Shown piece after piece: positions 1-35,865 of a stretch of 35,865 nucleotides of DNA. The DNA is from Archaeoglobi archaeon. GTDB taxonomy: Archaea > Halobacteriota > Archaeoglobi > Archaeoglobales > Archaeoglobaceae. The notes under the pieces were generated by a model, which was not told the origin of the DNA, made no database searches, and worked only from the letters and a program-made list of their open reading frames with translations. Both the position numbers and the translations under genes were made by a program. Every line of letters starts with the position of its first letter. Positions within the stretch are counted from its first letter, which is position 1. The stretch lies in NCBI GenBank assembly GCA_029259335.1, contig JAPDIY010000003.1:64725-100589 (forward strand), read 5' to 3'.

Positions 1-169
1 TTACGTCAGCAGCTTCAAGAGATCCCTGAACTGTGTCGTGATCTGTTATGGATACGACATCAATCTTTTTTGAAATTGCAGCATTTAGAAGAGTCTTAAC
101 GCTATCCCTGCCATCACTGATGGAAGAGTGGGCATGCAGTTCAGCTCTAAGCACATTTCGACTTGACAT
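1..169 (-). CDS. PHP-domain metal-dependent phosphoesterase, N-terminal part (runs off window)
   Basis: The minus strand reads from an ATG at 169 through the window edge without a stop, giving about 56 residues beginning [16 protein letters not shown]. The HAHSSISDG stretch followed about 30 residues later by ITDHDT are the first two metal-binding motifs of the PHP superfamily (polymerase and histidinol phosphatase type phosphoesterases), which coordinate two or three metal ions and hydrolyse phosphoesters. In small archaeal PHP proteins this motif lies at the extreme N-terminus, as here, so the start is convincing. The true substrate cannot be read from this fragment; stand-alone PHP proteins include 3',5'-nucleotide bisphosphate phosphatases and tRNA or RNA related enzymes. 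The gene is divergent from the UPF0282 gene at 203 with only 33 bases between the starts. It is too short for the ORF track because it is cut. Confidence 0.75.
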
Positions 170-202
170 CAAGTTTTTTATTATTTCCGTCAAACTTTAG
201 AT

Positions 203-1069
203 ATGGAAGTGAAGCCGATAGCCTTCGACTCAATGGGTGTCAGGAGTATGGCCACCTTTGTCAAAACCTCTGATGTGGCAATTTTCATTGATCCCGGTGT
301 CAGTCTTGCTCCAAAGAGGTACAGGCTGCCCCCACATGAAATTGAGATCGCAAGGATGAACGAAAAATGGTCAGAGATCAAAAAATACGTGTCCGAGAGC
401 GATGTTGCGATAGTAACACATTACCACTACGATCACCACGATCCAAACGAAGTGGAGATTTTTGAGAGTAAAAAACTTCTTTTGAAACACCCGAAGGATA
501 GAATAAACAGGAGTCAGATGGGGAGAGCAGCATATTTTCTGGAGCAGCTTGAAAAGGTGAATGTCGAGATAGACTACTGCGACGGAAAAAGCTACTCCTT
601 TGGCAATACTGCTGTTGAGGTATCAAATCCCGTTTTTCATGGCGCTGACAGCAGACTCGGTTATGTTGTCGAAGTTTATATTGACGATGGAAAGGGGAGT
701 TTGCTGTTCTCATCAGATGTTGAGGGGCCGAACCATAAGGAACAGCTTGAGTTTATGCTCGAAAAAAACGCTGAAACTGTTATCATTGACGGTCCAATGA
801 CCTACATGCTTGGATACAGATTCTCTCAGAAATCATTTCAGAGCAGCATAGAAAATCTCAAGAAATTGATTGAAAAAACGGATGTGAAGAATCTAATTCT
901 CGACCACCACCTCACGAGGGACTTGAAGTGGAGAGACAAGATGTCTGAGGTGTTCGAGTTCGGGAAGCAGATGGGTGTAAAGGTTCAGTCTGCAGCAGAG
1001 TTTGCAGGGGTCGAAGAGGAATTGCTCGAAGCGAGAAGAGCTGAGCTATACAAGAAATATAAAAATTAG
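203..1069 (+). CDS. UPF0282-family metallo-beta-lactamase-fold hydrolase
   Basis: This 288-residue protein carries [10 protein letters not shown] at about residues 71-80, the HxHxDH metal site of the metallo-beta-lactamase fold, with later conserved pieces such as [16 protein letters not shown] and ILDHHLTRD that fit the remaining metal ligands. The overall sequence matches what I know of the archaeal UPF0282 family, whose substrate is unknown; members of the fold are usually hydrolases of phosphoesters, nucleic acids or thioesters. It is cytoplasmic, with no signal or membrane segment. The start is ATG 203, with an A/T-rich TTTTTTATTATTT box about 25 bases upstream and no Shine-Dalgarno, so a leaderless message is likely. 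Its stop codon overlaps the stop of the convergent dsrJ gene by a few bases. Family assignment is firm; function is not. Confidence 0.85.
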
Positions 1070-1494
1070 GAGAAATACTTGCTCAGACCGTCAATTCCTT
1101 CGTAGTGTGGCTTCTCTATATCAGGTGTGTAGTGACAGTCCCAGCACTCAGGATGGATTCCAATGTAGTCGTGGCACTGGTCACAAAACTCTTTCTTGTC
1201 CGTATGGCAGCTCCAGCAATCGTTAATTGTAATGTAAAACTCTTTACCGGTTGTGAAACTGTGGTAGATTTTACCGCCTTCGGCGGCACTCCTTATACCC
1301 TGCGTCCTCCACTGCTGAAGCAGGAGCATGTGATTAGATGCCATCCATTTTGCATCCTCAACGCACTCTCCTGCAGGTTTCTTCAGCTCAGGCTCGTATC
1401 CAAAGCTGCCTGCCATTGCATTGTACCAGTAGGGGGTGAAAAAGCCGATAAGAAAGACCAAGATGAGGGGAATCACGTACCGCTTGTGATACAT
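1066..1494 (-). CDS. dsrJ: DsrJ-like triheme c-type cytochrome
   Basis: The protein (about 142 residues) has one hydrophobic N-terminal segment ([13 protein letters not shown]), which anchors it in the membrane or acts as an uncleaved signal, followed by three CxxCH haem motifs close together near the C-terminus: CWSCH, CDQCH and CWDCH. Three haems, this size and the last position in the operon are diagnostic of DsrJ, the extracytoplasmic cytochrome c subunit of the DsrMKJOP (Hme) complex of sulfate and sulfite reducers. The track starts at a GTG (1503), but GGAGGTG lies six bases before the ATG at 1494, which I take as the start; it then lies just after the dsrK stop. The gene is the fifth of the dsrO-P-M-K-J operon and ends tail to tail with the UPF0282 gene. 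Confidence 0.93.
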
Positions 1495-1495
1495 C

Positions 1496-3169
1496 TTACT
1501 CACCTCCGCTTCCTTCCCTTATAGGATCGCCTCTTAGATCGTACTGCCTGTCCTCTGGCTTCTCTCCGAAAGCTGTAAGTACCAACGCATTTCCGACCAT
1601 CTCCATTGGCCCTCCTACTTCAATCGGTATCTTCCAGTACTCAAGAGCTGTCGGGAACTGTGCTTTGTCAATGGCACATGGTGTCAGCAGAATGTTAACA
1701 CCGTACTTCTTGAATACGTGCCTTGCAGCCATCATTCTCGGCATAACTCCGCGCATTCTCAGATCCATAATCTCATCTGCAAGCATACCTCCACCAGCAC
1801 CGCAACAGTAGGTTTTCTCTCTGATCGTGTGCTCAGGCATCTCGTAGAACTTATTCATGACATTCCGCAAGACGTATCTCGGCTCCTCGATCAGACCCAT
1901 TCCTCTCGCTACATTGCATGGGTCATGGTAGGTTGCAACCCAGTGATCATTTCTGCTTTTGTCAATCTCAATCTTCTTGTGCTCGATCAGAGCAGCAACG
2001 AACTCGAGGATGTGAATCCACCCATGCTCTCCTGAAGCATAGCTGTCGAACCTTATACCCCTAAGTCCCTCGGCAATCTCTCCGAGATCTGGGTCCTCCC
2101 AGAACCTCTTCCACTCTTCGTGCTTGGGCGGTAAGTTCATCGTGTTGATGAACTGATGCTTGTCTCTCCACATGTGCCCGCACTCTCCACCAATGATGAA
2201 GCTAACTCCCAATCTCTCAGCCTCCTTGTAGATCTTCGAGTTCAGAAGCTGCGCAGCCTCGTAGCTGTGGAATGTGCCGAAGTTGCCACCTTCACTTGCA
2301 TATGTTGACCATGTAATTGTTATACCGTACTTCTCCTCAAGCTCGTTGAAGAGCAGGAGGTAGCCGAGCATCACAAACCAGTGTGGTGTGGCAAAGTAAT
2401 CTGCCGAAGGAGCAACGAAAAGCACATCCGCGCCTTTCTTGTTAATGTAGGTATGCAGATCAAAGCCTGTGATGTCCTTCAGCTCCTCAAGACCCTGTTG
2501 TATGGCACCAGCCATACCCCCAGGGAGCAGACCAAGGTGATTACCCGTTCTCGCTGATGCTTCTATTGATATTGTCGAAAATCTCTGGTTCAGTCCGATT
2601 CTGCTCAGCATCCTTCTCAGCCACCAGACTATCTCAGCAGTGTCTATACCGTAGGGGCAGAAGAGGCTGCATCTTCTGCAGAGGGAACACTGATATGCGT
2701 AGTAGTAAAGTTCCCTGATAACGTCTTCTGTAAGTTCTCTTGCTCCTGCAAGCTCTCCGAAGATTTTTCCAGCCGGTGTGAAGTAACGGCGGTAGATTGA
2801 TCTTATGAGTTCAGCTCTGGCAACAGGCATGTTTTTCGGATCGCCAGTCCCTATGTAGTAATGGCATTTATCCGCACAGGCTCCGCATCTAACGCAGATG
2901 TCCATGAACAGCTTGAATGCCCTGTTCTTCTCCAGCGTTTCCTTCATCGCGTCGAGAAATATTTCTTTCCAGTTATCGGGAAGCTTTAAGTCATCGAGGC
3001 TTCTTTCAACATCTCCAAACGGCATTTTGAAGAACTCAGAGTCAACTTGCTTTGGAAGTGAAAGGTAACTGACCCTCCCTTCTTCAAATTTTTTCACGGG
3101 CTTCAGCATCTCTTTCCAGCTTGGGAACCTCTGTCTGATTTCTATTTTTTCAGGGGCTTCTTCCATCAT
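1496..3169 (-). CDS. dsrK: DsrK/HmeD, HdrD-like iron-sulfur catalytic subunit
   Basis: This 557-residue protein is a cytoplasmic-side HdrD-like subunit. Two ferredoxin-type [4Fe-4S] motifs are visible: CVRCGACADKCHYY with a conserved MPVAR region at about 91-120, and CSLCRRCSLFCPYG at about 160-175. The C-terminal half holds a CCG-type domain (HDPCNVARG, then YCCGAGGGML), the ligands of the special [4Fe-4S] centre that handles thiol/disulfide chemistry in heterodisulfide reductase. In sulfate reducers the DsrMK module oxidises menaquinol and is thought to reduce the DsrC trisulfide or an equivalent in the cytoplasm. The gene follows dsrM with six bases between stop and start; two adjacent ATGs (3169 and 3166) follow a GAGGTGAT box, and either could be used. 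It overlaps nothing else on its strand and clearly belongs to the dsr/hme operon. Confidence 0.95.
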   Translation of the reverse strand: MMEEAPEKIEIRQRFPSWKEMLKPVKKFEEGRVSYLSLPKQVDSEFFKMPFGDVERSLDDLKLPDNWKEIFLDAMKETLEKNRAFKLFMDICVRCGACADKCHYYIGTGDPKNMPVARAELIRSIYRRYFTPAGKIFGELAGARELTEDVIRELYYYAYQCSLCRRCSLFCPYGIDTAEIVWWLRRMLSRIGLNQRFSTISIEASARTGNHLGLLPGGMAGAIQQGLEELKDITGFDLHTYINKKGADVLFVAPSADYFATPHWFVMLGYLLLFNELEEKYGITITWSTYASEGGNFGTFHSYEAAQLLNSKIYKEAERLGVSFIIGGECGHMWRDKHQFINTMNLPPKHEEWKRFWEDPDLGEIAEGLRGIRFDSYASGEHGWIHILEFVAALIEHKKIEIDKSRNDHWVATYHDPCNVARGMGLIEEPRYVLRNVMNKFYEMPEHTIREKTYCCGAGGGMLADEIMDLRMRGVMPRMMAARHVFKKYGVNILLTPCAIDKAQFPTALEYWKIPIEVGGPMEMVGNALVLTAFGEKPEDRQYDLRGDPIREGSGGE

Positions 3170-3175
3170 ATCACC

Positions 3176-4177
3176 TCACAATTCCTCAGGAACTATCATA
3201 TAATCGCCCTCAGCAATCTCATCAAGCTGATCTCTGTACATTTCATAGTATGTGTCCCAGTCGAGCTTCTTTGACTTGAATGTTCTGCCCGCGACCGTAA
3301 TACCCTTGGTGAAAATCGGAGCAGTTGGCTCTGGATCCCATGGATTCACATGCCTCCTCGCTCTGTTGTCATTGGGCATGTTCCTTGTCGGTGTGAAGAA
3401 AACACCGCCTGCATGCATTAGCTTGCTGAATGGGAAGTAGGCAAGCAGGAAGCATGCAAGAAGAAAATGCACGTAGAAGATCGGTTCTATTTGATCTGCG
3501 ATGGCTGCAGCCTTGCTAATATTGAAGATCATCAGGTTTGCAAGCAACTCTTTAACGAGCTCTAAGTTAGCCTTAAAGAAGTATCTTATCAAGTTTCCGC
3601 TTATCGTTATTGCGAGAAGTAGTATGAGGGCAAAGTGATCGCTCGGCAGACTGAGCGTTCTTTCCCTCGAAAGAAATATTCTCCTGAACCACAGCAGGAA
3701 GAGAGCAGCAACTATCGCCAAGCCCGAAATGTAGACCTGTGGTATGAAGACGCCTTTGAATGCCTCTATGTCGCTTAGCATCTCTACAAAGCTCGGAACT
3801 GGCTGAAGGAAGAATCTTGAGTGTCTTATAAGTACAAGGAGGAGCGAGTAGTGGAAGAGTATTCCGAAAAGCCAAAGCCAGCGAGCATCCTTCTGTGAAA
3901 CCCTGTCAAGGTAGTAGCGCGTATTTTTCAGCAGGCTGCGGAAGAAAAATATTTCAAGCAGCATTCTTCCGGCAGTCTCCCACCATGTATAGGGAGAGTC
4001 GAACCTGTCATATATTGTTCTCTTGATGAAGGGGAGGGACTTTTGCTGTCCACCGGTAGTGGGTATTTTTAAAGGAACGGCACTGTTTGCCCAGTTGACG
4101 ATTCTGTAGATTACTCCAAGTACAAATATTGCAACTGCTATGTACGGAACTATGACGCCAAATAAAATGCCAATCAT
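3176..4177 (-). CDS. dsrM: DsrM/HmeC, membrane cytochrome b (NarI-like)
   Basis: A 333-residue integral membrane protein with an N-terminal helix (GILFGVIVPYIAVAIFVLGVIY) and at least four further helices containing histidines suited to haem b ligation (FHYSLLLVLIRHSRF; HFLLACFLLAYFPFSKLMHAGG). This layout is that of the nitrate reductase gamma subunit family and of DsrM, which takes electrons from menaquinol and passes them through two haems b to DsrK. The C-terminal tail is soluble and charged, as in other DsrM proteins that dock DsrK. It is the third gene of the operon; its start overlaps the dsrP stop by four bases and dsrK follows after six bases, so the three are translationally linked. 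Confidence 0.93.
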   Translation of the reverse strand: MIGILFGVIVPYIAVAIFVLGVIYRIVNWANSAVPLKIPTTGGQQKSLPFIKRTIYDRFDSPYTWWETAGRMLLEIFFFRSLLKNTRYYLDRVSQKDARWLWLFGILFHYSLLLVLIRHSRFFLQPVPSFVEMLSDIEAFKGVFIPQVYISGLAIVAALFLLWFRRIFLSRERTLSLPSDHFALILLLAITISGNLIRYFFKANLELVKELLANLMIFNISKAAAIADQIEPIFYVHFLLACFLLAYFPFSKLMHAGGVFFTPTRNMPNDNRARRHVNPWDPEPTAPIFTKGITVAGRTFKSKKLDWDTYYEMYRDQLDEIAEGDYMIVPEEL

Positions 4178-5379
4178 TCCTTGACCACCTCCACATCTAC
4201 ATCCTCCTCGACTGCCCTTTCGGGAATCAGTGCGAATATCCTAACTCCCACTACGTATATCAGGTAAACCATTGCAATCAAGCCTATGATTTGGGCCCAC
4301 TCGATGATGGTTGGGGTGTAAGAGACTATGTAGCCTTCCAACGTGTGCAGAGATTCAAGCTCGTAGCCCGGCAGATATTCCTCTGGAAATACCTGTCCCG
4401 GAACGATTAGGTAAAATCTCTCAGCGAAGACCAAGGCTGCATGCATAATTCCTGCAAGACTTATCCATTTCAGATTGTAGCCAGTTTTCGGATTCAGAAC
4501 GATAATAATCGGGATCGCTATACCGAACACTATAAGCAACCAGAAGCTCCAGAAGATTGAGGCACCTGGATTCAGGAAGACAAACTGAACAGCCTCATGC
4601 AACGCCGGGATATACCCTTTCTCAAGCCCTTCTACTGCAAGGAAGTAGCCAAGAATCATCATGAGACCAGCAAAGATTAGGGCAAGACCTCTGATCAGAG
4701 ACGGATCAAGCTCCCTTTTCGTGAACCTGAATGTGAAGTATAGATTTGCGAGCAACAGTCCAAGACCTGATGTTATTGCACATACGATGAACATCGGAGG
4801 AGTTAATGCAGAATGATAAAGCTCTTTGGAATAAACAAAGCTGTAGATTGCTCCAGTACCGCTGTGGACCAAGACGGCCCAAAAGACGGCAAGACCAGCC
4901 ATGAATCTCGTCGCTCTGTCCATCTCCTCAAACTGAACGAGCAGGTAAATTGAACAGATTACGAAGTAGCTTGAATACAAGAAGGCGTTCCACGAGAAGA
5001 TTGACGTGAGATTGAAGTATCTCACAGCGTTCATGAAGTGGTAGAGTTTACCAATATCAAGAGCGATACTGAGAATCGCAGCTATAATCCAAGCAGCAGC
5101 CATGTATGCAGCTATTCTGCTGAAGACCTTGTACTTCTTTATGTTGAAGACGCCTGCGAGTGCAGAAACGATAAGTGAACCTGCACTGAGACCTATGAAG
5201 TATGGGATTCCTGCGTTTACTATACCCCATGGAACGCGGTTGCTAAGTCCATTAAGCCCAGCAATCTGGTGATCAAGAACGTAAGCGTAAAAACCCGCTG
5301 CGGTAACTATCGCCAAAATTACGACGAGAGCGAAGTACGGTAAGGAGTCGCCATTAATTTTCTTGAACTCAACCGCCAC
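4174..5379 (-). CDS. dsrP: DsrP/HmeB, NrfD-family membrane subunit
   Basis: A strongly hydrophobic protein of about 401 residues with roughly ten predicted helices, of the NrfD/PsrC polysulfide-reductase membrane family. In Dsr complexes this subunit lacks cofactors, binds menaquinone on the outer side and pairs with the ferredoxin-like DsrO. The order O then P in the operon supports that pairing. The track begins at TTG 5394, but GGAGGTGA sits five bases before a GTG at 5379, and that start places the gene one base after the dsrO stop, so I prefer 5379 (MAVEFKKINGD). The C-terminus ends in an acidic tail. The next gene, dsrM, overlaps its stop by four bases. Confidence 0.92.
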   Translation of the reverse strand: MAVEFKKINGDSLPYFALVVILAIVTAAGFYAYVLDHQIAGLNGLSNRVPWGIVNAGIPYFIGLSAGSLIVSALAGVFNIKKYKVFSRIAAYMAAAWIIAAILSIALDIGKLYHFMNAVRYFNLTSIFSWNAFLYSSYFVICSIYLLVQFEEMDRATRFMAGLAVFWAVLVHSGTGAIYSFVYSKELYHSALTPPMFIVCAITSGLGLLLANLYFTFRFTKRELDPSLIRGLALIFAGLMMILGYFLAVEGLEKGYIPALHEAVQFVFLNPGASIFWSFWLLIVFGIAIPIIIVLNPKTGYNLKWISLAGIMHAALVFAERFYLIVPGQVFPEEYLPGYELESLHTLEGYIVSYTPTIIEWAQIIGLIAMVYLIYVVGVRIFALIPERAVEEDVDVEVVKE

Positions 5380-5380
5380 G

Positions 5381-6190
5381 CTACTCACCTCCAAGTTTCA
5401 GATAAAATACATGCGGATCCGTTCCGAGATTTGCCCTCAACTGCACTGCGAGATTATCTCTGAGTATCTGCGATACTTTGCTATTCGGATCTTTTATGTT
5501 ACCAAAAGTCAAGGCTCCTTTTCCGTACAGATGACAGGCTTCAACACAAGCAGGTACCGGTTCCTTCCCTTCAGCCACAGCCTTATCAACTCTGTGGGCG
5601 CAGAACGTACATTTCTCAACAACTCCTTCTGCCCTCATTGGGACTTCTGGATTTACCTCTTTCAGTCCTTCCATCGGATCGCGGAAGTTGAAACTCCTTG
5701 CACCATACGGACAGGCAATCATGCAGTATCTGCAACCGATGCAGCGATGTATATCAACCACCACGATTCCGTCGGGTCTCTGGAAGCTCGCTTGCGTAAG
5801 ACACACCTGTACGCATGGTGGATGTTCGCAGTGATTGCAGAGCAGAGGAATGTAGAACTCTTCTGGATTTACGCTGGGTTTATTCAGCTTCAACTTTGCA
5901 ATTCTCATCCACTGTGGATCAATCCTCTTATCTTCGAATTCGGGAACGTTGTTCTCCCTGTCACAAGCAACAACGCACGGTGGTTTTACCTCAGGATTTC
6001 CAGTCTTGGCTACTAGCTCCTTCACGCACTCAGTGCACTTTGAAACATCTACCGCCATTGCCCATCTCCTTTTTGCTCTGACCTCTTCGGCAGTTTCTAC
6101 GAATTGTGTTTTTGCGGATATTTGAGCTGGTAAAATGGCTCCCGCTGCAACTGCTCCAGTTAGTATCAGAAATTTACGTCTCGACATCAT
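5381..6190 (-). CDS. dsrO: DsrO/HmeA, Tat-exported ferredoxin-like subunit
   Basis: The N-terminus SRRKFLILTGAVAAGAILPAQISA is a twin-arginine signal peptide, so this 269-residue iron-sulfur protein should be exported folded to the outer face of the membrane. Four cysteine groups typical of the DMSO-reductase-type electron-transfer subunit follow: CTECVKE with PCVVACD, CNHCEHPPCVQVC, CIGCRYCMIACPYG, and CTFCAHRVD with PACVEAC, together enough for four [4Fe-4S] clusters. This is DsrO (HmeA), which links the outer haems of DsrJ to the quinone-binding DsrP. It is the first gene of the operon. GGAGG lies seven bases before ATG 6190, and a TTAATATA box is present about 75 bases upstream. Confidence 0.94.
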   Translation of the reverse strand: MMSRRKFLILTGAVAAGAILPAQISAKTQFVETAEEVRAKRRWAMAVDVSKCTECVKELVAKTGNPEVKPPCVVACDRENNVPEFEDKRIDPQWMRIAKLKLNKPSVNPEEFYIPLLCNHCEHPPCVQVCLTQASFQRPDGIVVVDIHRCIGCRYCMIACPYGARSFNFRDPMEGLKEVNPEVPMRAEGVVEKCTFCAHRVDKAVAEGKEPVPACVEACHLYGKGALTFGNIKDPNSKVSQILRDNLAVQLRANLGTDPHVFYLKLGGE

Positions 6191-6261
6191 GTTTATTCCT
6201 CCAGATTGAGTGTTTCATTTTGGTAGATATCTCTCTAATTTCCCGATGAGGAGTATATTGG

Positions 6262-6275
6262 GCTTATATTAACCT
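6262..6275 (-). promoter_or_regulatory. TATA-box promoter of the dsrOPMKJ operon
   Basis: Read on the minus strand, AAAAGGTTAATATAAGC resembles an archaeal TATA element preceded by a purine-rich BRE-like stretch. It would place the transcript start about 45-50 bases before the dsrO ATG, leaving room for the clear GGAGG ribosome binding site. This is motif recognition only. Confidence 0.5.
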
Positions 6276-6365
6276 TTTGTTTTTTAACTGGCATCTTCAA
6301 ACTTCTTTACAGAGAGAATTCCATCATTATGATAATTATAAGATTTTCATTTATTTATAGGAAAA

Positions 6366-6377
6366 AAGTTTAAATAC
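6366..6377 (+). promoter_or_regulatory. TATA-box promoter of the 31-aa membrane peptide gene
   Basis: AAAGTTTAAATAC is a strong match to the archaeal TATA box. A start about 25 bases downstream (near 6398) would leave a short leader containing the AGGTGA ribosome binding site at 6398-6403 before ATG 6410. It is divergent from the dsr operon promoter. Confidence 0.55.
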
Positions 6378-6409
6378 AATGCGAACATGGTAATGGTAGG
6401 TGAAAGATT

Positions 6410-6505
6410 ATGCCAGAGGCTAAACCAGTGATTGAAATAATAGATGTTATAATCCTATCAGTTGGAGTTTTGGCTCTCTTACTTCTTCAGTTACAATTCT
6501 CCTAA
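6410..6505 (+). CDS. 31-aa single-helix membrane peptide (not in ORF track)
   Basis: A short reading frame, MPEAKPVIEIIDVIILSVGV..., ends LLQLQFS at the TAA at 6503. It has a soluble, slightly acidic N-terminus of about 10 residues and one hydrophobic helix of about 18-20 residues ending close to the C-terminus. Three signals support it as a real gene: a good TATA box at 6369, the ribosome binding site AGGTGA six bases before the ATG, and a position in a 360-base gap with no other gene. I do not recognise a family. Its place head to head with the Dsr/Hme operon suggests, but does not prove, a role as a small subunit or assembly factor of a membrane complex. It could instead be a stand-alone membrane peptide. 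Confidence 0.6.
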   Translation: MPEAKPVIEIIDVIILSVGVLALLLLQLQFS

Positions 6506-6527
6506 AGAGCTTTATAATATAAAGAAT

Positions 6528-6553
6528 AATATAAAGAAAAATTAAGAAAAAAT
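6528..6553 (-). terminator. T-tract terminator after etfA
   Basis: Immediately beyond the etfA stop the minus strand reads TTTTTTCTTAATTTTTCTTTA, a pair of oligo-T runs typical of archaeal termination. It would end the thiolase-to-etfA transcript. Confidence 0.5.
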
Positions 6554-7510
6554 TTAAGCTCCTTTTAGCTCCTTCAACTTCTCAATCAGTTCTGGAACGA
6601 CATCAAAGAGATCTGCAACAACTCCGTAGTGTGCTACTCCGAATATCGGAGCTTCTGGATCCTTGTTTACAGCAATGATGAGTTCGCTATCCTTCATACC
6701 CATGACATGTTGGAATGCTCCGCTGATACCCAAAGCCAAGTATAGCTTGGGTTTTACGACCTTTCCTGAAATACCGACCTGCCTGTCCTTTGGCAACCAT
6801 CCGTTGTCAATTACAGGCCTGCTCCCAGCCACCACTCCTCCAAGGAGGTCTGCAAGTTCCTGAGCGAGCTCAATGTTGGATTCGTCCTCGATACCTCTAC
6901 CGACAGACACTATTATGTCAGCCTGAGCGATATCAACCTCTCCAACTTCAGGCTCTATGTAGCTGATGAACTTCCTCCTTGACTCTTTGGACGGTTTAAT
7001 CCCAGCATCAACGATCTCTCCACCAATCTCAGCCCCCTCCTTGAACACACCCTGTCTGATTGTCAGCACACACGGGGTTGATTTGAGCTTCATATCAACC
7101 ATGAGCTTGCCCTGCATGAGGTATCTGGATACCTTCACTCCACCGCTGACATCCACACCAACAACATCCGTTGCGATTGGGGCATTCAATTTTGCGGCGA
7201 GATATGGCGCAAATTCTCCACCCTGAGCGGTATTTCCTATGAGAATCATGTCTGGTTTCTCTCTTTCGATCAGCTGCATCAAAACGTCAACGTAGAGGTC
7301 GGGAGTGTAATTCTCAAGGCTGTCGTCCTCTATTTTCCATACCTTGTCGGCATACTTTGCAAGCTCTTCGGCATACTTACCGACATCTTTTCCAATCACA
7401 ACAGCCTCACTGCTACCATCCCCTTTAACCTGATTTGCAAGGTTGAGAAGCTCGATGCTCAGCGGATTAAGCTCGTCAAACCTGTATTCAGCAACGCAGA
7501 ACACCTTCAT
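6554..7510 (-). CDS. etfA: Electron transfer flavoprotein, alpha subunit
   Basis: This 318-residue protein has the usual N-terminal ETF domain with ILIGNTAQGGEFAPYLAAKL and the C-terminal FAD-binding domain with VVAGSRPVIDNGWLPKDRQVGISGK, LYLALGISGAFQH and IIAVNKDPEAPIF, the established ETF-alpha signature. With EtfB it forms a soluble heterodimer that accepts electrons from acyl-CoA dehydrogenases. It is the last gene of the beta-oxidation operon, overlapping the etfB stop by one base. No acyl-CoA dehydrogenase lies in this operon, so the donor must be encoded elsewhere; whether the acceptor is a quinone oxidoreductase or a bifurcating partner cannot be told from this gene. Length and motifs are complete. 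Confidence 0.96.
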   Translation of the reverse strand: MKVFCVAEYRFDELNPLSIELLNLANQVKGDGSSEAVVIGKDVGKYAEELAKYADKVWKIEDDSLENYTPDLYVDVLMQLIEREKPDMILIGNTAQGGEFAPYLAAKLNAPIATDVVGVDVSGGVKVSRYLMQGKLMVDMKLKSTPCVLTIRQGVFKEGAEIGGEIVDAGIKPSKESRRKFISYIEPEVGEVDIAQADIIVSVGRGIEDESNIELAQELADLLGGVVAGSRPVIDNGWLPKDRQVGISGKVVKPKLYLALGISGAFQHVMGMKDSELIIAVNKDPEAPIFGVAHYGVVADLFDVVPELIEKLKELKGA

Positions 7511-8253
7511 TATATCAACCCCCTCTCCTTTAGGATCTCAATAAGCTTCTCAGCTATCTGCGATGGATCGCCCTCAATCATCTCAGCCTTCTTGACTGGT
7601 GGCAGATACATCTTTTCGATCTCAAGCGTTGATATGCTCGGAGAGATGCTGACTTCCTTCATTTCCTTTGACTTTGCTCTCTTGATACCCATGATTGACA
7701 CGTATCTCGGCTCGTTGATACCGCTCTGGACAGTAATGACGCATGGAGTTGGAAGTTCAACCTCTTCGAGATATCCGCCTTCCAGTTCTCTCTTTGCAAT
7801 CACCTTTCCGTCCTCAACATTCAGTTCAGCTACTGCAGTTGCGATCGGAAGATCAAGCATTGCAGCGAGCAGAACGCCAACCTGAGCGTTGTTCAAGTCC
7901 TGACTCATCAAACCTGCCAATATCATGTCAAACTCTTCATCCTTAATTGCTTCCTTTATAACCTCTGCAGTCTGGTAGGCATCAAAAGAAGTATCTACAG
8001 GTATCTTTATTGCTCTATCTGCTCCCATTGCAAGGCATTTCCTCAGAGTGTCGTCACAGTTAGTTCCAACACCAACTACAACAACTTCTCCACCCTTGTC
8101 CTCCTTTATTCTTATCGCCTCCTCTACCGCATATCTGTCCCAGTCGTTTATATCGTAAACAAGACCACTCGTGTTGACACTTTTACCATCGCTTGCAACA
8201 CTAATCTCCGATTCTGGGTCGGGGGCATGTTTCGCAAGCACTATTACTTTCAT
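7510..8253 (-). CDS. etfB: Electron transfer flavoprotein, beta subunit
   Basis: A 247-residue ETF-beta protein: N-terminal MKVIVLAKHAPDPES, the nucleotide-binding part VVGVGTNCDDTLRKCLAMGADRAIKI, and GLMSQDLNNAQVGVLLAAML followed by VELPTPCVITVQSGINEPRY, all standard for the family. It binds the second nucleotide (AMP, or FAD in bifurcating types) and pairs with EtfA, encoded next with a one-base overlap. The start ATG 8253 has GGAGGTGG four bases upstream. A 74-base A/T-rich gap separates it from the upstream dehydrogenase/hydratase gene and may hold an extra promoter (TTTTTAAAAATG), so the etf pair may also be made separately. Confidence 0.95.
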   Translation of the reverse strand: MKVIVLAKHAPDPESEISVASDGKSVNTSGLVYDINDWDRYAVEEAIRIKEDKGGEVVVVGVGTNCDDTLRKCLAMGADRAIKIPVDTSFDAYQTAEVIKEAIKDEEFDMILAGLMSQDLNNAQVGVLLAAMLDLPIATAVAELNVEDGKVIAKRELEGGYLEEVELPTPCVITVQSGINEPRYVSIMGIKRAKSKEMKEVSISPSISTLEIEKMYLPPVKKAEMIEGDPSQIAEKLIEILKERGLI

Positions 8254-8327
8254 TCGACCACCTCCAGCCCATCATGACAATACCTGAATAAAAAATTTCC
8301 CATTTTTAAAAATTTGAAGGGGAAATT

Positions 8328-10301
8328 TTACTTTCCTTTGAACTCAGGCTTCCTTCTTTGGAAGAAGGCCGAAACCCCTTCCATCACATCCTGTGTTGAG
8401 GTTACAATTCCGAAGTACGACGCCTCAATTACCTGTCCGATCTCCGCTGGCAGTTCATATCCGAAGTTGATGGCATACTTCGCTACCCTCAGGCTTATTG
8501 GCGGCCCCTCAGCGAGTTGCTTCGCCAGAGCCATAACTTCCTCCTCAAACTTCTCAGGTTCAACAGCCTTATTGACGAGCCCAATTCTCTCTGCCTCATC
8601 TGCATCGATCCTCTTCGCCAGCATTATCATCTCCTTCGCCTTTGCAATTCCAACGAGCTTTGGAAGCCTCTGGGTTCCACCCCATCCCGGTATCAAGGCA
8701 AGGCTGAGCTCTGTAAGCCCAATCTTTGCTCCCTTCTTCATGATTCTGAAGTCGCACGCCATTGCAAGCTCACATCCACCGCCAAATGCATAACCATTGA
8801 TTGCCGCAATGACAGGCTTTGGAAATCTCTCTATCTGGGTGAAAACCCACTGCCCCTTAGCAGCAATCATCATTGAGTTTGCTGGAGCCAATGTAGACGG
8901 ATCCTGCATCGCTGTCTGCAGATCGAATCCTGCTGAGAAAGCCTTATCGCCCGCTCCTGTTATCACAACTACTCTGACTTCATCGTCCTTTTCAAGCTGC
9001 TTGAAAACCTCAAATAGCTCATCCAGAGTTTCTGGAGAGAGAGCATTCAGTCTCTGAGGTCTGTTTATGATAACCTTTGCAATCCTGTTCTCTGTATCCT
9101 TTTCTATAGTGAGGTTCTTGAAGACGAATTCACCACTGTACTTGTATAATCCCTCTCCGCTCTTCTCCCCCAGCTTACCCTCAGATACCAGCTTCTTCAG
9201 ATACTCCGACGGTTTCAGAATTTCGAAACCCTTCTCCTTATAAAGTTCTTCAACTTTTGCGAGAATCACATCCAAGCCAATTTCATCTCCAAGCTCGCAT
9301 GGCCCTTTGGGCATGTTTGTTCCGAGCTTCATGGCCGTGTCAATATCCTTGGGATCAGCAACATCCATTGCAACGATGTCGGCGGCAATGTTGACCATCG
9401 GAGCTATCAGTCTTAAAGCATCGTATTTTCCAGCCAGTTCCTGCGGAATCTTTGGTCTTCCGGCACTCCAGTCGTAGAAGCCTTTACCAGTCTTCATCCC
9501 AAGCTCCTTTGCCTCGTATTTCTCAGCAAGGAGCTTCGATGGAGGGACAATATCCCACTGCTGTCCGGCATGGTAGAGGATGTCGAGTCCAACGAAGTCT
9601 GAGAGTTCAATTGGACCCATCGGGAAGCTATACTTGTACATCATTGTGGCATCAATCTCCTCTTTAGTAGCAACACCCTTCTCTACATCGTCAATAGCCA
9701 AAACAAGATACGGGACGAGAATTCTGTTAACAATGAACCCTGCAATATCTTTCTTGACCACAACAGGTGTTTTTCCAATGCTCTTAACGAACTCAACGCC
9801 GAATTTTATCGTCTCGTCGCTCGTCTTTTCACCCTTTATGACTTCTACGAGCTGCATTACCGGTGGGGGGTTAAAGAAGTGAAGTCCAAGGAACTTCTCA
9901 GGTCTATCTGTTGAATTGCCAAGCTCGGTTATGCTCAAACCTGAGGTGTTGCTGGCAAATATGCACTCAGGCTTGGCATACTGCTGAACTTCTGCAAATA
10001 CTTGCTTCTTCAAGTCCATAATTTCCGGCACAGCCTCAATTACCAGTTCAGCATCCTTAACAGCTTCTTCCATGTCGAGGGTAAAGTGGACTCTACTTAG
10101 TATCTCCTTTGCCTTCTCTTCCGTGAGCTTGCCCTTTGAAACAGCTCTTTGCAAGTTCTTTTCGATTCCAGCCCTTCCTCTATCCAGAAACTCTTGCTTT
10201 ACATCCTTAACCCAAACTTCATAACCGGCGGTCGCACAGACCTGAGCAATCCCGTGCCCCATCGCTCCCGCTCCAAGAATACAAACCTTCTTTACGTTCA
10301 T
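8328..10301 (-). CDS. 3-hydroxyacyl-CoA dehydrogenase / enoyl-CoA hydratase fusion
   Basis: This 657-residue bifunctional enzyme has an N-terminal 3-hydroxyacyl-CoA dehydrogenase (NAD site GAGAMGHGIAQVC at 10-22, catalytic region LHFFNPPPVMQLVEVI, two C-terminal dehydrogenase subdomains up to about residue 385) joined to a C-terminal enoyl-CoA hydratase (about 395-657). The hydratase keeps both catalytic glutamates, in GGGCELAMACD and in GLTELSLALIPGWGGTQRL, and the oxyanion-hole residues in DKAFSAGFDL. It would hydrate trans-enoyl-CoA and oxidise the 3-hydroxyacyl-CoA formed. The dehydrogenase-first order is the archaeal arrangement and the reverse of bacterial FadB. It lies between the DUF35 gene (nine bases away) and etfB in an operon with thiolase, giving three of the four steps of a beta-oxidation cycle. 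Residues look intact, so both activities are expected. Confidence 0.95.
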   Translation of the reverse strand: MNVKKVCILGAGAMGHGIAQVCATAGYEVWVKDVKQEFLDRGRAGIEKNLQRAVSKGKLTEEKAKEILSRVHFTLDMEEAVKDAELVIEAVPEIMDLKKQVFAEVQQYAKPECIFASNTSGLSITELGNSTDRPEKFLGLHFFNPPPVMQLVEVIKGEKTSDETIKFGVEFVKSIGKTPVVVKKDIAGFIVNRILVPYLVLAIDDVEKGVATKEEIDATMMYKYSFPMGPIELSDFVGLDILYHAGQQWDIVPPSKLLAEKYEAKELGMKTGKGFYDWSAGRPKIPQELAGKYDALRLIAPMVNIAADIVAMDVADPKDIDTAMKLGTNMPKGPCELGDEIGLDVILAKVEELYKEKGFEILKPSEYLKKLVSEGKLGEKSGEGLYKYSGEFVFKNLTIEKDTENRIAKVIINRPQRLNALSPETLDELFEVFKQLEKDDEVRVVVITGAGDKAFSAGFDLQTAMQDPSTLAPANSMMIAAKGQWVFTQIERFPKPVIAAINGYAFGGGCELAMACDFRIMKKGAKIGLTELSLALIPGWGGTQRLPKLVGIAKAKEMIMLAKRIDADEAERIGLVNKAVEPEKFEEEVMALAKQLAEGPPISLRVAKYAINFGYELPAEIGQVIEASYFGIVTSTQDVMEGVSAFFQRRKPEFKGK

Positions 10302-10310
10302 ACTACCACC

Positions 10311-10808
10311 TCACAATGGAGCAAGTTCGTACATAAGATAACCTTCCCTCCTCCTACTAACCTGAACCTTAACCCTCTGACCAGGCTTAACCTGCTGAGG
10401 ATCGCCGTTATACCACGCAAGAATTCTTGGCCCATCATCTAGCTTGGCTATAGCGACTGGATAAGGGTCGTACTGACCAAAGGATGGTGGTCTTACGAAA
10501 ACGACGGTCATTGTTTCAAGAGTCCCCTCCTTCTTTAGCTCAACCCAGTCCATGTCTGAATCGAGGCAGCTTGGACAATCCTTCTGTGGTGGGAAGAACA
10601 CTCTGCCACACTTCTTGCACTTCGTTCCCATAAGCTTTCCTTCCTTTAAACCCTCGTAGAAGGGCTTTATGTTCTCAATTGAAATGATGTATCTCAGCCT
10701 GAGCTCTCTCATGTCCACCCACTGCATCGCCCCACTCTTCTCATCAACGATTACTGGAAAACCGAGCTCCTCCATATTCTTCATAACCTGCTCCTTCATC
10801 TTGTCCAT
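10311..10808 (-). CDS. DUF35 Zn-ribbon/OB-fold acyl-CoA-associated protein
   Basis: A 165-residue protein with a rubredoxin-like zinc ribbon, CKKCGRVFFPPQKDCPSC, at about 62-79 followed by an OB-fold (MTVVFVRPPSFGQYDPYPVAIAKL and GQRVKVQVSRR). This is the DUF35 family, which in archaea forms stable complexes with thiolases (and, in the mevalonate pathway, HMG-CoA synthase), helping to shuttle CoA thioesters. Its position directly after the thiolase, four bases from that gene's stop and preceded by a GGGGTGA ribosome binding site, says it is the thiolase partner here. About 55 residues precede the ribbon and are helical. No catalytic role is implied. Confidence 0.92.
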   Translation of the reverse strand: MDKMKEQVMKNMEELGFPVIVDEKSGAMQWVDMRELRLRYIISIENIKPFYEGLKEGKLMGTKCKKCGRVFFPPQKDCPSCLDSDMDWVELKKEGTLETMTVVFVRPPSFGQYDPYPVAIAKLDDGPRILAWYNGDPQQVKPGQRVKVQVSRRREGYLMYELAPL

Positions 10809-10812
10809 TATC

Positions 10813-12009
10813 TCACCCCTTTACCTCCTTCTCAAGGCCGTAGATCGTGACATACGTGTAGTGCCCTGTTCCTCCGACATTGTGGGCCAGCCAGACACCC
10901 TTGTTTATGTCAGCCTGCCTTCCGGGTTCAGCTTTCCGCAGAAGCTGCTTGTAGGCTTCAACAGCCTGACTCACACCTGTAGCTCCAATCGGATGACCCT
11001 TGGACTTCAGACCTCCGTCAATGTTAACGGGTATCTTACCACCAATGTACGTCTGCTCCTCTCTGATCAGCTTGTAACCCTCACCCCTCTTGCAGAATCT
11101 CAGGTCTTCGTATGCAATAATTTCAGGTGCGGTAAAGCAGTCATGAACGTTTGCCCCATCAAGGTATTTTATCGGATCGTCCATGTCAATACCAGCCATC
11201 TTGTAAGCCTGCTCCGCAGCATATCTGGCAGAGGCGAGAGACGTGAACTCCTCTCTTCTGCTCAGATTCGCTGTTCCAGTACCAACGCCCTGTCCGAGAA
11301 TCCATATCTTCTCGTCAATTCCAAGTTCTTTGACCTTCTCCTCGCTTGCGAGAATTACACACGCAGAGCCGTCTGTTATCGGAGAGCAGTCGAAGAGCTT
11401 GAAGGGCCACGCAATGTACGGGCTTTTCATTACTGTCTCAATATCAATCTCTTTCTGGAACTGTGCATACGGGTTCTTGGCACCATAATAATGATTTTTA
11501 ACAGCGACTCTCGCAAAATCTTCTTCTGTCGCACCATATTTCATCATGTAGGCTGTCCCGTGCAGTGCGTAGTATGCTGGAAACGTAAGGCCAAAGTTTT
11601 CAAACTCCCAGAAGTAGCTTCCGAATCTGCCGATAAGCTCGATGACGTTGGGATTCGGCGATTCCTGCATTTTCTCTATACCAATAACTAGAGCAATATC
11701 CGCCATTCCAGATTTTATTGCCGTATATCCCACTCTTATCGCCGCGCTACCACTCGCACATGCAGCCTCAACCCTCATGGAGCCCTTAGGTGCGAGGTCT
11801 GCATACTCTGCCATGAGCGCTGGAACAGCAGCCTCACTGCTCCACATTCCTGCGTTACTCACAACGAAGAATTCGATGTCTTTTGGCTCAAGATTCGCAG
11901 TTTCGAATGCTGGTTTCATGGATTCCCAGCAGAGTTCAGCGATGTTTACGTCCCTCCTCGTTCCAAACCTGGAATGTCCTGTTCCTATAATAGCTACATT
12001 CTCCGACAT
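10813..12009 (-). CDS. Thiolase (acetyl-CoA acetyltransferase family)
   Basis: A complete 398-residue thiolase of the archaeal SCP-x-like type. The nucleophilic cysteine is Cys84 in RVEAACASGSAA; the later catalytic segments are GGLKSKGHPIGATGVSQ (base histidine) and AHNVGGTGHYTYV, where the usual second cysteine region is replaced by the GG-GH form seen in this subfamily. It would cleave 3-ketoacyl-CoA, or condense two acetyl-CoA in reverse. Its operon mates (DUF35 protein, hydroxyacyl-CoA dehydrogenase/hydratase and ETF) favour beta-oxidation over the mevalonate pathway. It is the promoter-proximal gene; an ACTTATATGG box centred about 27 bases before the ATG and the absence of a Shine-Dalgarno suggest a leaderless start. 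Confidence 0.94.
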   Translation of the reverse strand: MSENVAIIGTGHSRFGTRRDVNIAELCWESMKPAFETANLEPKDIEFFVVSNAGMWSSEAAVPALMAEYADLAPKGSMRVEAACASGSAAIRVGYTAIKSGMADIALVIGIEKMQESPNPNVIELIGRFGSYFWEFENFGLTFPAYYALHGTAYMMKYGATEEDFARVAVKNHYYGAKNPYAQFQKEIDIETVMKSPYIAWPFKLFDCSPITDGSACVILASEEKVKELGIDEKIWILGQGVGTGTANLSRREEFTSLASARYAAEQAYKMAGIDMDDPIKYLDGANVHDCFTAPEIIAYEDLRFCKRGEGYKLIREEQTYIGGKIPVNIDGGLKSKGHPIGATGVSQAVEAYKQLLRKAEPGRQADINKGVWLAHNVGGTGHYTYVTIYGLEKEVKG

Positions 12010-12030
12010 CGAAAAGGTCTCAACTGCTCA

Positions 12031-12040
12031 CCATATAAGT
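12031..12040 (-). promoter_or_regulatory. TATA box of the thiolase-etfA operon
   Basis: Minus-strand ACTTATATGG lies about 27 bases before the thiolase ATG, the spacing expected for a leaderless archaeal transcript. A second TATA-like palindrome, CTTATATAAG, lies at 12068-12077 and could be an alternative TATA box or a regulator site. Confidence 0.45.
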
Positions 12041-12143
12041 CTTTCTTGATTTTATATCTGCTTTAAGCTTATATAAGTGAAAAAAATTTAAATTTTTAAA
12101 GTGTGAATTATTAATTATATCACTTAATTTTGGCAGGCGACAG

Positions 12144-12151
12144 TTTATATA
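12144..12151 (+). promoter_or_regulatory. TATA box of the UPF0212 gene
   Basis: TTTATATA is centred about 26 bases before ATG 12174, which fits a leaderless transcript of the UPF0212 gene. Confidence 0.5.
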
Positions 12152-12173
12152 TCCACGAGCCAAGGGGTTTTGA

Positions 12174-12515
12174 ATGCCGGACTACCTCGTAATTCTTCAG
12201 GCTGCGTGGATAGTGAAAAAGGCAAAGAGTGTTGAGGATGCGATGAACATAGCTGTTGCTGAAGCTGGCAAAAAACTCAATCCTGACCTCGATTTCGTCA
12301 AAATAGATGTTGGTGATACAGTCTGTCCCAAATGCGAAAGCCCTCTGAAATCTGTCTTCATGGTCGCTGGGACAGCTCTTGTTGGTTTGATATTTGAAAT
12401 GAAGGTTTTCAACGCCAAGAGTGAGGAACATGCAGCCAAAATTGCGAAATACGAGATTGGCAAGAGAATGCCAAGAATACCGCTTGAGGTTATTGAAGTT
12501 ATGATTCTTGAGTGA
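12174..12515 (+). CDS. UPF0212 (DUF555) family protein
   Basis: A 113-residue cytoplasmic protein starting MPDYLVILQAAWIVKKAKSVEDAMNIAVAEAGKKLNP, with a CPKCESP pair that may bind metal and a hydrophobic core segment VAGTALVGLIFEMKV. I recognise it as the archaeal UPF0212/DUF555 family, for which I know no established function. It is transcribed alone from a TATA box at 12144 and is divergent from the thiolase operon. The region downstream contains a separate promoter for the winged-helix gene, so it is probably not cotranscribed. The alternating beta and helix pattern suggests a compact alpha/beta fold, but nothing in the sequence gives a reaction. Confidence 0.85.
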   Translation: MPDYLVILQAAWIVKKAKSVEDAMNIAVAEAGKKLNPDLDFVKIDVGDTVCPKCESPLKSVFMVAGTALVGLIFEMKVFNAKSEEHAAKIAKYEIGKRMPRIPLEVIEVMILE

Positions 12516-12551
12516 GTGTGTGTGGTTTAGGTTAAGGTCTTGCTAACATAA

Positions 12552-12559
12552 TTTTTATA
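12552..12559 (+). promoter_or_regulatory. TATA box of the winged-helix regulator gene
   Basis: TTTTTATAAACG is centred about 27 bases upstream of ATG 12582. This spacing supports a leaderless start at that ATG rather than at the TTG (12564) chosen in the ORF track. Confidence 0.5.
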
Positions 12560-12581
12560 AACGTTGGTAACAACAATCATT

Positions 12582-12881
12582 ATGGTGTTCAAAAAGTTGA
12601 AAGCTGAAGCGGAAATTGTGCTAAGACATCTGCAGGTGCTGAAAACGGTAATGGAAAAACAGCCTGTCGGGATTTTTAAATTGTCAGACATTTTGAATAT
12701 GCCAAAGCACAGGGTGAGGTATTCACTTCGCGTGCTTGAGCAGTCTGGCATTATAGTCCCGACACAGTACGGAGCCATGGTCAAGGATGAAGGGTACGAC
12801 AAGATCGAAGAGATGAAAAGCGAAATTCAGGAGATAAAAAATTTGGTGGACAGTATTGAAGACCTCCTAAACAAGCTTTAA
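12582..12881 (+). CDS. Small winged-helix transcriptional regulator with coiled-coil tail
   Basis: From ATG 12582 the product is 99 residues. Residues about 8-70 form a winged helix-turn-helix: LKTVMEKQPVGIFKLSDILNMPKHRVRYSLRVLEQSGIIVPTQYG, where KHRVRYSLRVLEQSG is the recognition helix region. The C-terminus, EIQEIKNLVDSIEDLLNKL, is a short amphipathic coiled coil likely to give a dimer. No ligand domain is visible, so it probably senses through protein contacts or by abundance. Similar small predicted regulators are widespread in euryarchaea. It may act on its neighbours, but no operator can be assigned. The TTG start in the track would add six residues that the promoter spacing argues against. 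Followed by a T-tract shared with the convergent TRAM gene. Confidence 0.85.
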   Translation: MVFKKLKAEAEIVLRHLQVLKTVMEKQPVGIFKLSDILNMPKHRVRYSLRVLEQSGIIVPTQYGAMVKDEGYDKIEEMKSEIQEIKNLVDSIEDLLNKL

Positions 12882-12882
12882 A

Positions 12883-12899
12883 TCTTTTTTAAATTTTTT
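12883..12899 (+). terminator. T-tract terminator after the winged-helix gene
   Basis: The stretch TCTTTTTTAAATTTTTTTA directly follows the stop codon and precedes the convergent TRAM stop. It has no GC-rich hairpin, in keeping with archaeal oligo-T termination. Confidence 0.5.
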
Positions 12900-13123
12900 T
12901 ACTCAACGACTTCCGCAAAACCGTATTTGCGAAGAACCTTTGTGATTCTCACCGTCACGACGTCGTCAACCTTTACTCCCGGCACGAAGATGACGAAACC
13001 ATCAACCTTTGCTATCCCATCACCTTCTGACCCAACGGCTTCAATTCTCACTTCTCTTATATCTCCAACCTCTACAGGCGGCTCGCGGCCAAATTCACGT
13101 CCAAATTCACTCAATTCAAACAC
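12899..13123 (-). CDS. Stand-alone TRAM-domain protein
   Basis: A 74-residue protein made of a single TRAM domain: VEVGDIREVRIEAVGSEGDGIAKVDGFVIFVPGVKVDDVVTVRITKVLRKYGFAEVV. The domain is a small beta barrel that binds RNA; single-domain TRAM proteins in archaea have been described as RNA chaperones with cold-shock-like roles. The start is uncertain: the track uses GTG 13123, but that codon is part of GAGGTG, which sits six bases before an in-frame TTG at 13114 that would give MSEFGREFG. The GREFGREPP segment before the barrel is short and basic/acidic mixed. Stop codon is convergent with the winged-helix gene. Confidence 0.88.
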   Translation of the reverse strand: MFELSEFGREFGREPPVEVGDIREVRIEAVGSEGDGIAKVDGFVIFVPGVKVDDVVTVRITKVLRKYGFAEVVE

Positions 13124-13156
13124 CTCATTTCAAATTTCGTAATTGCTGACTGCAAG

Positions 13157-15079
13157 CTACTTAAGCTTTTCCCCTCTGAGAATGAAATACGTCAGAGTTT
13201 CCTGCAATCTCAAATCGTCGAGAATTCTTTTTATTCTATCAACTTGCTTTTCAATTTCTCTGAGCGCCCTCTCGCAACCTATGTCATTCTTTATCTCGAT
13301 GAAACCTGAAATTATCGCAACAGGATTCCTCAGCCTGTCTGCAAGGTCTTCAAACTGTTCAAGATTGTCAAGAAGTAAATTGAGAGCTATTTTTCTGTCT
13401 CTCTCAGCTCTGTAGGATGTGATAGCAAAACCGAGATTTTCACCAAGCTCCTCGAATATTCTGATCTCGTCCTCACTTAATTCTCCAACTGAGCAGAGCA
13501 CAAGCACCCCGAACACGTGGCTGTTATGCCTGATAGGTATTGCAAGACTTTTTCCGCTGCCTACGGGACATGAACATTCCTCGTATTTCAGAACACCATC
13601 CCTTGCCTTTTCAGCGAGAGCGCATTCAGGTGCAAGTGGTGTAGCTTTTAACATCTTCTCCTTCTCGACAACCCATGCCCACGAACTTGCGTTTCTCAAC
13701 TTTAGGATAACTCTGCAAACCTTTGAGAGTAGAGCATACTCATCCTTTTCTCTGAAAATCAGTTCATTTATTTCACTTATAGTCCTCAGTAGCTCATTGG
13801 TCTTTTTGAGTTCTCTTTCCGTCTTCAGCCTATCAGTTATATCTCTCAGAACCCCCTCAGCACCAACGACCTTCCCGTCTCTGAACACAGGCCATTCCAC
13901 AACCTCAAAAACTCTTTCATCGCCGTTTTTACATCTTGCTCTGAATGTGAACCTTACATTTTCCCCATTCAAAACCTTTCTGAAGTTCTCTCTCAAAATA
14001 TCCAGATCCTCCTCGAAGGCCACCTTCCTTGAAGTGTGGCCGATCAACTCAGAGTAATCGTAGCCGAGAATCTCAGCATATCTCGGATTTACATCAACAA
14101 ATCTCCCCTTCCTGTCTATTATAAAAAACATATCCTTCGCTTCTCTGAAAAATCTCTCGTACATTCTGAGCTTTTCTTGTGCTTTCATTTCGTCAGTCCT
14201 GTCTATCAGCATGCCCATAACTGCTGGTTTACCTTTGTATATCACTCTGACAGCGATGGTATCAACATATTTGACTTCCCCGTACTTCGTGATCACCCTG
14301 AACCTGTGCGGCACCTCGACATCTTCTCCTCTAAGCCTGCGAACGTAGTTGCTTATTATCCGCTCCCTGTCCTCTGGGTGTACAAGATCGAATGGATTCA
14401 TTTCGAACAATTCCTCCATGCTGTACCCGCTTAAAGCACTTGTATCATTGAGAAAAACGAATTTACCGTCCTGAATGATGTAAACCGTCGTGAACGTCTG
14501 ATTTGCCAGTGCAAGGAATAAATTCTCGAACTCTTTTCTTTTTGCTATGTCGGTAATGCCGCAGATAATTGTGGGCTTTCCTTTGTAGTAACTTTTTGTT
14601 GCAAGTACCTCGACAAATAGCTCTTCTCCGTTTTTGTTCCGGACTTTTAGTTCTTCTTTTATTATGCCTTCTTCTTTCAGCGACCTGTCGTAGACTCTGC
14701 GTATTTTGTCCTTGTAACCTTCTGCAGCCAGTTCTACAAGGTTCATGGAGTACAGATCGCTCTTCGAGTATCCCGAAAATTTCTCAACTATCTTGTTTGC
14801 ATATATTATTCTTCCATCCTGTATTACAACAACACCAACTGGAAAGTCTTCAATCAGATGATGCAGGGATTCTGGAAGCAGAACAATGATGTGTCCGTCA
14901 TCCACTCTGATTTTTGAGCCAGTAAAAATTTCACCGTTCAACTTAGCTTTAAATTCCTTCCCTGAGCCTTCAACTTCAAAGACTTCCTCAAACCGTTTGC
15001 CTTTTATACCAGAAGGTAGCCCCTGTATTGAAACAATCTTGCCATTGGGGTTAATTTTGATTATTATAACGTGTGACAT
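13157..15079 (-). CDS. Multi-PAS/GAF sensor with degenerate histidine-kinase dimerisation domain and no ATPase
   Basis: A 640-residue soluble sensor. After a small N-terminal domain (1-70) come three PAS domains at about 72-185 (VGVVVIQDGRIIYANKI), 190-305 (VYIIQDGKFVFLNDTSALSGYS) and 310-425 (FFIIDRKGRFVDVNPRYAEILGYDYSELIG), each followed by PAC-like GITDIAKR, LIDRTDEM and LRDITDR segments. A GAF domain follows at about 440-570, with cysteines in APECALAEKARD and EECSCPVGSGKS. The last 65 residues, LEQFEDLADRLRNPVAIISGFIEI..., look like a kinase dimerisation helix hairpin, but the position where LRNP is normally preceded by HE is DR, so the phosphoacceptor histidine is missing, and the chain stops before any HATPase domain. 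It may signal by protein interaction or be a non-catalytic partner. No membrane segments, so the signal is internal. Confidence 0.88.
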   Translation of the reverse strand: MSHVIIIKINPNGKIVSIQGLPSGIKGKRFEEVFEVEGSGKEFKAKLNGEIFTGSKIRVDDGHIIVLLPESLHHLIEDFPVGVVVIQDGRIIYANKIVEKFSGYSKSDLYSMNLVELAAEGYKDKIRRVYDRSLKEEGIIKEELKVRNKNGEELFVEVLATKSYYKGKPTIICGITDIAKRKEFENLFLALANQTFTTVYIIQDGKFVFLNDTSALSGYSMEELFEMNPFDLVHPEDRERIISNYVRRLRGEDVEVPHRFRVITKYGEVKYVDTIAVRVIYKGKPAVMGMLIDRTDEMKAQEKLRMYERFFREAKDMFFIIDRKGRFVDVNPRYAEILGYDYSELIGHTSRKVAFEEDLDILRENFRKVLNGENVRFTFRARCKNGDERVFEVVEWPVFRDGKVVGAEGVLRDITDRLKTERELKKTNELLRTISEINELIFREKDEYALLSKVCRVILKLRNASSWAWVVEKEKMLKATPLAPECALAEKARDGVLKYEECSCPVGSGKSLAIPIRHNSHVFGVLVLCSVGELSEDEIRIFEELGENLGFAITSYRAERDRKIALNLLLDNLEQFEDLADRLRNPVAIISGFIEIKNDIGCERALREIEKQVDRIKRILDDLRLQETLTYFILRGEKLK

Positions 15080-15154
15080 TATTGAAAATTTGAAAATGAA
15101 CCATACTTATATTTTTTGGTATATTGATCGCGTTAGGTGTGTAGATTGAGAAAA

Positions 15155-16168
15155 TCATGAAACTATGTTTGCGTAGTCTTTTTCTATTTCTTCAAGAAAC
15201 TTTTCAGGTTCTAAACCTCTCACATAAGCCATCAGTGTTAAACCTCCAGCACCTACGCCTTCTTTTACAAATCCCTCCTCATAGGCTCTCAGACCCTTGT
15301 ATTTCGACTTTCCCAGCATTGGGTCTGCAGCAACAACTGGGAACGGAGACAGGGAAAGATCTGCATTGGGATCGGAAGCAACGTACTTTGTAGTTGCAAT
15401 TACAGCATCAACTTCACCCATTCTCGCAACCAGATTTGCGATAGCTACCATCTGAGTGCCACCTGCAAACACCACGGGTTTCTCAGAGCCAAGTGCAAGG
15501 CCAATAACCCCCAGCATTACAGGATCTCCGACTGCAGCAAGGACTTCAATCGGATCATTGCTTTCAACCCTTCTCACCGCCATCTCCACAACCTGTTTTT
15601 TGAGATCAAGGGGGTTTTCGGGCATGCTCGATGAAACGGCCGGTTCAAAGCCAAGTGCCTTCAAAACTGCTGCAGCGGTCGTCGTGCCTGCTGGTATGCT
15701 CTCTCCTACAATCAGTACATCGGCAAGTTTGGACATTTTTCTGCCAAGAATCTTTGCTCTCTCAATTACTTCTCTCACCTTCTCAGCATCCATTGCCCTT
15801 CTTTCGGCTATATTCTCCCCAACAGGAGCGTTTAGTTCAACAAACGGAATTTTCGGCTCAACCATAAGCCCCGAATTAACGATGAAGAACGGAATAGCTG
15901 TAAGCCTCAAAGCTGTGTACGATATCAGGGCTGGAGTTGGTTTTCCATCCGGTGTTGCAGGTACTGTATCAATTGACAGGCATCTGCCGTGATACAAAAG
16001 CTCTGCATCCGCAGGCGGGGTGTATTTGATGAGTTCAGGGTTTGCTCCAGCAACGGTTATTCCGGGCACTTCTGCAGTTCTCGTATTCCCAATTACGAGC
16101 AGATAAACGGGTTTACCCTTGCAAAGCTCTGTAATTTCACTTTCTCCTTTAACAAATTCGTAACTCAT
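15155..16168 (-). CDS. UPF0284 / CobT-like nicotinate-nucleotide phosphoribosyltransferase homologue
   Basis: From ATG 16168 the product is about 337 residues, beginning MSYEFVKGESEITELCKG; the track extends 20 residues further to 16228 with unlikely sequence. Motifs such as LVIGNTRTAEVPGITVAGA, DADELLYHGRCLSIDTVP-like LLYHGRCLSIDTVP, DVLIVGESIPAGTTTAAAVLKALG, MLGVIGLALGSEKPVVFAGGTQM and GAGGLTLMAYVRG match the archaeal branch of the CobT fold (UPF0284). CobT transfers the ribose phosphate of nicotinate mononucleotide to the lower-ligand base of cobamides. Archaeal members are proposed, not proven here, to do this in salvage of B12-like cofactors. No cobamide genes flank it. There is no Shine-Dalgarno before the start; a leaderless message is plausible. 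Confidence 0.82.
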   Translation of the reverse strand: MSYEFVKGESEITELCKGKPVYLLVIGNTRTAEVPGITVAGANPELIKYTPPADAELLYHGRCLSIDTVPATPDGKPTPALISYTALRLTAIPFFIVNSGLMVEPKIPFVELNAPVGENIAERRAMDAEKVREVIERAKILGRKMSKLADVLIVGESIPAGTTTAAAVLKALGFEPAVSSSMPENPLDLKKQVVEMAVRRVESNDPIEVLAAVGDPVMLGVIGLALGSEKPVVFAGGTQMVAIANLVARMGEVDAVIATTKYVASDPNADLSLSPFPVVAADPMLGKSKYKGLRAYEEGFVKEGVGAGGLTLMAYVRGLEPEKFLEEIEKDYANIVS

Positions 16169-16292
16169 AGGTGGGATGAAAACTTGCGGAAAGATAAGAT
16201 TTTGTTTTGTTTTACACTTGTAATACACAAAAATGCTGAGTGTGAAAAAATGTATAATCCTGACAAAGATAAAACCAAAACCATTTCAATTA

Positions 16293-16302
16293 ATTTTATA
16301 AA
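16293..16302 (+). promoter_or_regulatory. TATA box of the Hdr/Flx-like operon
   Basis: TTTTATAAAC is centred about 25 bases before ATG 16323, so the first gene of the eight-gene operon is probably leaderless. The rest of the 154-base gap to the divergent CobT-like gene is A/T-rich with no feature I can name. Confidence 0.5.
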
Positions 16303-16322
16303 CTCCAAAATGACCACCTTAC

Positions 16323-17210
16323 ATGCCAGAAGAGCGTCCAAAGACCATATTGGTTGATTATAACAAATGCATAAGCTGTGGTATCTGTGTCTCCCTTTGT
16401 CCTCAAGATGCTTTAGAATTGCGGGATGGAGTACCAGAGGTCGTTGGGAAATGTAAAGTCTGTGGTCTCTGTGCTGCAAGTTGCATAACAAGAGCAATCG
16501 AAATGTCAGCGGCAAAGTTCAAGGAAGAAAGCATACTTGCCGAAATAGTGCCTGAAAAGAAGATCGTCGTCTTCTCATGTCGGCGTAACATTGAGAAGGA
16601 TAAGGATTACGATGCGAGTGTTGTTTCTCTGCTCTGCTCATCAAGACTTGATGCTTACTTCATTGCTGAGGCTTTTGCGAAAGGTGCTGAAGGTGTTGTG
16701 GTAGCGACATGCGGAGAGAGCTGCAGAAACTATCCCGGAAGTGCTGAGGTTAGAAGCAAGGTTAGGTTGATAGAGAAAACTCTCGAAAAGCTTGGCGAGT
16801 CGAAGGACAGGATTTTGCTTGTTGAGGGTGATTTCAGCGATGCGATTGTTAAGATGAAAAGTAAAGTAAGTGGAAAGGTTGAGGGAGCTGAGATAATCAG
16901 AGATGTGACCTTGAACAGAGACGTGAGGGCTTTGGTTGCCAAGATGCGCACCGTAACAGAGGTTGGTAATGTTTACGGTGAAAAAATGGACTACGAAAAG
17001 TACGACGGTCTTCTGGACGAGATTGTGGATAAGGCGGTCAAATCTGCAATGATTCTGCACTATCTTAACGGTGGGGCAAAAATTTCCGAAATAGTCACCA
17101 AGACTGGTTTGACTTACAGAGATGTTCTCGATACTGTGCTTGAGATGAAAAGGAAGGATTTGGTGGAGCTGGAAGTTGAAGAAGAGGTTTTTGTAAAGGC
17201 AAAGGGGTGA
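16323..17210 (+). CDS. Ferredoxin - MvhD-like - winged-helix fusion protein
   Basis: A 295-residue three-part protein. Residues about 9-65 form a two-[4Fe-4S] ferredoxin (CISCGICVSLCP and CKVCGLCAASCI). Residues about 80-180 resemble the MvhD/FlpD domain, the [2Fe-2S] hydrogenase iron-sulfur subunit: VVFSCRRN, VSLLCSSRLDAYFIAEAFAKGAEGVVVATCGESCRNY. The C-terminal part (about 225-295) has KSAMILHYLNGGAKISEIVTKTGLTYRDVLDTVLEMKRKDLVEL, a helix-turn-helix pattern ending in a wing-like strand. The combination suggests either an electron-transfer adaptor to the downstream HdrA or a redox-responsive regulator of its own operon. It is the first of eight genes; the hdrA start follows after four bases with AGGGGTGA as ribosome binding site. 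I do not know a characterised protein with this exact layout. Confidence 0.82.
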   Translation: MPEERPKTILVDYNKCISCGICVSLCPQDALELRDGVPEVVGKCKVCGLCAASCITRAIEMSAAKFKEESILAEIVPEKKIVVFSCRRNIEKDKDYDASVVSLLCSSRLDAYFIAEAFAKGAEGVVVATCGESCRNYPGSAEVRSKVRLIEKTLEKLGESKDRILLVEGDFSDAIVKMKSKVSGKVEGAEIIRDVTLNRDVRALVAKMRTVTEVGNVYGEKMDYEKYDGLLDEIVDKAVKSAMILHYLNGGAKISEIVTKTGLTYRDVLDTVLEMKRKDLVELEVEEEVFVKAKG

Positions 17211-17214
17211 ATGT

Positions 17215-20200
17215 ATGCCAGTCGGTGCTGTGCTTGTAATTGGCGGAGGTATAGCCGGGATTCAGTCAGCCTTAGATCTCGCTGAGTCGGGATTCAAGGT
17301 TTATCTACTTGAGAAGCTACCTGCAATCGGAGGAAGAATGTCTCAGCTTGACAAGACTTTTCCTACAAACGATTGCTCAATGTGTATTCTGTCGCCAAAG
17401 CTGAACGAGGTTGGAAGGCACGAGAACATTGAGATAATCAACAATGCTGAGCTTGTAGGTATTGAAGGCGAGGCAGGAGATTTCAAGGTCAAGATTAAAA
17501 AGAAGCCTCTCTACGTTGATCCAGCAAGGTGTACAGGATGTGGAGCGTGCAGTGAAGCATGTCCGGTGAGTGCGATTGATGAATACAACGAGGGCTTATC
17601 CTACCGCTCGGCCATATTCCTGCGCTACCCGCAGGCCGTTCCAAAGGTTTACTCGATTGACAGGGACAAGTGTATTGGCTGTGGGATCTGCCAGAATGTT
17701 TGCGTTGCGAAGGCGATAGACTACAACCAGAAGGAGGAAGAGATTACAGTAAACGTCGGATCAATTATCCTCACGCCCGGCGGTCAGCTTGCAGATGCTG
17801 TCAAGAGGGGGGAGTACGGATACGGTCTATACCCAAATGTGATAACCAGTATCCAGTTTGAAAGGCTGCTCTCAGCAACTGGACCTTTCGAGGGACATGT
17901 TGCAAGGCCGTCCGATGGAAAGGAACCGAAGAAAATAGGGATAATACAGTGCGTTTGCAGCAGAGATGAAAAAACCAATCCCTACTGCTCTTCAGTCTGC
18001 TGCACCTATGCAACAAAGCACGCAATCATAGCGAAGGAGCACATTCCGGATGCTGAAATTCACATATTCGTAATGGATCTCAGAACGTTTGGCAAGGGCT
18101 TTGAAGAGTATGCAAAGAGGGCTGAAGAGGAATATGGGGTGAAGTACCACAGAGGAAGAGTTTCGGTTGTGATGCAGAAGAAGGATGGAAATCTGCTGCT
18201 GAAGTACGAGAAGAATGGAAGAAGCTATGAGGAAGAGTTTGACCTCATTGTTCTCTCCGTCGGATTCGAACCACCAGAGGATATGAAGAGGTACGCCGAG
18301 ATTCTGGGAATAGATCTGAACGAGTATGGTTTTGTCGAAACCGACACCTTCAACCCCATATCAACCTCAAAACCCGGAATTTACGTTGCTGGAGTTGTGT
18401 CGGAGCCCAAGGACATTCCTGAGAGCGTTGCTCAGGCGAGCAGTGCTGCTGCAAAGGCTTCGAGCATAATAGCTTCTGAGAGAGGGAAGCTGATAACGAA
18501 GAAGGAATATCCACCTGAGAGAGATGTTACAGGTGAACCTCCGCGTGTCGGCGTTTTCGTCTGCCATTGTGGTATAAACATTGCTTCGATGGTTGATGTC
18601 GAAAGGGTTGCCGAATTCGCTAAAACTCTTGACGACGTTGTATTTGCCGATCATTTACTCTTCACATGTTCTGCAGACTCGCAGGAGAGAATCAAGCAGG
18701 CTATAAAGGATCACAACCTGAACAGAGTCGTTGTTGCAGCCTGCACCCCCAGAACTCACGAGCAGCTCTTCAGAAACACGCTGCGCGAAGCTGGGCTGAA
18801 TCCCTATCTGTTTGAATTTGTGAACATAAGAGAGCAGTGCTCTTGGGTGCACACGGACAGGGAGGAGGCCACAAGGAAAGCGATGGAGCTCGTTGCCGCT
18901 GGTGTCGCGAAGGCGAGGTTGCTTGAGCCGCTGCAGTACATAGAGGTTGATGTGACAAAGAGGGCGCTTGTAATCGGTGGTGGACTGGCTGGAATGGTTG
19001 CTGCCTTAGAACTTGCAAATCAGGGCATTGAAACGTACCTGATTGAGAAAGAACCTGAACTCGGAGGAAATCTAAGGCACATATACTACACGATCGACGG
19101 AAGGGATCCCCAGGAGCTACTTGAAAGCCTGATCTCAGAGGTTGAAAACCACCCGCTGATAAAGGTTTACAGGAGTGCAAGGCTTGAAAGTATTGAAGGA
19201 TTCGTTGGCAACTACACCAGCAAAATAGTGACAGAAAGCGGTGTTGAAGATGTTCAGCATGGCGTGATAATTGTCGCGACGGGTGCGAAGGAGTACAAGC
19301 CGAAAGAGTATATGTACGGAGAGCATCCGAAGGTTGTTACTCAGGTTGAGCTTGAGCATATGCTCTACAACGGCCATGTTCCCAGTGACGTTATAATGAT
19401 CCAGTGTGTTGGAAGCAGGAATAACGAGAGGCCGTACTGCAGCAGAATCTGCTGCCAGACAGCGATAAAGAACGCTCTCAAGATAAAAGAGTTGAATCCT
19501 GATGCCAATGTGATGATTCTGTTTAGAGACATCAGGACCTATGGCTTCCTTGAGAAGTACTACAAGGAGGCTTCGGAGAAGGGAGTTGTATTCGTCCACT
19601 ACGATCCGAACAATCCGCCTGCTGTCAGAGTTGAAGAAGGGAAATTAGTTGTGGAGTTCTACGATGAGATACTTGATGATACGATAATCGCAGAACCAGA
19701 ATACGTCGTTCTGAGCGCGGCAACTGTTCCGAACGAGGAAAATGAAGAGATTTCAAAGCTCCTCAAGGTTCCACTTGATGCAAACGGATTCTTCCTTGAG
19801 GCGCATCCAAAGCTTCGCCCTGTTGATTTCGCCACCGAAGGAATTTTCCTTGCCGGTATCGCCCACAGCCCGCGCCTGATTCCTGAAACAATCTCCCTTG
19901 CCTACGCAGCCGTCTCAAGGGCCCTTACAGTTCTTACGAAGGATAAAATAATCATGGAAGCGAGCAAAGCCGAGGTCATCAGGGAGAGGTGTGATGCTTG
20001 TGAGATGTGCGTCAAAGCTTGTCCTGTTAATGCAATTGAAATTGTTGAGTACGAAACGAGAGCGGGTGTGGAGCTTAAAGCTTCTGTGAACAAGGCGGTC
20101 TGCCTTGGATGTGGGGTTTGCAGCGCCACATGTCCGAAGGCAGCAATAGTCGTTAAGGGATTCACTTTCAACCAGATTAAGGAGATGGTTGATGCGGTTA

Positions 20201-20229
20201 ATGAGGTAGATGTAATCCTCGCGAGGTGA
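17215..20229 (+). CDS. hdrA: Double-length HdrA (tandem heterodisulfide reductase A fusion)
   Basis: A 1004-residue flavin/iron-sulfur protein with two HdrA-like halves. The first begins with a FAD site, VIGGGIAGIQSALDLAESGF, then CSMCILSPKL, two [4Fe-4S] motifs at about 105 and 152 (CTGCGACSEACP, CIGCGICQNVC), CVCSRDEKTNPYCSSVCC at about 245, and GVFVCHCGINIASMVDV at about 448. The second half starts near 583 with VIGGGLAGMVAALELANQGI, has CVGSRNNERPYCSRICC, and ends with two more [4Fe-4S] motifs (CDACEMCVKACP, CLGCGVCSATCP). HdrA holds the bifurcating FAD in methanogens and works as a dimer; here both protomers appear joined in one chain. It would be the electron hub between the NAD(P)H and MvhD side and HdrBC. 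The flxD-like gene follows after four bases. Confidence 0.92.
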   Translation: MPVGAVLVIGGGIAGIQSALDLAESGFKVYLLEKLPAIGGRMSQLDKTFPTNDCSMCILSPKLNEVGRHENIEIINNAELVGIEGEAGDFKVKIKKKPLYVDPARCTGCGACSEACPVSAIDEYNEGLSYRSAIFLRYPQAVPKVYSIDRDKCIGCGICQNVCVAKAIDYNQKEEEITVNVGSIILTPGGQLADAVKRGEYGYGLYPNVITSIQFERLLSATGPFEGHVARPSDGKEPKKIGIIQCVCSRDEKTNPYCSSVCCTYATKHAIIAKEHIPDAEIHIFVMDLRTFGKGFEEYAKRAEEEYGVKYHRGRVSVVMQKKDGNLLLKYEKNGRSYEEEFDLIVLSVGFEPPEDMKRYAEILGIDLNEYGFVETDTFNPISTSKPGIYVAGVVSEPKDIPESVAQASSAAAKASSIIASERGKLITKKEYPPERDVTGEPPRVGVFVCHCGINIASMVDVERVAEFAKTLDDVVFADHLLFTCSADSQERIKQAIKDHNLNRVVVAACTPRTHEQLFRNTLREAGLNPYLFEFVNIREQCSWVHTDREEATRKAMELVAAGVAKARLLEPLQYIEVDVTKRALVIGGGLAGMVAALELANQGIETYLIEKEPELGGNLRHIYYTIDGRDPQELLESLISEVENHPLIKVYRSARLESIEGFVGNYTSKIVTESGVEDVQHGVIIVATGAKEYKPKEYMYGEHPKVVTQVELEHMLYNGHVPSDVIMIQCVGSRNNERPYCSRICCQTAIKNALKIKELNPDANVMILFRDIRTYGFLEKYYKEASEKGVVFVHYDPNNPPAVRVEEGKLVVEFYDEILDDTIIAEPEYVVLSAATVPNEENEEISKLLKVPLDANGFFLEAHPKLRPVDFATEGIFLAGIAHSPRLIPETISLAYAAVSRALTVLTKDKIIMEASKAEVIRERCDACEMCVKACPVNAIEIVEYETRAGVELKASVNKAVCLGCGVCSATCPKAAIVVKGFTFNQIKEMVDAVNEVDVILAR

Positions 20230-20233
20230 TAGT

Positions 20234-20656
20234 GTGGAGGATTTTGAGCCCAAAATAATAACATTCGCATGCAACTGGTGCAGTTACGCTGGAGCTGACC
20301 TTGCGGGAACGAGCAGACTAAAATATCCGCCAAATGTGAAAATAATCAGGGTGATGTGCTCCGGAATGGTCAACCCCGCATGGGTTTTAAGGGCTTTCAG
20401 GCAGGGGGCTGATGGTGTTGTCATCGCAGGCTGTCATCCGGGTGACTGCCATTACACGGTCGGAAACTACTACGCCAAGAAGAGATACATCCTGCTGAAA
20501 GAGCTTCTGAAGTTCGTTGGATTTGATGACGAGAGGTTCAAGCTGCTCTGGGCTTCAGCTTCGGAGGGCAAGCTGTTTGCTGAGGAGATGACAGCCTTCA
20601 CCGAGAAGATAAGAGAGATGGGAAGACAGGAGAAGCTGAGGAGGAAGATAGAATGA
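20234..20656 (+). CDS. flxD: MvhD/FlxD-like [2Fe-2S] electron-transfer subunit
   Basis: A 140-residue protein, almost a pure MvhD domain: ITFACNWCSYAGADLAGTSRLKYP, IRVMCSGMVNP and GVVIAGCHPGDCHYTVGNYYAKKR hold the conserved cysteines for one [2Fe-2S] cluster. In methanogens MvhD bridges hydrogenase and HdrA; in FlxABCD-HdrABC complexes FlxD bridges the NADH-oxidising module and HdrA. Its place directly after hdrA fits this. The start is GTG 20234 with GAGGTGA four bases upstream. The stop overlaps the next start in an ATGA arrangement, which indicates coupled translation. No hydrogenase gene is present in the window, so NAD(P)H or F420 is the more likely partner. Confidence 0.9.
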   Translation: MEDFEPKIITFACNWCSYAGADLAGTSRLKYPPNVKIIRVMCSGMVNPAWVLRAFRQGADGVVIAGCHPGDCHYTVGNYYAKKRYILLKELLKFVGFDDERFKLLWASASEGKLFAEEMTAFTEKIREMGRQEKLRRKIE

Positions 20657-21624
20657 ATGCCGAAACGCTTGAAAGGATAAAGGAGGAGTGCAGGAAACTT
20701 CCTGCTGAGATCAGCTACATCGTTGGCTTTGTGAGAAAGCAGAGCGAGCCAAGAGAGGTTGTGGCAGTTCTGAAACCTGATGAAGTAGATAAGCTTTCAT
20801 TCTCACCCCTTTCCTTCAACAATCCTGCAAGAACTGTTATGGAGCTTGCAAAAGATAACAAGGTGGCCGTTATAGCCAAGGGATGTGATGCGAGGGCTTT
20901 GAAGCAGCTTGAGAAGGAGGAGAAAATTGAGAGAGAGAATTTATACATCATAGGCATCTCATGTCCCGGCGTTATTGACTACAGAAAGTTCAGAAACACC
21001 GTCAAGTTCAGACTTGCTGAAATTGACAGCGTTGAGCTCATCGGTGATGAGGTTGTTGTGAAGGCAGGCGGAGAGGAGCAGAGAATACCGTTCAGCGAAG
21101 TTATTTTTGAGAACTGCCTTTACTGTGAACAGCCAACACCCAAGGACTACGACGTTCTCATAGGAGAACCGAGGGAGGGGAAGGTTGATTTCTCAGACAT
21201 CGAGGAGTTTGAAAAGCTTAGTGCTGAGGAGAGGTGGAGCTACTGGATGGATGTGTTCAGCAAGTGCATTCGCTGTCATGCATGCAGGCAGGTCTGTCCG
21301 ATGTGCTATTGTAATGAGTGTCTGGTTGATCCTTCCAACCTTGCAGTCTCCCCGATGACTCCTGCTGAGGAGAAGGCTGCCTATCCGAGAGTCCTCGGAA
21401 GGACTGTTAATGCCGCTGATAATCTCATTTATCACATCGTGAGAGTCATGCACCATGCCGGGAGGTGTGCTGGTTGTGGAGAATGCGAGAGAGCTTGTCC
21501 GATGGAGTTACCGTTGAGAAAGCTGGAGAGAAAGCTGGAGAAAGTTGTGTACGAGGTCTTCAACTATAGTCCTGATGAGGAGATCCCATTCCTCTCAAAG
21601 CTTGACATTCTCCCAGAGGGGTGA
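20653..21624 (+). CDS. FrhB-like iron-sulfur subunit (Flx-type)
   Basis: A 323-residue protein whose N-terminal half resembles the F420-hydrogenase/dehydrogenase beta-subunit family: PAEISYIVGFVRK, LSFNNPARTVMELAKDNKVAVIAKGCDARALKQLEKEEK and LYIIGISCPGVIDYRKF. The C-terminal half contains CIRCHACRQVCPMCYCNEC and CAGCGECERACPMELPLRKL, enough for two [4Fe-4S] clusters. In Flx-type clusters one iron-sulfur subunit of this sort accompanies the NAD(P)H reductase; FrhB-like proteins elsewhere bind FAD and F420. Because F420 is abundant in Archaeoglobus, an F420-linked role is a reasonable alternative. The start overlaps the stop of the MvhD gene (ATGA). Which of FlxB or FlxC it equals I cannot decide. 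Confidence 0.8.
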   Translation: MNAETLERIKEECRKLPAEISYIVGFVRKQSEPREVVAVLKPDEVDKLSFSPLSFNNPARTVMELAKDNKVAVIAKGCDARALKQLEKEEKIERENLYIIGISCPGVIDYRKFRNTVKFRLAEIDSVELIGDEVVVKAGGEEQRIPFSEVIFENCLYCEQPTPKDYDVLIGEPREGKVDFSDIEEFEKLSAEERWSYWMDVFSKCIRCHACRQVCPMCYCNECLVDPSNLAVSPMTPAEEKAAYPRVLGRTVNAADNLIYHIVRVMHHAGRCAGCGECERACPMELPLRKLERKLEKVVYEVFNYSPDEEIPFLSKLDILPEG

Positions 21625-21629
21625 TGACG

Positions 21630-22640
21630 GTGTCAGAAATGAAGGTATATTCAGGAAATTTCCTCAAGGATGTTATTACCAGGCTTCTTGAGGAAGGATA
21701 CAGGGTTTACGCGCCTGTAAAGGAGGGTAACTATCACGTCTTTAGGGTTGTGAAGAGTGCAGATGAGACTGATTTTGACTACATAAACACCAAAAAATCC
21801 CCCAAGGAAGTCACGTTTCCTGAGAACGAGGTTCTGATAAAATATGGGGAGTGGGTTGAGGAGCTGCCAGAGCAGCCTGACAGGCTCGCTATTGTTGGAA
21901 TCAGACCATGCGACGTTAAGGGTATTCGACTCATGGACAGGGTTTTTCTTGAGGACATAACAGATCCCTACTACGAGGCGAAAAGGAAAAATCTCCTTAT
22001 TATTGGCTATGCCTGCAATCAGGCTGGCGATTACTGCTTCTGTTCGAGTGTCGGGATAAAGCCCTACAGCAGTGAGGGTGTTGATATCCTCGTGACTAAT
22101 CTCAACGGAAGGCAGATTGTTGAAGTCGTGAGTGATGCAGGAAAGGAGCTTGCTGCTAATTTTGAGCTCACAGACGCGAGCGCTGAAGATATTGAAGCGA
22201 AAAAGGAGCTTGAAAAGAAGGTTATGGAATCCTTCACCAGAAAGGTTGATACTGAAAACCTTGAGGAGAGAATGAAGAGAGCTTTTGATAGCGATTACTG
22301 GAGGGAGGTTGCAACAAACTGCATTAGCTGTGGAACATGCACGTATCTCTGCCCCACATGCTTCTGCTTCGACATATTCGATGATGGAGAGTTGAAGGGT
22401 GTGAGGATCAGGGCATGGGATAGCTGCCAGTTCCCTCTGCACACCCTTGAGAGCTCAAGCCACAACCCGCGACCTGAAAAGTGGCAGAGGCTGAGAAACA
22501 GGTTTTACGATAAGTTCTACTACATGCTTGTCAGAAAGGGAGAGCTTTACTGCGTTGGTTGTGGGAGGTGCAGCGCTGCATGTCCTGTTGGTATAGATAT
22601 TGCCGAAGTGATTGATAATGTTCCTTCGGAGGTGGAGTAA
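21630..22640 (+). CDS. AsrA/sulfhydrogenase-beta-like iron-sulfur subunit (Flx-type)
   Basis: About 336 residues of the family that contains anaerobic sulfite reductase AsrA and the beta subunit of archaeal soluble hydrogenases. Visible signatures are LAIVGIRPCDVKGIRLMDRVF, NLLIIGYACNQAGDYCFCSSVG, the ferredoxin motif CISCGTCTYLCPTCFCFD with RAWDSCQFPLHTLESS, and CVGCGRCSAACPVGIDI near the end. The subunit passes electrons between the FAD/NAD reductase encoded next and the rest of the complex. Several start codons lie together (GTG 21621, ATG 21624, GTG 21630); GAGGGG at 21616 is best spaced for GTG 21630. There is no AsrC or hydrogenase gene nearby, which favours the Flx-type reading over sulfite reductase or hydrogenase. 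The stop overlaps the next ATG by one base. Confidence 0.85.
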   Translation: MSEMKVYSGNFLKDVITRLLEEGYRVYAPVKEGNYHVFRVVKSADETDFDYINTKKSPKEVTFPENEVLIKYGEWVEELPEQPDRLAIVGIRPCDVKGIRLMDRVFLEDITDPYYEAKRKNLLIIGYACNQAGDYCFCSSVGIKPYSSEGVDILVTNLNGRQIVEVVSDAGKELAANFELTDASAEDIEAKKELEKKVMESFTRKVDTENLEERMKRAFDSDYWREVATNCISCGTCTYLCPTCFCFDIFDDGELKGVRIRAWDSCQFPLHTLESSSHNPRPEKWQRLRNRFYDKFYYMLVRKGELYCVGCGRCSAACPVGIDIAEVIDNVPSEVE

Positions 22641-23485
22641 TGAGTGAAGTGATAAACGAACCCATGAAAAATCCGTATCTGCCGTACAAGGCTGAGATTG
22701 TAGAGATAAGAGACGAAGTTAAGGGTATAAGACCTATAAAGACCTTCAAAATCAAGCTCATCGGTAGAGAGAGATTTGACTATCAGTCTGGTCAGGGATG
22801 CCTCATTTCCGTTTTTGGTAGAGGGGAAAGCTGGTTTACAATTGCCAACTCCCCCACCCGTCCTGACCTCGAATTCAGCATTCTGAAAACGGGAAAGGTT
22901 ACAACAAAGCTTCACGAGATGGAGGTTGGAGACGTTGTTGGAATTAGAGGACCTCTGGGCAGAGGATTCCCGCTCGACGAGTGGAAGGGGATGAACATCG
23001 TCACTATCGGAGGTGGAATCGGTCAAACTCCACTGAGATCAATTTACCAGTACGTTATTGACAACGAGAAAGACTACGGTGATCTGACGATAATCTACGG
23101 AGCAAGGACTTCGAGAGATTTGTGCTACAAAGATGAGCTTATGGAACTCATAGAGCAGGGCTACAACGTCGAACTCTCGATAGATAATCCAGAGCCAGAC
23201 TGGCCGTATTTCGTTGGATTCGTGCCAGACAATCTGAAGAGGATAAAGCCCGACCCGAAAGATACAATCGCCATCACATGCGGCCCGCCGATAATGATAA
23301 AGATCACTCTCGGTGTTCTGAAAGACCTTGGATTCAAGGAAGACCAGATATACACAACACTTGAGAGGAGGATGAAGTGTGGAATTGGAAAGTGCGGAAA
23401 GTGTAAGCTCGAGAGCGTTTACGTTTGCAGAGACGGGCCGGTGTTCAGGTACGACGAGCTTTCCGCTCTCCTTGAGAAGGCGTGA
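22640..23485 (+). CDS. flxA: FlxA-like FAD/NAD(P) reductase with [2Fe-2S] tail
   Basis: A 281-residue ferredoxin-NADP reductase-fold protein. The N-terminal barrel has FKIKLIGRERFDYQSGQGCLISVFGRGESWFTIANSPTR (FAD site) and GDVVGIRGPLGRGFPL; the nucleotide domain begins NIVTIGGGIGQTPLRSIYQYV and includes IYGARTSRDLCYKDEL and AITCGPPIMIKITL. At the C-terminus CGIGKCGKC with a further VYVCRDGPVFRYDEL is the [2Fe-2S] site seen in dihydroorotate dehydrogenase PyrK, AsrB and sulfhydrogenase gamma subunits. It would be the entry point for NADH or NADPH. The gene starts on the last base of the previous stop, with GGAGGTGGAG before it. HdrC follows with ten bases of spacing. Confidence 0.9.
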   Translation: MSEVINEPMKNPYLPYKAEIVEIRDEVKGIRPIKTFKIKLIGRERFDYQSGQGCLISVFGRGESWFTIANSPTRPDLEFSILKTGKVTTKLHEMEVGDVVGIRGPLGRGFPLDEWKGMNIVTIGGGIGQTPLRSIYQYVIDNEKDYGDLTIIYGARTSRDLCYKDELMELIEQGYNVELSIDNPEPDWPYFVGFVPDNLKRIKPDPKDTIAITCGPPIMIKITLGVLKDLGFKEDQIYTTLERRMKCGIGKCGKCKLESVYVCRDGPVFRYDELSALLEKA

Positions 23486-23495
23486 GGTGGTTGTG

Positions 23496-24014
23496 ATGCC
23501 GGTAAGACTTAGCGAGGAGAGAGATCCAGAACTCATTAAGCAGATTGTCGAGGTTGGTGGAGAGGATTTGCTGAAATGCTATCAGTGCGGAACGTGCATT
23601 GCAGATTGCCCAACAGGAATAGCCGATGAACCTCTCAGTGTTAAGAGGTTGATTCACATAGCCAAGCTTGGGTTGAGCGAGGTACTGATCGAAGATGAGA
23701 GCCCGTGGATGTGTGTAACCTGCACTGGCTGTGAGGAGCGCTGTCCGAGAGATGCAAGGCCTTTTGAAATCGTCCTTGCAATAAGGAGATGGCAGTGCAT
23801 GGAAGATGAAACCTACATTCCGCAGGTTCTGACTGAGCTTTACGAGAGAGGGCATACCCAGAACGTAATAAATCCAATGAGAGAGGAACTTGAGCTTCCC
23901 GAAATCAGATCAGTTGCTGCTAACGAAGAGATGCTGGAGAAGTTCAGAAAGCTGCTCAGGGAGACCAGAGTTGTTAGGGAGCACGCTTACATGTTCGGGA
24001 TTCAGGAGGAGTGA
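23496..24014 (+). CDS. hdrC: HdrC, iron-sulfur subunit
   Basis: A 172-residue HdrC protein with two [4Fe-4S] motifs, CYQCGTCIADCPTG at about 29-42 and CVTCTGCEERCPRDARP at about 69-85, followed by a helical C-terminal region. HdrC relays electrons from HdrA to the catalytic HdrB. The ORF track begins at 23379 inside the preceding gene, but GAGGTGG at 23484 is placed five bases before ATG 23496 and the homology begins just after it (MPVRLSEERDPELIKQI), so that start is well supported. The hdrB gene follows after a short gap. Confidence 0.93.
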   Translation: MPVRLSEERDPELIKQIVEVGGEDLLKCYQCGTCIADCPTGIADEPLSVKRLIHIAKLGLSEVLIEDESPWMCVTCTGCEERCPRDARPFEIVLAIRRWQCMEDETYIPQVLTELYERGHTQNVINPMREELELPEIRSVAANEEMLEKFRKLLRETRVVREHAYMFGIQEE

Positions 24015-24038
24015 GAATTGGAGATTAGAGGTGGTATG

Positions 24039-24929
24039 ATGAAGGTTGGCTTATTCCTCGGATGCAACATGCCTGCTTTGAGGCCTGACACTGAAAAAGC
24101 AATCAGGATATCACTTTCGTCGCTTGGAGTTGAGGTTGTTGATTTAGAAGGGGCCGCCTGCTGTCCGGCTTACGGAACCTTTTGGTCTGCTGATGAGGAG
24201 GCTGCTTTGGCTGTCTCCGCATGGAATTACTCTATTGCTGAAAAAGCTGGAGTTGACATGATCGTGCAGTGCGGAAGCTGCTACTCAACGCTTAAGGTTG
24301 GAAGGTACAAGCTTGTGAACGGAAAGCTTCAGGAGATCAACGAGAAGTTCCTGTCCAAGGTTGGGATGAAGTACGAGGGAAAAAGCGATACCAAACACAT
24401 AACAGATTTCATGTACAACGATATAGGGATTGATAAGATAAGGGAGAGTCTAAAATATTCAATGGAGGGGCTCAAGGCAGTCGTGCAGGTTCCATGCCAC
24501 ACGATCAGGCCGAGTAACATTCTCGGCTTCGACGATCCTGAAAACCCTGTAGTGCTGAAAAATCTCACAAGAGCGCTTGGAGCTGAAGTGCCAACATTCA
24601 CGAGGGACAAACAGTGCTGTGGTGGTGCAGGAGGATACGCGAGGAGCAACAGGAAAGCTGCAATGGAGTTTCTAAAGCTCAAGCTCGATTCAATGAAGGA
24701 AGAGGTTGATCCAGACTGCATAGTTGTTTCCTGCATAACCTGCCTGATGTGGATGGATGAGGCTCAGGATGAAATGAGAAAGCTTGGGATGATAGATTAC
24801 AGCATTCCTGTTTTCGACTACAACCAGCTTCTTGCCATCTGCCAAGGGCATGATCCGAAAAAGGTCGCGAGGATAGCTGCAACGCCGAGAGATGAAGTTA
24901 TTCAGAGAATACTTGAGAACAAAATTTGA
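24039..24929 (+). CDS. hdrB: HdrB, catalytic CCG-domain subunit
   Basis: A 296-residue HdrB protein with two cysteine-rich CCG domains. The first contains GLFLGCNMPALRPDTE, EGAACCPAYGTFWS and CGSCYSTLK; the second contains VPCHTIRPSNILG, CCGGAGGYARSNRKAA and CIVVSCITCLMWMD. These cysteines bind the two non-cubane [4Fe-4S] clusters that reduce heterodisulfide in methanogens. Archaeoglobus makes no coenzyme B by methanogenesis, so the physiological disulfide here is unknown. The first domain reads CCPAYG rather than the canonical CCG, an odd point worth modelling. The track starts at TTG 24018; AGAGGTGG at 24027 favours ATG 24036 or 24039 and I use the latter. Last gene of the operon, followed by an oligo-T run. 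Confidence 0.92.
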   Translation: MKVGLFLGCNMPALRPDTEKAIRISLSSLGVEVVDLEGAACCPAYGTFWSADEEAALAVSAWNYSIAEKAGVDMIVQCGSCYSTLKVGRYKLVNGKLQEINEKFLSKVGMKYEGKSDTKHITDFMYNDIGIDKIRESLKYSMEGLKAVVQVPCHTIRPSNILGFDDPENPVVLKNLTRALGAEVPTFTRDKQCCGGAGGYARSNRKAAMEFLKLKLDSMKEEVDPDCIVVSCITCLMWMDEAQDEMRKLGMIDYSIPVFDYNQLLAICQGHDPKKVARIAATPRDEVIQRILENKI

Positions 24930-24943
24930 TTTTTTCTCTTTTG
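24930..24943 (+). terminator. T-tract terminator of the Hdr/Flx-like operon
   Basis: TTTTTTCTCTTTTG immediately after the hdrB stop matches archaeal oligo-T termination. The remaining bases up to the tRNA (to 25010) show nothing recognisable. Confidence 0.5.
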
Positions 24944-25010
24944 TCTATCGCTACTGAATCATCAAATACTCGTTCAACTGATCGGGTAAACTAAGCTAAA
25001 TGCACAAACA

Positions 25011-25085
25011 TGGGCCCGGAGGGATTCGAACCCTCGACCGCCCGGTTATGAGCCGGGCGCTCTGACCTGGCTAAGCTACGGGCCC
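25011..25085 (-). tRNA. tRNA with CAU anticodon, probably tRNA-Ile2
   Basis: The minus strand folds into a perfect 75-nt cloverleaf: acceptor GGGCCCG/CGGGCCC with discriminator A, D stem GCTT/GAGC, anticodon stem CCCGG/CCGGG around CTCATAA, variable CGGTC and T arm GAGGG-TTCGAAT-CCCTC. CCA is not encoded and there is no intron. The anticodon is CAT. The GGGCCCG acceptor and A73, together with the rest of the body, look like archaeal isoleucine tRNAs rather than elongator or initiator methionine tRNAs, so I call it tRNA-Ile2, whose C34 is changed to agmatidine by TiaS to read AUA. The tiaS gene is encoded less than 1 kb upstream on the same strand, which supports the call. Elongator tRNA-Met is the alternative. 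An AAATAAAC box lies about 25 bases upstream. Confidence 0.85.
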
Positions 25086-25124
25086 CGTATTTATCCACTC
25101 ACCTCCTGAGTTTATTTGCTTTTT

Positions 25125-25138
25125 GGTCTTTCCTACCC
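25125..25138. repeat. Imperfect direct repeat, copy 1, between tRNA and proC
   Basis: GGTCTTTCCTACCC is repeated in expanded form 54 bases further on as GTCCTTTCCCCTACCCC (25179-25195). The bases between them contain small stem-loops (TGCGGGCATCGCA and a CATG-CCT/AGG-CATG hairpin). The segment is richer in G+C than the other gaps in this window. Confidence 0.4.
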
Positions 25139-25178
25139 TGCGGGCATCGCATTACCATGACTCCTATGTCAGGACCAT

Positions 25179-25195
25179 GTCCTTTCCCCTACCCC
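25179..25195. repeat. Imperfect direct repeat, copy 2, between tRNA and proC
   Basis: GTCCTTTCCCCTACCCC pairs with copy 1 at 25125-25138. It sits just after the proC stop codon when read on the minus strand, so it would be in the 3' untranslated part of that transcript or in a separate small RNA. Confidence 0.4.
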
Positions 25196-25203
25196 AAACA
25201 AAA

Positions 25204-25914
25204 CTACACTACTTTTGCCTTTGAAGATGCAGAAGATAGTGCCTCTATCAAAGCACTCTGAACCTCTTCCACTCTGATTATGCCCTCAATCGTTGTTCCT
25301 CCCGGAGTTGCAATTTTTCTCACCATCCCTTCCAGCCCGTACCTGCCATAAAGTTCTGCAGTGGATTTAAAAGAAGATACTGCAATCCTCACTGCTTTTT
25401 CATAATCCACACCGTCTCTTATTGCGGAGAGTATGAAAGCATGTAGAAGATAAGCCAAAATCCCTGGAGAGCTGCCGATGTAAGCTGTCATCACGTCAAG
25501 CTCCTTCTCACTATTGCATTCGACAAACTCAGCATCCAGAAATGAGATTTGCTGCAGAGTTTCAGCAGGGTAGTAAGCGATTAGTGATCTGTGTTCGATA
25601 GCAAGATTCGTCATCGCCCTGTAAGGCTTTTTGATGCATTTTTCCATTTCTTCAAGCTTCACACCGGCGGCAAAGCTTACCACTGGCTTGTTTCCAGCAA
25701 TCCCACCAATTTTTTCAAGTTCCTTTCTGAACACATCGGGTTTCAGGGCTACAAAGATGATGTCACAATCTCTGACTTCCTCCATCCTATCCACGACTTT
25801 TACGCCTTCCACATCTACAACATTTCTTTTAACGGCAGTAACCTCAGCATTCCTCGAAGCATTTTTCGCAAGAGCCATACCGAGATTGCCTGCACCAATA
25901 ATCCCGACTTTCAT
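25204..25914 (-). CDS. proC: Pyrroline-5-carboxylate reductase family protein
   Basis: A 236-residue protein with an N-terminal Rossmann site MKVGIIGAGNLGMALAK, the family segments IIFVALKPDVF and VVSFAAGVKLEEME, and the C-terminal signature VRKIATPGGTTIEGI of the ProC dimerisation domain. ProC reduces pyrroline-5-carboxylate to proline with NAD(P)H. The chain is about 30 residues shorter than typical ProC (around 265-275), and the ALPN-like active-site region reads YRAMTNLAIEH, so substrate drift is possible. It lies 30 bases after tiaS on the same strand and is probably cotranscribed with the tRNA-modification genes, an unexpected partner for a proline gene. Confidence 0.82.
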   Translation of the reverse strand: MKVGIIGAGNLGMALAKNASRNAEVTAVKRNVVDVEGVKVVDRMEEVRDCDIIFVALKPDVFRKELEKIGGIAGNKPVVSFAAGVKLEEMEKCIKKPYRAMTNLAIEHRSLIAYYPAETLQQISFLDAEFVECNSEKELDVMTAYIGSSPGILAYLLHAFILSAIRDGVDYEKAVRIAVSSFKSTAELYGRYGLEGMVRKIATPGGTTIEGIIRVEEVQSALIEALSSASSKAKVV

Positions 25915-25944
25915 AAAATCAATCCGCTTTATCAGGATAAAATT

Positions 25945-27207
25945 TTACCTGAAAATGTGCCTCTTATCGGCATCCATCCTTATCAGAGGCTTTGAAAGAT
26001 GTCTTCTCGCGGAAGGAGGGACTTCGTAGAATCCGGGTTCAATCTGCCTTATCACCCGCTCCCTGACTTTCTCCCTTGCAGTGGTCTTGCACCTCCTGCA
26101 TCTGAATCCCTGCCCTTTCCCAGCGGACTCCATTCTCCTCCCACACTTCTCGCACACAGGATTTCTCTCAACGTAAAGCTCGGCTACCTCAACGACTCTC
26201 AGTTTCTCCAGATTTATCGTATCTTTCTTCATCGAGCCATAAACCTCAACAACATCACCGGGCTTTAGCAGCCTCACAATGTTGCGAAACTGCTTTGTTG
26301 GTTCAAAAGCTGCACACATTATTTCCCCAAACTTCGTTTCAATTTCAAAAAACACATGCCCGCCCTCAATGTCGTAAGGCTCCCTCGCAACCCTTCCAGT
26401 TATGCGGTATGAGTGGTAGTTCTCAACTCTCTCCACACCATTCGCATCAATGATGTGCATATCAGTCGCGTGATTCGTTACAAATATCATTTTCCTGTCG
26501 TATGGCTCCGATTTAACCATGTTCAGGGCTTTATATAGAACTTCAACGCTTTCCCCTCTCAGGCCGTAAAGAACGGGACATGGAGTGTTCGGAACACAGA
26601 CAACACTTTCGTTGCACCAGTCAACGTTGTCAAAGGTCTCAGGATAAAGCTCGAAGTCCATGTCAAAAAAGCTCTCCTCATCGTACTCCCTCTCAGTCCC
26701 GAACCTTTCGGGAAATCTGTAGGCTATCAGCTCAAGCGTGAAATCATTAAGCTCTGCTCCCACAGCAGCCAGAGCTCCGATCAAACCTCTACCTTTCTTG
26801 TACTTCAGGTGGGGGATGAAATGCTTTCCTATAATGAACAGGGCCTCATCGAGCGTAACAACGTCCTTTATCGCCTTCTCGGCAAAGTCCTTGAGCTTAA
26901 CCGCAATGTCTTCATCAACAAAAACAGCTCCCGGATTTGTGTTCTCATCCTCAAGCATGGCATACTCAAGAATTATGTCATTTACCACATCAACGAGTTC
27001 ATCCCTGTCCTCAACATCCGCTAAAAAGCTCACCGCTCCGTTGCCTCTTGTTTTGTAGGGGATCGTTGGATTCAGCCTTATCAGTCTTGGAAAACCCTCA
27101 ACTCTGCCCAGATCCTTCTCAATCCTCTCAATGATGAGCGTTGCAAGATACGTCGTGCACATTCCTTTGCTGCTATCCGTGTCGTCAATTCCCACCCAGA
27201 CTTTCAT
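25945..27207 (-). CDS. tiaS: tRNA(Ile2) 2-agmatinylcytidine synthetase TiaS
   Basis: A 420-residue protein with the N-terminal TiaS kinase-like signature VGIDDTDSSKGMCTTYLA, then RLNPTIPYKTRGNGAVSF and GRGLIGALAAVGAEL, an OB-fold near 310-350 (VARE...CAAFEPTKQFRNIVRLLKPGDVVEVYGSMK) and a C-terminal zinc ribbon CEKCGRRMESAGKGQGFRCRRCK. TiaS uses ATP and agmatine to convert C34 of tRNA-Ile2(CAU) to agmatidine, so that it reads AUA as isoleucine; it is essential in archaea. The start overlaps the 3' end of the translin-like gene by 23 bases. A CAU tRNA of isoleucine type lies downstream on the same strand. The protein is complete. Confidence 0.96.
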   Translation of the reverse strand: MKVWVGIDDTDSSKGMCTTYLATLIIERIEKDLGRVEGFPRLIRLNPTIPYKTRGNGAVSFLADVEDRDELVDVVNDIILEYAMLEDENTNPGAVFVDEDIAVKLKDFAEKAIKDVVTLDEALFIIGKHFIPHLKYKKGRGLIGALAAVGAELNDFTLELIAYRFPERFGTEREYDEESFFDMDFELYPETFDNVDWCNESVVCVPNTPCPVLYGLRGESVEVLYKALNMVKSEPYDRKMIFVTNHATDMHIIDANGVERVENYHSYRITGRVAREPYDIEGGHVFFEIETKFGEIMCAAFEPTKQFRNIVRLLKPGDVVEVYGSMKKDTINLEKLRVVEVAELYVERNPVCEKCGRRMESAGKGQGFRCRRCKTTAREKVRERVIRQIEPGFYEVPPSARRHLSKPLIRMDADKRHIFR

Positions 27208-27775
27208 TCAACCTCGCTACCTTTGCCGCGATATAATCGGATTTCGTTCTCTCAATTCCGGCCCTCGCAACGTCCAGCTTTCTTCTCAATCCCGGAAGAA
27301 GCTTATCGGGAAACGATGTGAAGGATATAAGCTCGTTGTATATCTCCTCCATCAGCTTCATTATTCTCTCCGCCTCTTCAAAGCCATTTTCAACCAGCCT
27401 GCTCAGAGCATACCTCCTAAGCTCTCCAACCAGATCTGCAAGACCGGTGACGAAAGCTGGAGGCTCAACGTCCAGATCCAGCGAAAAGCTGAACTCTCCT
27501 TTGATCGCTTTGTGAAACGCAAACGCTTCAACTAATTCCTGCATCGCATCGTGGGTAAGAGAGTAGTAGATCTCAGGATACTTTTTAAACTCCCTGACCT
27601 TCCCCAGAACTTTCAGAGCTTCGTCCAAATACTTCTCCGCATCCTCCATCTTCCCCGCATGAATCAACGCCACCGCCTTGGTGGCATCTATTCTCATATC
27701 TCTCAAAAGCTTTAGAAGCTCCTCTCTTCCTTTCTCCAGCTCCTCAAGCCTCTTTCTGCACTCCTCGATGTCCAC
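27185..27775 (-). CDS. Archaeal translin / C3PO-like (Trax-like) protein
   Basis: An all-helical protein of about 196 residues from GTG 27775; the track starts 15 codons earlier at 27820 inside the taw1 gene, but GAGGGTGA lies before the GTG and the helical domain begins with it (DIEECRKRLEELEKGREELLKLLRDMRIDATKAVALIHAGK). The later ITEYYSL-like stretch PEIYYSLTHDAMQELVEAFAFHKAI and FVTGLADLVGELRRYALSRL match the translin/TRAX family. An Archaeoglobus member has been described as an octameric RNase resembling human C3PO; the acidic catalytic residues usual in TRAX are plausible in EEAERIMKLMEEIYNEL but not certain. It sits between taw1 and tiaS, overlapping tiaS, so a role in tRNA or small RNA metabolism is likely. 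Confidence 0.85.
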   Translation of the reverse strand: MDIEECRKRLEELEKGREELLKLLRDMRIDATKAVALIHAGKMEDAEKYLDEALKVLGKVREFKKYPEIYYSLTHDAMQELVEAFAFHKAIKGEFSFSLDLDVEPPAFVTGLADLVGELRRYALSRLVENGFEEAERIMKLMEEIYNELISFTSFPDKLLPGLRRKLDVARAGIERTKSDYIAAKVARLNESLGGN

Positions 27776-27779
27776 TCTC

Positions 27780-28667
27780 TCACCCTCTGAGCAAAACCAC
27801 TCTACTCGGCTCAGATTCATTCACAACATCATATCCTGTCTCCCTGGAAAGCTTGGAAGCGAACTCGACAATATCTGCATGCTCTGGCATGTTCTCATAC
27901 CTGAGCCTCAACCTTGAATAGCCCAGATACATGTAAGCTTTGGCCTCTATGAAATCCGGTTCAGCTCTCTCAATCAGTTTTGCATAACTCCTTACTGCTT
28001 TTTCATCCATATTATATCCTCTAATCAGCGTTAGCCTTATCACTGTCCTGCTATCACTGTTCCTCATCACATCGAGACTCCTGAGTATTCTCTCCCAGTT
28101 GCTTCTCGGCGGACGGTTTAACATTATGTGGCTTTCCTCGTCAAAGGCTGTGAGGCTGATGTAAAGCTGCGTCGGACTGACCTTCTCCAGCATATCCGGA
28201 TTCGTGCCGTTTGTTACCAGAAACGTTGTAAAACCTCTACGCTTATACTCTTCAATCAGTTCTGGAAGTTGAGGATACAGAGTGGGCTCACCGATCAGGC
28301 TTATGGCAACCTGATTCGGCTTATATGCCTCTTCAAGCTTCTTCCTGTTCACCCCAGCGGTTCCATGAAAGCCGCTCAGAAGGCGGTGCTGAGCCTTTAT
28401 GCTCTCTTCAACTATGAACTCCGGTTCATTCCATCCACTAAAACCTTTCAGCAGTTCAAGTGGACGCCAGCAGTAAATGCAGCTCTGGTTGCACATCAGT
28501 GCTGGGGTCATCTGAAGACAGCGATGACTGCTTATGCCGTAAAACTTCTGCTTGTAGCAAACCCCTTCATCCTTCAGCGACTTCTTAAGCCAGAGGCAGG
28601 TCTTCACAGCTGAATGCCCGCCTACAATCTGGTATCCCTTGAGCTCGCTGAGCAGCTTTTCATTCAT
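27780..28667 (-). CDS. taw1: 4-demethylwyosine synthase Taw1 (radical SAM)
   Basis: A 295-residue radical SAM enzyme with the CxxxCxxC site C59-N-Q-S-C63-I-Y-C66 and three earlier cysteines at 24, 37 and 50 in the spacing of the second [4Fe-4S] cluster of archaeal TYW1/Taw1. Other family parts are GYQIVGGHSAVKTCLWL, SHRCLQMTPALM and SLIGEPTLYPQLPELIEEYKRRGFTTFLVTNGT. The enzyme condenses pyruvate with N1-methylguanosine at position 37 of tRNA-Phe to form the tricyclic 4-demethylwyosine. A TTTAAATA box about 27 bases before the ATG points to a leaderless start, and this is the first gene of the taw1-translin-tiaS-proC unit. At 295 residues it is slightly shorter than the usual 310 but complete at both motifs. 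Confidence 0.95.
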   Translation of the reverse strand: MNEKLLSELKGYQIVGGHSAVKTCLWLKKSLKDEGVCYKQKFYGISSHRCLQMTPALMCNQSCIYCWRPLELLKGFSGWNEPEFIVEESIKAQHRLLSGFHGTAGVNRKKLEEAYKPNQVAISLIGEPTLYPQLPELIEEYKRRGFTTFLVTNGTNPDMLEKVSPTQLYISLTAFDEESHIMLNRPPRSNWERILRSLDVMRNSDSRTVIRLTLIRGYNMDEKAVRSYAKLIERAEPDFIEAKAYMYLGYSRLRLRYENMPEHADIVEFASKLSRETGYDVVNESEPSRVVLLRG

Positions 28668-28689
28668 CGAAGTAAATAGGGTATATCGT

Positions 28690-28700
28690 TATTTAAATTT
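28690..28700 (-). promoter_or_regulatory. TATA box of the taw1-translin-tiaS-proC unit
   Basis: Minus-strand AATTTAAATAACG is centred about 27 bases before the taw1 ATG, the spacing of a leaderless archaeal promoter. It nearly abuts the stop codon of the upstream acyl-CoA-dehydrogenase-like gene. Confidence 0.5.
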
Positions 28701-28703
28701 GGC

Positions 28704-29579
28704 TCACTCAGGCAAGTGGCCGTAGAATCTGGAGGTGAAGGGGAAGAAGAGTTCAGAAATTTTTAAATCGTAAATTGAAGATCCTGCAGGGTTTCTATGC
28801 TTTAACTCAGCCAAAGTCCTGAAAATTTCCACTTTAAAGTCCTCTTTGTAGTCATAGAAGCCCTCTTGGAGTAGAACCGCCTCATCAGCAGCCATAACTG
28901 CAGTGCATGCAGCCTTCCAGAGTGCCATTTCTGAGAGAATTATACTCGTCCTATCCGAATCAGCCGAGGTTGAGGCTCTGTACAGCATGAGTTTTGAAGC
29001 CTCAATTTCTGCCGAGATTTCTCCAAGCTTCTCAAAGCAGTGGCAGTAGTCGAATCTCTCATACCCTGCTTTTTCTCTTTCCTTCAGATAGCTTAATACA
29101 ACTTTGAGGGCGTACTTAGCAGTGCCAACGCATCTCGCAGCAAGAAGGATATTCAAAAGCTGAATGTATTCCTTATCAACATCTTTGCCCTCAACAACCC
29201 TAACAACCCTAAGCTCTGCCAGTTCGGGAGTATAGTATCTCCCATCGGCAACAAAGAGCGAAGCTTCCGAATCGACTATCTTAACGTAGCTCCTGTAGGT
29301 AAAATCTGTTACGAGTCTATTCTGCTGGAATGCAAAAGAAGCGTATTCGCCGAAAATATGCTGAGAGATGGTGAAGTAGAGCATCGGTACACCAAAAGTG
29401 GGTTTTGCTGAAAAAATACCCTCAAATACGGCTGAAGCTTCAGAAACTGACAGTTCCGATAGATTGAAGTATCCCAGATCAAAGCCTTTCCTCCAAGCTT
29501 TTAGCAGATCTTCTTCACATTCTTTTTGAGCAAACTCGCTACAGGCCTTTACTATATCTCCGATCTCGTCAGAGTACAT
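28704..29579 (-). CDS. Short, divergent acyl-CoA dehydrogenase-like protein
   Basis: A 291-residue protein whose C-terminal half keeps the helical pattern of the acyl-CoA dehydrogenase fold: LLAARCVGTAKYALKVVLSYLKEREKAGYERFDY, FEKLGEISAEIEASKLMLYRA and EMALWKAACTAVMAADEAVLLQEGFYDYKEDFKVEIFRTL, equivalent to the family's last four helices. It is about 90-100 residues shorter than normal, with loss mainly in the N-terminal and middle beta domains, and I cannot identify a catalytic glutamate or a full FAD site. It may be a non-catalytic partner or a derived enzyme. It overlaps the end of the GMC oxidoreductase gene by 11 bases and ends a five-gene operon. Recognition rests on the C-terminal pattern only. 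Confidence 0.6.
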   Translation of the reverse strand: MYSDEIGDIVKACSEFAQKECEEDLLKAWRKGFDLGYFNLSELSVSEASAVFEGIFSAKPTFGVPMLYFTISQHIFGEYASFAFQQNRLVTDFTYRSYVKIVDSEASLFVADGRYYTPELAELRVVRVVEGKDVDKEYIQLLNILLAARCVGTAKYALKVVLSYLKEREKAGYERFDYCHCFEKLGEISAEIEASKLMLYRASTSADSDRTSIILSEMALWKAACTAVMAADEAVLLQEGFYDYKEDFKVEIFRTLAELKHRNPAGSSIYDLKISELFFPFTSRFYGHLPE

Positions 29580-31542
29580 TTTCCACCTCCGCTATGTGCT
29601 CCGCTGTCCTCGTCGCAAACGCCATTATCGAGATCATCGGATTAACCCTAACACAGTCGGGGAATATGCTCGCGTCGGCTATGTAAAGGTTCTCGAAGTC
29701 GTGAGAGCGACAGTAGGAATTAACAACACCATTGTAAGGCTCAGTACTCATCCTGCACGTCCCCTGCGGGTGGTAGGCAGACCAGATGATCCTGTTCGGG
29801 TGCACGTATCTGATCCTCTCCAGCGTCTCCAAATCCTCTTTCCTAACAATCGGAAAGTCAAGAAAGGGCGTAACGACTTCTTCAGCACCTGCAGCGAAGT
29901 ATATCCTGCAGGTCTCAACCAATCCCTTCATCGCCTTTTGAACGTCCTTGGTTCCAACTTTGTACTGCACCAGCGGCGTTTTTCCCAGCAGGGGAACGAA
30001 ATCGGGCATAGCCAGAACTCTCCCCCTCGAATCATCCTCCCCAATCATCACACCGACCATGGATGCTTTCCTGTAATTCAAAAAGAGTTCTGAAAGCTCC
30101 TTTCCGGCAAGCCAGTTTCCCGCAAAAGCAAGGGAAGGAGGTGCAAAGGTCGTTTCGAGGATTATTCCTTCATCTGCGAATTCCTTAACGGCCAGACTCT
30201 GCGACATCCCTTCCCAGCCGTTCAGCACCTCATCAAAAATTCCCATAACAGCGATAGCAGGGTGAATTCTGAGATTTCTGCCAACCATGCCGCTCGAATT
30301 CGCTATTCCGTTTTTCAGCAGCAAATAAGGTGTGTGAATAGCTCCGGCTGCAAGAACCAGAATTCTGAATTCAGCCACAAATCTTCCGACAACCTGCCTC
30401 TCCCTGTTTAATACCTCTCCTCCAACTTTCGTTATTCTCCTGCCTCTGAACTCCATCCACCTCGCTCTGAAGCCTGTATAAAACCTCGCCCCGTTCTGAG
30501 TGGCTAAGGGAATATAACTCAGATGCATGGCTTTTTTGGCATCAATCGGGCAGCAGAACTCACACAGCCCTAAACCTTCACATCCCGATGTGTTTTTGTA
30601 GAGAGGAAAATAGCTGTAACCGAGTCTTTCCGCTCCGAGAGCAACCTTCATCGCCGCTTCACCGATAAGATTGGCTGAAACCGGATGGACATTGAGAATC
30701 TTCTCAACCCTCCTGAAGTACTTGCTCATGGTTTTCGGATCAACTCCTTCCAAACCGAAATCACTGCTCCATCTCTCAAGCACCTCATCCGGCGTTCTGA
30801 AGCAGGTTCCTTCGTTCACCACAGTTGTTCCTCCAAGAGCGACCCCGGTGGGAAGAAGAATGGAGGGCTGGAAGGCTAATCCGACGGGAGAAATTGTGAA
30901 GGTCATCCCCGCATCCCTGTATAGCTCAGGAGTGACTTTCAGCATCTCTCCTCCGAGCTTATCGCATTCAGGCATAAATCCCTCCTCAATCACAGCCACG
31001 TCAAAGCCCCTCTCCGCCAATTCTTTCGCAACCGTCGCCCCACCTGCTCCTGATCCGATAACGAGCACGTCACACCGTATTCTGACGTCTTTGCCCTCTT
31101 TATAACCTTCAATGACGTTCTCCCTCACGATCTCAGGAGAAAGAACTTTTTTACCCCCAGTACTTATGGAATACTCCATCGCCTTCTCAACATCCTTCCT
31201 TGCTGCATACAAGGCAATTGCGAATAACTTTACAATAACAAAGACCATGCGAAAAATGAAGAATCTGCTCTTTCTCAGCCTCTCAAGCAATCTGAGCCTC
31301 TCGTCAACATCGAGGGATGTGAAGAGAGCTGGCTTTTTCAGCATAAAAATCCTTAACAGCGGAAGGAATTGAAGGAAAATCAGGCTGAGATTGATAGTCA
31401 TACGAATATGCGGTGGGGATCTGCTCAGAAACCTCTCAACCCTTTCATCCACTTCTACGTCGTACCTGGGTAAATTACCCTCTGGTGGAATCAAAGCCTC
31501 ACCTGCTTTCTTCAGAACCTCCAGTCTTTTCTCGCCTATCAT
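29569..31542 (-). CDS. GMC-family FAD oxidoreductase with cysteine cluster
   Basis: A 657-residue flavoprotein. The FAD site CDVLVIGSGAGGATVAKELAERGFDVAVIEEG begins near residue 160, GVALGGTTVVNEGTCFRTP is the GMC signature, and VHPNRIIWSAYHPQGTCRMS with LYIADASIFPDCVRVNPMISIMAFA is the C-terminal catalytic region with its histidine. It belongs to the branch with long-chain alcohol oxidases and bacterial FAD-dependent sugar dehydrogenases. SGCEGLGLCEFCCP near 322-334 has four cysteines placed where related dehydrogenases bind an Fe-S cluster. Residues 50-115 contain two hydrophobic stretches suggesting membrane association. Start chosen at ATG 31542 (GGAG eight bases upstream) rather than GTG 31548. 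Likely substrate: an alcohol group on a lipid or isoprenoid; this is inferred from family and neighbours. Confidence 0.85.
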   Translation of the reverse strand: MIGEKRLEVLKKAGEALIPPEGNLPRYDVEVDERVERFLSRSPPHIRMTINLSLIFLQFLPLLRIFMLKKPALFTSLDVDERLRLLERLRKSRFFIFRMVFVIVKLFAIALYAARKDVEKAMEYSISTGGKKVLSPEIVRENVIEGYKEGKDVRIRCDVLVIGSGAGGATVAKELAERGFDVAVIEEGFMPECDKLGGEMLKVTPELYRDAGMTFTISPVGLAFQPSILLPTGVALGGTTVVNEGTCFRTPDEVLERWSSDFGLEGVDPKTMSKYFRRVEKILNVHPVSANLIGEAAMKVALGAERLGYSYFPLYKNTSGCEGLGLCEFCCPIDAKKAMHLSYIPLATQNGARFYTGFRARWMEFRGRRITKVGGEVLNRERQVVGRFVAEFRILVLAAGAIHTPYLLLKNGIANSSGMVGRNLRIHPAIAVMGIFDEVLNGWEGMSQSLAVKEFADEGIILETTFAPPSLAFAGNWLAGKELSELFLNYRKASMVGVMIGEDDSRGRVLAMPDFVPLLGKTPLVQYKVGTKDVQKAMKGLVETCRIYFAAGAEEVVTPFLDFPIVRKEDLETLERIRYVHPNRIIWSAYHPQGTCRMSTEPYNGVVNSYCRSHDFENLYIADASIFPDCVRVNPMISIMAFATRTAEHIAEVENVL

Positions 31543-31553
31543 CCTCACATCTC

Positions 31554-31961
31554 CTACGCCCTGTTCTTCCGTACCCAGATATACAGCCCAATAAAGATCA
31601 AAGCAAGTGGAAGATCTGTGAATGCTATCACTAGGCTGTAAAAACCACCACCGCTCAGGAAGAACATCAACGCTGTGGCTGAAGAGGATATTTTTGCAAC
31701 AAAAAGAACAAACAGAAATCGCCAGTAGATGGTTATATTTGTCGCTATTAGTGCTGCCAGAAAGGCTATTGTCATCATGTACGCAAAGGTCAGGCTTTTC
31801 CAGAAATTAAGCTCCTCTCCACTCTCGATTCTCAGCATTTTTCCCGTTTCAGAAATGATATTTCCGAGGTTTTCGGGGAAGAGAAGGAAGTAAAACCCGG
31901 CAAGAAAGAAGATAACGAATGATAGCCAGCAAACAGCTTTTGCAACCCTGAACTCAATCAT
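31554..31961 (-). CDS. Four-helix membrane protein, unknown function
   Basis: A 135-residue hydrophobic protein with four clear membrane segments: CWLSFVIFFLAGFYFLLF near 11-28, FAYMMTIAFLAALIATNI near 59-76, FLFVLFVAKISSSATALMFFLSGGG near 83-105 and LPLALIFIGLYIWV near 117-130. The C-terminus VRKNRA is basic and probably cytoplasmic. I do not recognise the family. It lies between the phytoene-desaturase-like gene (18 bases) and the GMC oxidoreductase gene (about 11 bases) on the same strand, so it is very likely part of that operon and may anchor or feed electrons from the flavoenzymes. Confidence 0.75.
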   Translation of the reverse strand: MIEFRVAKAVCWLSFVIFFLAGFYFLLFPENLGNIISETGKMLRIESGEELNFWKSLTFAYMMTIAFLAALIATNITIYWRFLFVLFVAKISSSATALMFFLSGGGFYSLVIAFTDLPLALIFIGLYIWVRKNRA

Positions 31962-31979
31962 GAGCTATGCCACATTTAA

Positions 31980-33275
31980 TCAATACTTAAATTTTTCCAA
32001 ATATCTGTCGATTCTCTCCGCACACTCCATTGCCGACCTGAACGCTATATCCCCTCCATTACCTTCAGCCCTTGTTGTATCACCCGCGAAAAACAGATTT
32101 TCGATTGTTGGACAAACGTAATCCGGCCTTTCGCAGAATGTCTGGCCGGGTTTTGGAATCGCACCATCAACGACTTTGAGATACAGCACCCTTTCCCACT
32201 CTGTTTTGTCTATAATCCCCGGAAACATCTCCTCCAGCCTTTCCTTCATCTCCTCAAGCTTTCTGCTGACATATCCCCTATCGTCCATTTTCTCGTATGG
32301 AAGAGGATAGTAGAAGGTGGCAAGCTGCTTTCCTTCTGGGGCCGTTCTGCTGTAAATGTTTGACGTAAACTGACCCATTATAACCGGCTGGAGGGTAAGA
32401 ATCAGGGAGTCGATGTCCGAAACCCTCTCCTTCAGCGCCAGATCGATGGAGATGCCTGAAGTTGGCTCAAGATTCTCCACCTTCTCGACAAAAGATTTTG
32501 GCAGTAATGATCTGTCCACAATACTACATATATTTTGAAGGGGGAAGGCAGCAACAACGGCCTTTGCTTTAACGAAGTCGTCCCCAACAACTAAACCCTC
32601 TGCAATATTTCCGCTAACCTCGACTCTGCTAACCTCTGCATTCAGCTTTATTTCACCGCCATTCTCGATAATTTTCTTCCTGAGATTATCTATCACATAC
32701 CTCCACCCACCTATGGGGTATCCGCCAGTATATCTGCTTTTCACAGCCTTCTGGGCGAAAGCGGCAGCTTCGCAGAGTGAGGCTTTTCTCATATCAGGAC
32801 ATACTATCCCCGAACCAATCAGAGCTGAAACGAGTCTGTAGATATCATCTCTGTCCGTAACGTCCTTTATAAAATCATGAACTGTAATTTCCACAACATC
32901 TCTCGGATTTACCTTAAGCAGTCTTCTCATCAGCTTCAGCAACGTCAGTCTCGCTCCGAAAGGGACGAGCTTGGTTGTGAGAAAGCCCATAACTCCTTTG
33001 GGAACTTTGTAAAATCTTTCGGAGTAAACAATGGCATTTGAGGAGTGAAACTTAATCTCCAATCCCAATTTTTTGAAAAGTTCCGCCAAAACGCCCTGAT
33101 CGGAAAATCTACATGTGTGTATTCCATAATCCAGAAGAAAACCTTCTCTATCCAAAACTCTCGCCCTCCCACCAAGAATTCTTGATTTTTCAAATACTGC
33201 AACACTGTATTTTTCCGACAGCAGAGCAGCGAGGGAGAGCCCTGCAATTCCACCACCCACAATAGCTACATCCAA
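31980..33275 (-). CDS. Phytoene-desaturase-like FAD oxidoreductase
   Basis: A 431-residue flavoprotein with the dinucleotide-binding N-terminus VAIVGGGIAGLSLAALLSEKYSVAVFEKSRILGGRARV and the C-terminal FAD motif TIENLFFAGDTTRAEGNGGDIAFRSAMECAERI, as in the phytoene desaturase, amine oxidase and protoporphyrinogen oxidase superfamily. In archaea such proteins act on isoprenoids or are of unknown substrate; no carotenoid synthase is present here. The start is an unusual TTG at 33275: GGAGGTGG lies seven bases before it and no better ATG exists. It is the second gene of the operon, 18 bases after the small membrane peptide gene. The double flavoenzyme set with the GMC protein hints at a lipid redox pathway. 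Confidence 0.85.
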   Translation of the reverse strand: MDVAIVGGGIAGLSLAALLSEKYSVAVFEKSRILGGRARVLDREGFLLDYGIHTCRFSDQGVLAELFKKLGLEIKFHSSNAIVYSERFYKVPKGVMGFLTTKLVPFGARLTLLKLMRRLLKVNPRDVVEITVHDFIKDVTDRDDIYRLVSALIGSGIVCPDMRKASLCEAAAFAQKAVKSRYTGGYPIGGWRYVIDNLRKKIIENGGEIKLNAEVSRVEVSGNIAEGLVVGDDFVKAKAVVAAFPLQNICSIVDRSLLPKSFVEKVENLEPTSGISIDLALKERVSDIDSLILTLQPVIMGQFTSNIYSRTAPEGKQLATFYYPLPYEKMDDRGYVSRKLEEMKERLEEMFPGIIDKTEWERVLYLKVVDGAIPKPGQTFCERPDYVCPTIENLFFAGDTTRAEGNGGDIAFRSAMECAERIDRYLEKFKY

Positions 33276-33293
33276 AATGTTACCACCTCCTCA

Positions 33294-33476
33294 TCAGCCG
33301 CGCATGAAGTAGTAGTACGTAGCAACAACACCAACAAGCGCAACTGCCACATCCCCCGAATTCTGAGAGACTACGCTGGTCATGAGGTATAAGGGGGCGA
33401 AGAGCAAGACAGGTATGAAGGAAATGACTTCCAGAAGAATTATAGGTAGCAGTAAGGGTATCAAGATTCCGATCAT
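33294..33476 (-). CDS. 60-aa two-helix membrane peptide
   Basis: The frame MIGILIPLLLPIILLEVISFIPVLLFAPLYLMTSVVSQNSGDVAVALVGVVATYYYFMRG would make a very hydrophobic peptide with two or three membrane helices. Support comes from a minus-strand GTTAAATAATTG box centred about 25 bases before the ATG (a leaderless start) and from its position 18 bases ahead of the desaturase-like gene with which it shares a strand. No family is recognised. The overlapping 71-aa frame in the ORF track has no such support and is a shadow. Confidence 0.58.
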   Translation of the reverse strand: MIGILIPLLLPIILLEVISFIPVLLFAPLYLMTSVVSQNSGDVAVALVGVVATYYYFMRG

Positions 33477-33494
33477 TGTTTAAACATCGTATCA

Positions 33495-33506
33495 CAATTA
33501 TTTAAC
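33495..33506 (-). promoter_or_regulatory. TATA box of the five-gene flavoenzyme operon
   Basis: Minus-strand GTTAAATAATTG is about 25 bases before ATG 33476. It lies only 24 bases from the left end of the insertion sequence, so the element has not separated the operon from this promoter but may have removed upstream control sites. Confidence 0.45.
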
Positions 33507-33529
33507 ATTTACTGGTCTGGTAATAGGTG

Positions 33530-33545
33530 TGTCCGAATAAGCATC
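33530..33545. repeat. Left terminal inverted repeat of the IS
   Basis: TGTCCGAATAAGCATC matches the reverse complement of 34261-34275 (TGTCCTAATAACATC) with one mismatch and one extra base. Confidence 0.75.
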
Positions 33546-33560
33546 AAACAACATAAATAA

Positions 33561-34271
33561 TTGAACAACTATCCACTCTCTTTTATGGTGATGGCGGATA
33601 TAGCAGAAAATAACTTGTTTGAGTTACTGAAAGAGTTTGACATCTTTGAGAGGAACAAAGTATCTATAGAAATAAAACTTGCAGCAATAGCGATGTACTT
33701 ACTCTCCTCAAGTTTTAGAAGAATCGCTTTACTCTTAAACGTTGGTAAGTCAACTGTCCATTACTGGATTGACAGATTCAAGGATGTACTTGACTCCGAA
33801 AGAAAGGAGGAAGTGAAGAAGCTTGCAATATCAAGAATTGCTGTAGATGAAACAATTCTGAAATATAATGGGAAGAAATGCTACCTCTTTGCTGCTTTAG
33901 ACGTTGAGAGGAACAAGGTCATCCATCTGAAGGTTTATCCCACAAGGAATGCTTTGACAGCCTATTCTTTCCTCAGAGAAGTCTTGAGGATGTGCGAAGT
34001 GGAAGAGCTGATTCTCGACAAAGGACCATGGTATAAAGATGCTCTGCAACGCTTGGGTGTTAAATTCAGGCACGAAAGCTTTGGAGAAAGGAGCTTAGTT
34101 GAATCCGTATTTAGCTCTTTCAAGCAAAGGGCTAAGATTTTCTTCTGCTCGATAACTGTTAACTTCAGAAGGAGGGAGAAGAGTGCAAGGTGGAGAAGAG
34201 CTTTAGAGTGTTGGAACAGGTTTTGCAGGATGTTCATGTTCTACTTCAACGTGGTGAGAGGATGTTATTAG
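33561..34271 (+). CDS. IS6-family-like DDE transposase
   Basis: A 236-residue transposase. Near residues 55-75 SSSFRRIALLLNVGKSTVHYWIDRFKD is the DNA-binding helix-turn-helix. The DDE catalytic triad is visible: the first Asp in RIAVDETILKYNGKKCYLFAALDVERNK, the second in EELILDKGPWYKDALQRLG, and the Glu in GERSLVESVFSSFKQRAK, with the GPWY and HESFGER sequence typical of archaeal members. The protein seems full length and undamaged, so the element may be active. The track start (33561) may not be the real one; ATGs at 33585 and 33591 are also available. The stop lies within the right inverted repeat. Confidence 0.9.
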   Translation: MNNYPLSFMVMADIAENNLFELLKEFDIFERNKVSIEIKLAAIAMYLLSSSFRRIALLLNVGKSTVHYWIDRFKDVLDSERKEEVKKLAISRIAVDETILKYNGKKCYLFAALDVERNKVIHLKVYPTRNALTAYSFLREVLRMCEVEELILDKGPWYKDALQRLGVKFRHESFGERSLVESVFSSFKQRAKIFFCSITVNFRRREKSARWRRALECWNRFCRMFMFYFNVVRGCY

Positions 34272-35111
34272 GACAGGTCGGCTTATTTCATCGAAAATTA
34301 CTGCATCTTTAACCCCTATTTCTCCAAGTGTTTTTCTCGCAATGTTGTAAAACAAGACCGCTGGGCTAATGTTACCTCCAGCAAAAATTCTCGTGTAATA
34401 TGTGGAGTTCCTGTATAGGTAAGTTTTGCCTGTTGCTCTTGGGCCGAATTCAATTAAATTGGAGTTTCTTTCGACAAGTGGTATTAAACGGGTGAGTAAA
34501 ACCAGCTTCTGCCTTGTGTCGTAAACCTTCGGATTCAATCCAAGGGTGTTAATTAAGACATCAAGCCACTCATCGAAAGTGAATTCGTCTCTTGCCTCTT
34601 TAAACAGGCCTATATCTGTGAAGGAGCACTGGAAAGGCTGGAAGTCCGCAATTAAAACGGGAGTCATCAGGGGATTTCCATCCCTATCCTTGGGAACGAT
34701 ATCGATAGCATATTTCAGCGTAACCAACCCCCACATTCCCGTGATGAGAAGATTCTCATGCTCTTCAACGAGTTCAAGATCTATCATGCAATCTCTGAGG
34801 GTGAGATTTTCAAGATGAGCTCTGTATGTTTGCCTGTGGATGTCTGTTTCAACTCTCACCTCGTCTATTATCATTATTTTGTCGAATTTCATCAGGTCTG
34901 AGAGTATTTTCTCCCTTTCTTTTGCCTCGTGGTAATATGTAGATATGAACTTCTGCAGTTTTTCAGCGTAGTTATCGCCAAATTTCTCGACGAATCTCGA
35001 TGCGAGGTTCTCTATTACATAACGGGGAAGCATTGTAAACTCCTGCTTGCTGGCTATCCTTTTATCAACGGCAAGATCACCGAAGACTGCTTTGATTTTG
35101 CTTGAGAGCAT
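34203..35111 (-). pseudogene. brxL: brxL-like gene, 3' end lost at the IS junction
   Basis: About 279 native residues remain, ending at base 34276; the frame then runs 24 codons into the insertion sequence. The remaining part matches the N-terminal and early ATPase region of BrxL, the Lon-related AAA+ protein of BREX phage-defence systems: MWGLVTLKYAID, EWLDVLINTLGLNPKVYDTRQKLVLLTRLIPLVERNSNLIEFGPRATGKT (Walker A), FAGGNISPAVLFYNIARKTLGEIGVKDAVIFDEIS (Walker B). The sensor, arginine-finger and Lon-protease-like C-terminal parts of the roughly 680-residue protein are absent, and the left side of the IS does not contain them, so they were deleted. The start is ATG 35111 with GAGGTGA five bases upstream (the track uses GTG 35120). 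It is probably non-functional as BrxL. Confidence 0.8.
34261..34275. repeat. Right terminal inverted repeat of the IS
   Basis: GATGTTATTAGGACA is the inverted partner of the left end. It marks the exact junction with the truncated brxL-like gene. Confidence 0.75.
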
Positions 35112-35112
35112 G

Positions 35113-35865
35113 TCAGTCACCTCTTAATCCTATTTCTGAGAAGAACAAGTCAAAAAACAACTCTGCCTTTTTAAAGACTTTCAAAGCATCTTTGTGAGTA
35201 ATTTTTATTGGTTTTGGATGTACAACAATGTTCCTCTTTTCACGTATAAATTCCAAATCTTTGAACACATCTTCTCCAAACGTGTTTTCAATTTCGGACC
35301 TCAATTCGTTTAGAATTTGACCAAAACTTCTTTCTCCCACTAAGGTCCCCTTTGAAACATGGAACATTAGACCTAAAATGGTCTCCAAAGCTTTTGATGA
35401 TTTTAAAATTATGTCTTTATAGCTATCTTGTGTTAATTTTGGTTTTGAAATAATAGATTTTGCCCTCTCTAACTCTTTTCTTGCCTCTTTTATCCTCCAG
35501 ATCTCATCAGAATATGCCAGAAAAGGGAACTCTTTTTTGAGAGCTTTTTCTGCGTTTTTTCTTATATTTTCCCACTCTTCGTTAAACTCGTCTCTATCTA
35601 TCCCGACTACATCTAAGAACTCTTGAACACTCAATACAATATCTTCGCCAGATTCATCTAAGATTTCCTTTATTAATTTCCATATTTCATCTTTTCTGAG
35701 GCGATACATCAATGGATCGACCACAATGAACTTTGAGAGCCTTTTAATGTTTGAATCCGCGTTTAACTTTTCTAAAATTGATTTTGCATTAATTTTTAGA
35801 ACCCAAATGTCTTCTCCTGAAAAAACAGTTGGGGTAAAAACTAATTCGAAAATTCTCCAACCCTC
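35113..35865 (-). CDS. HEPN-motif protein upstream of brxL (5' end outside window)
   Basis: The ORF track shows 203 residues from a GTG at 35724, but the frame stays open to the window edge (GWRIFELVFTPTVFSGEDIWVLKINAKS...), so this is a partial gene of at least 250 codons. The C-terminal region SSKALETILGLMFHVSKGTLVG...LEFIREKRNIVVHPKPIKITHKDALKVFKKAELFFDLFF is helical and carries R-N-I-V-V-H, the R-x4-H signature of HEPN-fold RNases, followed by the helix typical of that fold. HEPN proteins are frequent in antiviral and toxin systems. Its stop overlaps the brxL ribosome binding region and brxL begins two bases after it, so the two were cotranscribed. The N-terminal part is not recognised. 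No frameshift is visible. Confidence 0.65.
   Translation of the reverse strand, partial: EGWRIFELVFTPTVFSGEDIWVLKINAKSILEKLNADSNIKRLSKFIVVDPLMYRLRKDEIWKLIKEILDESGEDIVLSVQEFLDVVGIDRDEFNEEWENIRKNAEKALKKEFPFLAYSDEIWRIKEARKELERAKSIISKPKLTQDSYKDIILKSSKALETILGLMFHVSKGTLVGERSFGQILNELRSEIENTFGEDVFKDLEFIREKRNIVVHPKPIKITHKDALKVFKKAELFFDLFFSEIGLRGD

Follow-up and report, generated by a model that had tools for sequence, protein, structure and literature searches.

Sequence evidence for a candidate membrane-attached GMC dehydrogenase cassette with a FAD-less acyl-CoA dehydrogenase-like protein in Archaeoglobales

The iron-sulfur chemistry of GMC oxidoreductases is known mainly from bacterial sugar dehydrogenases, such as the glucose dehydrogenase of B. 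cepacia (6A2U) and a fructose dehydrogenase (7W2J). The archaeal gene cassette described here shares with these complexes the GMC fold, the catalytic histidine and a cysteine triad at aligned positions, and would also share their membrane-associated electron transfer. Unlike them, it has neither a heme c membrane subunit of the multi-heme type (no CxxCH motif occurs in any cassette protein) nor a TAT-type N-terminal signal, and it adds a heme-free partner with four transmembrane helices (4-TM), a subunit derived from acyl-CoA dehydrogenase (ACAD) and a domain fused to the N-terminus of the GMC protein. The same domain order and cysteine motif are found in a Streptomyces chartreusis GMC protein (L099:5548-7473), at about 34% identity to the archaeal enzyme. 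Long-chain fatty alcohol oxidases of plants and yeasts are likewise GMC enzymes with a fused hydrophobic N-terminal domain; the eukaryotic enzymes use O2, an unlikely acceptor in strict anaerobes.

A precedent for the ACAD-derived protein is offered by the heteromeric IpdE2/FadE acyl-CoA dehydrogenases of steroid degradation, in which a non-catalytic partner keeps the ACAD fold, as the short archaeal protein appears to do. Unlike that partner, the short protein has lost the whole FAD-binding middle domain, its gene is paired with a GMC gene and not with a second ACAD gene, and its score against the IpdE2 profile is 13.9 bits (cut-off 450). Each of these enzyme families is already known. Their combination, in which an iron-sulfur GMC enzyme bearing an N-terminal fusion domain is encoded together with a heme-free membrane protein and an ACAD-derived protein lacking FAD, was not found described in the literature searched, with most subscription journals outside it, and there was nothing on a GMC oxidoreductase, or on long-chain alcohols together with beta-oxidation, in Archaeoglobus.

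Gene content and limits of the locus

The window, meaning the whole stretch of 35,865 nucleotides that was analysed, comes from an Archaeoglobus-type genome (G000). Its list of open reading frames (ORFs) includes five on the minus strand, packed from position 33476 down to 28704, with the following features in gene order:

33498..33505, minus strand: TATA-like box TTAAATAA, 22-29 nt upstream of the peptide ATG; position conserved in the seven peptide copies examined, from seven genomes
33294..33476, minus strand: hydrophobic two-helix peptide, 60 aa; ATG start; first gene of the probable transcript
31980..33275, minus strand: phytoene-desaturase-like (PDS-like) FAD oxidoreductase, 431 aa; TTG start; PF01593, E 6.5e-27
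31554..31961, minus strand: four-helix (4-TM) membrane protein, 135 aa, recognised by hydropathy and composition
29569..31548, minus strand: GMC oxidoreductase, 659 aa, the core subunit; GTG start; PF00732, E 9.6e-39, and PF05199, E 2.6e-23
28704..29579, minus strand: short ACAD-like protein, 291 aa, matching the ACAD C-terminal domain only
28689..28697, minus strand: TTTAAATAA box upstream of tyw1, the downstream limit of the cassette; identical in the window and G007, and kept in the G003 scar described below

Successive genes are separated by 18, 18 and 5 nt, and the last junction is an 11-nt overlap. Relative to the orthologues in G007, dN/dS is 0.042 for the peptide, 0.049 for the PDS-like gene, 0.067 for the 4-TM gene, 0.039 for the GMC gene and 0.087 for the short ACAD gene, with 0.052 for the adjoining tRNA modification gene tyw1. 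Because such low values indicate purifying selection, the five ORFs are genuine genes and not a chance run, and the tight packing of five ORFs claimed in the earlier note is borne out by coordinates, spacing and dN/dS. In the window genome the cassette is probably expressed from the promoter of the peptide gene, and an internal promoter may lie upstream of the 4-TM gene; a separate conserved box precedes tyw1, so the ACAD gene is plausibly the last of the transcription unit.

The peptide gene has a history of its own. It is present in all of the eight Archaeoglobus genomes, mostly without the cassette; it lies upstream of a thi4-like gene (so named by sequence appearance) in four genomes, and in G006 it is followed directly on its 3' side by tyw1. 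In G003, cassette remnants (a 46-nt piece of the PDS-like gene start and two pieces of the ACAD-like gene end) lie in their original order between an intact peptide gene and an intact tyw1, with scores of 62.6, 31.9 and 144 bits against 29.2 bits for the best of 200 shuffled cassettes. The ordered remnants indicate that a four-gene cassette formerly stood at this place and was lost by deletions, the peptide and tyw1 genes being retained. A promoter in common would not by itself give the peptide a share in the function of the cassette, and a module of all five genes was rejected because the peptide occurs throughout the genus without the other four. The single five-gene operon of the earlier note is thus upheld as regards the tight packing and the conserved box before the peptide, while the peptide itself is a separate, genus-wide gene and drops out of the set.

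Distribution of the gene set

The survey of gene neighbourhoods covered 57 Archaeoglobales genomes, 394 genomes sampled across the phylum and 58 genomes of the class to which G189 belongs, with bacterial homologues sampled from plasmids only. The 4-TM gene is present in five of the 57 Archaeoglobales genomes, namely G000, G007 (UBA230), G013 (JdFR-41), G026 and G072 (WYZ-LMO2), and in all five the 4-TM, GMC and short ACAD genes are collinear in this order, overlapping or nearly abutting; the trio is absent from the other 52 genomes, and no copy of the 4-TM protein was found beyond the five among the 394 genomes sampled in the phylum. The GMC orthologues in four genomes are 83, 60, 52 and 54% identical to the window protein. 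A contig scan with very specific peptide patterns gave three loci, and a whole-genome search yielded the locus of G189, from another class, where a GMC gene, its product matching the window protein at 50% identity along almost the entire length, overlaps an ACAD-like gene. This genome is the only one with this GMC protein among the 58 of its class, and with it included an overlap between the GMC gene and the ACAD gene is seen in 6/6 genomes.

The PDS-like gene follows a different pattern. Among the 57 Archaeoglobales genomes its orthologue is confined to G000 and G007; G189 carries a PDS-like gene whose product is 35% identical to that of the window, 1.8 kb from the GMC-ACAD pair, and a relative in G013, 29-31% identical, lies on another contig among unrelated neighbours. 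The pairing of the GMC and ACAD-like genes is the deepest association, to which the 4-TM gene is a constant addition in Archaeoglobales and the PDS-like gene an optional one; the core consists of the 4-TM, GMC and short ACAD genes, and the five genes are not one functional set. Of the association first proposed, the survey therefore sustains the 4-TM, GMC and ACAD genes, with the GMC-ACAD coupling and a nearby PDS-like gene recurring in G189, and leaves the PDS-like gene with a weaker linkage (two Archaeoglobales genomes and G189).

Properties of the encoded proteins

Both Pfam domains of the GMC protein, GMC_oxred_N and GMC_oxred_C, score above their cut-offs and place it in the superfamily, and the FAD motif GSGAGG, His593 and Asn636 are invariant among homologues. 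Four features were located within its gene:

29770..29772, minus strand: catalytic His593 (HPQGTCRM), invariant and aligned with the GMC catalytic motif
29641..29643, minus strand: Asn636 of the catalytic pair (VNPM), invariant
30550..30582, minus strand: Cys323-x5-Cys329-x3-Cys333, predicted 3Fe-4S ligands, in the alignment columns of Cys212, Cys218 and Cys222 of 6A2U
31135..31548, minus strand: N-terminal domain, residues 1-138, with two hydrophobic stretches (residues 52-70 and residues 96-114)

In 6A2U, a bacterial FAD glucose dehydrogenase, Cys212, Cys218 and Cys222 are the crystallographic ligands of a 3Fe-4S cluster (PMC6719666), and its non-ligand Cys213 aligns with Glu324 of the window protein (PMC6719666). 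The triad is found in 9/9 homologues inspected, among them a GMC protein of Alteromonas and that of Streptomyces, whose N-terminal domain is likewise fused. At these positions choline oxidase, which the same search also aligned, carries no cysteine. The C-x5-C-x3-C spacing also occurs in ferredoxin-type proteins of the window and alone is not rare, so the argument for a cluster rests on the aligned position, and the 3Fe-4S site is predicted from sequence alignment only. Together with the retained FAD and catalytic residues, the triad suggests that the protein is probably an electron-transferring dehydrogenase. An AlphaFold2 model of the GMC protein (4 sequences) reached a pLDDT of 34 and was left out of account.

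Hydropathy shows the two hydrophobic N-terminal segments that had been noticed earlier. The domain that contains them matches the N-terminus of the Streptomyces GMC protein (hhalign E 4e-5), which has in turn a weak match to Gluconate_2-dh3 (E 0.013, below the cut-off); compared directly with a Gluconate_2-dh3 protein of Alteromonas, the archaeal domain gives a weak match. In Alteromonas this protein is encoded by a separate gene just upstream of the GMC gene, and an aldehyde dehydrogenase gene lies downstream. The N-terminal domain may accordingly be read, with moderate to low confidence, as a fused small subunit.

The description of the last gene product as a shortened ACAD-like protein is confirmed, at 291 aa without the FAD middle domain. 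Alignment with eight full-length ACADs shows that its middle domain is gone, as are the FAD motif TEPxAGSD, the HGG motif and the catalytic region EGTxE. The middle domain is absent from all five Archaeoglobales proteins (about 284-308 aa), and a conserved tail, HRNPxxSSIYDLKISEL, which stands in place of the EGTxE region, is common to them and the G189 protein. The latter, of 400 aa, retains a middle region, gives no match to PF02770 and is missing the TEPxAGSD, HGG and EGTxE motifs. The series looks like a stepwise loss of catalysis with both helical domains retained, through a form of 400 aa and then forms of about 284-308 aa, and an AlphaFold2 model of the short protein shows an ACAD-like fold with moderate confidence (pLDDT 67). 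Since the FAD domain, the FAD motifs and the catalytic glutamate have been lost, it is probably a non-catalytic subunit, and given the overlap of its gene with the GMC gene in every one of the six genomes, the simplest reading is that it serves the GMC protein as a structural or docking partner.

The 4-TM protein contains no CxxCH motif, no histidine and no recognisable cofactor or quinone motif; assignment to Rer1 was rejected (E 0.018, below the family cut-off), and no credible family was found for it. The PDS-like protein has the FAD motif and domain of the phytoene desaturase/HpnE superfamily (PF01593) and scores below every curated subfamily cut-off, with 63 bits against 238 for crtI_fam and 68 against 283 for HpnE. 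The PDB titles of 3NRN and 3KA7, its closest relatives of solved structure, name no specific function, and a role in carotenoid biosynthesis was dropped because the family scores are so far below their cut-offs.

Proposed function and competing readings

In G026 and G072, which belong to one genus, the trio is divergent to an SCP2/SCP2/ACAD/acyl-CoA ligase/SRPBCC operon whose ACAD is full-length, and three full-length copies of a 205-aa SCP2 gene occur in these two only among the 57 genomes. The idea that the SCP2 operon marks the trio in general was rejected, its paralogues being present in most Archaeoglobus genomes without the trio, and in G013 no lipid gene lies directly beside the trio. 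The window also contains genes for an electron transfer flavoprotein (ETF), located at 6554-8253, a hydroxyacyl-CoA dehydrogenase/hydratase and a thiolase. This context, taken together, best fits the oxidation of long-chain or isoprenoid alcohols toward beta-oxidation. The lipid redox role suggested in the earlier note stays plausible by inference, in a form altered by the GMC iron-sulfur triad and by an ACAD-like protein that is probably no enzyme.

The best explanation, put forward tentatively and given slightly less than an even chance as a whole, is a three-subunit, cytoplasm-facing and membrane-attached iron-sulfur GMC dehydrogenase for hydrophobic alcohols; the formation of a complex, its iron-sulfur content, substrate and acceptor and the direction of the reaction are what we infer from the sequences and their context. 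The GMC subunit, with FAD and the His593/Asn636 pair, would convert a hydrophobic primary alcohol, of long-chain or isoprenoid type, into its aldehyde, and the electrons would leave FAD through a surface 3Fe-4S cluster at Cys323, Cys329 and Cys333, as in the bacterial FAD glucose dehydrogenase. Such a dehydrogenase would need no O2, which would suit strict anaerobes. The enzyme would be anchored to the membrane by the 4-TM protein together with the hydrophobic domain at the GMC N-terminus, the electrons would pass to menaquinone either directly or via ETF, and the co-translated ACAD-like subunit, having lost FAD and catalysis, would be retained as a scaffold or docking subunit. The aldehyde would then be oxidised, activated to a CoA ester and passed into beta-oxidation. 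The PDS-like enzyme, as an optional partner, would work on the same isoprenoid-type compounds, and the 60-aa peptide lies outside the system. If this is true, strictly anaerobic archaea of hot environments have an O2-independent membrane enzyme dedicated to hydrophobic alcohols, GMC iron-sulfur chemistry extends to such substrates, and the locus shows clearly how an acyl-CoA dehydrogenase can be pared down to a structural subunit. Biosensors employ iron-sulfur GMC enzymes because these pass electrons directly to electrodes, and there would be practical interest in a heat-stable enzyme of this kind that accepts lipids. An extension of the proposal, which is distinctly improbable, is that the FAD-less subunit keeps an ETF-docking surface and serves as an adaptor between the GMC 3Fe-4S cluster and ETF, so that electrons from the alcohol join the beta-oxidation pool; an inactivated acyl-CoA dehydrogenase would then have found a new use.

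Other readings differ in the place given to the PDS-like gene. It is possible, though somewhat doubtful, that this gene is functionally unlinked, only the 4-TM, GMC and ACAD genes forming a unit and the shared transcript being a feature of two sister genomes: the gene is missing at three of the five Archaeoglobales trio loci, and the JdFR-41 copy is a distant relative on another contig with unrelated genes. Against this stand the PDS-like protein of G189, closer to that of the window than the JdFR-41 copy and encoded near the GMC gene, and the scar in G003, where the PDS-like gene and the trio also formerly made up one cassette. At the opposite extreme, the PDS-like enzyme could be the main actor of a biosynthetic module that desaturates, saturates or removes a hydroxyl group from isoprenoid lipids or the menaquinone tail, with no degradation of alcohols. 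Membership of the superfamily of isoprenoid desaturases and HpnE speaks for such a module, and both membrane proteins are compatible with a lipid substrate, but it is unlikely, since presence in five of 57 genomes and loss from G003 ill suit a core lipid, the trio occurs without the PDS-like gene, the CrtI and HpnE scores are low and the neighbours of the trio in G026 and G072 are degradation-type genes.

Oxidation of a hydrophobic alcohol by the trio has also to be set against that of a sugar, a polyol or another polar alcohol, as carried out by the FAD glucose and fructose dehydrogenases. These are the solved GMC relatives in which the cysteine triad is aligned, but the resemblance to them is distant and limited to short stretches, and a polar substrate is considered quite unlikely: no sugar genes lie beside the trio, which co-occurs with ACAD-derived, SCP2 and acyl-CoA ligase genes.

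Transposase, brxL and a possible defence gene remnant beside the cassette

The following features lie in the window around the promoter of the flavoenzyme cassette:
33294-33476, gene of a 60-aa peptide (loci L109-L114 in other genomes)
33561-34271, transposase gene with an IS240-type DDE domain
34203-35120, brxL, a BREX defence gene, truncated past about 280 aligned residues
35113-35724, gene of a protein with weak DUF4145/HEPN similarity, adjoining brxL

The transposase gene immediately precedes the promoter of the cassette. The end of this gene overlaps brxL, which was probably broken by insertion of the transposase. The DUF4145/HEPN-like gene is possibly a remnant of a defence gene.

The 60-aa peptide gene is found genus-wide in Archaeoglobus and its leaderless-type promoter is conserved. 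Its neighbours vary by genome, being trm5-like, thi4-like or tyw1 genes.

Neighbourhoods of the trio and of GMC genes in other genomes

In JdFR-41, the 4TM-GMC-ACAD trio is separated by one gene from a cluster (L047:13015-19501) composed of a SnoaL-like gene, then two large genes, hydantoinase- or acetone-carboxylase-like in look, plus an acyl-CoA-synthetase-like gene; this is possibly a ketone degradation cluster, all gene names except SnoaL being given by appearance. A third, paralogous SCP2/ACAD/acyl-CoA-ligase operon is divergent to the trio in G026 and G072 and, within the genus, is confined to these two trio-bearing genomes:
L048:10964-15571 and L051:2939-7544, third SCP2/ACAD/acyl-CoA-ligase operon

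In genome G202, a GMC gene encoding the same Cys motif as the GMC of the trio is followed by that of a DUF362 protein (L095:11823-14045), whose N-terminal membrane segment resembles (27% over 117 aa) a 126-aa membrane protein (L094:5317-5697) encoded near the GMC gene of G189, a genome of another class.
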